Of a stretch of DNA of 64,000 nt, positions 1-64,000 are shown in pieces (position 1 is the stretch's first letter; each line of letters starts with the position of its first letter). A program made the translations under genes and the position numbers. Origin of the DNA: Thermococcus sp. EP1 (lineage in GTDB: Archaea > Methanobacteriota_B > Thermococci > Thermococcales > Thermococcaceae). A model generated the notes under the pieces. It was not told the DNA's origin. It made no database searches and saw only the letters and a program-made list of their open reading frames with translations. Location: positions 124,001 through 188,000 of the forward strand of contig NZ_JXCG01000001.1 in NCBI RefSeq assembly GCF_001317345.1. The letters are read 5' to 3'.

Positions 1-1319
1 TAACAGACATCAAAGGGAGGAAAGAAGCCATAGGAAAACTAATTGAAAGGTTTAACAAACTAACTCAGAAGCTTACTGACGACATAACAAGAATTTCCTC
101 TTCACTTAACTTCTCAATAAGATCCCCTACAGCATTTACTGTTTACGAAAGTGATCAACCAATGAACGAGCTTTTCGCTTACCATTACCTCCGCTCAAAT
201 AAAGAACGCATTATAGAAGCATTTGAGACTGTAATAAGACGAATTAAGAGAAACCTAATTATTAATGAGGAACTACTCGAATTCTATGAAGTAGACGATA
301 TAAGTCCCGAAACCCTTGTGTCACTCACCCAACATCCCGAATATATTATACCTACTGGAGAAGATATTCCCGTGGCGAAATATTTAGATGGTTATGTTCC
401 TACCAAAGTTTTTGGCTTTAGAAAGTACGAGAGTTTCGACACTCCCGAAAATCGTTTTGTTAAGCACTTCTTGAAACTCCTTATTGAATGGGCCGAAAAA
501 GTAATCAATACATTTAAAGGAAAAGTGACTGTTGAACCTATTAGTGAAGTCCTTGGTGAGCTTGAGTTCATAATGAGCGATGGAATATGGGATGAAATCG
601 GTGAGATGACACTTTTCCCATACACTTCACAGACTCTTCTCAAAGGAGATGGCTATAAGGAGCTTTTGGAACTATATCGCGAATTTACTTCGTACGTGCC
701 GTTCTTTGATGACCTTCAGAGGGTAATAGACAACAAGGACATTGCTAAGCTCTATGAGTACTGGACCTTCTTTAGGCTCGTGGAGGAGCTTGGGAAAATA
801 TTCGGTAAAAAAGAACTCAAGATAACTATTGAACCCACAGGAGAACTATTGGAAAAGGAAGGAAAAGTTTATGCCAAGTTCGACAATGGTTGGCGTCTGT
901 ACTACAACAAAAGGCTCACATTAAGAAAATGGAGCTACTCTGTAACGCTGAGGCCAGATTTCTCACTCTTTAACGATGATCCATCAAAGAAAAGTACAAA
1001 ACTAATCGGAGTTTTTGATGCAAAGTTCAAGCTTGATATTGTAGATACAGAACAAGAGAGAAAAGATTTTGATATTGAGAGTGAAGAAGCAGAAAAAAGC
1101 GAAAACCACACAGCTCGGGCAAAGACGGGGGATATTTACAAAATGCACACCTACAGAGACGCTTTGGGATGCAGGTTTGCAGTGGTAGTTTATCCGGGGG
1201 AAGGGAGTATATTTTTTGATGTGAAGAATGGTAAAATCACAAAGCCTTCATTGGATGAAATATTGATAGGATATGTTGAAGGAGTTGGATATCTGAGTTT
1301 CAAGCCTGAACGAAGGTGA
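1..1319 (+). CDS. McrC-like DUF2357 nuclease subunit (5'-truncated by window edge)
   Basis: The frame is open from base 3 to the stop at 1317-1319, so the true start lies left of the window; the first in-window ATG (162) is probably internal. The C-terminal half carries a PD-(D/E)XK-type nuclease signature: an RPDFSLF acidic site followed by GVFDAKFK at about 335 codons from the window edge. This is the layout of DUF2357 proteins, which act as the nuclease partner of McrB-like AAA+ motors. The next gene starts 6 bp downstream and encodes such a motor. Inferred role: DNA cleavage subunit of a type IV, modification-dependent restriction system. Identification rests on motif, size and context; full N-terminal architecture cannot be seen. 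Confidence 0.75.
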   Translation, partial: TDIKGRKEAIGKLIERFNKLTQKLTDDITRISSSLNFSIRSPTAFTVYESDQPMNELFAYHYLRSNKERIIEAFETVIRRIKRNLIINEELLEFYEVDDISPETLVSLTQHPEYIIPTGEDIPVAKYLDGYVPTKVFGFRKYESFDTPENRFVKHFLKLLIEWAEKVINTFKGKVTVEPISEVLGELEFIMSDGIWDEIGEMTLFPYTSQTLLKGDGYKELLELYREFTSYVPFFDDLQRVIDNKDIAKLYEYWTFFRLVEELGKIFGKKELKITIEPTGELLEKEGKVYAKFDNGWRLYYNKRLTLRKWSYSVTLRPDFSLFNDDPSKKSTKLIGVFDAKFKLDIVDTEQERKDFDIESEEAEKSENHTARAKTGDIYKMHTYRDALGCRFAVVVYPGEGSIFFDVKNGKITKPSLDEILIGYVEGVGYLSFKPERR

Positions 1320-1325
1320 TGGGTG

Positions 1326-4259
1326 ATGTCTAGGAGGATTGATGAAATATTATCTGTGCTTGAGGAAATTAAGAACATATACTCTCCAGAAAGAGACTTG
1401 AAAGAGATAAGATTAGAAGCTACTAAGAACGTCGCAAGGAGAGAGGGAGTAGAAATAGAAACTGTGGTTGATAAGTATACTAGACAACTTAATTTAGACA
1501 CTTCTGGGTTTGACAAACTATTAACAGAATGGATAGTCAACAATAACCCCATACCTTTAATGCAAAGGTTACTAAAATATGCTGTTGATGAAGAAGATAG
1601 AAAAGGAATTCGTGAATTCTTTGGAAACTCTGAAAAGCAGGTAAAAAGAAGAGATGTAATTGGGATAGTTGCAAATATTGCTTGGGCCCATAATAGATGG
1701 AGAGAGTTTGATGGGCTGGATGATAAGATAAGAGAGAAGTATGGATTTGAGTATGTTAAGCAGACAGGATTTGCTCATGAATGGTGGAATTTCTATGAAG
1801 ACTTTGACTCAGAATACTACTATGGTCATATTGAAAGCAGAGGAAAGCTCAGCAAGTTTAATAGTGGGGGTTTGATCCTTTTTATTTCTCGGAATGTAGA
1901 TGATAACAACTTTTATTTTGTGGGCTTTTATGGAGATGCGGAATACTCAGAAAGTGGTTTTAGAACCGGTAAGACACTTAGAGATCTTCTACCAGGTGAC
2001 TTTAAAGAGACCTTAAAAAACTCAATAGAAACTGGGAAAATCTCTGGAAAACATGCAGATTATCTCAGAACAATATTATTTGAAAGTCCTGAAGAAGTAA
2101 CAAGAAAATTCAGGGCAAGAAAAGCACACTCAGCAGTGTTCCTTGAGGAAGGGTATGTTCAAATTTCTTCTGCGGATTTAGGAATCAAAAAATTTGGTCA
2201 AAATAAGGTGATATATATTGGAGAAAACGAAAGTATTAAGCCAGAAAAGATATTTAACCTTCTTTTAAAGGCCAAACATAGACATGAAGACGTTCTACGA
2301 ACTTTAAAGCATGATGATGTGAAAAGAGAGGAAGTACAGAGTATTATTGGGAAAATAGATTGGGTTTTAAAGACATGTTTCAGGGGAGGTTATTTTATGA
2401 ATGTTGATGCTCTAAAACGAATTTTAAAGGAACAAAAAGAAGGACATAGTAAAGAATGGGCAGAAATTAGAGATAAAACACTTAAGATACTTCAAGAGAT
2501 GGGAAATATCCTTCTAAAAGAAGAACTTAAGGAAGAAGACATTAGCAAGTTCAAGAAGCTCAGAGATAGGCTACCTAAACCTCCATGGTACCAAGTTGAG
2601 ATTGAAAATATCGGGATCAAGAAATATTTTACAAATATTAGAGGCATTCTGCAAATAGTTGCTACAGTGAATTCAAGCAATTTTGAAAATAAATTGAATG
2701 AATTTGAAAAACTGTTAATAAATACCACGAATAAGATGTCTGGTATAAATATCGGAGTATTAAGTGTGTGGATGGCTTTAGTAAATCCAAAATTCTTCAT
2801 GCCAACAAACAATACAACACTACCAGAGAACTTGAGGAAAAGAGTAAGCATGGAGAGATTCTGGGGAAGTGACTCTGACCCTCGAAAATTTGTAGAATTC
2901 ATTAAAGTTGTCAACGAGATCAGAGAGGAACTTGGTATACATAGTATGGCAGAAGTAGCCTATTATCTAAGTAAATATAAACAAGAAAATGATAAGGTGA
3001 GTCTAAACAACTACTTCGCCTCCAAAGGCTACTACTTTCCAGAGCACATTATTGCTCAATTTTACACCGCCCTAAAAACTAAGGGCTTCGTCATTCTCTC
3101 CGGCCTCACAGGAACGGGCAAAACAAAGATAGTGCAAGAGTTAGCAGAGCTTCTTGATAATTCAAAGGAAAACCTCTTATTTATCCCAGTTCGTCCAGAT
3201 TGGCGCGATTCAAAGGCCTTACTTGGTTACTATAATCCTCTGAATGGAGAATATCAAAAGACCGATCTCCTTGAGTTCATCCTAAAAGCAAAAAAAGATT
3301 ACGAGCAGAATAAAGAGAATGCCATGCCTTATTTTATCCTTCTAGACGAGATGAATCTTGCTCACGTAGAATACTACTTCGCCGAGTTCTTAAGTGTTCT
3401 GGAGAGTGGATGGGAAGACGATAGAGACGATAAATGGATCACTCGGAAAGGGGTACCTATTCATAATAACACCTGGTTGCATGCCCTGCAAGGAATCCCT
3501 CAAGAGATCAATCTTCCTCCCAACCTCTACATCATCGGTACAGTCAATATGGATGAGACAACATATTCCTTCAGCCCGAAGGTTCTTGATAGAGCTTTTA
3601 CTATAGAATTTCATGACGTTAAATTAGATGAATACTCAAAGACATTTGAAAAAACGAACGATGAGAAAGAGGGTTATTCAGCACTTCGTAACAGAATTTT
3701 GGAAGATTTAAGGAAAAATGGTAAATTTTTGGCTGTTTTAAAGAAAGAAGACATTAAACCGGCCCTCAACGAGTTGAAGGATAAGCACAATAAATACTGG
3801 CAAATACTCCAGCAACTCAACGAAGCCCTTGAACCTTATGACTTAAACTTCGGCTACCGTGTCGTTGATGAGATAGCACTATTTTTCATTAATGCCAAGG
3901 AAAGCTGGAAAAAAGACATAATACACTTTGAAAACGAAGATGAAATCTTCGACCTTGCACTACTTATGAAAATCCTTCCAAAGTTTCATGGCAATAGGAA
4001 AAAGCTTGAGAAGCCTTTGAAAGAAATTCTAAAGCTTTGCATAAAGGAAAATGAACAGATAACCGTGAAGCTCAAGACAGATGAAAAGATCAGATTACCA
4101 GACGATATTGATAAGCTCAATAGTGATGTAATTGTGGTTATGCTTGGCAACTGGAAAAAGGAGGAATATGAAAAGTACTTCCGCTTTAAACATACAGCCA
4201 AGAAAGTCCTTCGCATGCTCAGACAGCTCTATGAGATTGGCTTTGCAAGCTTTAGTTGA
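1326..4259 (+). CDS. McrB-like AAA+ NTPase of a restriction system
   Basis: About 977 residues. The ATG at 1326 sits 5 nt after an AGGTGAT ribosome site; a GTG at 1323 is in frame but too close to it. The C-terminal third is an AAA+ motor of the McrB group: Walker A GLTGTGKTK near residue 595, Walker B FILLDEMN near 672, and a GTVNMDE sensor-like segment near 737 followed by an LDRA motif. Residues 1-550 lack obvious motifs apart from an aromatic-rich stretch near 140-230 (WWNFYEDFDSEYYYGH), a plausible modified-base-binding module. McrB homologues in Thermococcus are known to read modified DNA through a YTH-like domain, but I cannot assign that fold here. It forms an operon with the upstream nuclease and converges on the deacetylase gene. 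Confidence 0.8.
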   Translation: MSRRIDEILSVLEEIKNIYSPERDLKEIRLEATKNVARREGVEIETVVDKYTRQLNLDTSGFDKLLTEWIVNNNPIPLMQRLLKYAVDEEDRKGIREFFGNSEKQVKRRDVIGIVANIAWAHNRWREFDGLDDKIREKYGFEYVKQTGFAHEWWNFYEDFDSEYYYGHIESRGKLSKFNSGGLILFISRNVDDNNFYFVGFYGDAEYSESGFRTGKTLRDLLPGDFKETLKNSIETGKISGKHADYLRTILFESPEEVTRKFRARKAHSAVFLEEGYVQISSADLGIKKFGQNKVIYIGENESIKPEKIFNLLLKAKHRHEDVLRTLKHDDVKREEVQSIIGKIDWVLKTCFRGGYFMNVDALKRILKEQKEGHSKEWAEIRDKTLKILQEMGNILLKEELKEEDISKFKKLRDRLPKPPWYQVEIENIGIKKYFTNIRGILQIVATVNSSNFENKLNEFEKLLINTTNKMSGINIGVLSVWMALVNPKFFMPTNNTTLPENLRKRVSMERFWGSDSDPRKFVEFIKVVNEIREELGIHSMAEVAYYLSKYKQENDKVSLNNYFASKGYYFPEHIIAQFYTALKTKGFVILSGLTGTGKTKIVQELAELLDNSKENLLFIPVRPDWRDSKALLGYYNPLNGEYQKTDLLEFILKAKKDYEQNKENAMPYFILLDEMNLAHVEYYFAEFLSVLESGWEDDRDDKWITRKGVPIHNNTWLHALQGIPQEINLPPNLYIIGTVNMDETTYSFSPKVLDRAFTIEFHDVKLDEYSKTFEKTNDEKEGYSALRNRILEDLRKNGKFLAVLKKEDIKPALNELKDKHNKYWQILQQLNEALEPYDLNFGYRVVDEIALFFINAKESWKKDIIHFENEDEIFDLALLMKILPKFHGNRKKLEKPLKEILKLCIKENEQITVKLKTDEKIRLPDDIDKLNSDVIVVMLGNWKKEEYEKYFRFKHTAKKVLRMLRQLYEIGFASFS

Positions 4260-4279
4260 TTTTCTAATTATTTACCACG

Positions 4280-5281
4280 CTAAATCCCCCACCACTCACT
4301 CTGTATCTCCCTAACCTCTTCAACAACCTTAATTGTTCCATATTTTGGAGAAATCTTCTCAAGTTCCGGCTCCCCTTCGAGATAACCTTCAATAAAAGCA
4401 GGGAGACCTTTTCTTAAGCCCACACTGTATCCCCCTTCAAGAATAAGGGCCAAACTAAACCTTGAAAGCGAAGCCCCAGCAAAGTGATAAAATCTCTCAC
4501 TCAGCTCCATCGTAGCTAAGCCATCCCCTTTAAAGGCATCAAAGCCCGCTGAGACCACAATGGCCCGTGGCCCGATATCCTCTAAAATAGGAAGAACTAT
4601 TTCCTGCCAAACAAAGATGTAATCATCATCTTTTGAATAGTGCGGCATTGGGAGGTTTATTTTACTTCCCTCCGCACCCTTCCCGCCAATTTCATATATA
4701 TCACCACTCCCTGGATAGATCCCACTTTCATGGAGATCTATATGAACAATATCCTCCTCATCCCAAAATATATCCTGCGTACCATTGCCATGATGAACAT
4801 CAAAATCTATTATAACAACCTTTCCAGCTTTTTCTTTCAGCATTAATGCCGCTCCTGCAGCGTTATTAAATATGCAAAAACCAAGGGTAGGTGCACCAAG
4901 GGCCCTTCCCTTTTTCCCTGCATGATGTCCTGGAGGCCTAACCAAAGCCAAATAAACGTCCTTCTTTTTGAGTGCGAGCTTTGCCACTTGCATAGATGCC
5001 CCAAAAGCTGTGAGGGCTGCTTCCCATGTGTGCGGAGAAACGTATGTATCCGGGTCAACAAAAGAGAATCCACTCTCAGAAAGAGCCTGTATCTTTTTAA
5101 CGTATTCATTTGAGTGAACTTTTAAAATATCGTTTATTCCTGCCATAGGAGGTTGCTCAACATTAATCCAGAGACCACGTTCTTTAAGTCCTTCAATTGT
5201 AAGTTCAAGCCTTTTTGGGTTTTCAGGATGATATCCTTCTGGTTTATGATCTTTAAAGACCTCGGAATAAAAAATTCTCAT
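4280..5281 (-). CDS. Histone deacetylase superfamily amidohydrolase
   Basis: 333 residues, about the length of a single-domain HDAC/acetoin-utilization/acetylpolyamine amidohydrolase. Visible family motifs are RPPGHHAG (tandem catalytic His), FNNAAGAA, IDFDVHHGNGTQ (zinc-binding Asp/His) and LEGGYS near the end. The ATG follows GGGAGGG. It lies 30 bp downstream of tbp on the same strand, so the two are probably cotranscribed. Substrate is unknown: candidates are acetyl-lysine proteins such as Alba or histones, or acetylpolyamines. Thermococcales make long and branched polyamines, and a branched polyamine synthase lies in this window. Fold assignment is secure; physiological role is not. Confidence 0.88.
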   Translation of the reverse strand: MRIFYSEVFKDHKPEGYHPENPKRLELTIEGLKERGLWINVEQPPMAGINDILKVHSNEYVKKIQALSESGFSFVDPDTYVSPHTWEAALTAFGASMQVAKLALKKKDVYLALVRPPGHHAGKKGRALGAPTLGFCIFNNAAGAALMLKEKAGKVVIIDFDVHHGNGTQDIFWDEEDIVHIDLHESGIYPGSGDIYEIGGKGAEGSKINLPMPHYSKDDDYIFVWQEIVLPILEDIGPRAIVVSAGFDAFKGDGLATMELSERFYHFAGASLSRFSLALILEGGYSVGLRKGLPAFIEGYLEGEPELEKISPKYGTIKVVEEVREIQSEWWGI

Positions 5282-5311
5282 ATTCCCTCCCTTAGAAAAG
5301 TGGAAAAAAGA

Positions 5312-5881
5312 TTAGAATTCCTCTTCTTCAATAAGCCCATATTTATCAAGCTCGTGAAGAAGCTTTCTAACAGCCTCCCATGCATCATGTTCACTTTTTG
5401 CACCACTACAAACGATCTTTCCAGAGCTAAAGAGTAGTATAACTGCTTTAGGATCCTTAACACGATAGATGACGCCCGGGAACTGTTCGGGCTCATATTC
5501 ACAGTTGGGTAACACAAGAGCAACAGCATCGAGATTAAACTCCATCTTAAGATCGCCACTAAACACCATATTTTGAATATCTATTTCAGGAGCTCTGCTG
5601 AATTTAGTCCCAATCTTTGAAAGCATTTCAACGAGCTTTGAAACCGCTGCTTGGATATCATCAACACTCTTTGCTCCTGTTACGACAAGTTTTCCAGAAC
5701 TAAATACTAGAAGAGCAACCTTTGGCTCATCAAAGCGGCATATTATCCCTGGGAACTCCTCTGGATTATACTTTGAATGGGGACATATCTCTATAACTTT
5801 CTCAAGGTCTAGTGAAGCAAAAAGATCCACTGAAGCGACGATATTCTCTATTCTAAGCTCCACATTGCTCATGTCAACCAA
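5312..5881 (-). CDS. tbp: TATA-box-binding protein TBP
   Basis: Two imperfect repeats of about 90 residues give the saddle-shaped promoter-recognition factor. The repeats carry the matching elements [13 protein letters not shown] and [13 protein letters not shown], and EFPGIICR and QFPGVIYR. An acidic EEEEF tail ends the protein. I place the start at the TTG at 5881, giving [13 protein letters not shown] and 189 residues. It lies 6 nt after a strong AAGGAGGTG ribosome site and reproduces the N-terminus remembered for Pyrococcus TBP. The GTG at 5890 overlaps the ribosome site and the ATG at 5872 is less well spaced. It heads a short minus-strand operon with the HDAC-family gene. Confidence 0.97.
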
Positions 5882-5915
5882 GTTTTGCACCTCCTTAAGC
5901 TGGGTTTAAAAACCC

Positions 5916-5925
5916 TTTTATAAAT
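5916..5925 (-). promoter_or_regulatory. TATA box of the tbp-deacetylase operon
   Basis: On the minus strand ATTTATAAAA lies about 26 nt upstream of roughly position 5895. This predicts a short leader that carries the AAGGAGGTG ribosome site and starts translation at the TTG at 5881. A second AT-rich TTTAAA lies further upstream. Confidence 0.55.
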
Positions 5926-6057
5926 AACTCCACCGGGGTTTTTAAAGTTTAGCTGACAAAAATTAAAAGAAATTCAAGTACCTCATTAAGACTTCTATCT
6001 TAACGCTCTCAAAAAACTTTAAGTAGTTTGACTCAGGTTATTTTTTAGGTGAAAACC

Positions 6058-7056
6058 ATGCTAGTAGAGATGCTCAGAGAAATAACTCAAATACCGGGTA
6101 TATCGGGATATGAAGATGGAGTAAGGACAAAGTTGATTGAATGGATAGAACCATACGCCAATTACAAAGTAGACACAATAGGAAACCTTATCGTAGAGCT
6201 TGGAGAGGGTGAAGAGAAAGCCATTTTCATGGCACATATGGATGAGATCGGGCTCTTAATCACAAGTATAACAAAAAATGGAAAGCTTAAGTTTAGAAAA
6301 ATTGGCGGAATAGATGACAGACTTTTATTAGGTAGACACGTAGAGCTTATAACCGAAAAAGGAAAACTTGACGGAGTGATAGGGGTTACTCCAGTTCATT
6401 TGAACTTAGAGAGAAAGTTTGAAACTCTCCCATGGCATGCTTTAGAAATAGACATTGGAGCAGAATCAAAAGAAGAAGCTGAGAGAATGGGAGTTAAAGT
6501 ACTTGATTTCGCTGTTTTTAAGAAGCACTTTAGCGTCTTGAACAAGAAATACGTGGTGACAAGATCATTGGATGATAGATTTGGGGTCATTGCCCTTGTA
6601 GAGGCAATAAAAAATTTAGTCGATCATGATTTAGATGGTAAGTACATCTTCGCATTCACAGTTCAGGAAGAAATTGGTCTTAAAGGTGCAAAATTCTTGG
6701 CAAATACCTACTCCCCCAAGTATGCTATAGCCGTGGATTCCTTTGCATGCTGCTCATTCCTAACCGGAGATGTAAAATTAGGGAAAGGAGCAGTTATAAG
6801 AGCCGTTGACAATTCAGCCGTATACACTCCTTCTTTAGCAAGAAAGGCTCTTGAGATAGCACAGAGAAACAACATTCCTATACAGATTGGTGTTACTGGA
6901 GGAGGAACCGATGCATCAGTATTCGAAACTAAAAGCCAGACATTAGCCCTAAGCGTCCCTATAAGATACCTTCATAGTGAGACGGAAATGTTACACATAA
7001 GAGATTTAGAGGCCCTGATAAAACTGATCGAGGCATTAGCGTTTGAGCTTGAGTGA
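6058..7056 (+). CDS. M42 family metallo-aminopeptidase (glutamyl aminopeptidase/endoglucanase-like)
   Basis: About 332 residues. M42 motifs are present: AHMDEIGLL (first metal His/Asp), SLDDRFG (bridging Asp), VQEEIGLKG (catalytic and metal Glu pair), AVDSF, and a C-terminal YLHSETEM with the last metal His. These enzymes form large tetrahedral complexes that trim peptides released by the proteasome. The ATG at 6058 follows GGTG by 6 nt; an in-frame GTG at 6049 overlaps that site and is less likely. A CTTTAAGTA element upstream (about 6018-6026) could be the TATA box. The downstream permease starts 13 nt after the stop. Confidence 0.92.
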   Translation: MLVEMLREITQIPGISGYEDGVRTKLIEWIEPYANYKVDTIGNLIVELGEGEEKAIFMAHMDEIGLLITSITKNGKLKFRKIGGIDDRLLLGRHVELITEKGKLDGVIGVTPVHLNLERKFETLPWHALEIDIGAESKEEAERMGVKVLDFAVFKKHFSVLNKKYVVTRSLDDRFGVIALVEAIKNLVDHDLDGKYIFAFTVQEEIGLKGAKFLANTYSPKYAIAVDSFACCSFLTGDVKLGKGAVIRAVDNSAVYTPSLARKALEIAQRNNIPIQIGVTGGGTDASVFETKSQTLALSVPIRYLHSETEMLHIRDLEALIKLIEALAFELE

Positions 7057-7069
7057 TGGAGGTGATTCC

Positions 7070-7834
7070 TTGCTTAAATCTTTAGGATACTTTGGAGTCG
7101 GCATATTCATAGGAATATTGGCTGCTTTATTTGGTCTAGGAGGAGGATTTCTAATAGTGCCAACCCTAAACCTTTTGGGAGTCGAAATCCACCATGCAGT
7201 TGGAACATCCTCAGCTGCTGTCGTCTTCACTTCTCTAAGCTCTGCTATAGCATATTCCCGACAAAAAAGGATACACTACAAAGTCGGCCTACTTTTAGCC
7301 AGTACAGCAGTAATAGGAGCTTATATTGGAGCATGGATGACTAGTTATATAAGTGCTACCCAGCTCAAAGTGATCTTCGGTGTCGTCCTCTTCTTAGTGG
7401 CAATAAAACTTTATCGTAAAAAGAGCAGAGAACCCCACGAAGTTGACTTAAACCAGGTAAAGCTAGACTACAAAATTGTCCCAATAGGAGGATTTATAGC
7501 TGGAATAGCAAGTGGGTTGCTTGGAATCGGCGGAGGGGCTATAAACGTGCCTTTTTTAACCTATATCGGACTGCCAATTCATTATGCAGTCGCTACATCA
7601 AGCTTCGCTATCGTGTTCACAGCTACGAGCGGAGCCTTGAAGCACTATATGCTTGGTAATGTCGAGGTAGAGTGGCTCCTTCTGCTTATCCCTGGTTTGA
7701 TAGTTGGTGCCCAAATAGGAGCAAGAATAGCAAAAAGAACCAAAGCAAGCAGTTTGACGAAAGCTTTTGCAGTTATTATGGCGTTATTGGCACTCAGGAT
7801 GATTCTTAAAGGACTTGGATATCCAATCCCTTGA
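7070..7834 (+). CDS. TauE/SafE (TSUP) family membrane permease
   Basis: About 254 residues with roughly eight hydrophobic segments and the family's duplicated glycine-rich motif (FGLGGGFLIVPTL early, LGIGGGAINVPFL in the second half). TSUP proteins move sulfite, sulfonates or other organic anions across the cytoplasmic membrane; the substrate cannot be read here. The chosen start is the TTG at 7070, 5 nt after GGAGGTG. An earlier in-frame TTG at 7043 would overlap the peptidase gene and has no ribosome site. It is probably cotranscribed with the M42 peptidase. Confidence 0.85.
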   Translation: MLKSLGYFGVGIFIGILAALFGLGGGFLIVPTLNLLGVEIHHAVGTSSAAVVFTSLSSAIAYSRQKRIHYKVGLLLASTAVIGAYIGAWMTSYISATQLKVIFGVVLFLVAIKLYRKKSREPHEVDLNQVKLDYKIVPIGGFIAGIASGLLGIGGGAINVPFLTYIGLPIHYAVATSSFAIVFTATSGALKHYMLGNVEVEWLLLLIPGLIVGAQIGARIAKRTKASSLTKAFAVIMALLALRMILKGLGYPIP

Positions 7835-7938
7835 TTTTGTTTTTACACTTTTCTTTAAACTTATCAAAATTCCCCAAACTGGATAGAATTCTAAGCCCAA
7901 ACTTATTAAAGATTCTAATCACAATTAAAATAAAAGAA

Positions 7939-7964
7939 CGAAACGATATGAAACTTTCGTTTCG
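7939..7964. repeat. Inverted repeat in the leader of the secreted-protein gene
   Basis: CGAAACG (7939-7945) and CGTTTCG (7958-7964) are perfect complements separated by 12 nt. The pair lies about 50 bp upstream of the ATG at 8015 and downstream of AT-rich TATA-like sequence near 7900. It could be a regulator site or an mRNA hairpin. The rest of 7835-8014 is AT-rich with no gene. Confidence 0.45.
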
Positions 7965-8014
7965 CCGAGTTCCTAAAGTGATGTACAATTCAACATACAT
8001 TTGGGTGAGGGATT

Positions 8015-9169
8015 ATGAAATTTAGTGGCCTTTGGTTGATGCTTATCTTAATTGGAGGTTTAATTCCCATAGGGGCTACTTTTGCCCAAAATCAATCAAC
8101 TAGTGAATATTTAGGTGAACAAAATAACGAGGAGATCGCTGGAGAGATTATAAATCAGCTAACAAAACTTAGCACTTTAGTGGATATACGAGTAAAACCA
8201 GTGAAAAGTAGATTACCTGAGAATCTCCTAAAAGACTACGATAAAGCCAAAGAGCTTAAAGAAAAAGCTCTTACCGAATACCAAAATGGAAACTATCCCC
8301 AAGCAATCCAATATTCTCTAGCTGCAATGAGGTACTACAAAGGGATTCTTAAGGCCCTCGAAGAAGATGAAAAAACTCCCGAAGTTTTAAGAACACAAAT
8401 TCAGGAAGAGAGCACCAGGATCTTCGCATACTTTACGTATGTGGAAAAGCTTATAGAAGTAGCAAAAAGTAAAGGGATAGACGTAGAGAACTTGACCAAG
8501 GCTTATGTTGAAGCTAAAACTGCTTATAATGAGGTTCTTAAATATATAAAGAATGGAAACCTTGAAGAGGCCAAAATAAGTCTAGAAAAAGCAAAACAAA
8601 AGAAAATAGAACTTGATATGGAGATTAGAGATGTTACAACTAAGCTGGCTTCAAAAAACGCAGAGATGATTGTGAAATCCTTCCTGATAAAGACCAATCA
8701 AAGTCTTACAATAGCTGAAAAAGCAATCGAATACGCAAAATCAATGGGACGAAATACTGAAGAAGCTGAAAAAGACGTGAAGGAGATAAGAGAAATATAC
8801 CTACAGGTCGCCCACTTAGCGAATGAAGGAAAATGGATAGATGCCCTTAGAGTGATCAGGGAAAATGCAGCCCATATGATAGGATTCTTCACGATAATTG
8901 AAAAGATAAAAAGAGAAAAAATGAACGCAGAAGTGTTTCTAACGATGACAAAAGAAAGGATTAGAAAAGATGCTACCGCCCTTGCCATCTTACGGAAGAA
9001 AGGGATAAACACTACAAGAGCAGAAATTCAGCTAAGAGGTGCAATTAATGAGTTTTCTATAGCAATTAACCTCATTAAGAAAAACGATGTAAACAGTGCA
9101 ATTCTACACTTGCAAAGAGCAAACAGGCTTCTCAGAGAGGTAGAGGAATTCATAAATGCAAATTCCTAA
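8015..9169 (+). CDS. Secreted helical-repeat protein of unknown function
   Basis: 384 residues. An N-terminal signal peptide (hydrophobic LWLMLILIGGLIPIG ending at ATFAQ) suggests export or lipid-independent anchoring. The rest is predicted almost entirely helical and contains at least three spaced copies of a unit of about 45 residues. The copies start near residues 150, 240 and 327 (SKGIDVENLTKAY, SMGRNTEEAEKDV, KKGINTTRAEIQL), each followed by a GN/GK/KND turn and an A-rich helix. An earlier divergent copy starts near residue 67. I recognise no named family. The next gene, a membrane-bound winged-helix protein, begins 12 nt after the stop, so the two may form a surface-sensing operon; this is inference from context. 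Confidence 0.8.
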   Translation: MKFSGLWLMLILIGGLIPIGATFAQNQSTSEYLGEQNNEEIAGEIINQLTKLSTLVDIRVKPVKSRLPENLLKDYDKAKELKEKALTEYQNGNYPQAIQYSLAAMRYYKGILKALEEDEKTPEVLRTQIQEESTRIFAYFTYVEKLIEVAKSKGIDVENLTKAYVEAKTAYNEVLKYIKNGNLEEAKISLEKAKQKKIELDMEIRDVTTKLASKNAEMIVKSFLIKTNQSLTIAEKAIEYAKSMGRNTEEAEKDVKEIREIYLQVAHLANEGKWIDALRVIRENAAHMIGFFTIIEKIKREKMNAEVFLTMTKERIRKDATALAILRKKGINTTRAEIQLRGAINEFSIAINLIKKNDVNSAILHLQRANRLLREVEEFINANS

Positions 9170-9181
9170 GGAGGTTGGGAG

Positions 9182-10027
9182 ATGAAGAAAATCCTAGCTT
9201 TAATCAGCATCCTTGCAATTTTACCCCTTATCAGTGCCCAATTTACAGTCTCTGAGATGGAATTAACTGTATACACTGATGGTTATGTCAAAGTTCATTA
9301 TCAAATAATTCCCGATGAATACTCCTCCCAGATAATTCTGCCATTTTTAGGAGAGAACTACGAAGGACTGGCAGTCGTTGATGAAAATAACAACCCATTA
9401 AATTTCGAGATTTACGACAAACATATAGTGATATATGTTGGCGAGGCCCAAATCGTTGATGTTTCTTATTATACACCAGACATTACATATAAAGAGGGAC
9501 TGGTATGGACAATTAATGTTTCTAGTGACTTCCCCTTTAATATAATTCTACCAGAAAATGCTGTTGTTGTGGATCTTTCAGAAGTGCCCCTCAAAATAGC
9601 CTCCAATGTAATAACAATGCCCCCTGGGAATCAAAGTATCTCATACACTTTGGAATTCAAAGAAACTCCTACAGAGGAAGGACAAAGTTATAGCAAATAT
9701 CTTTTACCATTAGGAATTTTGGTGTTTATACTCTTGATTTCTATTGTCCTTGCCAGAAATAGGAGAAAAGAGCCTAAAAGAACAGAAGTCCACATAGACA
9801 AAGAAGAATTCTTGAAAAAACTCGAATCCTTTAATCTAAATGAAGATGAAAGGAGAGCATTACTTTATATCTTAGAGAAAGGTGGAAGAGCCAGCCAAGC
9901 AGAAGTGAGAACTGCTCTGGAGATACCAAAAACTACAGCTTGGAGAATGTTCAAACGTCTTGAAAAGCAAGGGTTAGTGAAAATAATCAAAGGAAGAAAA
10001 GAAAACTGGGTGGAACTCAAGCTTTGA
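9182..10027 (+). CDS. Membrane-anchored winged-helix transcription regulator
   Basis: 281 residues. An N-terminal signal/anchor (ILALISILAILPLISA) is followed by a beta-rich extracytoplasmic region to about residue 170. One transmembrane helix (LLPLGILVFILLISIVLA) then leads to a basic stop (RNRRKEPKR) and a cytoplasmic C-terminal winged helix. The latter has EDERRALLYILEKGG, an S-QAEVRTAL recognition region, KTTAWRMFKRLE and a KIIKGRKENWVEL wing. Outside sensor plus inside DNA-binding domain on one chain is a known archaeal arrangement. The start has the GGAGGTTGGGAG ribosome site upstream. It follows the secreted repeat protein closely and likely responds to it or to a shared ligand; the target genes are unknown. 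Confidence 0.82.
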   Translation: MKKILALISILAILPLISAQFTVSEMELTVYTDGYVKVHYQIIPDEYSSQIILPFLGENYEGLAVVDENNNPLNFEIYDKHIVIYVGEAQIVDVSYYTPDITYKEGLVWTINVSSDFPFNIILPENAVVVDLSEVPLKIASNVITMPPGNQSISYTLEFKETPTEEGQSYSKYLLPLGILVFILLISIVLARNRRKEPKRTEVHIDKEEFLKKLESFNLNEDERRALLYILEKGGRASQAEVRTALEIPKTTAWRMFKRLEKQGLVKIIKGRKENWVELKL

Positions 10028-10065
10028 GGTACTCCCTTACCATTCTTTCTCAATTTATCCAAAAC

Positions 10066-10219
10066 GTGAACTACCCCACCCTGAAGGGTGAGGCTTCGTG
10101 AGAGTTCATTCGGCATCCCGTTGCCGGTAGCCTCACTCTCACCGGCCGGTTCACACGGCCACTACCGACTATCCCTCCAACAAGGGAATCGCCGGCTACT
10201 TTTCAAATTGTTAAACCAC
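10066..10219 (-). ncRNA. Structured high-GC ncRNA with TnpB/omegaRNA-like 3' end
   Basis: Read on the minus strand, this GC-rich block in AT-rich DNA folds into several perfect stems. They are TCCCT/AGGGA (10171-10188 area), GGTAG (10166-10162) with CTACC (10130-10126), a nested GGCCG/CGGCC hairpin, GGCA/TGCC, and a terminal CACCC-TTCA-GGGTG hairpin (10077-10090). The loop GTGAAC (10154-10149) is complementary to GTTCAC at the 3' end (10071-10066). GTGAGGCT (10136-10129) pairs with AGCCTCAC (10095-10088), so pseudoknots are possible. The 3' segment resembles right ends of IS200/IS605 elements. A consensus promoter precedes it. No transposase gene is adjacent. It could instead be one of the free-standing high-GC RNAs known in Pyrococcus. 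Confidence 0.65.
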
Positions 10220-10238
10220 TTATTACTACTGGCAAGAG

Positions 10239-10253
10239 TATTTAAACTTTTCG
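10239..10253 (-). promoter_or_regulatory. BRE/TATA promoter of the orphan ncRNA
   Basis: On the minus strand CCGAAAA (BRE-like, 10253-10247) is followed directly by GTTTAAATA (10247-10239), a strong match to the Thermococcales promoter consensus. Transcription would begin near 10217, just before the structured block. The 300-bp gap between the regulator gene and metG holds this promoter, the ncRNA and nothing else I can identify. Confidence 0.65.
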
Positions 10254-10331
10254 GTGTTTGCTTTTAGAGTGTTTGCATCCCCTCCCTTTCGGAAAGGGTC
10301 TTCCCAAAAAAGATAAAAATGGGGAGAAAAC

Positions 10332-12515
10332 TCACCTCACCTTTGCTCCAAGTTTAACTTCTTTTTCTGGAGTTAGCAAAGCAACATTTTTGCCATCATC
10401 TGCAGCCAAGATCATCCCCTGACTCTCGATTCCTCTGAGTTTCTTAGGCTCAAGGTTTGTTATTACAGCTACGTACCTATTGAGCAACTCTTCCTTTTTA
10501 TAGTATTTCTTCAGTCCTGCTACGAGTTGTCTGACTTCATCTCCAAGATCCACCTTAATCAAGTAAAGCTTGTCTGCATTTGGATGGTCTTCAACACCAA
10601 TTATCTTTCCAATTCTTATGTCAAGTTTTGCAAATTCCTCAAATTTCACATAGCTCACTTTACTACCCTCCTTTTTTTCTCTTTTAGGTGTGATTTTCAT
10701 TTTCTCCCCATAAATCCTCCTAAGAATTATCTCACTTTCATCCCCAAGTCTCTCTTTAGCTATCTTTATAACATCCTCCATTTTGTAGTACTTATCTAAG
10801 AGAATTCTTGCACTTTCTGGATTTCCTTTGCCTATGTAGTTAACTACATATGCTATAATGTCCTCATCGCTGACCTTTCTAAAGAGAATTTCAGCCTTTC
10901 TAACTTTGTGACCTGCTTCTAGTGGGACGAATTCCCATCTTTTCACTTCCTCAATGTTAAGCAGATGCCAGATTTTCTCGCTCGCATCTGGAAGGAATGG
11001 CTCAAGGAGAACCCCAAGGGCCTTGACTAACTGGAGGGAAATATTTACTGTAGTTCCTGTTCTAACTTTATCAGTCTTAGCAGTCTTCCATGGCCTCTGA
11101 TAGTCAAAGTACTGGTTTCCAAATATTGCTAGGGCCATTACCCTCTTGAGAGCTTCCTTAAACTGATACCTCGAAATAAGCCTACCTACTTCCTCAAAGG
11201 TTTTTTCAATTTCTTTAAGTGCTTTTCTGTCAAGATCATCAAGTTCTCCAGTTTCTGGAACCTTTCCATCAAAATACCTGTTCACAAAGGTCAGTGCTCG
11301 GTGTACAAAGTTTCCAAGATTGTTCACAAGTTCCTCGTTTATTTTCTTTTTGAAGTCCTCAAAGCTAAAGTCACTGTCCCTTGTTTCAGGCATTATAGCC
11401 GTTAGGTAGTATCTCAAATAATCCGCAGGAAATGCATCAAGGAACTCATGGACCCATATCGCCCAATTTCTGCTTGTTGAGAACTTTCTTCCCTCAAGAT
11501 TTAGGTATTCGTTTGCTGGGATGTCATATGGAAGATTCCATTCAAACTTAGCATTATTGTCCTCATACTTTCCATAAGCCATTAAGAATGCTGGCCAGAA
11601 TATGGCGTGGAATGGGACATTGTCTTTTCCAATGAAATGGATCACTCTTGTTTCACCATCAATGTTAAACCAGTACTTTTTCCACTCATCCTCTTTTCCA
11701 AGTTTTTTGAAGTGTTCTATTGTTATTGATACATAACCAATTGGAGCTTCAAACCATACGTAGAGGACTTTTCCTTTAACATCTTCATCTTCTAGCGGAA
11801 CCGGAATTCCCCAACTTAAATCCCTGGTTATTGCTCTCTCTTCCAAACCTTCATTAATCCATCCTAACACAGTGTTTCTAACATTTGATTTCCAGTGTTC
11901 TTGCCTGAGAACCCAATCCTTAAGTTTTTCTTGAAAGTCTTGCATTCTTATATAGTAATGAGCTGAGTCCCTAAAGGTAATTGAGTTTCCACAGATATTA
12001 CATTTCGGATTTATAAGTTTCTCTGGAGTTAGTGGATGTCCACAGACTTCACATTGATCTCCTCTTTGCTCTTCCGCACCGCAGTAAGGGCATGTTCCAA
12101 TAACATACCTGTCAGGTAAGAACATTTTATCGTGCTCACAATAAGCTTGTTTTTCAACTTTCTTAACTAAGTAACCATTTTCAAGAGCTTTAAGGAAGAA
12201 CTCCTGACTTATACGATAATGAACCGGGAGCTCAGTTCTACCAAAGTAATCAAAGCTAATTTTAGCCCTCTCAAAAGTTGTCTTGATGTGTTCATGATAG
12301 TAATCAACTATTTCCCTTGGGCTCTTTCCTTCTTTAAGGGCTCTGAACGTTATTGGTGTACCATGCTCATCTGTTCCACATATAAATACAACATCCTCTC
12401 CTTTTAACCTCAAGTAGCGTACGAATATATCCGCCGGCAGGTAGGCTCCGGCCAAATGCCCTGCATGAATAGGGCCATTAGCATAAGGCAAAGCAGATGT
12501 CACTGTGAACCTCAT
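10332..12515 (-). CDS. metG: Methionyl-tRNA synthetase
   Basis: About 727 residues. Class I synthetase with ALPYANGPIHAGH (HIGH-type motif), two CxxC zinc knuckles near residues 140-175 (CPYCGAEEQ, CEVCGH, CNICGN), the catalytic loop KFSTSRN (KMSKS equivalent), an anticodon-binding helical domain, and a C-terminal OB-fold tRNA-binding domain (FAKLDIRIGKI to the end) fused on the same chain. The ATG at 12515 follows GGGGGTGA; an upstream in-frame TTG at 12530 probably lies at or before the transcription start. TnpB-end-like sequences lie on both sides of the gene. Confidence 0.97.
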   Translation of the reverse strand: MRFTVTSALPYANGPIHAGHLAGAYLPADIFVRYLRLKGEDVVFICGTDEHGTPITFRALKEGKSPREIVDYYHEHIKTTFERAKISFDYFGRTELPVHYRISQEFFLKALENGYLVKKVEKQAYCEHDKMFLPDRYVIGTCPYCGAEEQRGDQCEVCGHPLTPEKLINPKCNICGNSITFRDSAHYYIRMQDFQEKLKDWVLRQEHWKSNVRNTVLGWINEGLEERAITRDLSWGIPVPLEDEDVKGKVLYVWFEAPIGYVSITIEHFKKLGKEDEWKKYWFNIDGETRVIHFIGKDNVPFHAIFWPAFLMAYGKYEDNNAKFEWNLPYDIPANEYLNLEGRKFSTSRNWAIWVHEFLDAFPADYLRYYLTAIMPETRDSDFSFEDFKKKINEELVNNLGNFVHRALTFVNRYFDGKVPETGELDDLDRKALKEIEKTFEEVGRLISRYQFKEALKRVMALAIFGNQYFDYQRPWKTAKTDKVRTGTTVNISLQLVKALGVLLEPFLPDASEKIWHLLNIEEVKRWEFVPLEAGHKVRKAEILFRKVSDEDIIAYVVNYIGKGNPESARILLDKYYKMEDVIKIAKERLGDESEIILRRIYGEKMKITPKREKKEGSKVSYVKFEEFAKLDIRIGKIIGVEDHPNADKLYLIKVDLGDEVRQLVAGLKKYYKKEELLNRYVAVITNLEPKKLRGIESQGMILAADDGKNVALLTPEKEVKLGAKVR

Positions 12516-12546
12516 CCCTATCACCCCCAAAGACTAACTCGCTGCC

Positions 12547-12555
12547 CTTTATAAG
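12547..12555 (-). promoter_or_regulatory. TATA box of metG
   Basis: CTTATAAAG on the minus strand lies about 35 bp upstream of the ATG at 12515 and predicts a start of transcription near 12525, supporting the ATG over the TTG at 12530. Confidence 0.5.
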
Positions 12556-12585
12556 TTCTCGCCAATTTTAAATATTACGGTGGGT

Positions 12586-12606
12586 TATTTTCATCTCATG
12601 AAAATA
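12586..12606. repeat. 21-bp perfect palindrome between metG and queD
   Basis: TATTTTCAT (12586-12594) and ATGAAAATA (12598-12606) are perfect inverted repeats around a CTC spacer. The site lies in the divergent region between metG and queD and has the size and symmetry of a dimeric regulator operator. Confidence 0.55.
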
Positions 12607-12679
12607 TGCCTATTAATATATATCGGTTCTCTATTCCAAGAGACTTTTTAGTGCTTGAATTCTTTACATTTTTTCTTTT

Positions 12680-12715
12680 GAAAGCCTCGCCCTTTAGAGC
12701 GGGGAGGAGGCCAGC
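12680..12715 (+). repeat. IS200/IS605-like right-end remnant
   Basis: A GC-rich hairpin (AAGCCTCGCCCTTTAGAGC then GGGGAGGAGG) sits in AT-rich DNA 43 bp before queD. It matches the 3' end of the orphan ncRNA on the other side of metG at 19 of 23 positions, in the opposite orientation. Such GCCCTTTAGGGCGGGGAGG blocks mark right ends and omegaRNA scaffolds of TnpB-bearing elements in archaea; here the G-to-A change in the stem and the absence of any tnpB point to a decayed remnant. Confidence 0.5.
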
Positions 12716-12757
12716 AAAGTATTTTAACTCTTGAATCAAAATCCCTCTGGTGAAAGT

Positions 12758-13105
12758 ATGAAGGCAAGGCTCAGAGAAAAGTTTAGTTTTGATGCTGCAC
12801 ATGCTGTAATAATTAATGGCGAACCCGAAGAAATACATGGCCATACGTTCAAAGGAGAAGTTCTAATCGAAGGAGAGGTTAAAGAAGGTTATATAATGGA
12901 CTTTCTGGAACTAAGAAAAATAATAGAAATGACAATAGCACCATTGAAACATAAAAATCTCAACAGAATATTTAAAAATCCAACCACGGAAAACATAGCC
13001 CTATGGATTGCTGAACAGATCAAAACAAACTTGCCGGAGAATATCAGACTTTACAAAATCGTTTTGTGGGAAGGAGACGAAAATGGGGTTGAATTCGAGT
13101 TTTAA
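12758..13105 (+). CDS. 6-pyruvoyl tetrahydropterin synthase/QueD family protein
   Basis: 115 residues, the usual size of a single T-fold subunit. FSFDAAHAV and EEIHGHTF carry the three zinc-binding His; YIMDFLELRKI and PTTENIALWIAEQI are typical of the 6-carboxytetrahydropterin synthase branch. The ATG at 12758 follows GGTGA by 4 nt. Family members act in queuosine/archaeosine precursor (preQ0) or pterin synthesis. The canonical catalytic Cys of classical PTPS is not obvious, so the exact reaction is uncertain. The archaeosine enzyme tgtA lies in the same window, though 40 kb away. Confidence 0.85.
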   Translation: MKARLREKFSFDAAHAVIINGEPEEIHGHTFKGEVLIEGEVKEGYIMDFLELRKIIEMTIAPLKHKNLNRIFKNPTTENIALWIAEQIKTNLPENIRLYKIVLWEGDENGVEFEF

Positions 13106-13159
13106 GACCTACCAAAAAACTAAAAGTTACACTACCAAAGATATAACGGGGTGTAGAAA

Positions 13160-14332
13160 ATGAGAGACTTTTACATCGCTCATGAAGATGAGATAAAAAG
13201 CGGTGAAACTACTGATGTCTATTTTATCAGAACAAAAAAAGTTCTCGAGGAAAAGAATATTCATAAAAAAGTTTTTGCAGATATAAGCACCACATCACTC
13301 CCAAAAAATTGGAAATGGGGAGTTTTAGCAGGAGTTGAAGAAGTGGCAAAACTTTTGGAAGGTCACCCAGTGAACGTTTATTCTATGCCAGAAGGTACAA
13401 TCTTCCACCCATACGAACCGGTAATGCAAATCGAAGGATACTACAAAGAATTTGGAATTTTTGAAACTGCTTTACTCGGAATGTTAAGTCAAGCGAGTGG
13501 AATCGCAACTGCAGCATTGAGAACAAAGATCGCAGCCAAATTTAAACCGGTATATTCATTTGGAATAAGACACATGCATCCAGCTATAGCACCAATGATA
13601 GATCGCTCAGCTTTTATAGGTGGATGTGATGGTGTCAGTGGTGTTCTTGGAGCGAAAATGATAGGAGAAAAGCCTGTTGGAACGATGCCCCACGCTCTAA
13701 TACTAACTATTGGAGACCAGGTCAAAGCATGGAAATACTTTGACGAGGTAATGCCTGAAGAAGTGCCAAGAGTCGCTCTTGTGGACACTCTCTGTGACGA
13801 GAAGCTAGAAGCATTAATGGCCGCTGAGGCCCTAGGAAAGAGACTAGCGGCAATTAGATTAGACACACCAAGCTCTAGAAGAGGGAATTTCAAACGAATA
13901 ATTGAAGAAGTAAGATGGGAGCTGGATTTAAGAGGTTATGAACATGTGAAAATCTTTTTAAGTGGGGGACTTGACGAAGAGAGCCTTAAAGAGCTCGTAG
14001 AGGTTGCAGATGCTTTTGGCGTGGGTGGAAGTATAGCAAGTGCAAAGCCAATAGACTTCTCTCTCGACATAGTAGAAGTTGAAGGAAAGGCCCATACAAA
14101 AAGAGGGAAACTCAGTGGAAGGAAACAAGTCTACCGCTGTGAGAAGGGACATTATCACAGAGTTCCAGCAGATAAACAACTTAAAAAATGCCCTCTATGT
14201 GGAGCAGAAGTTGAACCGCTCCTAAAACCACTAATCAAAGATGGAGAAATAGTAGCAGATCTACCAAAGGCAAGAGAAATAAGGGAATACGTACTAGAAC
14301 AAGCTAAAAAATTTGGACTCACATTAGAATAG
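13160..14332 (+). CDS. pncB: Nicotinate phosphoribosyltransferase
   Basis: 390 residues. The archaeal form of the NAD salvage enzyme that joins nicotinate to PRPP. Visible are the type II PRTase barrel elements GIRHMHPAIAP, VDTLCDEKLEA, AIRLDTPSSR and the phosphate-binding LSGGLDE and GVGGSIAS. A zinc-ribbon-like insert lies near the C-terminus (YRCEKGHYH and KKCPLCGAE). The ATG follows GGGGTG. The PRPP synthase gene prs is also in this window, but far away. Confidence 0.92.
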   Translation: MRDFYIAHEDEIKSGETTDVYFIRTKKVLEEKNIHKKVFADISTTSLPKNWKWGVLAGVEEVAKLLEGHPVNVYSMPEGTIFHPYEPVMQIEGYYKEFGIFETALLGMLSQASGIATAALRTKIAAKFKPVYSFGIRHMHPAIAPMIDRSAFIGGCDGVSGVLGAKMIGEKPVGTMPHALILTIGDQVKAWKYFDEVMPEEVPRVALVDTLCDEKLEALMAAEALGKRLAAIRLDTPSSRRGNFKRIIEEVRWELDLRGYEHVKIFLSGGLDEESLKELVEVADAFGVGGSIASAKPIDFSLDIVEVEGKAHTKRGKLSGRKQVYRCEKGHYHRVPADKQLKKCPLCGAEVEPLLKPLIKDGEIVADLPKAREIREYVLEQAKKFGLTLE

Positions 14333-14372
14333 TTTACTCTTTTTCAATATTTAATGAAAAAAGGAAAGAAAT

Positions 14373-14663
<291 letters not shown>

Positions 14664-14688
14664 TTAAAAATTTTGGAGAATAATGAAT

Positions 14689-15024
14689 TCAAATCATTCC
14701 AAAACGCTTCCTAACTTCATCACTTATTCTATCTGGAGTCCAAGGTGGATCAAAGGTTAGCTCTATTTCAGCATCTTTAACCCCTGGAATCTCAAGAACC
14801 TTTTGTTCCACTGCTTGAAGGAGCCACATGGTTAATGGACATCCTGGAGTCGTCATAGTCATTTTAACATACACAATGTTATCGGGGCGCAGATCAATTT
14901 CATAAATGAGGCCTAAGTTGACAATGTCTATTCCCAGTTCCGGATCAATAACTTCTTTGAGCTTTTCTAGAACAAGTTCCCTTGTGAGTTTAACTTCCCT
15001 CTCAACAGCTTTTTCTTCGCTCAT
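14689..15024 (-). CDS. MIP18/PaaD-like (DUF59) Fe-S assembly protein
   Basis: 111 residues. VIDPELGIDIVNLGLIY, MTMTTPGCPLTMWLL (conserved Cys) and LTFDPPWTPDRIS are diagnostic of the DUF59/MIP18 family, which helps insert or carry Fe-S clusters. The ATG at 15024 follows CAGGTGA. It lies next to the ferredoxin gene on the same strand, with a separate AT-rich promoter region between them. Confidence 0.9.
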   Translation of the reverse strand: MSEEKAVEREVKLTRELVLEKLKEVIDPELGIDIVNLGLIYEIDLRPDNIVYVKMTMTTPGCPLTMWLLQAVEQKVLEIPGVKDAEIELTFDPPWTPDRISDEVRKRFGMI

Positions 15025-15095
15025 TTTTTTCACCTGAAGAAAACTTTCAAACAACAAATTTAAACCTTATGGAACAAAAATGTGGAAAGAAAAAT

Positions 15096-16148
15096 TCAAG
15101 TTGTAGAACTCTCGTCATCGTCGTAGAGTTCTTGCCCAGCGGTAATCTCATCTTCGTAACCTTTTGAGCCTTCAATAGTTTGTATTCTAAACATGTAGCT
15201 CTTATACCAGTTATACTCTGGCATAACTTTTATTGGCAAGAGTTTCCATGCCCTAGTCTCTTCCACATAACCCCAGTTAACATATTCATTGAAGTTCCTT
15301 ATTATATCTGTGATAACAACGTTGAACTCGCTTATGAGAAGCTTTTCTATCTGGTACCATTTATCAGTAGAGCTTTCTCTTCTTGTTATACCAAAATATC
15401 CCGCACATCCAGGGCCTTTCAGTGTAGCTATTCCCCTTCCTACAAATGCTCTAACTGCATCTACTGTTTCAGGCGGATCTGTGATGAAAGTATCAAACTT
15501 TCTCAAGGCATACTCTGGTAGGGGTTTTCTAAGATCGAAAGTAAATATTTCTACATTATCATATCCTAGTTCCTCTGCTGTTTTTTCAATAAAGTTTGTA
15601 AGGCGTTCATCGATATCAAGAACCGCAATTCTCTTTGGAAGGCCTGAAAGCATTAAAGCAATGCTTGTAAGATCATCATCCCCTAAAACAAAGACCTCTT
15701 TATTCTCTAAGTCTCCTCTAGTATGCATTAAAGCAATTCTTGAGACTGTTGTTTCGGGAGTTACATAAGCTTGATCAAACTCATGTTTCGGTTCAGGTCT
15801 CTCTTTTACAATCTCTTTAAATTGCTCAAGAAGCTCGCTGAATGCATCAAGTTCGACAGTCTTTCCTTCACAATGTTTGCAGGTGTAATCCTCTCTTTTT
15901 CCAATCCCATACTTCTCCACAAGCTCCTTGCCCTTTTGAGTGAGAATTATGCCCTCTCTGAATTCAACGTAGTTTAAGTCGTGGAGTGCTTCAACAACTG
16001 CAACTACAAGTGGAAGTGGTTCCTCACTTAGATCAACGATCTTCCATGGATTATTGCTCGCTAAAATAGCACTTAATACATTCTCGATTTTTCTCTCATA
16101 AACCGGAATGGGGGTTTTCTCTTTAACTCTCTCCACAATATCCATCAT
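15096..16148 (-). CDS. bpsA: N4-bis(aminopropyl)spermidine synthase (branched polyamine synthase)
   Basis: 350 residues, matching the BpsA enzyme known from Thermococcus kodakarensis. The N-terminal winged-helix-like region is followed by a Cys pair (YTCKHC) and a Rossmann aminopropyltransferase domain with VFVLGDDDLTS (the GDDD motif), VLDIDERLT and FITDPPETVDA, and a DDDESSTT tail. It adds aminopropyl groups from decarboxylated SAM to spermidine, making the branched polyamine that stabilises nucleic acids at high temperature. The ATG at 16148 follows GGAGGG; a GTG at 16154 is in frame. Confidence 0.95.
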   Translation of the reverse strand: MMDIVERVKEKTPIPVYERKIENVLSAILASNNPWKIVDLSEEPLPLVVAVVEALHDLNYVEFREGIILTQKGKELVEKYGIGKREDYTCKHCEGKTVELDAFSELLEQFKEIVKERPEPKHEFDQAYVTPETTVSRIALMHTRGDLENKEVFVLGDDDLTSIALMLSGLPKRIAVLDIDERLTNFIEKTAEELGYDNVEIFTFDLRKPLPEYALRKFDTFITDPPETVDAVRAFVGRGIATLKGPGCAGYFGITRRESSTDKWYQIEKLLISEFNVVITDIIRNFNEYVNWGYVEETRAWKLLPIKVMPEYNWYKSYMFRIQTIEGSKGYEDEITAGQELYDDDESSTT

Positions 16149-16267
16149 CTTCACTCCCTCCGATTAAATTTTTAACAAAACCGTTGGAAGAAGTTCAGAT
16201 GCACCCATTTTAAAGTTTTTGGAATACATTTTTAGCCTGTGCTCCCTTAAGAAGATAGGTGAATAGA

Positions 16268-17062
16268 ATGGCAATTTATTTCATAGGACTTGGACTTTAT
16301 GATGAAAAGGATATCACTCTTAAAGGTCTAGAAATAGCAAAGAAGTGTGAATTATTATTCGCAGAGTTTTACACCTCTCTTTTAGCAGGGACTACCATAG
16401 AAAAAATAGAGCAACAGATAGGAAAACCTATTAGAGTTCTAAATCGAGAGGATGTTGAACTAAACTTTGAAAAGATAGTTCTCAAGGAGGCCAAAGAAAA
16501 GAACGTTGCTTTTTTAACCGCTGGAGATCCAATGGTAGCCACTACACACGCGGATCTAAGGATAAGAGCAAAACAGAGGGGAATAGAAAGTTACATTATT
16601 CATGCCCCCTCAATATACTCAGCCATATCAATAACAGGGCTTCATATCTATAAATTTGGAAAAAGCGCTACTGTCGCATATCCAGAAAAAAATTGGTTTC
16701 CAACAAGCCACTATGATGTACTAAAAGAAAACAAAGAACGTGGGCTCCATACTCTCCTCTTTCTTGACATAAAGGCAGACCAAGGAAGGTATATGAGCGC
16801 AAATGAAGCTATGCGCATCCTTCTACAGATAGAAGAAATGAAGAAAGAGGATGTCTTCACTGAGAACACATTAGCGATCGTACTCGCTAGAGCAGGGTCA
16901 CTAACTCCCACACTTAAGGCCGGATATGTAAAAGAACTGATAAAAGAAGATTTTGGAAAACAACCTCACGTATTAATAGTCCCAGGCAAGCTTCATATAG
17001 TAGAAGCAGAATATCTCGTGGAATTTGCCAACGCCCCAAAGGAAATATTGAAAGATGTTTAA
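16268..17062 (+). CDS. dphB: Diphthine synthase
   Basis: 264 residues. SAM-dependent methyltransferase of the tetrapyrrole-methylase fold: YFIGLGLYDEKDITLKG, AFLTAGDPMVATTHADL, HAPSIYSAI and LARAGSLTPTL are conserved Dph5/DphB motifs. It trimethylates the modified His of elongation factor 2 during diphthamide synthesis. The ATG at 16268 follows GGTGA. The stop codon shares a TTAA palindrome with the stop of the convergent malic enzyme, a 4-bp overlap. Confidence 0.96.
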   Translation: MAIYFIGLGLYDEKDITLKGLEIAKKCELLFAEFYTSLLAGTTIEKIEQQIGKPIRVLNREDVELNFEKIVLKEAKEKNVAFLTAGDPMVATTHADLRIRAKQRGIESYIIHAPSIYSAISITGLHIYKFGKSATVAYPEKNWFPTSHYDVLKENKERGLHTLLFLDIKADQGRYMSANEAMRILLQIEEMKKEDVFTENTLAIVLARAGSLTPTLKAGYVKELIKEDFGKQPHVLIVPGKLHIVEAEYLVEFANAPKEILKDV

Positions 17063-18354
17063 CCAAATTTCTTTCTTTTTCTGTTTATTGGGGCAATGTA
17101 GTGTTGATAAAAGGCTCTCAGCTTTCTTGTGTACTCTTCTACCCATTCTCCGCTGATTTTCCTCCTCGCCACTCCATCTTTCATGGCTTGCTCTGCAACC
17201 GCTCTTGCTTCCCTTGGATAAACTTCCGGGTGCAGGGGAGTAGGAATTATGTATTCCTCAGAAAGTTCCTCATCTGAAACAACTTTAGCTATTGCCTCCG
17301 CCGCTGCTATGTTCATGTTCAATGTTATCTCCTTTGCTCTCACGTCCAACGCTCCTCTGAATATCCCTGGAAATCCCAGAACATTGTTTATTTGGTTAGG
17401 ATAATCACTTCTACCAGTAGCAACTATCCTAGCACCTGCTTTTTTGGCCTTTTCAGGCATGATCTCCGGAATTGGATTTGCCATTGCAAAAACTATAGCA
17501 TCATCGCTCATTTTTTGGATCATTTCTTCATTTACACTCTCTCCTACACTGACTCCTATGAAAACGTCTGCTCCTTCAATGGCATCGATCAAATCTCCCT
17601 CTATGCCGTATATGTTAAATCTGGCCACTTCTCTTTTGTATGGATTTAAGCCTTCTCTGCCCTCATAAATTACTCCCTTCCTGTCTACCATCACTATTTC
17701 TTTAACCCCCTTATGGTGGAGGATTTTGGCTATTGCAATTCCTGCTGCACCAGCTCCTTTTATGACAACTTTTATGTCCTCAAACTTTTTCCCAACAATT
17801 TTTAATGCATTTATAAGTCCCGCTAAAGTAACAACTGCTGTTCCATGCTGATCATCGTGGAAAACTGGAATATCCAACTCCCTCTTTAACTTTTCTTCAA
17901 TTTCAAAACACCTAGGGGCAGAAATATCCTCAAGATTTATACCTCCAAATCCTCTTGAAATCAACTTTACAGTATTTACAATCTCATCGACTTCTTTAGT
18001 GTCTATTAGTATTGGAAAAGCATCTACTCCAGCTAACACTTTAAAAAGAACACATTTTCCCTCCAGAACGGGCATTCCAGCCAAGCCACCAATATCTCCA
18101 AGACCCAGCACTGCAGAACCATCAGAAATAACAGCTACAGTATTTGGAATTATAGTATAATCCTCATAACTCTCTCCAGCAACAATAGCTCTACACGGTT
18201 CAGCAACCCCTGGTGTATAAGCCAAGCTGAGATCATAAGGATCCTCCACTTTCACCTTTGGGATAATTTCTATCTTACCATTTCCTGGAAAATTATTCCT
18301 ATGATATCCAAGAGCATGTTCGGCAAGCCTTTTTCTAAATTCTTCATCAATCAT
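17059..18354 (-). CDS. NAD(P)-dependent malic enzyme
   Basis: 431 residues, typical of the short bacterial/archaeal malic enzyme without a phosphotransacetylase domain. YTPGVAEPC (malate/metal site), SDGSAVLGLGDIGG, VFHDDQHGTAVV and the Rossmann motif IKGAGAAGIAIAKIL are present. It decarboxylates malate to pyruvate, linking C4 acids to the pyruvate pool. The ribosome site before the ATG is weak (AAGGGG, 9 nt away). TTTATAAAG about 30 bp upstream on the minus strand is a candidate TATA box. Confidence 0.95.
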   Translation of the reverse strand: MIDEEFRKRLAEHALGYHRNNFPGNGKIEIIPKVKVEDPYDLSLAYTPGVAEPCRAIVAGESYEDYTIIPNTVAVISDGSAVLGLGDIGGLAGMPVLEGKCVLFKVLAGVDAFPILIDTKEVDEIVNTVKLISRGFGGINLEDISAPRCFEIEEKLKRELDIPVFHDDQHGTAVVTLAGLINALKIVGKKFEDIKVVIKGAGAAGIAIAKILHHKGVKEIVMVDRKGVIYEGREGLNPYKREVARFNIYGIEGDLIDAIEGADVFIGVSVGESVNEEMIQKMSDDAIVFAMANPIPEIMPEKAKKAGARIVATGRSDYPNQINNVLGFPGIFRGALDVRAKEITLNMNIAAAEAIAKVVSDEELSEEYIIPTPLHPEVYPREARAVAEQAMKDGVARRKISGEWVEEYTRKLRAFYQHYIAPINRKRKKFG

Positions 18355-18434
18355 TTACAACAACCCCTTCCTTATCTTGTATGCTCTTTATAAACATTTA
18401 CGTTTCTTTAGTTTAACATGTTCATGTCCAAAAA

Positions 18435-18445
18435 TATTTAAATAT
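18435..18445 (+). promoter_or_regulatory. TATA box of the purine permease gene
   Basis: TATTTAAATAT preceded by an A-rich BRE (CCAAAAA) lies 44-54 bp before the ATG at 18489, giving a predicted start near 18465 and a short leader with GAGGTGA. Confidence 0.55.
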
Positions 18446-18488
18446 CCTTATTATTTTAGCATTTTTGTATCAATTTGAGGTGAGCGAA

Positions 18489-19826
18489 ATGTCGTGGTTC
18501 GAGGAGTATTTTGAGTTCACGGAGTATAGAACAAATATGAAAACCGAAGTGCTCGCCGGTATTACAACGTTTATGACTATGGCATACATACTCTTTGTAA
18601 ACCCAGCTATATTGAGTGACGCAATAGGTAAGGAAGCATTTAACTCACTTGTAGCTGTTACAGCATTAGCAGCAGGAATATCCACAATAATAATGGGACT
18701 CTATGCAAAGAAACCTTTTGCATTAGCTCCAGGAATGGGCCTTAACGCTTATTTCGCATACAGCGTTGTTATTGGGATGGGTTATGATTGGAGAGTTGCC
18801 CTCGCAGCTGTTTTCGTTGAAGGTATACTTTTCATAGTACTAAGCGTGACAAAAGTAAGAAGTGCCATAATACATGCAATTCCCTTGAGTCAGAAGTATG
18901 CTGTTGGAGCAGGTATAGGTCTTTTCTTAACGTTTATAGGTCTCAACGATGTTGGCCTTTTAACGGCCTTTGTTGATGAAAGTGGTGTCTTAAAGTTCAC
19001 TGGCTTTAACGTATCCGCACTTGCCACGAAGCCCATAATGCTATTCTTCTTTGGACTATTCCTCGCAGGAGTCCTTATCACCCTTAGAATTAAAGGAGCT
19101 TTGTTGATCTCAATCATCACCACTAGTATACTTGGATGGATAACTGGTGCCGCACCTTGGCCAGACCATATCTTTTCAACACCAAACATAAGCTACACCT
19201 TCTTAAAGCTTGATCTCCAGGGGCTTCTCAATGTGGGGGCTATTGGTGTAGTATTTGCCTTCTTTATGGTAGATTTCTTCGACACACTTGGAACAGTCAC
19301 AGGATTGAGTGCCAAAGCAGGATTTCTAACAAAAGAAGGAAAAGTACCAGATGCTGAAAAGGTACTTTTAACTGATGCAATAGGTACGACTTTTGGAGCA
19401 TTGCTTGGCACTTCAACGGTTACTACATACATAGAAAGTGCGGCTGGTATAGAAGAAGGTGGAAGAACAGGAATGACAGCCCTCGTTACAGGTCTTCTGT
19501 TCCTAGCAGTAGGGTTGTTCATAGCTCCACTTGCCCAAGCTATCCCTGCATTTGCAACAGCCCCAGCTCTTGTTATAGTGGGTTACTACATGCTAAGTGC
19601 AATAAGAGGAGTAGACTTTGACGATGCAAGTGAAGCTATTCCAGCATTCCTAGTACTCATAACCATACCTTACACTTACTCAATTGCAGATGGAATAGGA
19701 ATGGGCTTCATAAGCTACACCATACTTAAGCTCTTCAGCGGCCGTGGAAAAGAAATACACCCACTCATGTACATATTAACCTTGATCTTCATAGGATACT
19801 TTGCATATTTAGGAGGGGTCTTCTGA
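18489..19826 (+). CDS. NCS2/AzgA-type purine (adenine/guanine/hypoxanthine) permease
   Basis: 445 residues with about 12-14 membrane segments. AGITTFMTMAYILFVNP, ALAPGMGLNAYFAY, FMVDFFDTLGTVTGL, LGTSTVTTYIESAAGIEEGGRTG and a polar C-terminal half helix are hallmarks of the AzgA/PbuG/GhxP branch of nucleobase permeases. Start is the ATG at 18489 after GAGGTGA. Expected role: proton-coupled purine uptake at the cytoplasmic membrane; which purine is preferred is not readable. Confidence 0.93.
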   Translation: MSWFEEYFEFTEYRTNMKTEVLAGITTFMTMAYILFVNPAILSDAIGKEAFNSLVAVTALAAGISTIIMGLYAKKPFALAPGMGLNAYFAYSVVIGMGYDWRVALAAVFVEGILFIVLSVTKVRSAIIHAIPLSQKYAVGAGIGLFLTFIGLNDVGLLTAFVDESGVLKFTGFNVSALATKPIMLFFFGLFLAGVLITLRIKGALLISIITTSILGWITGAAPWPDHIFSTPNISYTFLKLDLQGLLNVGAIGVVFAFFMVDFFDTLGTVTGLSAKAGFLTKEGKVPDAEKVLLTDAIGTTFGALLGTSTVTTYIESAAGIEEGGRTGMTALVTGLLFLAVGLFIAPLAQAIPAFATAPALVIVGYYMLSAIRGVDFDDASEAIPAFLVLITIPYTYSIADGIGMGFISYTILKLFSGRGKEIHPLMYILTLIFIGYFAYLGGVF

Positions 19827-19856
19827 CCCCCTAAAATTTAAGAAAAGAGCTTTTCT
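19815..19856 (+). terminator. Hairpins and T-rich tract between convergent genes
   Basis: GGGGTC/GACCCC straddles the permease stop codon (19815-19830). AGAAAAG/CTTTTCT (19841-19856) follows, then a CTTTTTTC tract. Archaeal termination mainly needs T-rich sequence, so the role of the hairpins is uncertain. Confidence 0.3.
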
Positions 19857-20281
19857 CAACTTTTTTCTTTAGACTCCTTCAGAAATTGCTTAAGCACATA
19901 AGGACAGTGCTCCTGTATGTACTTGGCAAATTCTTTCATTCTCTCAGCTGTTATTTCATGCACATAATGTTCAAACTGGCATGCATCTTCTTCTGCTATC
20001 TCAGGGGGAATCCCAAGGATTTCGGTAAAGAATTTCATTAAAAGTAGATGCTTTTGGTAGGTAGATTTTGCAACTTCTACTCCCTTCTCAGTTAGTAAAA
20101 TCCTATCATATTTCTCATACTCAATAAATCCTTTCTCATTAAGCTTTTTGAGCGCATCAACAACACTCGGGGGCCTTACCCCGAGTTTTTTTGAGATATC
20201 TTTTACCCTAATTATCCCCTTATTCTTTTGAAGAATATACATAGTCTCCAAGTACTCCTCTTCCCTTTTACTTATTTCCAC
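19856..20281 (-). CDS. DtxR/MntR-type metal-dependent repressor
   Basis: About 141 residues. N-terminal winged helix (EEYLETMYIL, VKDISKKLGVRPPSVVDALKKLNEKGFI) is followed by a dimerisation/metal domain with the expected ligands in EEDACQFEHYVHEIT (Cys/Glu/His cluster). It lacks the SH3-like third domain of classical DtxR, as in MntR. The GTG at 20281 follows GGTGA by 5 nt; a GTG at 20290 is an alternative. A perfect palindrome of the DtxR/IdeR operator type lies just upstream, so autoregulation by Fe2+ or Mn2+ is likely. Confidence 0.9.
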   Translation of the reverse strand: MEISKREEEYLETMYILQKNKGIIRVKDISKKLGVRPPSVVDALKKLNEKGFIEYEKYDRILLTEKGVEVAKSTYQKHLLLMKFFTEILGIPPEIAEEDACQFEHYVHEITAERMKEFAKYIQEHCPYVLKQFLKESKEKS

Positions 20282-20291
20282 ACACCTCACC

Positions 20292-20308
20292 TAGGTTAGA
20301 GTAACCTA
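20292..20308. promoter_or_regulatory. DtxR-type operator upstream of the metal repressor
   Basis: TAGGTTA-GAG-TAACCTA is a perfect 7-bp inverted repeat with a 3-nt spacer, the classical DtxR/IdeR box core. It lies immediately downstream of an AT-rich TATA-like element (TTAAATTATTTA on the minus strand, from about 20319), where a bound repressor would block initiation. Confidence 0.7.
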
Positions 20309-20352
20309 AATAATTTAAGTGCTTTTTGGTTTTACAAAAAATAATTGAAAAA

Positions 20353-20934
20353 TTATCTAGCCAGTTCAATACCCTTCTCTAAGGCTAAAATATTAACTTC
20401 CCACAGCTTAGCCTTCAATGTTTCTCTAATGCCCTCAATGATGCTTTCCTTCCTTAGTGGTACCAAACCTCTACCGTAAGCATAACCAAGCATTAAAACC
20501 CCAAGGGTTCGTGGATTAATTTTATCTGCCTCCTTTTGGAAATTCATCATTTCAACAGGACATATTCTTTTTAAGGCCTTCTGGATGTCATCCAAATCTG
20601 GGTATTCCTCTTTCCCGACCAAAGTGGTGGCTGTGTGAATAGGATATGCGTTGACTATTGCATAACTTTTTCCACTTAAAAAGCGAGCATTTCTTAAGGC
20701 CTCCGCAGGTTCAAGAGCCAGCATTAAATCAGCCTCTCCTTCTTCAATTAGAGGAGAATAAACCTCTTCTCCAAAACGAAGATAGCTAAGCACGCTTCCA
20801 TACCTCTGGCTCATTCCAAGAGTTTCACCAATTCTGACATTATAACCCTCTTTCATTGCGGCATTTCCAATGATTCTTGAGAGTGTAAGCCCCCCTTGAC
20901 CACCAACACCGGTTATGATTAAATTGAACTCCAT
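20353..20934 (-). CDS. iorB: Indolepyruvate ferredoxin oxidoreductase, beta subunit
   Basis: 193 residues. ITGVGGQGGLTLSRIIG, GMSQRYGSVLSYLRFG and ALEPAEALRNARF are typical of the gamma/beta-type subunit of 2-ketoacid ferredoxin oxidoreductases, closest to IorB. With IorA it oxidises aryl pyruvates from aromatic amino acids to acyl-CoA, reducing ferredoxin. The start ATG at 20934 follows GGTGA. The alpha subunit gene iorA, usually adjacent, is absent on both sides here (a divergent methyltransferase upstream, the metal repressor downstream), so the partner must be encoded elsewhere. Confidence 0.88.
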   Translation of the reverse strand: MEFNLIITGVGGQGGLTLSRIIGNAAMKEGYNVRIGETLGMSQRYGSVLSYLRFGEEVYSPLIEEGEADLMLALEPAEALRNARFLSGKSYAIVNAYPIHTATTLVGKEEYPDLDDIQKALKRICPVEMMNFQKEADKINPRTLGVLMLGYAYGRGLVPLRKESIIEGIRETLKAKLWEVNILALEKGIELAR

Positions 20935-21020
20935 ACCTGTCACCGAGAATATTAAGAGAGAGGGGTTAAAAATCTGGCGCTCGAGAGAAGATTTATTTAT
21001 TAGATGCCCTATCTATTTTC

Positions 21021-21707
21021 ATGGGATTTGAAGAATATTATCAGGCATTTAGGGCATATACTGATATTTACTCAAAGGAATACCAAAAGAGGATAGAAGA
21101 ACTTGAGCCCTATTTACTCAAATTCATGGAGAAGAAAGGAAAAGTTCTAGATTTGGCTTGTGGAGTTGGAGGATTTTCATTTCTTCTTGAAGAGTATGGA
21201 TTCGATGTAATCGGAGTGGATATCAGTGAAAAGATGATAGAGAAAGCCAAGACTTATGGAAACGAAAAGAACTCTAAAGTCGAATTCCTTATTGGGGATG
21301 CTATGAATCTTCCCTTTGAAGGTAATACATTTGACTATGTAATATTTCTTGGAAACACAACGACACATTTTTTACCAAGAGAACTAAATAAGGTCTTCAA
21401 AGAAGTAAGGAGGATCCTTAAAAAGGAAGGGCTCTTTTTAATAAACTTTATAGATATGAGAGAGCTACTCTCTCGAATCCAGATGGGAACTGTCATAGGA
21501 GAAAAATATTGGATTAATAAAGTCATGATAGATAAAGAAGAGAAAACCGCCTTGATAGAATACAAAAGTGATGAAATCACTTTTCGAGTCAGATTTGTTA
21601 TTTGGGGAAGTACAACTGTAGACCTACTTGCAAGAATGTATTTTACTCCAATAGAGACCATTAAACTTGATGAACTTTCATATCTAAACATCTATAAGAA
21701 AAAATAA
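21021..21707 (+). CDS. Class I SAM-dependent methyltransferase
   Basis: 228 residues. The Rossmann motifs are clear: VLDLACGVGGFSFLL (motif I), VIGVDISEKMIEKA (motif II acidic loop), FLIGDAMNLPF, FDYVIFLGNTTTHF (motif IV) and a RRILKKEGLFLINF strand. The substrate cannot be predicted; the C-terminal region is hydrophobic-rich and lacks RNA-binding motifs. There is no ribosome site before the ATG; a TTTATTTATTAG element lies about 25 bp upstream, so a leaderless mRNA is likely. Confidence 0.85.
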   Translation: MGFEEYYQAFRAYTDIYSKEYQKRIEELEPYLLKFMEKKGKVLDLACGVGGFSFLLEEYGFDVIGVDISEKMIEKAKTYGNEKNSKVEFLIGDAMNLPFEGNTFDYVIFLGNTTTHFLPRELNKVFKEVRRILKKEGLFLINFIDMRELLSRIQMGTVIGEKYWINKVMIDKEEKTALIEYKSDEITFRVRFVIWGSTTVDLLARMYFTPIETIKLDELSYLNIYKKK

Positions 21708-21711
21708 GAAA

Positions 21712-23292
21712 CTAAGACTCGAGTCTAAGCCTCTTAATGACAAATTCCCTGTCCAGTGAAGCCAAGAATGGAGCTAATCTTGGACCTCTTTCTTTACCTA
21801 TAAACAAACTATAAAGCACTTTAAAGTATTTTTTACTTGGAATTCCCCGTTTTTTAGCAGCATCGAAGATAACTGTGTTTAACTCATCGACTGTAAATCT
21901 TTCCTTCCTCTCAATCCATTCTGCGAGTTCTTCCAGAGCTTCTTTGATGTCCTCACTCATCTCCACTGTGGGCAGTTTTTCCTGGAGTTCAAATTTAACT
22001 CCTTCGGGAGCATATTTCTCTACCCAGTTTTTAGCAAGCTTTATCCTCAATTTTATTCTCTCTAGATCTTCTCTTCTTAGGTCAGTTGGGATATGGCCCT
22101 GCTCCTTTAGCACGTTTATTATTTTATCCTCGTCCAAGTGAGGCATCTGCACTAGCACTACGAGGAATCTAAAAGGCGCTTGCGCTATTAATCGCTCTGG
22201 AATAGAGGGCATTGAAAGTTCATAAGTCCTCTTAAGCTCTTCCCCTTCTTCAGGGTTTTTAGCCTCTTCCATTCCAAAATACAGCCTCTCAACCTTATCA
22301 AATTCATCATAAAGGTTTAACAGGCCTAATTCGAGGTCAATTTTTATCTCCTTGTTCGGCCTATGTCTTGCATAGAGGAACCTTATTACCCCAGGCTCGA
22401 GAACTTCATAAAGGTCACTCAGCAATATAACGTTCCCCTTGGATCCACTCATCTTGCCTTTTTGCCCTTTTATGCCTACAAACTCATACATGAGCGGCAT
22501 CGGAGGTTCCTTTCCATAAACTGCCTTTATTATCTCAATACCCGTTTCATACCCTGAACCCGCTGCTAAGTGGTCCTTTCCAGCTGGTTCAAAATCCACA
22601 TTAAAGTGAGCCCATCTCATGGGCCAGTCTACTCTCCATCTGAGCTTAACATTCCCGTCTCTGATGTCTGTAACATCTTCACTTTCACAATGCATGCATC
22701 TATACTTTATTTTCCATTCGCCATCCCATTCGACAAATTGAGCCTCTTTGCGGCATTTAGGACAATAAATTTGAACTGGTTGCCAATCTTCAGGCAAATG
22801 AGGCTGTTTTGCCATGTCTCTAAACTTATTTAAGATCTCCATAATCTTGTCTCTCTTTTCAAGGGCTATCCTCACATCATTAGCGTATTCTCCACTTTTG
22901 TAGAGTTCGCTCGCTCTTAGGAAATCCACAGCAATGCCTAACTTTTCTACTTCTTCTTCAAAGAGCTCTCTAAAGTGATCAGCATAACTCTCATGGCATC
23001 CCCAAGGATCAGGAACTTCACTTACAGGCATTGTGAGATACTCTTGCCATTCCTTGGGAACATTTTTCGGGACTTTTCTAAACCTATCATAATCATCCCA
23101 CATGTGAATATGTCTAACCTTTTTCCCTCTGTCTTTTAAAGCGTGACCCACTATGTAAGTGGTGAAAAGCTCCCTAAAGTTCCCTATGTGGACATAACCA
23201 CTAGGAGTGATTCCACTCTCAACTACATAGGACTCTTTATCCCCCTTTTCTCGAATAATTTTCTCAGCCATATAATCAGCCCAATGAACCAT
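21712..23292 (-). CDS. lysS: Lysyl-tRNA synthetase, class I
   Basis: 526 residues. Archaeal class I Lys[18 protein letters not shown] (HIGH motif), CPKCRKE with CMHCES (zinc site), [12 protein letters not shown] (KMSKS motif) and an alpha-helix-cage C-terminal anticodon domain. The class I form is restricted to most archaea and few bacteria. ATG follows GGGGGATGA. Its 3' end lies 4 bp from that of the methyltransferase gene on the other strand. Confidence 0.97.
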
Positions 23293-23412
23293 TTTTCATC
23301 CCCCAAGGTAGAGTCATAAAAATCATTTTTAAGTTTTGGCTCTGCGTTTTCAAACAGGAATGCAAACAAACAAAGTTTAAATATTTCGACCTCTTATTAA
23401 CGGGTGATAGAG

Positions 23413-24021
23413 ATGAACATAGTAACGGCAGTATTTTTTGCGGCACTCCCCATTTTGAGTGCAATATTCATAACAAAGTACCTAGGCAAAGAATATGCAT
23501 GGGTAAACAGAAAAATAATTCATTTCAGCATTGTGCCTGCAACACTTCTATACTATTTCGAAGAAATCCCCAAAGAAGTATTCTCTTTAGCAGCACTTCT
23601 TTTTGGGACCGCCCAATTATATTTGCACATAAAGAAGGGAGAACTTCAGTGGTATCAAATAGATAAGAATTATGGGGAGGTGTTTTTTGCATTCTCTGCA
23701 GCTGTAGTGGCATTTTTCCTCCCCAGAGAATATGCAACAGCACTTCTTTTGGTTATGGCAATAAGTGATGGGGTTACTGGAATCATAAGATTTCATTATT
23801 TCAGAAAAAGAGGGTATAACGTAAAGCTAAAGAAACACTGGAGTGGCAGTGTAGGATACTTTTTCTCCAGCCTTTTAATAGCCTTCTTTTTCCTTCAGAG
23901 TGTTTCTTGGTACTCAAAGTTCTTATGGAGTATTATTCTTACATTTGCTGAATACCAGCAATTTATAGACGATAATCTCTCCGTACCAATCATAGGGATA
24001 TTAATTAGGGGTATACTCTAG
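23413..24021 (+). CDS. Dolichol kinase/phosphatidate cytidylyltransferase-like membrane protein
   Basis: 202 residues with about six hydrophobic segments. Motifs of the SEC59/DGK1/VTE5 CTP-dependent lipid kinase group are visible: NRKIIHFS, YGEVFFAFSA, AISDGVTGIIR, KKHWSGSVGYFF and AEYQQFIDDNLSVPI. The likely substrate is a polyprenol or other isoprenoid alcohol, supplying lipid carriers for glycosylation or recycling isoprenoids; this is inference from family. The ATG at 23413 follows GGTGA. Its stop TAG abuts the stop of the convergent DUF366 gene (TAGCTA). Confidence 0.75.
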   Translation: MNIVTAVFFAALPILSAIFITKYLGKEYAWVNRKIIHFSIVPATLLYYFEEIPKEVFSLAALLFGTAQLYLHIKKGELQWYQIDKNYGEVFFAFSAAVVAFFLPREYATALLLVMAISDGVTGIIRFHYFRKRGYNVKLKKHWSGSVGYFFSSLLIAFFFLQSVSWYSKFLWSIILTFAEYQQFIDDNLSVPIIGILIRGIL

Positions 24022-24588
24022 CTATTCAGCCCATCTAACTTTTAGACTATCTTTTTTGGCCTTTAAGAATTCTTCCACTAGTGCTTTTCCACTTGCTTCC
24101 ATGAATTCCTCAACGTTACTTATTCCAAGCTCTTTTAGACCTATTGCAGTAACTTCTTCTGGAACTCCTTTTGCTTCCACGTTTATCCCTATGTGAACTT
24201 TAATACTCACCGGAGAGATTGTAGCAATAGAGATGTTAAGTTTTTTCTCATTAACGTAAATGTCATCGCCGCGTCTGGAAGTTTTTATTCCGTATGCTTC
24301 CAAAACTTCACAGAGCTTTACTATAAAGAGCTTTTGAAGGACTGACGCTAAGAAAACATTTGGAACCTCAAAAACCTCTATTATATAATGAACCATGTCA
24401 TCACTTTTTATCTCCTTTTTCTGACGGAGATCCTCAATATCGATCATTTCTTCAACTTTGACATTACATTTCCCTCTGAAAATGACTATTGAATTCCCTA
24501 GAACTCCAAAGTTCCTGTATGCCCAGTGACTTTTTATGGCAGAGCCATCATAATCAATCCTTTTATCCCTAACTATCAAAAGTTCCAT
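24022..24588 (-). CDS. DUF366 family protein
   Basis: 188 residues. The IDYDGSAIKSHWAYRNFG segment and the EVFEVPNVFLASVLQKLF helix match my memory of the archaeal/bacterial DUF366 family, whose function is unknown. No catalytic motif is evident; conserved Arg/Asp/His (RRGDDIYV, VKVHIG-like strand) suggest a soluble enzyme. The ATG at 24588 follows GAGGTGA and lies 10 nt after the stop of the HAD phosphatase, so the two are cotranscribed. Confidence 0.7.
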   Translation of the reverse strand: MELLIVRDKRIDYDGSAIKSHWAYRNFGVLGNSIVIFRGKCNVKVEEMIDIEDLRQKKEIKSDDMVHYIIEVFEVPNVFLASVLQKLFIVKLCEVLEAYGIKTSRRGDDIYVNEKKLNISIATISPVSIKVHIGINVEAKGVPEEVTAIGLKELGISNVEEFMEASGKALVEEFLKAKKDSLKVRWAE

Positions 24589-24598
24589 TCTCCTCACC

Positions 24599-25075
24599 TC
24601 AACTTCTTTCTATGAGGTAGAATTTAAGTTCTTCAAAATTTTTTACATCTCTCCACATATGAACAAACTTTATCTCTGGAATTGCCTTTTTAACTTCTTC
24701 TAGATGAAGAGTTCTATCGTCAACATAGATTACTTCATCTATCTCATATCCAATGGTTTGAAGTTGTTTGAGAGTCCTAAGTATCATGTCGGCTTTATTT
24801 GGATGGTTTTCAATTTTAGGAAAAACAAAGTAATGCCAAATACCAAACTCTTCAAGAATAGGTCGAACCAATTCTTCTACATTCCAGCTTGCAATACTCA
24901 AGAGAAATCTGTCTTTTGCCCATCTTAAAAACTCTATAACTCCCTCAAAAAGTCTCAATTTATTTCCATAGGAGTCAACTAATTCATTCCCATTGACTTT
25001 AAATGGAGGGACCAACCTAGATGCATCATAGTGATCCCACAAAGTACCATCAAGGTCTAGAATCAACAATTTCAT
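24599..25075 (-). CDS. HAD-family magnesium-dependent phosphatase (MDP-1 type)
   Basis: 158 residues. HAD motif I is LDLDGTLWDH, motif II SIASWN, and motif III/IV YVDDRTLHL; the HPNKADMILRTL segment supplies the conserved Lys region. This short-cap arrangement is the MDP-1 group, which removes phosphate from phosphotyrosine or sugar phosphates. ATG follows GGGTGA. It lies directly downstream of the 23S rRNA 3' end on the same strand. Confidence 0.8.
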   Translation of the reverse strand: MKLLILDLDGTLWDHYDASRLVPPFKVNGNELVDSYGNKLRLFEGVIEFLRWAKDRFLLSIASWNVEELVRPILEEFGIWHYFVFPKIENHPNKADMILRTLKQLQTIGYEIDEVIYVDDRTLHLEEVKKAIPEIKFVHMWRDVKNFEELKFYLIERS

Positions 25076-25162
25076 TTTTTCACCCAAGAAATAATCATAA
25101 CTTAGATTTTTTGAAATTATCGTTGAACTAGAACATATACTCAGAAGAGATTAAAGTTACAA

Positions 25163-25187
25163 GGACCGTGCATAGGCAGATTTGGCC
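25163..25187 (-). repeat. 23S processing stem, 3' arm
   Basis: This 25-bp sequence is the perfect reverse complement of 28267-28291. The two arms bracket the 23S gene outside its terminal helix, the position of the archaeal pre-23S processing stem cleaved by the splicing endonuclease. Confidence 0.85.
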
Positions 25188-25204
25188 TATCAAATGCCCA
25201 GCCC

Positions 25205-28246
<3,042 letters not shown>

Positions 28247-28266
28247 TGGAGGCTGGACATTTTTTG

Positions 28267-28291
28267 GGCCAAATCTGCCTATGCACGGTCC
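28267..28291 (-). repeat. 23S processing stem, 5' arm
   Basis: Perfect 25-nt complement of 25163-25187; it lies between tRNA-Ala and the 23S 5' end in the primary transcript. Confidence 0.85.
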
Positions 28292-28363
28292 TCATCGTGA
28301 CCCCTTAGTTCGGGGCCTAGGACCCTTCCACCCCGAGCAAAGCTCGGGATGTGCACCTCTTCG

Positions 28364-28440
28364 TGGTGGACCGGCCGGGATTTGAACCCGGGGCCTCCGG
28401 CTTGCAAAGCCGGCGCTCTCCCAGGCTGAGCTACCGGCCC
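28364..28440 (-). tRNA. tRNA-Ala (TGC) in the rRNA spacer
   Basis: 77 nt including a genome-encoded CCA. Acceptor GGGCCGG pairs with CCGGTCC-type 3' strand with one wobble; D arm GTAGCTCAGCCTGGGAGAGC; anticodon TGC (28404-28406) in a CGGCTTTGCAAGCCG stem-loop; T arm CCGGGTTCAAATCCCGG. tRNA-Ala between 16S and 23S is the standard Euryarchaeota layout. No intron. Confidence 0.97.
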
Positions 28441-28446
28441 ACTTCA

Positions 28447-28484
28447 GGCAGGCCCAACACCCCTTAAGCCCCCCGGATGGGTTT
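28447..28484 (-). repeat. 16S processing stem, 3' arm
   Basis: 28447-28463 and 28471-28484 are perfect complements of 30049-30065 and 30028-30041 in the leader. The two helices are separated by a 7-nt unpaired segment on each side, in the position of the bulge-helix-bulge site of archaeal pre-16S RNA. Confidence 0.8.
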
Positions 28485-28490
28485 CCGGCG

Positions 28491-29977
<1,487 letters not shown>

Positions 29978-30027
29978 TGCTATTAGGAGTACGGCCGGTG
30001 GGACTCCCTTCAAAAGGGAGTACCATA

Positions 30028-30065
30028 AAACCCATCCGGGGTTTGGTCGGGGTGTTGGGCCTGCC
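30028..30065 (-). repeat. 16S processing stem, 5' arm
   Basis: Leader arm of the pre-16S processing helix (pairs with 28447-28484). A smaller perfect hairpin, ACTCCCTT/AAGGGAGT (30003-30021), lies between it and the 16S 5' end. The leader from about 30240 to 29978 is GC-rich and contains no gene. Confidence 0.8.
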
Positions 30066-30240
30066 TTACCCCCAAGGGGTCCCCTTTCGGGTTTCCTTGG
30101 GAGCGCACTTTGCTGTGCCCAAGGCTGGAGGGCGGGGTTCATTGTTGGGTGCTTTGCACCCACTCCCCTCGACGCCGCCGTTTTATGCCTGGGCTTTGGG
30201 CGCCCTCATTCGGGCGCTCCACCCTATAGTCCGAGACCCC

Positions 30241-30590
30241 CACAATGAAAAATTTTTGCAAAACCCTTCAGCGGAGAGATTTTTGAAAAAAAGACTGTCA
30301 AAAATCTCTTTAAGAATGCTTACTTTTCAACAAATAAATGTAAAATTTCTTGGAACTTCAGCCACTGTAACCATGCAAATGGTGCTAATATGATTAGCTG
30401 CTTTAGATTGAATGAACCTACTCATTGGCGCTAACAGTGTTAGAGAAAATCTTAATCCTAGCTGAAATGTCGAGGAGTATCAATGCAAACCTGCAGTACC
30501 ATTGGACCACGAAATATACTAGAAGCTAGATATAATCATCGTGAGAAGTTCAAGTTGAAATCTAAAGTTGAAACTTTAAAATTAAAAAAG
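30241..30590. other. AT-rich spacer upstream of the rRNA operon
   Basis: 350 bp between the rRNA leader and the end of prs; no convincing gene. It holds a perfect 12-bp inverted repeat, AGAGATTTTTGA (30275-30286) and TCAAAAATCTCT (30298-30309). On the minus strand AAAAATTTTTCA near 30250-30261 could be the rRNA TATA region, since GC-rich leader begins about 25 nt later, but no clean BRE/TATA match is present. Confidence 0.4.
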
Positions 30591-31445
30591 TTAAAGCCTC
30601 AAAATGTCCTCAACAATGCTTATTTTCGAAACTGGTGTAGGAATTGTGTTTATAACAGCAAGTTCATCAACAGCAGCACTTACTCTTTCAATAGCTCCTT
30701 CTGCAAAAACTCCATGTGTAGCAACAACAAATATTTTACCTGCTCCCCTGTTTCTGAGAATATTTGCAGCTTTTATCATAGTTCCGCCGGTGCTTATAAT
30801 ATCATCTACTATAAGCACGTTCTTGCCTTTAACGTCCACATCTACAGGTGTCATTTGCACTTCCGTTGGTGAGATGCGTTTCTTTTCAAAATAACTGAAG
30901 TCCAAGCCTAAAATATCCGCAACAGCCTTTGCTCTTTCTAATGCACCCTTATCTGGTGCAAGAACTAAACCGTTGCCAAGCTTCTCTTTAAAGTACTTGG
31001 CTATGGCTTTGGCAGGACTTAAATTCACAGCTTTGCCAGGGAAAAATTCCAGTGTTTTAGGATTGTGGAGATCAAACACATAAAGTTCATCATAATAAAG
31101 TCCAATCATCTTCATGATTGCCCTAACACTTATGGACTCACCTTCTTTAGTTACTCTATCCTGCCTAGAGTATGCCAAGTAGGGAACAACTGCTTTAAGA
31201 TGCCTGAATCCTTTTTCCTTGAGTGCATCTCCTAGAAGCAAAAGTTCAATTAGATGTTCATTTTGAGGATTAAAGGTCGATTGTATAACTAAAGCTTCTT
31301 CGCCGTCTCCAAGCACTCTAACATACTTCTCCCCATCGGGGAAAGTTTTTATTTCCACCTCAACAACAGTTTTCCCAAACTTCTCAGCTTTGTTCTTAAT
31401 TTCCTCTGTCATGTGATATGCACCACTACCTAAAATTACTTTCAT
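30591..31445 (-). CDS. prs: Ribose-phosphate pyrophosphokinase (PRPP synthetase)
   Basis: 284 residues, the short archaeal form. [37 protein letters not shown] (ATP/R5P site), [12 protein letters not shown] and the PRPP-binding loop [14 protein letters not shown] are present. It makes PRPP for nucleotide, NAD and His/Trp synthesis. The ATG at 31445 follows GGAGGTGA. The DUF1614 membrane protein lies 46 bp upstream on the same strand. Confidence 0.96.
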
Positions 31446-31491
31446 TCTTATCACCTCCATGAAAGGTTCCCCCAAGACTTAATATCTTTTC

Positions 31492-32190
31492 TCATACCAA
31501 GAGAACCGCTATAATACCAGCTAAGAATATACCATCAAAGGTTCCCGCTCCTCCAATGCTCACCATTGGAGCACTGAGTTCTTTGAGTTTGTCCCAATTT
31601 AAGAGATCGGCTCCTATTAAGACACCCATGGTCCCACTGGTATATGCAATAAGCGGTTTATTATAGGCACCTATCGAAAGAGCAAGTATTGCCGCAACTA
31701 AAGGTGGAATAAAGGTTGGGATAGCTATCCCCAAGCCTTTCACGGGTCTAGAGAAAGCTTTACTGACCACAGCAGAAATCAAAATAGCCACTATCATCCT
31801 AGTGAGAAGGAACGTCTCATCAAGGATTAAAAGTCTTACTACTTCATACACAACAATACTTAAAGGAACAAGTGCACCACCAACGTTTATACTAACAATA
31901 GTCTTCTGCTCTCCCCAATCCACATATGGAACTGGATACGTAACTCCAAAGAAAGAGACTTTTGCTACCTTTACGATTGGACCATAACTCCTTATTTCTG
32001 TAATTGGAATATTCACAAAACTTCCTATCAAAGCTGCCCAGAATAAAGTAAACGCTACAGGTAAAGGAAGTCCCAGTTTCTGGAAAGCAATAGTTATTGT
32101 ACTAGCAAAGAGAATGAATAACAAAGGTAACAACAAGACCAGGAAAATTAAAAACGGCAAAGTCAGAGGCAGGAAAAAATATCTTCTCAA
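31492..32190 (-). CDS. DUF1614 family membrane protein
   Basis: 232 residues with six or seven hydrophobic helices (N-terminal PLTLPFLIFLVLLLPLLF; several later). FWAALIGSFVNIPI, the SINVGGALVPLSIVVYE segment, GADLLNW and the SIGGAGTFDGIFLAG end match the archaeal DUF1614 family as I remember it; function unknown, integral membrane. Start is TTG at 32190, preceded by GGGGGG. It precedes prs on the same strand. Confidence 0.75.
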   Translation of the reverse strand: MRRYFFLPLTLPFLIFLVLLLPLLFILFASTITIAFQKLGLPLPVAFTLFWAALIGSFVNIPITEIRSYGPIVKVAKVSFFGVTYPVPYVDWGEQKTIVSINVGGALVPLSIVVYEVVRLLILDETFLLTRMIVAILISAVVSKAFSRPVKGLGIAIPTFIPPLVAAILALSIGAYNKPLIAYTSGTMGVLIGADLLNWDKLKELSAPMVSIGGAGTFDGIFLAGIIAVLLV

Positions 32191-32192
32191 TT

Positions 32193-32432
32193 TTAAACCC
32201 CCCTAACATTAACCCATGTGAAGAAATCCTTCTGGATTAGGATATTTTCCAGCTTATTCTTATTAAGAGAAAAGAACCCAAGAACCTTTGTAGGTTTTAC
32301 TTTCTCAATAGCAAATCTCTTATTTATATTGCAAGTTTTCTCTTTAGTTCTACTTGAAATATTCCAAACATTTTCTCTTTTTTCTTTAAACTTCCATACT
32401 GAATAAGATCCTCTAACTCTCAGCTCTTTCAT
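32193..32432 (-). CDS. Doubtful small basic ORF upstream of the DUF1614 gene
   Basis: 79 codons, Lys/Asn-rich, no recognised domain. Its stop lies 2 nt before the TTG of the DUF1614 gene, as expected for a translationally coupled gene, and TTTTATAAAG lies about 30 bp upstream of its ATG. There is no ribosome site and the composition resembles AT-rich noncoding DNA. The alternative is a long untranslated leader. Confidence 0.25.
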   Translation of the reverse strand: MKELRVRGSYSVWKFKEKRENVWNISSRTKEKTCNINKRFAIEKVKPTKVLGFFSLNKNKLENILIQKDFFTWVNVRGV

Positions 32433-32533
32433 ATGGCTTCAAATCGAAATAATGAGAACTCCTTTATAAAACCAACGTTATATGGGAAAGATTTAAGTGG
32501 AGTTCCACTCTATTATCCGTGGAGGCTACGCCT

Positions 32534-33172
32534 ATGAAGATTATTTGGTATGGACACGCGTGCTTTTGGATTGAAACAAGAGGGGTAAAAATCCTCATAG
32601 ATCCTTATGAGTATGTAAATGATGATGCCATAGACGGCATTGACTACATCCTAGTAACCCATGAGCACACTGATCACTATGGAAAGACTCCTCTCCTAGC
32701 AAGACTCCGAGATGCTACAGTGATTGGACCAAAAACTGTTTATTTGATGGCAATAAGTGATGGAATCACCAAAGTGAGGGAAATAAGAGGGGGAGAAGAG
32801 ATAGAATTAGAAAACAATGTGAGAGTAAAAGCGATTTTCGTTGAACATCCCTCCAGCCAATATCCTCTTGGTTACATTATTTCCAATGGAAAGAAAACTA
32901 TCTTCCATCCTGGGGACACATATTACACCCCAATCTTCAAAAACTTGCGTGGAGAGGTTGATGTTCTTTTTGTTCCAATAAGTGGGAGATCAACAGCAAA
33001 TGTGAGAGAGGCTGCAAATATTGTAGAAATCATGCGACCAAAGATCACAATACCTATGCATTATGGAGCCTACAGTGAGGCTGACCCAAACAAACTTATC
33101 AATGAACTCCGAGAGAAAAGGGTTTGGAGTCTAGTGAAAGTCTTGGAGATCGGCAAGCCTTTTGAGATTTAA
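32534..33172 (+). CDS. UPF0173-type metallo-beta-lactamase-fold hydrolase
   Basis: 212 residues. [23 protein letters not shown] (the HxHxDH metal motif), FHPGDTYYT and IPMHYGAY identify the UPF0173/YtkL metal-dependent hydrolase group; substrate unknown. The ATG at 32534 follows GGAGG by 8 nt. radB begins 11 nt after the stop, so the two are cotranscribed. Confidence 0.88.
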
Positions 33173-33183
33173 CGGTGTGAACA

Positions 33184-33873
33184 ATGCTAACCACTGGCAG
33201 TAAAGCCCTAGACGAGTTATTAGGAGGAGGTATAGATAAAGGAGTTCTAACACAAATATATGGACCATTTGCTACTGGAAAGACTACACTAGCAATGCAA
33301 GTAGGGCTTTTAAATATGGGGAAGATAGCATATATTGATACTGAAGGGGGTTTTTCTCCAGAAAGGCTAGCTAAAATGGCTGAGTCACGAGGGATGGATG
33401 CAGCTACAGTTCTTCAAAGATTTCTGATATTTGAAATATTTGACTTCAAAGAACAAAGAAAAACCATATCAAGGCTTAAGAAAATTGTTAACGAAACCTT
33501 TTCCATGATTATTGTTGACTCAATAACAAATCACTATCGAGTTGAAGAGAACAAAAGTGCTATAACAGCAGATTTAGGAAAACAACTCCAAGTGCTCCTA
33601 TGGTTATCAAGAAAATACAATTTAGCGGTTATCGTAACTAACCAAGTGTATTTTGACTCAAAACAAAATACGCTAAAGCCAATAGCTGAACACACACTAG
33701 GATACAAATGTAAGGACATAGTACGTTTAGAGAAATTAAGGCCTGGTTTGAGAATAGCTGTCTTGGAGAGACATAGGTTCAGACCAGAAGGTGGGATTGT
33801 ATATTTTAAAATAACAGATAAAGGAATAGAAGATGTAGAAAAAACTAAATCTTCTCAAACAATTCTTGAGTAA
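33184..33873 (+). CDS. radB: DNA repair and recombination protein RadB
   Basis: 229 residues: a RecA/RAD51 core without the N-terminal helix-hairpin-helix domain of RadA. Walker [14 protein letters not shown], Walker [23 protein letters not shown], and an L2-like VTNQVYFDS segment are visible. RadB is the euryarchaeal RadA paralogue that modulates recombination. The ATG follows GGTGTGA. The last 29 bp overlap the end of fau-1 on the opposite strand. Confidence 0.94.
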
Positions 33874-35260
33874 GCCTCAATATGGCCTTGTATAACTTTT
33901 CGCTTATCACTCCATCTTCGTAGTGCATCTTTAGTCCCTCTTTATCAATTATCTCCTTCTTTCCATCAGGCCATTTGACAATATCAACTTCTAGATCAAC
34001 ATAACGGGCTTTGTCTGGATAGATCTCAACTGGAGTACAAATGTTGTAGTATTCTCCTTTCAGATTCCCTTCTTTATCATAGTAGCTGTGTTTGAACCAC
34101 CATTTACCATCCTCTATCTCTGTTATTGCATAATCTCCGTGTTCTATTGGTACATCTAGCCCATCATAAAATTTACCTGGCTTTAGATACCTCCTAACCT
34201 TAAGTTTGATTGGGTTTAATGAGACCTCTAAAATTTCCCCTGGCCCAATCTTAATTATTTGGCCATCTGGCTTTACATGTTCAAATCTAAAAAGCCATCC
34301 AGACTTTGGACCTTTATTATTAACTAACGTCTCTAAAAAGCCTTCACTAACTTTTTTTCGTTGAGATGGCATTTTAGCTAGAATTCCCTCTCCTATCTCA
34401 ACTGCAAACCCGAACTCGGGGTCGTAGGCCTTGAATTTATGGTGACCCTCTATTGTGGGAACCACAGTGTTTCTGATATCGTCAAGCTTTGCTTTAGCCG
34501 CTCCTCCAAATTCTACTTCATATATATCCCTTCCCTCTACAATTTTTGCTGGAGCTGAGTATTTATCTGCCTCTTTAAGCTTTTCAGCAATTTTTGAAAG
34601 TTTAATAAGCTCATCTCGTAATAAATTCCAATCTTTGTATGCTGCAGCTGTCCTCCATAGAACTCCCCATTCCCCTAAATCCACACTTAATCCAAGTATT
34701 CTAAGTCTCTCCCGCTCACTCTGCTCCCTAATTTTCCTAGAAATTTTAACGTGTCTCTGTGTGCCAATTGGCTTTGGAATAAGAACTGCATAATCTCCTG
34801 GGATAGTGAGAAGGACGCTTAAATGTGGAAGCAGGTTGTTTTTCTTTACCTGAACTAGCACTTCATCTCCTTCCATAGCGTCTGGGAATTCTTCAATTAG
34901 CAATGTCCCAATGGCACTTCCTATATCAACATAGACGTATCTGTCGTCTCTTTTAACTACCATTCCTTTATATATACCATACAGCTGATACGGCATCTTT
35001 CTGAAAAAAACATCCAAAAATTTTTCTTCAAGAACTTTTTTAACTTCCTCAACTTTTGTACCAACTAAAACTACACCATGGGAATCTCTTTTGTCCTGAA
35101 TATCTACATCGAATTCATCATAAGCTTTTTCAATGTTTAACCTTTCGACGATTCTCTGGCTTGGCTGGCTTATTTTAAATCCTTCGTCAAGTAGCAGTTT
35201 TGTTAATGCAGTACTGTATATTCCTCTAATCCTCACCGAAACCTCTGAGTTTGTAGACAT
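33845..35260 (-). CDS. FAU-1/AU-1 RNA-binding protein, RNase E/G-related
   Basis: 471 residues, matching the length of P. furiosus FAU-1. An S1-like N-terminal part ([27 protein letters not shown]) is joined to the RNase E/G-like middle region ([23 protein letters not shown]) and a C-terminal DUF402-type module ([21 protein letters not shown]). FAU-1 binds AU-rich RNA loops and has been linked to 5S rRNA processing. The ATG at 35260 follows GAGGTGG and lies 34 bp inside the upstream gene, suggesting coupled translation. Confidence 0.9.
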
Positions 35261-35984
35261 ATTCACCACCTCTTTCCCGTTTTTCCACAACACCGATGAG
35301 CATTAAGCCTTCAAGGATTCTAGCAGCATGAGTTCTCTCAACACCACTATTTTTTTCTACGTTCCTCACCTCAACCCACAACAGACCTTTGGAATGCCAG
35401 TCTCTCAGAGCCTCTTCAACTTTATGAACCCATGAAGGGTAGTAATACAAGTAATACACAAAGGATATGAGGGTATCAATTGTATTTTCTAACATCTCTA
35501 TTTTTTGCATTTTATTCAAGATATTAGTCGGTGGTAGTTTTCTCTCTTCGCTTATAAATATAAGCCCTTCAAGCTCCCCAGTTAATTTCTGAATTGCTTG
35601 AGTTATAGAGTAATCATAAATCCTATAAAACTGCAAAAGTCTTTGAAGTGAAGCATTTATCCTAGCTCTCTCACTAAAACTAATTTTAGGATTCTCAACC
35701 AGTGGAAGAAGTTCTTCTACACGAAATTTCATCTGATGTTCATTTTTTTGAAGTTCCTTTGCAAAAACTTCAAAACGACCCCTAATTAAAGAAGACAAGC
35801 TAACTATCTCAGACGCAACATCAAATTTTTTCTCAATTATTTCATGAAGGGTTAAGAGTAGCCCCCTTAGCTCATCAAAGTCCCAATTTGAGGAGAGTGA
35901 ATAAGCCCTCAGAAAAGTTTTCTGAAATTCTTTATGGAGAAGCTCGGCTTTTTTAACAACTTCACGAATTTTCTCTACATCCAC
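35226..35984 (-). CDS. Helical protein with C-terminal winged helix, unknown function
   Basis: 252 residues starting at GTG. Residues 1-180 are predicted long helices, possibly coiled coil (repeated Leu/Ile heptads, [17 protein letters not shown]). The C-terminal 65 residues look like a winged helix: [44 protein letters not shown] recognise no named family. It overlaps the start of fau-1 by 35 bp, so the two products are made together and may share an RNA-related role; that is inference. Confidence 0.7.
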
Positions 35985-36114
35985 GGTAATTCCCCCCTAA
36001 AATATAATACACTCTCATCGTTCTTTTACTTTTCGCCAGGTAACAGGTTTAACAAATATGTTTATCCAAAAGCTTTTTTTAAAGCAAAATACTTTAATAA
36101 TTAGAGGGAAGCTC

Positions 36115-37038
36115 ATGATCTTAATGGATCGTTTTGGAAGGCCAGTTACGAACCTTAGGATCTCTCTAACTCATGAGTGTAACTTGAACTGCTTCTACTG
36201 TCACAGGGAAGGGCAAACACTCAACTTTCAAGAGATGAGTCCAGAAGAGATAGAACGAATAGTCAAAATAGCCTCAAAGCTGGGGGTAAAAAAAGTAAAA
36301 CTAACTGGAGGGGAACCAACAGTAAGAGAAGATATAGTTGAGATAGTAAGAAGGATAAGACCGTATGTTGTCGATCTGTCAATGACAACAAATGGAACAA
36401 CGATGAACGTCCTGGGAGAAGCCTTAAAAGATGCAGGACTTGATAGGGTAAATATAAGTCTAGATACATTAGATAGGAATAAATATAAGGAGATCACAGG
36501 TTTTGACGTGCTCCCACAGGTGATCAAGGGGATAAAGAAGGCAGTTAAGCTTTTCTCTCCCGTTAAACTAAATATGGTTGTTATGAAAGGGCTTAATGAT
36601 GATGAAATTTGGGACATGGTGAACTACGCTGCCCAAAATAACGCTGTTCTTCAGCTTATTGAAATCGAAGTTCCTAGAGAGATGGAAAACTCGTGGTTTT
36701 TTAAGAAATATTTTTATCCATTAAAGCCATTAGAGGAAGAATTCCAAAAGATCGCCATAGAAACAAAGGAAAGAAGAATGCACAGAAGGAAAAAATACTT
36801 CATACCAACAAAGTACGGTACAGCTGAAGTTGAAATAGTTAGATCAATGCATAATACCGTTTTTTGTGCAAACTGTACAAGGATAAGATTAACCTCAACT
36901 GGCCACTTAAAAACATGTCTCCTTAGGAAAGATGATTTAGTAGACATAGTAACTCCAATAAGAGAGGGTGCTAGCGATGAAGAGCTCATTGAAATCTTTA
37001 AGAAAGCTATTCTCATGAGAGAACCCTATTGGAAGTGA
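36115..37038 (+). CDS. moaA: GTP 3',8-cyclase MoaA
   Basis: 307 residues. Radical SAM motif CNLNCFYCH near residue 20, [19 protein letters not shown] and the C-terminal cluster ligands [10 protein letters not shown] and LKTCLL. It starts molybdopterin (tungstopterin in these organisms) synthesis by converting GTP to 3',8-cyclo-GTP. ATG at 36115 follows GAGGGA; an ATG at 36124 is possible. It stands alone and is divergent from the helical wHTH gene. Confidence 0.95.
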
Positions 37039-37152
37039 AGTACTCTCCGCAAAATTGTAAATCCCAATGGTAACTAAGAAATGTTCCTCATCAGGAAAAT
37101 AAAAAGATTTTTAATATAAATCACACCTAATCTGCAATTTGAGGGGGGAAGA

Positions 37153-39019
<1,867 letters not shown>

Positions 39020-39064
39020 TCTACCTCCTCTAAAGGACAGGGTTTTCGGAAGAAAAAGAAAGGG

Positions 39065-40516
39065 TTATTTTTTCAAAAACTCAAATAAAGTTGCTTGTTT
39101 ATCCTTCTTTTTCTCTTTTGCTTCTTTTTCCTCTTTTGGCTTTATTTCTTCCTTTTTATCTTCTGCTTCTACGGCCTCCTCTTTTTCACTCTCTTTATCC
39201 ATCTCTTCAGCTTTCTCTTCTTTTTCTTTCCTTATTACTTCTTCCACTCTTGCTTCCAACTCTGTCTTTACTTCTTTGAGCTTTCTGTGTATTGAAAGGG
39301 TTTTTCCTTTAATTTTCGCTGCTTTCTCTTTATCTTCGGTTAGAAACTCTAATTCTTTATCACCTAATTCCAAGAAAACAGCTATATGAGCAGCAACATC
39401 CGGATTATTGGCGAATATTGCTTTAAATATTTGCATTGTCTCAATGGCCTCAAGTTTGCTCATATGCATTCCTTTCATTATTTTCTTTATTATTGAATCC
39501 CTAATAGAACGTTCTTCTTTTGTATCACGAAGAATCCTCAAGGTTTTTGGAGGATAAAATCTCATGAATCCTTTTTTCTTTACTCCTGCAACTGCAACCC
39601 CTGCAGTCATCATATCCATAGCGTACTTCCACAACCCGTAACTTCCTGATCTTTTAGCTCGTCCTAGGTAAATGTCTGCCCTACTAAGGGCATCGTAGGC
39701 CCTCGCTATATCTTCTGGTTTGTAATATACGTAGGGAATATTCTCGTCTAGCCAAAGAAGAACCTCATCTGGAGTGTTATCAAGATTCATTAGAGCCATT
39801 TTAGCCCTTTTAGCGTTGTCAGTTGCAAATATAGTCCCTAATGCCTCAAAGATGGACTTTTCAACATCTCTGTATGCTAAAATTAGCTCAGCATCTTCGA
39901 TCCCACCGCTTATAACAGTTTGAAGGTCGTTTATAGCAGCTCTTAAGTCCCCTCTAGCTCTCTTGGCAATCATCTGGAGAACTTCTTTAGGAACAAAGAT
40001 CCCCTCTGCCTTAATTATCCTAAATAGCGCCTTTAATATATCTCTCTGGGTCAATCTCTTGTACTCAACGATTTCAGCCTTATTTCTTATTTCTATCGGG
40101 ACCTCCCAGTATCTATTAGCAGACATTATTATTGGATTGCGAGCCTTGGTTATGAGTTTGGCTATTTCTCTAGCCCCACTGGGTTCTATGTTATCCGCTT
40201 CATCTAAGAAGATAAGCTTCCTTCTCCTCCCAAAAACATCCATTGTATAAGCAGCGTTTAAATAACGCTCTATCTTCCCAAATGTTCTGTCATCGCTAGC
40301 ATTAAGTTCAATAACCTCAAATTTGTATTCATTTGCCAAGGCATACACTGTAGTAGTTTTTCCACTACCTGGAGGGCCCGCCAAGATAAGAGCCTTCTTT
40401 TTAGGAACTCCATGAAGCCATTGCTCAATCCATGGCTTGATCTTTTCTAAGGCCTTATCTTGGTTTACAATATCCACAAGTCTCTTTGGTCTATATTTCT
40501 CAGTCCACGGGAGCAT
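39065..40516 (-). CDS. rfcL: Replication factor C large subunit
   Basis: 483 residues. AAA+ clamp-loader motifs [25 protein letters not shown] (Walker A), [10 protein letters not shown] (Walker B) and SANRYWEV. The C-terminal 90 residues are a highly charged Lys/Glu tail ending in [10 protein letters not shown], a PCNA-interacting PIP box. It loads PCNA with RfcS. The start ATG follows AGGTGA and lies 10 nt after rfcS, forming the rfcS-rfcL operon. The Glu/Lys-rich tail is the source of low-complexity DNA at 39.07-39.3 kb. Confidence 0.97.
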
Positions 40517-40526
40517 TTACACTCAC

Positions 40527-41519
40527 CTAATCCTTGCCAAGCAGCGTAAATTGAGCGAGCAACGCTTCAAGTTGGATCATTTCATTGGAACCTTCAACGA
40601 GTCTAAAGTTGTATTCACCAATCTTATCTGCGAGGGCCACTTTCTTTGGTTCACTTATTGGAAGGTTAAACACCTCTTTGTGCATCTGTATAAGAACATC
40701 CTCTCCGCTTAATCCTTGTTTAAGAAGAATTTCTCTTAGCTTGTCCCTAGCCTTAAGGAAATTTCCTTCCAAAGCGAAAAGCATCATTTCCCTAACATCC
40801 TCTGGACGAGCTCTACTTGCCACTAAGAAAACGTTTTCATCAGTAATCTTTACGTCCAAAGCTGCAGCTGCTTGAAGTACGTTTATAGCCCTTCTCAAGT
40901 CTCCTTCAGCTACATAAAGTATGGCTTGAAGACCTTCTTCAGTGAGCTCTAATTCTTCATTTTCTGCTATGTATTTGAGTCTCTTGGCTACATCTTCATC
41001 TCTAAGTGGCCTGAAGCGGAAAATAGCACATCTACTCTGAATGGGCTCAATGATCTTAGAGGAATAGTTGCAGCTCAAGATAAAGCGAACATTGCTTGAG
41101 AACATCTCCATTGTTCTTCTCAAGGCTTGTTGAGCGTCTTGAGTTAAAGCATCGGCCTCATCGAGGAATATTATCTTGAAACTTACTCCTCCAATAGGCT
41201 TTGTTCTTGCAAACTCCTTTACTTTTTCCCTTATGACGTTTATACCTCTTTCATCACTCGCATTCAACTCTAGGAAATTATGCCTCCATGCCTCTCCAAA
41301 AAGCTCTCTTGCCAAACACAGTGAAGAAGTCGTTTTTCCTGTGCCTGGTGGTCCAGCTAGGAGAAGGTGGGGCATCGAACCAGTCTTAACATAATGCTTC
41401 AATCTCCTCACTATATGATCCTGACCAACAATGTCATCAAGTCTCTCGGGCCTGTACTTCTCAACCCAAGGTTTTTCAAGAATTTTGACTTCTTTAACCT
41501 CTTTTACCGCCTCAACCAT
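40527..41519 (-). CDS. rfcS: Replication factor C small subunit (intein-free)
   Basis: 330 residues. [35 protein letters not shown] (Walker A), FLDEADALT (Walker B), LNASDERG and [18 protein letters not shown] (SRC arginine-finger motif). Several Thermococcales carry an intein in this protein; none is present here. The ATG at 41519 follows GGTGA. CTTTTAAATATC about 50 bp upstream on the minus strand is a strong TATA candidate for the rfcS-rfcL operon. Confidence 0.97.
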
Positions 41520-41694
41520 AGCGATCACCTATTATCGTAACCTAACTTCTTTATACTCAAGCAGATATTTAAAAGCTTTGGAGTTTTCATAGTCTTAGAG
41601 CGACTTGATCTTTACTTAAACATTAGTATATAGAAACTTACATCTCAAAAATTTAGAACAGAAAAGCAAACTCTTCTTAAATTGGGGAAAATTA

Positions 41695-42591
41695 CTAATT
41701 GGTACACCTTTCTGTTATTCTAACAAATTCCATTGTTGCCCCAGGCATGAAAAAAGTACTATTGTTCAATTTATACTCTATTTTTGGTCTCAATAAGAGC
41801 ATTTCAACTGTAGGATCAACTTCGATATACATGACAAGGTATCTTTTTTCTCGTGGTAGTATCTGACATCCAGTAGGGGAAACAAGACTTTCTTTTGGAA
41901 TTTTTGATACATCTTCTACTTTTGGCAAGTCTAAAATGGATGTTGCATTGTAACACGCTATCGCTAGAGTTTTTAGAGCCTGTGGATCTAGAACATAAGA
42001 GAAGTTTACTACGTAAATAGTTTCGTTTGTTGGATTAAACAATCCTATCTCATATTTTACCAGTTTAGAATCGTTTACAAATGTAGTAGCATATCGGCTG
42101 TTTTCCGTAATAATTAATTTTGGGGCAATTTCTTTGGAAGTTTCAATGACCCAATTTCCTAAAGAGAGAGTAAACTTCTTTGTTCTAATTGGAGTGGTAA
42201 CATAAATGTAGGAGTTTAAATTCTCAACCTCATGACTCCCAAACTCAAGGCCCAAAAACCTTATTGGTACAATCATTCTAAAGTACCCTCTGAATGACCT
42301 TTGCAGCTCTTTTCCTTTGTATTGAACCAGTGAGCCTAGAGGCGTAGAAATGGTTATACTAATATTATCTTTCTCTAATTCCACAGAGGAAGGGCACCAG
42401 AAAATAGTTGCCTCTATACTCTCATTTGGAGCCACATAAACGTAAGCTACTCTTTCACCAATGAATTTATCTTGAAGTTCGTTTTTGGCTATTTTATCGG
42501 CGTAAATTCCAAGTGAAACAGAAAAGAATAGAACAAAAGCAACAGAGAACACAAGAATTAAATAAAAGTTCCCTTTTAATTTTTCTATCAT
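41695..42591 (-). CDS. Membrane-anchored extracellular protein, unknown
   Basis: 298 residues: one N-terminal transmembrane helix (YLILVFSVAFVLFFSVSLG) followed by a beta-rich extracytoplasmic domain with several N-x-S/T glycosylation sites (NES, NIS, NDS, NAT, NNS) and a few Cys (WCPSS, ACYN, GCQI, RCTN) that could form disulfides. No family recognised. ATG follows GAGGTGA. It is downstream of nothing on its strand and probably monocistronic. Confidence 0.65.
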   Translation of the reverse strand: MIEKLKGNFYLILVFSVAFVLFFSVSLGIYADKIAKNELQDKFIGERVAYVYVAPNESIEATIFWCPSSVELEKDNISITISTPLGSLVQYKGKELQRSFRGYFRMIVPIRFLGLEFGSHEVENLNSYIYVTTPIRTKKFTLSLGNWVIETSKEIAPKLIITENSRYATTFVNDSKLVKYEIGLFNPTNETIYVVNFSYVLDPQALKTLAIACYNATSILDLPKVEDVSKIPKESLVSPTGCQILPREKRYLVMYIEVDPTVEMLLLRPKIEYKLNNSTFFMPGATMEFVRITERCTN

Positions 42592-42940
42592 TAGGAATTC
42601 ACCTCTAGTGTCCCTAAACTTATATACTCACTTACACTCCTCAACTCAGTACGATTACATCTCCACTCTGTGGAAATTTAGCCAGTAACTAAACAGACCA
42701 AACAAATCAATATTCTAATTTTTTGACTTTATTCCCTCCTCCTTACGAAGATTCATGAAAATTAAGCACTTGAAATATATAAAATTTACGGCTGATAATC
42801 GTAAATTTCTAGGGCCTAATCTAAAGCAATACATACAAAAAAGCCATTATATGGTCTCTAGTGGAAAACATAGATATATCATTGAGAGCATGAAAAACTT
42901 TTATAGGTGTAAAAAGTAGATATTCTACTCGGTGGTGTAT
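42592..42940. promoter_or_regulatory. 349-bp divergent regulatory region with palindrome
   Basis: No gene found. GAAATATATAAAA (about 42770-42783) is a good + strand BRE/TATA element. It is followed at once by a perfect 9-bp inverted repeat, AAATTTACG (42782-42790) and CGTAAATTT (42800-42808), at the predicted start of transcription. A second + strand TATA candidate, CTTTTATAGG (about 42899), is correctly placed for kbl. The distal promoter would give kbl a leader of about 135 nt or drive a short RNA. Confidence 0.45.
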
Positions 42941-44128
42941 ATGGCGAAGCTTGATTGGATTACTGAGGAGCTTAATGAACTTAAAGAGAAAGGCCTCTAT
43001 GTTAAGATTAGAGTCCTTCAAAGTTCTCAAGGCCCCTGGGTTGTTGTGGATGGGAAGAAAGTTCTTAACATGTGTTCCAACAACTACCTTGGCCTTGCTG
43101 CACATCCAAAAATCAAAGAAGCCGCAATAAGAGCAATTCTCGACTATGGTATAGGTGCGGGAGCTGTTAGAACTATAGCTGGTACAATGGAACTCCACGT
43201 AGAGCTCGAGGAGAAACTGGCAAAATTCAAAAAGAGGGAGGCTGCAATTCTCTTCCAGAGTGGTTATAATGCAAACCTTGGAGCCATTAGTGCCCTCATA
43301 AAGAAAGGTGAAGATGGGGTTTTTGTAAGTGAAGAACTCAACCACGCGAGCATCATAGATGGTATGAGATTAAGCGGTGCTCCCAAAGTTATCTACAAGC
43401 ACCTTGATATGGAAGACCTCAAAAAGAAGCTTGAAGAGGTTAAAGACAAGAAGAAAAAGCTCATAGTCACGGATGGAGTTTTCTCAATGGATGGTGACTT
43501 AGCTCCACTACCGGAAATAGTAGAGTTAGCAGAGCAATATGATGCCATGGTTTATGTGGATGACGCCCATGGTGAGGGTGTTCTAGGAGAACACGGAAGA
43601 GGTATAGTGGATCACTTCAATCTCCACGATAGAGTCGACTTCGAGATGGGAACTCTAAGCAAAGCTTTTGGTGTCATCGGGGGTTACGTTGCCGGCCCAG
43701 AGGAAGCAATAGATTACCTAAGACAAAGAGGAAGACCCTTCCTATTCTCCAGTGCAGTAAATCCACCAGATGTCGCTGCAGCTATTGCTGCTGTTGAGAT
43801 CCTCCAACACAGTGATGAGCTTGTCAAAAAGCTTTGGGACAACACATCCTTCCTCCAAAAGGGTCTCCGTGATATTGGGTACAATCTTGGTAATACCAAA
43901 CACCCAATTACCCCAGTAATGCTTTATGATGAAAAACTTGCCCAAGAGTTCAGTAGAAGATTATACGAGGAGTACAATATTTTTGCACAGGCTATCGTAT
44001 ATCCAACCGTTCCATTAGGAACCGCGAGAATAAGACTCGAACCCTCAGCAGCCCACAGCAAAGAAGACCTACAATATGTAATTGATGCGTTTGAAGACCT
44101 TGGAAAGAAAACTGGGTTCCTTAAGTGA
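42941..44128 (+). CDS. kbl: Glycine C-acetyltransferase (2-amino-3-ketobutyrate CoA ligase)
   Basis: 395 residues. PLP enzyme of the alpha-oxoamine synthase family: [37 protein letters not shown] (PLP-binding Asp/His), [13 protein letters not shown] (Schiff-base Lys) and the [11 protein letters not shown] end. With threonine dehydrogenase it converts threonine to glycine and acetyl-CoA. ATG at 42941 after GGTGGTG. No threonine dehydrogenase is adjacent. Other members of the family (AONS, serine palmitoyltransferase) are less likely given the archaeal context. Confidence 0.88.
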
Positions 44129-44148
44129 TTTTCCACTTTTCTTAATTT

Positions 44149-44661
44149 TCAAAACTTTACTCTTTCAACTTGATAATAAACAACATCATTATCCTCATCA
44201 ACAACTGCAAGAACCATCTTTTTCCTCACTCCATGGGCCACCCTAACCCTTGCAATCAAGTCATTTGGATACATTTTTTGACTCTCACTTACAACCCAGA
44301 TAAGCCAGTCAGCATGCTCTTCCATACCCTTCCTATATACTCTAAAATGAGAGCCATATTTAAGAGCAGTCTTGACGGTGTATCCCCTGTCTCTAAGATC
44401 CTTGTATACCAAGAATTTTAAGTCAAACTGCTCATCTTTCTTTCTACCTTTTTCAAAAAGTTCTTCAAGACCTAGTTCCTTTTCACCTTCAAAAACCCTA
44501 ATCCACTCTTTTTCAAGGAGATAGGCAGCTTCAATAAATGAGAGAAATAACTTTCCACTAATAACCTCTCCGTAATGTCTCTTGTTATAGAGTTTGTTTA
44601 TCGCACTTTCCATGGTGCTGAAAACCCTCTCCCCGCTGATATAAAATTTGAACTCGCTCAA
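44149..44661 (-). CDS. endA: tRNA-splicing endonuclease
   Basis: 170 residues, the homodimer/homotetramer-type euryarchaeal enzyme. Catalytic region: YKDLRDRGYTVKTALKYG, SHFRVYRKG, HADWLIWVV, and the Lys in ARVRVAHGVRKKMVLAVVD. It cuts bulge-helix-bulge sites in pre-tRNA and pre-rRNA, including the stems flanking the rRNA genes in this window. The start is a TTG at 44661 inside a TTGA overlap with the rimI stop, 6 nt after GGGGGG, so translation is coupled to rimI. Confidence 0.92.
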   Translation of the reverse strand: MSEFKFYISGERVFSTMESAINKLYNKRHYGEVISGKLFLSFIEAAYLLEKEWIRVFEGEKELGLEELFEKGRKKDEQFDLKFLVYKDLRDRGYTVKTALKYGSHFRVYRKGMEEHADWLIWVVSESQKMYPNDLIARVRVAHGVRKKMVLAVVDEDNDVVYYQVERVKF

Positions 44662-45164
44662 CTCTTGCCCCCCCAACTCTCTGGAGTTAACATCATATAG
44701 TATGCATCTTCTCCATCAGAGTAATACCTCCGGATAATTTTCATCTTCTTAAACCCTAGTCGTTCATAGAGTTTTATCGCTCCCTGATTGCTAACCCTAA
44801 CTTCCAACCCTATATACCGAGCACCCCGCTTTATTAACCTATCTATAACTGCTTCCATTAATGCTCTGCCTATCCCATTTCCCCTGTAAAGAGGATCAAC
44901 TGCGATGCTCATTATATGTCCTTCCATATCCGGCTTCAAATAACCCATAACATAACCAATGACTTGACCATTATACTCAGCAACTAGGAAAGTTTCTCGA
45001 TTTGCTTCAAGGAACATTAGAAATAACCCTCTAGGGTATTGTTCTCTAAACGATTGCCTTTCAATACGCATGATCTCGTTTAAGTCAAAAAGGGTGGCCG
45101 GTCGAATTGTAATGAGACTTAGAGGTATTCTCCGGGGAAGGAAATCTCGGGAAGAGACACTCAT
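44658..45164 (-). CDS. rimI: GNAT N-terminal acetyltransferase (RimI-type)
   Basis: 168 residues. ITIRPATLFDLNEIMRIE, VAEYNGQVIGYVMGY, IAVDPLYRGNGIGRALM (acetyl-CoA loop) and GLEVRVSNQGAIKLYERLGF are the RimI/Ard1 motifs. It acetylates protein N-termini; the archaeal enzyme acts on Alba and other proteins. There is no ribosome site upstream of the ATG and an ATTAAAAAC element lies about 25-30 bp upstream, so the mRNA may be leaderless. endA follows with a TTGA overlap. Confidence 0.9.
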   Translation of the reverse strand: MSVSSRDFLPRRIPLSLITIRPATLFDLNEIMRIERQSFREQYPRGLFLMFLEANRETFLVAEYNGQVIGYVMGYLKPDMEGHIMSIAVDPLYRGNGIGRALMEAVIDRLIKRGARYIGLEVRVSNQGAIKLYERLGFKKMKIIRRYYSDGEDAYYMMLTPESWGGKS

Positions 45165-45297
45165 GTTTTAATATTTGCTTTGTAAGTTTTTAATCTTATT
45201 GATTGAGAGCTTTAGAATTTGTTATTTAAAGATAGGAAGGGCCATATTAGCAGAAATTGCCAAGTTCCTAATTAAAAGAAATGAATTAGATAGAGAA

Positions 45298-46533
45298 TCA
45301 TTCCAATGGCTCTCTACCATATCTCAAAAATGCTAGATATCTTTGATCTTCTCCTATTAAAGCATTAAGTATGGCATCTACATAAGTATCAAACTCTTGC
45401 TTCTTTATAACAACAGTGTGATGAGCATACTCTAGAGGTATAATGTACTCATCTTCAGAAACAGAGAGTATTGCGGATAATAGCTCATCATCAAGCTCAA
45501 TTGCTTCTAGGAGATATATGACGCCATTATCAATAAACCTCACATAAGCCGGTTGAATACTCTGGACTGGGTTTCCCTCCTCGGGGAACAAGAGCATGAC
45601 CCTTTGAAGATACTTATCTCCTGCAGCTTTTTTGATAACCTCTGGAAGAGACCATTTTCGAGTTTCCCTATATCTAAACCGCATGTAACCTCTCTTTTTC
45701 GAGATTGAGTCTATTATTGGGACATCAGGCATTAAGGCATATTTGCTCTCCTTCTTACCTTCTGTAACTTGTTTTATTATATCATCAGTGTAGAAAGTTT
45801 TTGCCACAAATGCCACTTTACCCTGGAGGAGCTTATCTATTGAATGAAGGTACTCCAAGTATTCAAGAAATATTATGAAGTCTTCCCTGTAATTTGGATC
45901 ACTTTCTATTTTTTCAACAAGTTCTTCCTCGACAACATAAGGCTTTAACAATTCAAAAACTTCTTCTCTTCTGGCCATCACTGTAGAGTAGTTAATAACA
46001 CCTTCCTTGTCAAGAACCCTTTTCCATTTATCCCACTCCGAGTCAAGAAGTTCTAAAAAACCTTTAACCAGATTCACAGTGCCAATTTTATCTTCCTCAT
46101 AGAAATGCCTCGTGGCACTTTCTAAATAAGCAGGGGGACGTGCTATAGAACCACTTAGCGTACCATCCATTAAGATAAGATCTGCATTTTTCAACTCAAA
46201 TGTTAAAGCGCCCATCCTGTTCTCAAGCATCTCCATATGAAGCCTTATTCTTTCATCAACGTGTTTATATGGAGATACCAAACCGATTTCATGCCATTGA
46301 AGAATGTCCTCTCCCACAGCAACAGATGAAACCGCATAGATTATAGCCCCACTCAATCTTTTCACCATTCTGCTCCCATCAATGGCAAAAACGTTTGCTT
46401 TTCTCTCAGGAGGAAAATCTTCCCACGTATATCCTGCTTCTACAACTAACCTCTTCAATCCCTCAATCCTCTCCAGCTGAGAGTCTAAATATCTCTTCAC
46501 ATCATTAAGATGACTTTGACTAATACGCGCCAA
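45298..46533 (-). CDS. nurA: NurA 5'-3' nuclease
   Basis: 411 residues. NVFAIDGSRM (metal-binding Asp), DLILMDGTLSGS (second acidic motif), SISKKRGYMRFRY and a C-terminal EYAHHTVVIKK are NurA features. It works with HerA helicase downstream of Mre11-Rad50 to resect DNA ends to 3' tails for RadA. Start is TTG at 46533 after GAGGTGG, inside the end of rad50 (14-bp overlap). Last gene of the four-gene operon. 45165-45297 is AT-rich and holds no gene. Confidence 0.94.
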   Translation of the reverse strand: MARISQSHLNDVKRYLDSQLERIEGLKRLVVEAGYTWEDFPPERKANVFAIDGSRMVKRLSGAIIYAVSSVAVGEDILQWHEIGLVSPYKHVDERIRLHMEMLENRMGALTFELKNADLILMDGTLSGSIARPPAYLESATRHFYEEDKIGTVNLVKGFLELLDSEWDKWKRVLDKEGVINYSTVMARREEVFELLKPYVVEEELVEKIESDPNYREDFIIFLEYLEYLHSIDKLLQGKVAFVAKTFYTDDIIKQVTEGKKESKYALMPDVPIIDSISKKRGYMRFRYRETRKWSLPEVIKKAAGDKYLQRVMLLFPEEGNPVQSIQPAYVRFIDNGVIYLLEAIELDDELLSAILSVSEDEYIIPLEYAHHTVVIKKQEFDTYVDAILNALIGEDQRYLAFLRYGREPLE

Positions 46534-49183
46534 GACTTTCCACCTCTACATTACTTCTTCCACCAACAAGGGTAACTCTGATAACATAATCTGCTGCGTC
46601 CTTTAATTCCTCATCATGGGAGACTATTATCACTTGTGGGATCTTTCTTAGATGCTGAGTTATTATCTCTACCAGCTTTTTCCTTCTTTCTTCATCCAAA
46701 AATGGAGTGGGTTCATCTAAAATTAAGAGCTCCATGTTTTTCACTTTGTAAAGCGATAACGCCAGCCTAAAAGACAATCCAAGAGCTATTTTTTCGCCCC
46801 CACTTAGAAAGTCAATTTCTTTCTCTTGTCCTTGATAAAGGACGACTATCCTAATTCTCTCTTTACCAAACTTTTTCTCCCTGATTATTTTTATCCCCTG
46901 ATACTTTCTTTCCGTCATCTCAGAGAAAAGTTCACTTGCAACTCTTTCCACTTCACTTAAACCCTTCCTTTCTGCTTCTGCTTTTAGTTTAAGCAACTTT
47001 TCTCTCAAGGTTTTCATGTCTGCTATCATCCTACCAACAAGCTCAAGTTCTTTCTCGGCCTTTTTAACCTCCTCAAGTCTTATTTTGAGCTCTTCTAGAT
47101 TTTTGAGGACCTCTTCTTTAAGAACCTCACTACCTTCAATCTCTTTAAGCAAAGCAGCATGAGTATTAGATAGATTTAGATGCTCTTTACGGATAGCCTC
47201 AAATTCTTCCTCGCTGAATTCTCTATTTAGCTTCTCTAACTCCCCATAAATAACTTCAAGATTCTCTTTAAGGATATTAAATTCTCGTTCTTTCTTCTCT
47301 AATGTGCCTCTTAAGAGATTTTGCTTCTTTTTCCGAATTTCAATCTCCTTTGGAACTGCCCTAAGCTCTATGTACTCTTTGTATATGGGATCCAATTCTC
47401 TTATCTTCTTTTCTACTTCTTCAAAAGAAGTAAATCCTTTCTCTCTTATTTCTTGAAGAATCGCTCTTTTTCTCTCCTTAAGTTTCTCTAAATCTTTTGA
47501 TATAATCTCCAGTTCCTTTTTTACTTTAGCAAGTCTCTCCGTCTCCCTCTTCAATCGGATAATTTCTTTTTTTATCTCAATAGCCTTCTCCCTCACTTTC
47601 TCGAATTCTTCAGCACTTGTTTTCAAGCTTTCAATATCATACCTTTCAAGCTTCTTTTCAACAGTTTCCAAGAACTCCAATGTCTTATATAGCTTGATTA
47701 AAGTCTTTTCTCTATTTTTAATCCTTTCGAGTTTCTCTTTTTCCTCTTGGAGTTCTTTAAGCTGTTTACTAATTTCTTTCTTCTTTTCTTCTATCTTGGC
47801 GAATTCCAGCTTATATTCTCTCTCAATTTCTCCTTTATCGTGCTCTTGTATAGGCCTCTTACAAAGAGGACATTCCTTTGCACCCTCTAGTTTTGATAAA
47901 TTATCCCTTAGTTTCCACTCAATTCTGTTCAATCCGTTAAGCTCACCTTTTAGGCTCACGAGCCTATCTTCAAGTTCCTTTAACTTCTCTTTTGCCTTTT
48001 CAACTTCCTCTAGCTCGTTAGTAAGCTTTTCTTTGGTATAACCTGCTTTTTCAAGCTCCTTCAAATATTTCTCCTTTTCAGCAAGCAACTGTCTAACTTT
48101 TTCATACTCTTCCGCAAATCCTTTCAATGTTCTATATCTCTCTAAAATTTCTTTTTCGAGCTTTTTAGCTTCCTGAAATTCCCTTTCCTTTGAGTTAAGC
48201 TCACTTATCTCTCTTTGTATTCCTCTAATTCGTTCTTCTAACCGGCTTTCTCCAATTTCAATTTTTTGGAGTTCAGCTCTCTTTGAGAGAATAGCATTAA
48301 GCGTTCCATATTCTTCTTCCACCCATTTAATCTCTATTAGACGTTTTTCCTTATCTCTCAGTTCATTAAGTTCTTTCTCTAACTCTGAAATTCTCTCTTT
48401 AATATTCTTTATCTCCGTTTCAAGTTGTTTCAATGAGCCTTCAGTTGAGAGTTTTTCCTTTTCTTTTTGACCTAATAATTCTCTGAGTTTTTTGAGATAC
48501 TCATATCTCCTTGAAACTCCAGACAACTTTTCTGAAATTTCAATCTCCTGCTTCCTAAGCTCATTTATTCTAACAAGTATCTCCTTAAGCTTTTTCTCTT
48601 GCTCTTCTATCCTTCCTTGAAGATCTCCAGAAGTTTGAATTAACTTTTCTAGATAGTCTTTTTTCCTTCTCAGCTCCCTAACAACTTCTTGGGCATTATT
48701 AGCACTATTTTCAAAATCTTCAATCCCTAAAACTTTTCTAAGAACCTTCTCCCTAACATTCTCATCGATTAGAATGTTCTCTATCTCACCCTGCTTTATA
48801 TAAAGGGCATTTCTAAAAACGTGAAGAGGATAAAGATACTTCTCAGACCATCTGGCAATGTCACTATCTCTGTCATGCAGGATTACTCCGTTTTCTTTAA
48901 GATAGCTTTCACCATTAGACTTTCTTACAATTTCATACCATTTACCATTATGTTCAAACTTTAGAACTAGTTCAAACCCGGATTTCCCTATTCTCGTGTT
49001 TACCCTTTTATATCCCCTAGGAAAACTCCCATGGCCAAGATAAAGGGCAGCGAAGATTGCCTCAAGAATTGAGCTCTTACCAGAACCGTTCTGACCAATT
49101 ATTAAGTTAATCCCATCATTAAATTCAATGTAAGAACTCTCATGAGCTCTAAAATTCTTTATTTTAAGGGATCTTATCCTCAT
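46520..49183 (-). CDS. rad50: DNA double-strand break repair ATPase Rad50
   Basis: 887 residues. N-terminal Walker A LIIGQNGSGKSSILEA near residue 36, two long coiled-coil arms rich in Lys/Glu, the zinc hook CPLCKRP near residue 437, then the ABC signature FLSGGEKIALGLS and Walker B LLILDEPTPFLD near residue 823. SMC-like dimer tethers DNA ends with Mre11. The ATG at 49183 follows GAGGTGA, 5 nt after the mre11 stop. Reverse-strand open frames across the coiled coil are artefacts of the Lys/Glu codons. Confidence 0.97.
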   Translation of the reverse strand: MRIRSLKIKNFRAHESSYIEFNDGINLIIGQNGSGKSSILEAIFAALYLGHGSFPRGYKRVNTRIGKSGFELVLKFEHNGKWYEIVRKSNGESYLKENGVILHDRDSDIARWSEKYLYPLHVFRNALYIKQGEIENILIDENVREKVLRKVLGIEDFENSANNAQEVVRELRRKKDYLEKLIQTSGDLQGRIEEQEKKLKEILVRINELRKQEIEISEKLSGVSRRYEYLKKLRELLGQKEKEKLSTEGSLKQLETEIKNIKERISELEKELNELRDKEKRLIEIKWVEEEYGTLNAILSKRAELQKIEIGESRLEERIRGIQREISELNSKEREFQEAKKLEKEILERYRTLKGFAEEYEKVRQLLAEKEKYLKELEKAGYTKEKLTNELEEVEKAKEKLKELEDRLVSLKGELNGLNRIEWKLRDNLSKLEGAKECPLCKRPIQEHDKGEIEREYKLEFAKIEEKKKEISKQLKELQEEKEKLERIKNREKTLIKLYKTLEFLETVEKKLERYDIESLKTSAEEFEKVREKAIEIKKEIIRLKRETERLAKVKKELEIISKDLEKLKERKRAILQEIREKGFTSFEEVEKKIRELDPIYKEYIELRAVPKEIEIRKKKQNLLRGTLEKKEREFNILKENLEVIYGELEKLNREFSEEEFEAIRKEHLNLSNTHAALLKEIEGSEVLKEEVLKNLEELKIRLEEVKKAEKELELVGRMIADMKTLREKLLKLKAEAERKGLSEVERVASELFSEMTERKYQGIKIIREKKFGKERIRIVVLYQGQEKEIDFLSGGEKIALGLSFRLALSLYKVKNMELLILDEPTPFLDEERRKKLVEIITQHLRKIPQVIIVSHDEELKDAADYVIRVTLVGGRSNVEVESLGAY

Positions 49184-49188
49184 TTCTC

Positions 49189-50511
49189 TCACCTCATGCC
49201 AAGCCAAGCATCGATAGTCTTAGCTTTGGGGCCCTTTAACTTGGGTTTATCTTCCTTTTGTACCTCTTTATGTTCCTCCTCAATAACTTGTGCCTCTCTT
49301 GAAGACTTAGGATGTTTATATACGTCCATCAACCAATCAATAAAGTTATCAAGTTCTTCTGAGAACTTTCTTGGGTCATTCGCAAGTTGTAAGAATAAAT
49401 CCCTTTCAAAATCAGACAATATCTCATTTAAAAGCTCGTCTACAGTTTTCGTTGGATCTATCCCCACTACCTCTGAAGACACTCTATTATTAAAATTGTA
49501 ATATGAAAGATCCCAATCTTTTAACAGATCATAGAACTCACTTACATGCACTCCTCCTTTAACAACCCCTTCAAGAGTTATGAGGACTATACTATCTCTT
49601 TCTACATATTCCCTAATATCAGAAATCTTATTTCTGAGTTCTATTTTTGACTTTCCTTTTATTAGGACATTATAAAATGGTCGAGTTTCTATTTCCACGA
49701 AACGTGGCTCAAAGTCTTCAACAACATAGAAGCCCTTAATGTTCTCCTCAAGTTTTTTAACACTTATTCTCCTATCGTAAGTTATCCTGTGGCTCGCTTC
49801 TCTAATTTCAGTTCGTTCTAATGATCCTGGATATATAATATCCCCCGAAAGACCACTTTCTTCTCTTCTAAGTTCCTTTTTCATGTGGATATGTCCCAAT
49901 GCATAGTACCTAAATCCCTCTGGAATCTCACTGAGTTTCAAGTCAAAGGCATCTTTGTAGGGTGTGCCCTCAGCAAGATAATCAATTGCTTGGTGAAGCA
50001 TTAAAACCGAATTAGAACCTCCTCTAAAAATACTCTTTAGGATACTTCGTCCATTCTTAATAAGTTGCCATCTGTTGTTATGCCTTAGACCATAAATTTC
50101 AATATCCCCAAAAACCCCATAGACAAGATACAGATTCCCCTTCTTCACACTTTTCTGAAACTCGCTTTCTCTTGGAGTTTTCTTTATTCCAATGGTGTAG
50201 ATTAATCCTAAATGCTCAAGCAGATCGTATATTGAAGTTTCTCTTATTGTTTTATCGTGGTTACCCTCTATTGCAAAAACGGGTATATTCTTTCTCTTCG
50301 CTAAGTTCAAAATCTCTACTGCGTCTCTAATAGCTTTTGGAGATGGTTTACTTACGTGAAAAAGATCACCTGCAAGCAGTATAAAGTCTACCCTCTCATC
50401 TATTGACTTTTCTATAGCCTGTCTAAAAGCGTTTAGATAATCTCTGTACCTAAAGGGTTGTTGGAACTGCTCCCTTCCCAGATGAGCATCTGCTATGTGA
50501 GCAAATTTCAT
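49189..50511 (-). CDS. mre11: Mre11 nuclease
   Basis: 440 residues. Calcineurin-like phosphoesterase motifs: FAHIADAHLGREQF, FILLAGDLFHVSKPS, FAIEGNHDKT, LMLHQAI, YYALGHIHMKK. Endonuclease and 3'-5' exonuclease of the Mre11-Rad50 complex. The ATG at 50511 follows AGGTGA and comes 1 nt after the herA stop (TGAGATG), showing tight coupling. The C-terminal Lys-rich tail is the Rad50-binding part. Confidence 0.97.
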   Translation of the reverse strand: MKFAHIADAHLGREQFQQPFRYRDYLNAFRQAIEKSIDERVDFILLAGDLFHVSKPSPKAIRDAVEILNLAKRKNIPVFAIEGNHDKTIRETSIYDLLEHLGLIYTIGIKKTPRESEFQKSVKKGNLYLVYGVFGDIEIYGLRHNNRWQLIKNGRSILKSIFRGGSNSVLMLHQAIDYLAEGTPYKDAFDLKLSEIPEGFRYYALGHIHMKKELRREESGLSGDIIYPGSLERTEIREASHRITYDRRISVKKLEENIKGFYVVEDFEPRFVEIETRPFYNVLIKGKSKIELRNKISDIREYVERDSIVLITLEGVVKGGVHVSEFYDLLKDWDLSYYNFNNRVSSEVVGIDPTKTVDELLNEILSDFERDLFLQLANDPRKFSEELDNFIDWLMDVYKHPKSSREAQVIEEEHKEVQKEDKPKLKGPKAKTIDAWLGMR

Positions 50512-50512
50512 C

Positions 50513-52180
50513 TCATTCACCTGCAAGGTCTTCCAGTGTTATCTCACTTTCCTCCTCAATCTCACTCCATTCTTTTACGATATCAATGTCCCCTCCACCG
50601 TAATATCCATTAAACTCTTCTTTAAAGTTGTATATTTTTACCATAGCAGGTAACGGTATCGCAAAGCCTACGACTACAGCTTCACCAATTCCAAGAGCAG
50701 CTATATCTATAAGCAGATCCTCACTTATTTGTTCGCTTGCCTGTTGCACGTATCTTTGGTCATGAGGCTCGACTAACCGAAGGATTATTTTCGTGTTTGT
50801 TTGACTCAGTATATCATCATCAAGTTTCTTAGGCCTTTGAGATACTATACCAAGCCCTATACCAAATTTTCTTCCTTCCCTAGCAATCTTACCCAGCCAG
50901 TAAGCGGCTTGAGTTTTGTGTTCCCGAGGAGCAAATATATGGGCTTCCTCAACTATCACAAGAATGGGCTTTGTCAATGCAGGGAACTTTTCTTTAGTTT
51001 CTCTTATTTTTGAAGAATCATTCATTCTAACTGCCTTCATATACTGAACTCTGTGTTTTAATATTCCTCTTAAAAGATAAGAAGCAAGGGCAATCATTTG
51101 ATCCTCTTCCATACCACTTAAATCTATAACATTAACCATTCCAGGAACTATTTCCGATAATATGTTTCCTAGCTTTATGAACTCGCCAAAATTGGTTTTA
51201 AGTTCTTGAAGATAGTCCTTTAATCTTATTAGTGAGTCTAGATCTCGCGACTGTATTTTCCTTTCTAGCTGCTTTCCTTGAGAATCGTAATATTTAATAA
51301 TAACATCTTCACCTTTCTCTTTACTTTCATACGCTCGAATCCATTCTTCAACTTTGTTTTCTAGTGCATTTACAAAGGCCATGCCTCCCAAGATCTTTGA
51401 GTTCTTCTTTGCTTCCCATTCCACAGTATAATAGGCCAGACTCAAGAATCTCCTCTGAAGTGCTGCATTCTCTGCAACTCCTAAGAGTGTCGCAAGCTCA
51501 CTTACTTTTATTTTCGCTGGATCAATAGTAGCCTTTATTGGATTTACCCTTGAACTTCTCCACGAAAGGGTTGAATATTCACCATGAGGATCAAGAATAA
51601 CTATGGTTCCATTGGTCTTATCAATAATTTCTTTTGAGAGAACTGCTATAGTATTAGATTTCCCTGCTCCTGTAACAGCTAAAACTGCAAAATGTCTTGA
51701 AACAAGCTTATTTACATCCAATCCAACTTCAACATTTTCTCTCGCCAAAAGACGGCCAATTTTTATGTGGCCATTAGAAAAAATCTTCTTCAGATCTTCA
51801 TCATTTGCTAGCTTAACTACTTCCCCTGGTTTAATGGGCACTCTATTTGGTATCTGTCTGAATTCAAAATTTCCCCTTTCTATGTCCTCTTTAGTCTTAA
51901 GAACACCCAGAACCTTAGCACTAGCTATTATCGACTCGCTTTTATCGATGACACCTTTAGAAAAAACATTGACTGTTTTTTCGATATAGTCATAACTTCC
52001 TTTCCCAGCTCCCATGAGCCAGTTTATATTTCTCACGCCTTTAACAACTGCAAGAACCTCATCTCCATTTCTATTCTTAACTACCACAAATTCGCCAAAA
52101 TTGGGCATGTTCCTTGGATCAACAATAAAAGTAAAGTAATCAGTGCTTGATTCTCCATAAACAATACCAACTTTACTCAT
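50513..52180 (-). CDS. herA: HerA bipolar DNA helicase/translocase
   Basis: 555 residues. N-terminal HAS-barrel domain (about 1-140), then an FtsK-like RecA core: VTGAGKSNTIAVL (Walker A), VILDPHGEYS, LVIVEEAHIFAPREH (Walker B), QRPKKLDDDILSQ and an arginine-rich C-terminal LRLVEPHDQRYV. Forms a hexamer that works with NurA in end resection. ATG follows GAGGTGA. First gene of the herA-mre11-rad50-nurA operon. Confidence 0.97.
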   Translation of the reverse strand: MSKVGIVYGESSTDYFTFIVDPRNMPNFGEFVVVKNRNGDEVLAVVKGVRNINWLMGAGKGSYDYIEKTVNVFSKGVIDKSESIIASAKVLGVLKTKEDIERGNFEFRQIPNRVPIKPGEVVKLANDEDLKKIFSNGHIKIGRLLARENVEVGLDVNKLVSRHFAVLAVTGAGKSNTIAVLSKEIIDKTNGTIVILDPHGEYSTLSWRSSRVNPIKATIDPAKIKVSELATLLGVAENAALQRRFLSLAYYTVEWEAKKNSKILGGMAFVNALENKVEEWIRAYESKEKGEDVIIKYYDSQGKQLERKIQSRDLDSLIRLKDYLQELKTNFGEFIKLGNILSEIVPGMVNVIDLSGMEEDQMIALASYLLRGILKHRVQYMKAVRMNDSSKIRETKEKFPALTKPILVIVEEAHIFAPREHKTQAAYWLGKIAREGRKFGIGLGIVSQRPKKLDDDILSQTNTKIILRLVEPHDQRYVQQASEQISEDLLIDIAALGIGEAVVVGFAIPLPAMVKIYNFKEEFNGYYGGGDIDIVKEWSEIEEESEITLEDLAGE

Positions 52181-52210
52181 ACCTTCACCTCTTCTTAATT
52201 ACCTGCAGCA

Positions 52211-52220
52211 AAAATAAAAA
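52211..52220 (-). promoter_or_regulatory. TATA box of the herA-mre11-rad50-nurA operon
   Basis: TTTTTATTTT on the minus strand, preceded by CAATC, lies about 35 bp upstream of the herA ATG; predicted transcription start near 52190, with GAGGTGA in the leader. Confidence 0.45.
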
Positions 52221-52249
52221 GATTGCGTTGCTGGAGCAAAACGAAAAAT

Positions 52250-53992
52250 TCACCGCTCAATTCCTCTTCTTACCTTTACAGCTAATCCCTGCTGGAAAAT
52301 CTTTAGTTCTCTACCATTCAATAAGCTCTGCCCAGTTGCCAAAAGTTCATCATTCTTATTCACTACAAGCACTTCATCATAAGGCCTTATGTTCTCATCA
52401 GCATCAATTACAAACTTTGCAAAGACATTTTTTCCTCTTTTTGCAAAAGGTTCTGCATCCTCATTGACAACAACCCTCATCCTCGGATACGGAAGAAATG
52501 AGTGAAGTCTCTTAGCTCCTTCAATTCCAAGAGTCAAAAGGCCATCCTCAGCCCTAAAAGTTGCTATATGCTTGCCTTTAACCTTTATTTGTCTTGGCAT
52601 TCCTGTTTTCCTAGATAATTCGACAAAAACATCCTTAAACGCTTCACTTGCCCCTTCTCCGAACTGATATTCAGCGACTGCTTGGACGTAAAACTTAACC
52701 TCATCTTTACTGGGCTTTTCTATAACAAAGTCCTCTTCACCTTCACTTTGAGCAAAAGGAAAACTTAAGCCAAGATATTTTGGAATCTCCCCAAAAATTG
52801 GATGTCTCATTGTTTTCGAGAATTTCTCTTTAACCTTCTCAGCCCTTGTCTTGGCCCTTAAAACTACTGGTGTTCTCATCATTTCTTCACTTACTTTGAA
52901 AAAGGCTGAAGCCTTTGTTATTGGTTCATTTTCCTCTAGATACTTCTTATACTCAAGGAGTCTTTTATACGCGGCAAACATCTTGGGATGGGACCTCGAG
53001 CGTTCATCCACCAATTCCCAGAGAGTACCTTCTTTTATTGCTTGTTTTACTCTGTTAAGTTCTTCCCTAATGATCCAAAGGTTGTGAAGGGCCAATAATC
53101 TTGTTCTCTCTTCTTTTGGCATTTCTCTTAACTCTTGGGGAGTGTAACGAGAGCAGACTGGACAAGAACACGGGAAATATTCAAGCTCTTCGAGCCGTTT
53201 GGTCCCTTCAGGAGTCATGTAACGGTCGTCCTTCGCATAAAGGGCGTAAGATGCAGAGTCAAAGAGATCAATCCCCATGGCCACGGCAAGAGCAAATATC
53301 ATTGGGTGTCCAGCCCCAAATAGATGAACTGGTCTATCGGGCCTTAAACCGACCTTTGAAGCTATAACAATGTCAACCAAGTCCTTATATCGATAACTTT
53401 CCATAAGAGGAACAACTGCCCCTATAGGATGAATCTCAAAGTTCATTTCACTGAGTCTTTTGGCTGCATAAGTTCTCAAATCAAGATGTGTTGAGCCTTG
53501 AACTGTCGCGTTCATTGCTATGTTTTTAAGTTCTTCAGCTTCTCTAGCCCTCTCAAGAGTTATCTTTAGGTCGTCCTCAGCTTTTTCTCTGGGGGCATCG
53601 GGTATTGTGGGAATGTCAAGAAAAGTTCCTATGTCTACCCCAATTTTATGTTGAAACTCAATTATCTCCCTATTGGTTATGTCAACTCCTCCATATCGCA
53701 TAAGTTGAAAACTACCAGAATCCACTTCTATTATTCCGTCATAATCCAGGAGGTCATGGATACCCTTTTCAAGAGCCTCTTCTTTAAGCTTTTCGTCTTT
53801 GTAAATGATATAAGAGTTTGTGATAATGATGTCAAATCCTATCTTTTTCAGTTCTTTTGGAGTTACTATAAGCTGCTTTGGATTTACAACCGGCATTATT
53901 GCCGGAGTCTCCAGTTTCTTTCCATTGACTTCAATTCGCCCTATTCTACCCGCTGCGTCTCTCGCCCTTATCTCAAATCTGAACTCACTCAT
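52250..53992 (-). CDS. tgtA: Archaeosine tRNA-guanine transglycosylase
   Basis: 580 residues. TIM-barrel with LVTP-like NPKQLIVTPKEL, IEVDSGSFQLMRYGG (nucleophile Asp) and HLFGAGHPMIFA. The zinc site is CSCPVCSRYTPQEL with a later LLALHNLW His. A C-terminal PUA domain (MRVVVNEDAEPFAKRGK to the end) is fused, as in most archaeal ArcTGT. It inserts preQ0 at position 15 of tRNA, the step before archaeosine formation. ATG follows GTGGTGA. Separate from the herA operon by a promoter. Confidence 0.96.
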   Translation of the reverse strand: MSEFRFEIRARDAAGRIGRIEVNGKKLETPAIMPVVNPKQLIVTPKELKKIGFDIIITNSYIIYKDEKLKEEALEKGIHDLLDYDGIIEVDSGSFQLMRYGGVDITNREIIEFQHKIGVDIGTFLDIPTIPDAPREKAEDDLKITLERAREAEELKNIAMNATVQGSTHLDLRTYAAKRLSEMNFEIHPIGAVVPLMESYRYKDLVDIVIASKVGLRPDRPVHLFGAGHPMIFALAVAMGIDLFDSASYALYAKDDRYMTPEGTKRLEELEYFPCSCPVCSRYTPQELREMPKEERTRLLALHNLWIIREELNRVKQAIKEGTLWELVDERSRSHPKMFAAYKRLLEYKKYLEENEPITKASAFFKVSEEMMRTPVVLRAKTRAEKVKEKFSKTMRHPIFGEIPKYLGLSFPFAQSEGEEDFVIEKPSKDEVKFYVQAVAEYQFGEGASEAFKDVFVELSRKTGMPRQIKVKGKHIATFRAEDGLLTLGIEGAKRLHSFLPYPRMRVVVNEDAEPFAKRGKNVFAKFVIDADENIRPYDEVLVVNKNDELLATGQSLLNGRELKIFQQGLAVKVRRGIER

Positions 53993-54034
53993 TTTCTCTC
54001 ACCACAACAGTTTCAAAATTTTGGGTTTAAAAAC

Positions 54035-54955
54035 CTACGGAAGCAAATGCAAAAACAAGAACGTCAAACTTCCAGAAATCACTGGAGTAAAAAGCCAACT
54101 TAATACTATACCACGGACTAGCTCCCAATTAATAGGGTTACCTACGTAATGACCTAACCCTGTGACTCCCCCAATCACAGCTTGGCCAGAACTAACAGGA
54201 AGCCCCAACACGTTTGCAGTAGTCACGGCTATTGCAGAGCCAAATTGAGATGAAAAGGCCAATCTAGGATCAAGGGGAGTTAGCTTTTTACCAATACTCA
54301 TAATTACCTCATAACTGAATGTTAATGCTCCAAAAGCCAGAGCTAGAGAAAGAATACCCTTAAAGAAACCATTAACTCCTATAACTCCCATTAATCCCAC
54401 AACATTAGAGAGCTCATTTGCCCCTAAATTAAAAGCAGAAAATGCCGCACTCGTGAAAATAAGCCACTTATACATTACCTCAATAAGCTGGATTTGTTTT
54501 ATTCCTTTGAACAGCCTTGTATAAATTTCATAAACAACAACTGCCACAACAGCAGCTGCTAGAGGGGATAAGATCCAAGCAAAAACTACCCTGAGAAGTA
54601 TTCCCCACTTTACTCTCAAATTAAATGCCAAAATTGCCCCTACTAACCCTCCAATAATTGATTGAGTAGTTGAGATAGGCAAACCTCTCATGCTTGAGAT
54701 AGTAACAGCTGTGGCAGCACTAAAGAGAACTATTCCTATTGAATTAGTACTCAACTCCATAGCCAACTCTCCAACAGTTGCAGAAACCCCTCTCCCTCCA
54801 AAAAACACTCCAAGAGTAGTGAATATTACAATAATTAGAATGGCTTTTTTAAATCCCAATAATCCAGAACCTACAGCAGTGCCAACTGCTTTTGCACTAT
54901 CATTTACCCCTATAGCCCATGCCATGAAAAGAGCTGGAAATATGACCCATTCCAT
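54035..54955 (-). CDS. PiT-family inorganic phosphate transporter
   Basis: 306 residues, about 9-10 membrane segments. The duplicated PiT signature is visible: AWAIGVNDSAKAVGTAVGSG in the first half and AFNLGANELSNVVGLMGV plus LGLPVSSGQAVIGGVTGLG in the second. It moves phosphate with Na+ or H+. The region upstream carries a triple 9-bp repeat. No PhoU-type partner is adjacent. Confidence 0.92.
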   Translation of the reverse strand: MEWVIFPALFMAWAIGVNDSAKAVGTAVGSGLLGFKKAILIIVIFTTLGVFFGGRGVSATVGELAMELSTNSIGIVLFSAATAVTISSMRGLPISTTQSIIGGLVGAILAFNLRVKWGILLRVVFAWILSPLAAAVVAVVVYEIYTRLFKGIKQIQLIEVMYKWLIFTSAAFSAFNLGANELSNVVGLMGVIGVNGFFKGILSLALAFGALTFSYEVIMSIGKKLTPLDPRLAFSSQFGSAIAVTTANVLGLPVSSGQAVIGGVTGLGHYVGNPINWELVRGIVLSWLFTPVISGSLTFLFLHLLP

Positions 54956-54977
54956 TTTTTCTCCCCTTGTTACATAA

Positions 54978-55003
54978 CTATATAGAGTATATAGTCTATA
55001 TAG
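54978..55003. repeat. Three tandem 9-bp repeats upstream of the phosphate transporter
   Basis: Three near-identical units of the form [CG]TATATAG[AT] follow each other without gaps. Each contains TATA, and the array lies 23-48 bp upstream of the ATG at 54955, covering the expected promoter. It may be both TATA element and a multi-site operator. Confidence 0.5.
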
Positions 55004-55017
55004 AAACTTTCAATTAT

Positions 55018-56064
55018 TTAAATTTTGTGGCAAAGCTTGGAGAAGTACCCATAAACGTGAAGTGACAAATAGAAAACGGCCCAATACCACAAAAAGAATG
55101 GAAAAAGCACAGCGTTCACCACTGCGCCTCCCTCCACCACCGTAGGAATAAGAGAAGTTAAAATTTCAAAGCCCATGAATAGAGTGAATAAACTCCAGTT
55201 TTTAGTTAAAAGAAGTACAACAGGAATTAATATATCCAAAAAAGCTATAAAATCTCCCAAAAGTAGGAAGCCCAAGTCTTTTTCAAACCCTCCTCCTAAG
55301 TGCTTCAAATCCCCAATAAACCATCTTTTTCGCTGTTTCCAGAGAACTTTAAGTGTCTTTGGCATTTTTGTATAGGCTTTTGCCCTTGGAGCATAAACAA
55401 CTTTTCCTAACTTTTTGATTTCTTTTGTAGTTGCATAATCTTCAACTTCACTATCAACAAAACCTCCAATTTTTTCTAAGGCATCTTTTCTAAAAGCCGA
55501 TATTGGACCTGGAGCAACACTTAGATCCTCAAGTTCTTTGGCCCTTCTAAACATGGCTATCCTAAGATGTTCAACATCTTGAGCTCTCTCAAGGAAAGAG
55601 CTTCCCAAAACTCGAACTTGACCACCAACTCCTACAATCTCCTTTGAATAGATGCGTTCAATCAATCCTCTCAATGCATTCGGTGCCAATACAGTGTCTG
55701 CATCAGTGGTAACTATTATCTCTCCTCTGGCTTTTGAGAGACCAAAGTTCAGGGCTCTTGCTTTCCCCTCATGTTCCTTTTTGAAAACTCTAAGATTCGG
55801 ATGAGAGATTAAGTTTGCCTTTTCAAAAGTACCATCTTCACTCCCATCATCAATGACAATTACTTCAAAATTCGGATAATCTTGAGAGAGAACCGACTTT
55901 ATTGTCTCAACGATAGTCCTTTCCTCATTGTACGCTGGTATTAAAACACTAATAAGGGGAAGATGCCCTCTAGTTTTATATGGGTTAAAAAGACTGAGTA
56001 AATACTTTAAGAAGAAATAACCATCCCAAAGGAGTATTATTCCTAGGAGTATTTCAAGCAGCAT
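55018..56064 (-). CDS. Family 2 membrane glycosyltransferase
   Basis: 348 residues. N-terminal membrane anchor, then a GT-A domain: LISVLIPAYNEERT, VIVIDDGSEDGT, VTTDADTVL (DxD) and the processive motif QRKRW; two or three C-terminal membrane helices. Resembles hyaluronan/poly-N-acetylglucosamine synthase-type enzymes, probably building a surface polysaccharide or glycolipid from a UDP-sugar. No ribosome site before the ATG; leaderless transcription is likely. Confidence 0.88.
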   Translation of the reverse strand: MLLEILLGIILLWDGYFFLKYLLSLFNPYKTRGHLPLISVLIPAYNEERTIVETIKSVLSQDYPNFEVIVIDDGSEDGTFEKANLISHPNLRVFKKEHEGKARALNFGLSKARGEIIVTTDADTVLAPNALRGLIERIYSKEIVGVGGQVRVLGSSFLERAQDVEHLRIAMFRRAKELEDLSVAPGPISAFRKDALEKIGGFVDSEVEDYATTKEIKKLGKVVYAPRAKAYTKMPKTLKVLWKQRKRWFIGDLKHLGGGFEKDLGFLLLGDFIAFLDILIPVVLLLTKNWSLFTLFMGFEILTSLIPTVVEGGAVVNAVLFPFFLWYWAVFYLSLHVYGYFSKLCHKI

Positions 56065-56153
56065 GATTTAATTTCGAACTTTAATTTTTAACTTTTTCAA
56101 TACTCATCACCGAAGAGTACCTAAAATACAAAACCTTCAAAAGAAATAAAAGC

Positions 56154-56480
56154 ATGGCATCAAAAGTGAAGATGGTGGTGGTAGTGATAATCTCAAAACC
56201 GTGTACAACAATGAAAGGAGTAATAGTACAACCCTACTCTTGGGAGAGAGAGGTTACAGTTGACCTGAAGAAAACTGCTGAATGTTTAAGAAATAATGGT
56301 TATGAGGTAAGGAGCGTTATTCCAAAAATGCTTGCCATAGCTATCATTGATGGATACGAAACAAGCATATATCCAAGCGGTAAAATCATAGTAAAAGAGT
56401 TAACTGACATTGAAATGGGAAAAGAAATTGCAAAAAAGATAATTGAATGTGCTGGGCTTTCTGAACTTTTGGACGGATAA
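56154..56480 (+). CDS. Small unknown protein with TBP-like strand pattern
   Basis: Up to 108 residues; the start is unsettled: ATG 56154 (no ribosome site, CTAAAATAC about 30 bp upstream would make it near-leaderless) or ATG 56211 (87 residues, MKGVIVQPYSWERE). The core GYETSIYPSGKIIVKELTD followed by EMGKEIAKKIIECA resembles one half-repeat of TBP ([11 protein letters not shown] then a long helix). I recognise no named family. The 3' end faces lon with a 2-bp gap. Confidence 0.6.
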   Translation: MASKVKMVVVVIISKPCTTMKGVIVQPYSWEREVTVDLKKTAECLRNNGYEVRSVIPKMLAIAIIDGYETSIYPSGKIIVKELTDIEMGKEIAKKIIECAGLSELLDG

Positions 56481-56482
56481 GA

Positions 56483-58381
56483 TTAGGCATGAAGGGGCAG
56501 GGCCCCTTTAATTCTGCTTATGAGTTCTTCTTTCTTCTTTGAATCCGCAAGAGCTATTTGAAGCACTTGATCTATAGTCTCAACAGGGATTATTTCAATT
56601 TTTTCTGCTTTATCTGGACTTAGGAATACATCCTGTTCATTTGCCTTGGGTATTATAACCTGTTTTATGCCTGCTTCAATTGCTGCTTCTATTTTTGGTG
56701 TTACTCCTCCGACTGGAAGTACTTCACCTCTAACACTCAACGAACCCGTCATGGCAACATTTTGTTTTACTGGAATCTCCTCAAGGGTCGAGATGACAGC
56801 AGTTGCAACGCTTATACTTGCACTATCACCCTCAACTCCTTCATAAGTCTGCAAGAACTGGACGTGGATATCATACTTGCTTATGTCTTCTCCCTTATAG
56901 CGCTTTATTATAGCTGAAACGTTTTGCACAGCTTCCTTTGCTATTTCACCCAGTTTTCCAGTGACAATTATCTTTCCTTCTTCTTTACTTGCTGCCGGTG
57001 CCACAGCAGCCTCAATTGGCAATACAATACCACTTTGCTCTCCTATAACTGCTAAACCGTTAACTCTACCTATCTCGCCACCTTCACTTTTAATTACCTG
57101 ATATTCTTTCTTTCTCTCAATGTACCAATCGGCTAACTGTTTTTCAAGTGGTTTTGCAAGTTGAAGAGCCTTGAAAATGTGCTCTCTCGTTACGTATTTT
57201 GCACCTTCTCTAATAGCGATATCACCTGCAGCCCTTATAATCCCTCCAAGATCCCTAAGGCGAAGTGTAAGGTGCCCCTTTCTACCAGCTCTCTTTTGGG
57301 CCTCTCTAACTATCTCCTCAACAGCATCTTTTGTGAAGTGGGGGATCTTACCGTCTTTTACAACTTCTTGGGCAACGAAGCGAACAAGCTTTCTTCTGTT
57401 CTCTATAGTGTCAGGCATTGTAGTTCTCATGTAAACTTCATAACCGTAACCTCTTATTCTTGAACGCAGGGCAGGATGCATCTTATCAACAGTATCCAAG
57501 TTTCCAGCTGCTACAAGGATAAAATCACATGGAACTGGTTCCGTCCTTACCATGGCACCACTTGATAGTTCGCTTTGTCCTGTTATTGGCATCTTTTTTT
57601 CTTGCATTGCAGTGAGCAAGCTTTGTTGCATTTTTATGCTTAAAGTTGCCACTTCATCTATGAAGAGAACTCCCTTGTTAGCCCTATGGATCATTCCTGG
57701 TTCAACACGTTCGTGAGCAGGAGTTCCTAAACCACCGCTCTGGAATGGGTCATGTCTCACATCTCCAAGTAGTGCCCCTGCATGTGCCCCAGTTGCATCA
57801 ACAAAAGGAGCCTTTCTTTTTCCACAATTATCTATGAGCAGTTTAGGTACTAACGCTTGATTTCTGAGCCTCATGTTGGAGAGGGCCATTAATGACACTA
57901 TAAGCACAAAGACCCCAAATAATAAAGTTTGTGCTGAACGATCCATAAGAACGGCCAGCATAACAACAAATAACACGAAAAGCAGGAGATACGACTTTAT
58001 ATTATCCTGTTCTTTTGCCTTCTGCCTATAACGTTCAACTATTTGTCTTCCTTGGCACGCCGGAACAGTCTTTATCTTTGGCATGTTCTCGTCTTCAGGG
58101 TTTGGAAAAACTAATACATCTTCTAAATTCTCTGTTGGTAAAAGTTCAGCCATTGCCTGACCAAGCATTGACTTTCCTGTCCCTGGCTCACCTATTAATA
58201 GAACATGTCTCTTCTGCTTTGCAGCAGTCTTAATAACCTCAACCGCATGCTCCTGACCAATTACCTGATCTATCAACTTTTCAGGGACAGTAATTTCCTC
58301 AGTAGTCTGGAATTCAAGACCCAAATCTAGTTCTTCACCATATGAGCGTTCGTTTTTGATTTTATTAATTTCCTCGCTCAA
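56483..58381 (-). CDS. lon: Archaeal membrane-bound Lon protease (LonB, intein-free)
   Basis: About 632 residues. AAA+ domain with [17 protein letters not shown] (Walker A) and [10 protein letters not shown] (Walker B); two adjacent transmembrane helices inserted in the ATPase region ([16 protein letters not shown] and [16 protein letters not shown]), typical of LonB; C-terminal S16 protease with [10 protein letters not shown] (catalytic Ser) and [14 protein letters not shown] (catalytic Lys). Start at TTG 58381, 5 nt after GAGGTGA; TTG 58399 overlaps the ribosome site. Many relatives have an intein; this copy has none. Confidence 0.96.
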
Positions 58382-58501
58382 ATACCTCACCTCTCTCAAA
58401 TTACGGTTGCTTAAGTGAACTTATAAACTTTTTTTAAAGAAAACTACAAAGCGCAGAAAAGCTAAAATAATAGAAACCCAAAAAGCTACGGGGTGATGGA
58501 A

Positions 58502-59293
58502 ATGAAAATCGAAGATCATATAGCTTTTACCGCGAACCATAAAAATTGGAAAGTTGGAGACAAATTACTGGCGATGGAGAGTCATGAGATAGCCCACTTC
58601 CTTGCAAGCATATCCAACACTGTAAACCTAAAAATTCCAGAGTATCTAACAGAGGTTATGAATGTTGCCGGAATAATGAGTTTGGCTGAGGAAATCGCAG
58701 AGAAAGAACTTTGGGAAATTTTAAAAACATTAAAATCTCCCGGAACTTCAAGAAAGCTCAACCCTATGATATTTGAGGAAAATAAAAAACTTAAAAAACA
58801 CCTACTTGCCGTGGCAAAAGCCCTATTGGCCAGGGAGACTCTTTTAAAGAAGCTTACCATCAATTATCCAGAGGATCCCATAACCGAGTTACGAACTACC
58901 CTTATCTACCATGATGAGCATGTGAACTTTACTGCCAAACATGGAAGCTGGATCGTTGTGAAAAGATTGATAATTGATGACAAAACACCCATGGCGGATA
59001 TTGCGAGATTACTAAGCAGTATAAATGAAACCACTATCTCAAAGATCCCCATTTATGCAGAGATAAATATAAAAGGAATTAACGAGTGGTTTGCAGACAT
59101 TAAAAAAGTCAAGAGCGAAACTGAGATAAAAACACTTGTTGATAAGTTCTTACACATACCTATAGAGAATTACGCTCCAAAAGAATTCAGAGAACATGCA
59201 AAAATCTATGCATTGAGAGCGGCCCTAGAAAAAGTTGGACTCACAATTGATATCCCACCGAAACCACTTGAAAAATACTTAGAAAAAAGTTAA
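58502..59293 (+). CDS. DUF2666 family protein with internal duplication
   Basis: 263 residues, soluble. Two copies of one module: IAFTANHKNWKVGDKL... with EIAHFLASISNTVNLKIPEYL (start), and VNFTAKHGSWIVVKRL... with DIARLLSSINETTISKIPIY (from about residue 140). This matches the archaeal DUF2666 family as I remember it; function unknown. ATG at 58502 follows GGGGTGA. A C/D box sRNA begins 7 nt after its stop and may be processed from the same transcript. Confidence 0.75.
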   Translation: MKIEDHIAFTANHKNWKVGDKLLAMESHEIAHFLASISNTVNLKIPEYLTEVMNVAGIMSLAEEIAEKELWEILKTLKSPGTSRKLNPMIFEENKKLKKHLLAVAKALLARETLLKKLTINYPEDPITELRTTLIYHDEHVNFTAKHGSWIVVKRLIIDDKTPMADIARLLSSINETTISKIPIYAEINIKGINEWFADIKKVKSETEIKTLVDKFLHIPIENYAPKEFREHAKIYALRAALEKVGLTIDIPPKPLEKYLEKS

Positions 59294-59299
59294 TAAAGC

Positions 59300-59353
59300 A
59301 TGATGAGGCCGAGGACACCCGAGCAATGCGATGAGGAGTCTTCGCTTCGCTGA
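59300..59353 (+). ncRNA. C/D box sRNA with a 23S guide
   Basis: Order along the RNA: box C ATGATGA (59300-59306), 12-nt guide, D' CCGA (59319-59322), spacer, C' GCGATGA (59328-59334), 15-nt guide, D CTGA (59350-59353). The D guide segment GTCTTCGCTTC (59338-59348) is perfectly antisense to 23S rRNA at 26075-26085. By the N-plus-5 rule the methylated nucleotide is the G complementary to 26082, next to the GAAGACCCC peptidyl-transferase strand. The D' guide has no target I can find in this window. Confidence 0.85.
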
Positions 59354-59425
59354 TCCCTTTCTTTTCTTCCCCTTTCCAAAAAGTTTTTAATAATCCCCCG
59401 CCACAACCCCAGGTGGTGATTAAAA

Positions 59426-59821
59426 ATGGTAAAGAGAGAAATAATATATACTGAGAAAGCTCCACAACCAATCGGTCCATACAGCCAAGGAATTCTCGTG
59501 GAAAATCCAAGCAAGATACTCTTTATATCAGGCCAGATTCCAATAAACCCTGAAACTGGAGAACTCATAAAAGGAGACATAAAGGAGCAAGCAAGACAGG
59601 CAATAGAAAATCTCATAGCTGTTTTAGAGGCAGCAGGAGCCAAGGTAGAAGATGTTGCCAAGGTAAACGTTTATTTGGACGACATAAATGACTTTGGAGA
59701 GTTCAATAAAGTCTATGAAGAATACTTTGGGAAATCAAAACCAGCAAGAGCAGTAGTGCAGGTAGCAAAGTTGCCCAAAAATGTTAAGATTGAGATAGAG
59801 GCAATAGTAATATTTGAATAA
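59426..59821 (+). CDS. ridA: RidA family enamine/imine deaminase
   Basis: 131 residues. [45 protein letters not shown] and [13 protein letters not shown] (substrate Arg) are RidA/YjgF motifs; it hydrolyses reactive 2-aminoacrylate-type intermediates of PLP enzymes. ATG follows GGTGGTGA. 59354-59425 between the sRNA and the gene is a T-rich promoter region. Confidence 0.95.
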
Positions 59822-59868
59822 ATTAGTTAGCTTTTTATCTTTTTACTACCTATTTTTTCTGATGTTCC

Positions 59869-60210
59869 ATGTATAAGGGGCTTGCAATCATATTCGGCTT
59901 TCTTTTCATCGGGGAAGGAATAACTGAAGTGCTTCATCTCCCTATACCAGGGAACGTTATTGGAATGATCCTACTAACCTTTGCGCTCTTATTCAAGCTT
60001 GTTAAAATAGAAGATGTGGAAAAAGAAGCAGAGTTATTCATAAGAAACATGAGTGTGATGTTTATCCCACCGGGAGTTGGTATAATCGCATATTGGGGTC
60101 TTATAAAAAGTCAAATACTTCCAATAACTACGACACTTGTAATTAGCTTTCTTCTAACATTGATTTTAACAGCCAAGCTGGTAGAGTACCTGAGTGGTGG
60201 TGAAAGATGA
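59869..60210 (+). CDS. LrgA/CidA-type membrane protein
   Basis: 113 residues, four hydrophobic helices. FLFIGEGITEVLHLPIPGNVIGMILL and MFIPPGVGIIAYWG are the LrgA/CidA (holin-like) signature. It pairs with the LrgB gene that overlaps it by 4 bp (ATGA). In bacteria these pairs affect autolysis or pyruvate uptake; the role in archaea is unknown. No ribosome site; CTTTTTATC about 30 bp upstream suggests a leaderless mRNA. Confidence 0.85.
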   Translation: MYKGLAIIFGFLFIGEGITEVLHLPIPGNVIGMILLTFALLFKLVKIEDVEKEAELFIRNMSVMFIPPGVGIIAYWGLIKSQILPITTTLVISFLLTLILTAKLVEYLSGGER

Positions 60211-60881
60211 ATACATTAGGCATCTTTATCACCATTGGCTCTTTCTATGCCTTTTCAAAAATATACGAGAGAAAAAAAGCATTCTATCTAAATCCCGTTT
60301 TACTCTCAATAATTGCTATAGCACTCTTTTTGCAATTTACCAGAATAAGCTATGAAAGTTATATGGAGAGTGCTCGCTTTTTAAGTTTCCTACTTGGACC
60401 AGCAGTTGTAAGCCTTGCAATTCCTCTCTATAAGCAGCGGGGCATAATTAAGGCCTATTCAAGGCAAATATTTATTGGGGTTATTTTTGGCGGAACTCTA
60501 GCTATTCTTAGTGCTGTTTACCTCATAAAACTCCTCGGAGGAAGTGAAAACCTCCTCTTGAGTATAGCCCCCAAAAGTATCACAACTGCAATTGCAATAG
60601 GAGTTAGTGAGAAAATAGGGGGAATACCCCCATTAACAGCTGTTTTGGTAATATTAACTGGTATTCTTGGAAACGCGATAGGTGTTGAACTCCTGAACCT
60701 CTCTAAAGTGAGAGATAGAGTTGCACGAGGTCTCGCAATGGGAGTTTCATCTCATGGTCTTGGAACTGCCAGGATAATACTCGATGATGAACTTTCTGGG
60801 GCCGTTAGTGGGCTTGCTATGGCATTAAATGGGATTTTTACATCTCTAGTCCTTCCCTATCTCATCAAATTCATCAAGTAA
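60207..60881 (+). CDS. LrgB/CidB-type membrane protein
   Basis: 224 residues, about seven hydrophobic helices. LSFLLGPAVVSLAIPLY, SIAPKSITTAIAIGVSEKIGG, VILTGILGNAIGV and GVSSHGLGTARI are LrgB motifs. Starts by ATGA overlap with the LrgA gene and GGTGGTGA lies just upstream, so the two are translationally coupled. The 3' end overlaps tfx by 36 bp on the opposite strand. Confidence 0.92.
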   Translation: MNTLGIFITIGSFYAFSKIYERKKAFYLNPVLLSIIAIALFLQFTRISYESYMESARFLSFLLGPAVVSLAIPLYKQRGIIKAYSRQIFIGVIFGGTLAILSAVYLIKLLGGSENLLLSIAPKSITTAIAIGVSEKIGGIPPLTAVLVILTGILGNAIGVELLNLSKVRDRVARGLAMGVSSHGLGTARIILDDELSGAVSGLAMALNGIFTSLVLPYLIKFIK

Positions 60882-61280
60882 GTACCCACTTATTCTGAGC
60901 TTATCATGATTATCCAAAAAGAGAACAAAATCTTCCTTTGCTATTCTATCCACAATTGGAGCATTTTCTACTAAGAATGCTATAATTTCAGCTGTTGTAT
61001 AAGGTACTTTTATCCCAAGCTTGTCTGCTTTTTTAAAAACTTCATCGGGAATTCTAAAAATGTCTTCTCCCTTTTTAACTTCAACCGTAACTTTAGAGTT
61101 TATTTGTTCCCATAGCAGCAGGGTATTTCTGGCTTTTTCAATTTTCTCCAAAGCACGTTTTTCGAGAATACTGATATTTGCCCTGCTTGTTCCTAAAACT
61201 TCAGCAATTTCACTCTGTTTTAGTCCCTTAGCCCTCAAGCGTAATATCTTGATTTGCTGATCCGTGAGGAAAGTTCTCAT
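60846..61280 (-). CDS. Tfx family DNA-binding regulator
   Basis: 144 residues. N-terminal helix-turn-helix FLTDQQIKILRLRAKGLKQ...IAEVLGTSRANISILEKRA is typical of Tfx proteins, first described in methanogens as activators of the molybdenum formylmethanofuran dehydrogenase operon. The remaining 90 residues (VPYTTAEIIAFLVENAP and neighbours) are the family's own C-terminal domain. Target genes are unknown here; no tungsten/molybdenum operon is adjacent, though moaA lies 24 kb away. Start ATG 61280. Confidence 0.88.
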   Translation of the reverse strand: MRTFLTDQQIKILRLRAKGLKQSEIAEVLGTSRANISILEKRALEKIEKARNTLLLWEQINSKVTVEVKKGEDIFRIPDEVFKKADKLGIKVPYTTAEIIAFLVENAPIVDRIAKEDFVLFLDNHDKLRISGYLLDEFDEIGKD

Positions 61281-61400
61281 TTTAAACACCATAGTTTAAC
61301 ACGACTTTGAAGGTTAAAAGATTTTTGATAGTTTTTATACAAGAGAACTAGAAAAGAAAGAGTATTTTAAAGCAAAGCAATAATCGTATTGGTGGAAACA

Positions 61401-61589
61401 TTGGAAAATGAAGAAAAAGGATTTTCAGAGTTTGAAGAAAGAATTAGGTTTCTAGAGGCCAAATTAATGAGCCTAAACCTTCTCGAAGAGCGCATGAATT
61501 ATCTCGAACAAACTTTAAAAGAAATTCAGCAAGATTTAGAGCTCTTGAGAATTGAGCTGGAGAAAGTTAAACGCTCACAATATCGATAG
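61401..61589 (+). CDS. Small coiled-coil protein
   Basis: 62 residues, almost wholly heptad-repeat coiled coil (FEERIRFLEAKLMSLNLLE, MNYLEQTLKEIQQDLELLR). Start TTG 61401 lies 5 nt after GGTGG; GTG 61392 and TTG 61389 are in frame. Acidic/basic, no Cys, no membrane segment. No family recognised. Composition and ribosome site support a real gene. Confidence 0.6.
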   Translation: MENEEKGFSEFEERIRFLEAKLMSLNLLEERMNYLEQTLKEIQQDLELLRIELEKVKRSQYR

Positions 61590-61599
61590 AAGATTTTGG

Positions 61600-61677
61600 T
61601 GGTCCCGCGGCCCGGATTTGAACCGGGGACCTGCGGATCTACAGTCCGCCGCCACTCCCAGGCTAGGCTACCGCGGG
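61600..61677 (-). tRNA. tRNA-Tyr (GTA)
   Basis: 78 nt with encoded CCA. Acceptor CCCGCGG pairs with CCGCGGG, discriminator A; D arm GCCTAGCCTGGGAGTGGC; anticodon GTA (61640-61642) in GGCGGACTGTAGATCCGC; T arm CCCGGTTCAAATCCGGG. No intron. The three flanking G-T-C/G-A-C bases outside the acceptor extend its stem in the precursor. Confidence 0.97.
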
Positions 61678-61718
61678 ACCCTACAGCCCAGCCCTCAATC
61701 ACTACTCATCTTGATGTA

Positions 61719-61730
61719 GTTTATAAATCT
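61719..61730 (-). promoter_or_regulatory. BRE/TATA promoter of tRNA-Tyr
   Basis: Minus-strand AGATTTATAAAC lies about 45 bp upstream of the tRNA 5' end, predicting a leader of about 20 nt. Confidence 0.65.
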
Positions 61731-61742
61731 TTCTATGAATGC

Positions 61743-61791
61743 TCAGACAACCGAGTGATAATCATCCATCATCCAGTGCCGGTTTCATCAT
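61743..61791 (-). ncRNA. C/D box sRNA with a 23S guide
   Basis: On the minus strand: C ATGATGA (61791-61785), 12-nt guide, D' ATGA (61772-61769), TGG, C' ATGATTA (61765-61759), 12-nt guide, D CTGA (61746-61743). The 12-3-12 spacing is textbook for archaeal C/D sRNAs. Guide 1 segment ACCGGCACTGG is perfectly antisense to 23S at 26275-26285; N-plus-5 predicts methylation of the U complementary to 26281. Guide 2 (TCACTCGGTTGT) has no target seen here. It lies upstream of tRNA-Tyr on the same strand. Confidence 0.82.
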
Positions 61792-61836
61792 CGCATAACT
61801 TTATAAACAAACCACTTTGAAAACCTTTCGAGGCCT

Positions 61837-62451
61837 ATGATAGCTGAAGTTCTAAGCTCAGCATTACTTATGATAATCATGATAGACCCTAGTGATAAGA
61901 TACTCTTAGTTAGCTTACTTAGGGAAGATTTTCACATAGAGGACATAAAACAACTCATATTAAGGGCAAACCTCATAGGATTTCTCCTCCTCATCCTTTT
62001 CGCACTAGCTGGAAAAATAATACTGCAGGATGTGTTTCACATTGACTTAAACGCCCTTAGAGTGGCTGGAGGATTCGTGCTTTTCAAAATAGGTCTTGAG
62101 GCTCTAGAAGGGGGTGGAATGGTAACATTAAAGAAAGAGAAGAACATACTTGCCCTAGCAGCTGTTCCTGTAGCCACCCCATTAATAGCTGGTCCAGCTG
62201 CAATAACAACCGCAATAACACTAACAGCTGAATATGGAATAGAAGTTTCAGCCTTGGCCATTATGGTAGCAATCCTAAGTACTGCACTTTTAATGCTTGT
62301 AGCCCTGTACGCTATGGAAAATATCAGCAAAACAACCCTTGGGATATTTATTAGAATAATAGGTCTTTTCACAATGGCAATTGGTGCCCAAATGATGGTG
62401 GAAGGTGTTGGAGGAATATTCCTCAAACTTATGAAATCAACAACTTTTTAA
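61837..62451 (+). CDS. MarC/UPF0056 family membrane protein
   Basis: 204 residues, six hydrophobic helices. [17 protein letters not shown] and [32 protein letters not shown], and [12 protein letters not shown] are MarC-family features; function unknown (not drug efflux). CTTTATAAAC about 30 bp upstream is a TATA candidate. It precedes hisS by 33 bp. Confidence 0.88.
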
Positions 62452-62484
62452 CTTCCTTTTTGCTTCAATGGGTAGGTGGGACAA

Positions 62485-63795
62485 ATGGTTGAAAGAATCC
62501 AGCGAGTTAAAGGAACGAGAGATTTACTCCCAGAAGATATGGTAAAACGTAGGTATGTATTCGAGAGAATCAGGGAAGTATTTGAGGCTTATGGATTTAA
62601 AGAAATACTTACGCCAACTTTTGAATACACAAAGCTCTTTGAGCTGAGAAGTGGAGAAGAAGTCGTCGAACAGCTTTATGCTTTTGAGGACAAAGGTGGA
62701 AGAAATCTTTCCCTCAGGCCTGATTTGACATCAAGCGTTGCCAGATTATTCGTTAACTCCTTCCAAACTGCGCCAAAGCCCATAAAGTGGTACTACATAG
62801 GAAACATGTTTCGATATGAAGAGCCTCAAAGTGGTCGCCTTAGAGAGTTCTGGCAAGCAGGAGTTGAACTTATAGGCTCACCAAATATAGAAGCAGATGC
62901 TGAAGTAATAGCGCTCCTTATAGAAAGCTATCTAAGTACTGGTTTGAAGGAATTTACTGTTAACATAGGAGACAGAATTCTCCTAGACGAGTTCGCTAAA
63001 ATGCTTGGAGTAAAAGACGATATTGGGCTTATGCGACTGATTGACAAAAAAGATAAAATGGAAAAGGAAGAGTTTATAAAAGCACTCCAAGACTTCGGAT
63101 TGAATGAAGATGACATTAAGAAGGTTTTTGATTTAATAGAGTTAAAGGGCAAACCAGATGAGGTTTTACCAAAAGCATACGAGCTTTTTACAAGTGAAAT
63201 TGCAAAAGAAGAATTAAAAAAGATTGAGGAACTTTTTGAGCTTTTAAAAGCCTATGGTGTCGAAAACTACGCCCTCATTGATTTTGGGATAGCAAGAGGA
63301 TTCGACTACTACACCAGCATAGTTTTTGAAGCCATAGCCCCCAACGAGCTTGGAATAGGTTCAATCGGTGGGGGCGGAAGATACGACAATTTAATCGAGG
63401 TCTTTGGAGGCAAGCCAACACCAGCCACGGGTTTTGCCATAGGAATAGAACGTTTAATCCCAATACTTGAGAATAAAGGAATACTACCCAAGTTTAAAGT
63501 TGGAAGTGATGCTTTCGTTGCCTACGTGGGAAAGGACGTTGAAATAAAGAAAAAGGCTATAGAAATAACTCAAATGCTTAGAAGAGAAGGCATTAAAGCA
63601 GAGTATGATCTGCAAGGAAGAAAGCTTAGAAAGTCTCTTGATTACGCGAATAGCATAGGAGCAAAAGTTGCAATAATTCTAGGAAAAAGAGATTTAGCGG
63701 AAGGGAAAGTCACAATAAGGAACATGGAAAGTGGAGAACAGAAACAAGTCATCATAGAGAGAATTGTAGAAGAAGCAAAAGAGATTCTTGGATGA
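62485..63795 (+). CDS. hisS: Histidyl-tRNA synthetase
   Basis: 436 residues. Class II motifs: GTRDLLPEDM, LSLRPDLTSSVARL (motif 1/2 region), NMFRYEEPQSGRLREFWQ (motif 2), RGFDYYTSIVFE (histidine-binding), GGGGRYDNLIE and GFAIGIERL (motif 3), plus a C-terminal anticodon-binding domain. ATG at 62485 follows GGTGGG. Its stop codon is inside box C of the following C/D sRNA. Confidence 0.97.
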   Translation: MVERIQRVKGTRDLLPEDMVKRRYVFERIREVFEAYGFKEILTPTFEYTKLFELRSGEEVVEQLYAFEDKGGRNLSLRPDLTSSVARLFVNSFQTAPKPIKWYYIGNMFRYEEPQSGRLREFWQAGVELIGSPNIEADAEVIALLIESYLSTGLKEFTVNIGDRILLDEFAKMLGVKDDIGLMRLIDKKDKMEKEEFIKALQDFGLNEDDIKKVFDLIELKGKPDEVLPKAYELFTSEIAKEELKKIEELFELLKAYGVENYALIDFGIARGFDYYTSIVFEAIAPNELGIGSIGGGGRYDNLIEVFGGKPTPATGFAIGIERLIPILENKGILPKFKVGSDAFVAYVGKDVEIKKKAIEITQMLRREGIKAEYDLQGRKLRKSLDYANSIGAKVAIILGKRDLAEGKVTIRNMESGEQKQVIIERIVEEAKEILG

Positions 63796-63841
63796 TGAAC
63801 AAACCCGTCGCTGAAACGTGATGAACGGATCAACTAGCTGA
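63792..63841 (+). ncRNA. C/D box sRNA overlapping the hisS stop
   Basis: C ATGATGA (63792-63798, containing the hisS TGA), 12-nt guide ACAAACCCGTCG, D' CTGA (63811-63814), AAC, C' GTGATGA (63818-63824), 13-nt guide, D CTGA (63838-63841). All four boxes match consensus. Guide 1 CAAACCCGTC is antisense to 23S at 25289-25298; N-plus-5 predicts the G complementary to 25295. Guide 2 has an 8-nt match (GGATCAAC) to the 16S 5' end at 29963-29970, too short to be sure. Confidence 0.9.
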
Positions 63842-63844
63842 GTT

Positions 63845-63955
63845 TTACTTCTTTTTTATTTCAAATTTATTCTTCTTTCTCTCAAAGCGCCATTTCTCTA
63901 TTGCCCTGATGAATGGACAGCGTCTTCTCCATTCCCTCAAGAATTCTCTTACCAT
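63845..63955 (-). CDS. 36-residue basic protein, unknown
   Basis: Small gene at the right edge: ATG at 63955, stop TAA at 63845-63847. The product (MVREFLREWRRRCPFIRAI...KKK) has about 17 Lys/Arg and one Cys. GGTGGT lies 4 nt before the ATG, and the TATA candidate CCTTTTAAGTCC (63995-63984) is spaced correctly for a short leader. It ends 4 bp from the C/D sRNA on the other strand. No family recognised. Confidence 0.6.
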   Translation of the reverse strand: MVREFLREWRRRCPFIRAIEKWRFERKKNKFEIKKK

Positions 63956-64000
63956 TTATACCACCACAATAAAATTCAAAAAAGGACTTAAAAGGAATTC

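Follow-up and report, generated by a model that had tools for sequence, protein, structure and literature searches.

A 247-bp PATE with its own promoter and a TnpB-type omegaRNA scaffold in Thermococcaceae, a probable guide-RNA-only parasite of transposon proteins

omegaRNA loci that stand apart from the nuclease gene have been reported for IscB/TnpB systems. In ISDra2, the RNA used by TnpB (reRNA or omegaRNA) is made from the right end of the element and the 3′ end of tnpB, is about 150 nt long, and takes a 3′ guide from the host flank, and its target motif is also the insertion motif (PMC8612924, PMC10097598); the 3′ end of the scaffold forms a pseudoknot with an upstream hairpin (PMC10097598). 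The PATEs of Haloquadratum walsbyi, and HqIRS71 in particular, are described in the cited sections of their 2011 report as IS605-type derivatives that are too short for a transposase, have near-terminal palindromes and no terminal inverted repeats, and make no target duplication; HqIRS71 also retains part of the TnpB C-terminal region, and those sections give these elements no RNA role (PMC3119063). The element reported here shares these PATE features, and its predicted RNA is like that of ISDra2. It differs from the H. walsbyi PATEs in that copies of its type have a promoter at fixed spacing and, directly after it, an omegaRNA scaffold that covaries, and from ISDra2 in having no tnpB inside, its own promoter adjoining the scaffold, TTTAT rather than TTGAT as its motif, and a partner TnpB without the usual zinc-finger cysteines. 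From the trans-encoded IscB/TnpB omegaRNA loci, it differs in its setting, a PATE in an archaeal hyperthermophile.

The window, by which we mean the whole 64,000-nt stretch of DNA analyzed, comes from a Thermococcaceae genome (G000) available as a 95.9% complete draft of 1.82 Mb in 43 contigs. At positions 10066 to 10312, its minus strand carries a 247-bp mobile element, an omegaRNA-only derivative of an IS200/IS605-type tnpB element, whose edges are common to many copies and agree with four orthologous empty sites. It is flanked by the 3′ ends of two genes, one for methionyl-tRNA synthetase (10332 to 12530) and one for a protein of 281 amino acids (9182 to 10027). Read along the minus strand, the element consists of a left-end hairpin, a BRE/TATA promoter, a short leader, and a scaffold that contains the right-end hairpin and stops at a sharp edge at GTTCAC (10066). 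Immediately 5′ of the left end is the target (transposon-associated) motif TTTAT (10313 to 10317), which by our count adjoins the left end in 10 of the 13 clearly alignable left ends. The left-end subterminal hairpin is CCCTTT-CCG-AAAGGG (10284 to 10298), and a similar one is found at this end in other copies as well as in full tnpB elements; the scaffold core spans 135 nt (10066 to 10200), and the right-end hairpin within it (10073 to 10094) has 88.3% of its cells paired and double changes at three pairs. The palindromes thus lie near both ends, the end sequences differ, and there are no terminal inverted repeats. Neither tnpA nor tnpB is present at the site, and 247 bp is too short to encode a transposase. 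With its subterminal palindromes, short target motif, absence of target duplication, lack of room for a transposase, and repeated, mobile occurrence, the element is an IS605-derived PATE. The original prediction had drawn a GC-rich, structured minus-strand block from 10066 to 10253, headed by a BRE/TATA and with no transposase or nuclease gene beside it. The sequence is as it described, including the promoter (CCGAAAAGTTTAAATA, 10254 to 10239) and the right edge at 10066; the left boundary needed correction, since the unit reaches 10312 and includes the left-end hairpin, with TTTAT beyond it, neither of which had been reported.

Copies of this unit, bounded by the same right edge, are found among unrelated flanking sequences both in G000 and in related genomes. 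The site that it occupies in the window is uninterrupted in four relatives (G004, G005, G009, and G012); the element was therefore inserted without target duplication. In these empty sites, TTTAT (TTTAAT in G004) is followed directly by a stretch corresponding to the host flank that adjoins the scaffold edge in the window, GTTTTGGATAAATTGA (16 nt, 10050 to 10065, minus strand), which is 2 nt shorter in the window than in the relatives. The bases after 10066 therefore sit where a TnpB guide sits, and the earlier suggestion that the guide runs leftward from 10065 stands as a prediction based on position. No other TTTAT-plus-guide match was found in G000 with up to three mismatches. Among the relatives checked, the insertion is private to G000, and by comparison of these sites the element appears to be a young mobile insertion rather than a domesticated host RNA.

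By homology, G000 holds three copies: the one in the window, one on contig 10, and one split between contigs 11 and 12. The contig-10 copy (G000:C10:35179-35329) is also present at the same site in G009 (G009:C1:1897747-1897869) with a nearly identical guide; some copies have therefore been kept vertically. At the site of the split copy, G009 has a left-end remnant and G005 has a 1.96-kb insertion (L193, G005:C2:23700-26300) with a resolvase-like open reading frame (ORF) and a TnpB. We considered whether the PATE at this site arose in place from a full element and rejected this, as the G005 insertion is of IS607 type by its ORFs.

A search for tnpB copies with the same 3′ scaffold, a check proposed with the original prediction, found the scaffold abutting TnpB domains in eleven related genomes (G002, G003, G004, G007, G009, G010, G011, G012, G014, G020, and G033). 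Full elements of about 1.4 kb (L075, L077, L079, and L081) match the window copy at the left end, the promoter, and the right end and carry a TnpB-family ORF in between, and in related Thermococcaceae tnpB elements the left end lies about 1.4 kb upstream of the scaffold. This ORF extends across the scaffold and stops only a few bases short of the right edge, and some of the frames are broken; its Pfam domains are OrfB_IS605 and Cas12f1-like_TNB. The L077 TnpB retains the RuvC D/E/D positions, as judged both from its motifs and from alignment to Cas12f chains; the RuvC-II motif of L075 has K where L077 has E. The TNB region of the cognate TnpB clade (ORFs of L075, L077, L014, and L050) is without the usual zinc-finger cysteines or CxxC pairs, and the activity of these proteins is therefore not assured. 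Because the left end and promoter found upstream of tnpB, and the scaffold, are the same in full elements and in the window, the window copy is an internal deletion extending from near the start of tnpB to near its end, which places the parent element's left-end promoter (10239 to 10254) next to the omegaRNA scaffold. These elements bear out the proposals that the block is a TnpB-type guide RNA scaffold and that its 3′ end is like IS200/IS605 right ends, the right edge being common to the tnpB-carrying elements.

The RNA from 10219 to 10050 on the minus strand folds at −70.6 kcal/mol, compared with −52.1 ± 4.0 kcal/mol for shuffled sequences (z = −4.66; 0 of 200 as stable). Across 25 TnpB-less copies, 95.8% of structure cells are paired, and double changes occur at 13 pairs against 8.0 ± 1.4 in shuffled controls (2 of 500) and in 50 cells against 20.4; the 14 copies that we call type 1, taken alone, give 12 such pairs against a shuffled maximum of 9, all of which is support for covariation rather than proof, as the controls leave kinship between copies in place. 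The stems are thus conserved by compensatory changes in excess of shuffles, and the fold is conserved together with a guide-proximal pseudoknot, as in TnpB omegaRNA. This pseudoknot links GTTCAC at the scaffold 3′ end (10066 to 10071) to GTGAAC in a hairpin loop about 85 nt upstream (10149 to 10154). Of 40 copies, 5 show a joint replacement of A-U by C-G that turns its halves into GGTCAC and GTGACC, and there is one mismatch. It was one of two pseudoknots originally proposed. The other, GTGAGGCT with AGCCTCAC, is present in the window copy and not kept in relatives; it pairs no better than shuffled in the 25 copies, with one pair broken in 18 of 22, and we rejected it. By our reading, 13 of 33 TnpB-less copies (truncated ones included) have a break in the reading frame of the TnpB C-terminal region, and none of 22 full ones has such a break upstream of the right-end hairpin, which points to constraint on the RNA rather than the protein, although some covariation may be older than the loss of tnpB and be inherited from tnpB-bearing parents.

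The promoter also keeps its place. TTTAAATA or a close variant lies 44 to 48 nt from the scaffold start in 15 of the 19 listed left-end-bearing copies of the window's kind, and the remaining 4 have related but altered boxes. A second type of short, tnpB-less copy (type 2: L080, L116 to L119, L121, L122, L124, L128, L130, and L131) differs in its leader, carries two extra small hairpins, and places TTTAAATA 62 to 79 nt (mostly 78 nt) from the scaffold. That two families of different build each hold the promoter at a fixed spacing is an argument that the element benefits from having its scaffold transcribed.

A covariance-model search, which had also been suggested as a check, detected the scaffold in 45 of the 94 genomes of Thermococcaceae; G004 has 33 matches, G011 27, G009 21, and G012 13, counts that take in tnpB-linked copies and weak HgcC-like ones. 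A DNA pattern search of genome contigs gave matches in Thermococcales records only; the pattern had no match in viral contigs, and plasmids gave no match either. In G011, one copy of the element has an HgcG RNA (RF00064, 192 bits; L007:2405-2679) about 0.7 kb away. Cognate TnpBs were found in G004, G009, G011, and G012. The one TnpB in G000 is 29% identical to the cognate clade and has an HgcC-like scaffold; no cognate TnpB and no Y1 TnpA were found in this 95.9%-complete, 43-contig assembly. The cognate partner would therefore be missing, lost, or unassembled in G000, where the element may be idle at present because neither protein is in the assembly.

In Rfam, which was also named with the original prediction, the window copy scores 21.7 bits against HgcC (RF00062), under the 50-bit gathering cut-off; its scaffold is distantly similar to HgcC and of a different sequence subfamily. 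The HgcC-like scaffold of G000 goes with a TnpB that is not of the cognate clade. In the HgcC consensus, the loop CUGACC can pair with GGUCAG at the 3′ end, giving the same pseudoknot topology. The single TnpB of G000 (L084, G000:C7:12483-12896) has an HgcC-like RNA (RF00062, 46.7 bits) at its 3′ end. When HgcC was searched in 18 genomes, at least 19 of the 48 best matches that we compared with TnpB domains lay 33 to 109 bp downstream of such a domain on the same strand; most of these HgcC matches are below the Rfam cut-off, and the TnpB positions are those among the matches listed. Transcriptomics of Thermococcus kodakarensis found some HgcC RNAs within transposase genes and others outside them (PMC4247193). 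Taken with the matches downstream of TnpB domains, this finding suggests that the HgcC RNAs belong to the TnpB omegaRNAs and that some are solo; among the papers searched, none joins HgcC and TnpB.

Beyond the ends, target motif, private insertion, parentage, conserved fold, and promoter spacing, which are read from sequence, the element most likely makes a trans-acting omegaRNA, for which we infer both transcription and loading. The deletion removed nearly all of tnpB and kept both ends, the left-end promoter, and the tnpB 3′ end encoding the omegaRNA. Transcription would start near 10218, cross the scaffold, and continue past 10066, and from what is known of TnpB (PMC8612924), the product would be an omegaRNA with the host flank, 10065 to 10050, as its 3′ guide. 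TnpB from a full element would load this RNA in trans. After a Y1 transposase excised the element, TnpB would cut the joined donor site, TTTAT plus flank. This site is created only by excision, since the occupied site has TTCAC where the joined site would have TTTAT; repair of the cut joint from a sister copy would then restore the element. We consider it probable that this is a non-autonomous IS200/IS605-type PATE, an internal deletion of a tnpB parent, that spreads as a guide-RNA-only parasite of TnpA and TnpB.

The most serious competitor, to which we give a clearly smaller but real chance, is an inert deletion derivative that a Y1 transposase moves or moved in trans and that does nothing else, its hairpins mattering only as DNA ends and its scaffold a passive remnant of tnpB. 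It is known that PATEs move although they carry no transposase (PMC3119063), IS200/IS605 elements need end hairpins at the DNA level, G000 is without a cognate TnpB, and the covariation could come from tnpB-bearing parents. Against this, copies with a broken TnpB frame retain pairing both in the guide-proximal pseudoknot and in internal helices that lie far from the ends, and both PATE families hold the promoter at a fixed spacing to the scaffold. A host-domesticated guide RNA that controls a gene through a TnpB elsewhere seems very unlikely to us, although the element does have its own promoter and no adjoining nuclease, and solo transcribed RNAs of the related HgcC family occur in T. kodakarensis (HgcC4 and HgcC5; PMC4247193): the insertion is private to G000 among the relatives checked, with the site empty in four of them, both transposon ends are intact, and the genome offers no second TTTAT-plus-guide target with up to three mismatches. 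Of the earlier suggestion of a domesticated omegaRNA acting with a TnpB elsewhere, what remains is that a TnpB would be needed in trans. The other earlier suggestion, a free-standing structural RNA unrelated to TnpB, had in its favor that Thermococcales have several orphan noncoding RNAs, HgcC among them; we consider it negligible, as it is contradicted by the occurrence of this scaffold, with the same right edge, as the tnpB 3′ end in the eleven related genomes.

Neither PATEs nor omegaRNAs are new; what looks new is that Thermococcales have omegaRNA-only families that bear a promoter, and that there is a link to HgcC. The wider proposal is that Thermococcaceae hold amplified guide-RNA-only transposons, with a promoter and an omegaRNA and no protein gene, that were made at least twice and exploit TnpB and TnpA in trans, the guide RNA being the unit under selection, and that the HgcC RNAs, too, are such omegaRNAs, in part solo; on this proposal as a whole we are evenly divided. 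In a large element family of related genomes, it seems to be only the guide RNA that is retained and propagated, which makes it testable whether a guide RNA by itself can be a selfish element that borrows a nuclease. The copies are also a naturally occurring collection of hyperthermophilic RNAs that are candidates for trans-acting omegaRNAs and for which related genomes encode a matching TnpB; the link to TnpB offers an explanation for the HgcC RNA family, long unexplained.
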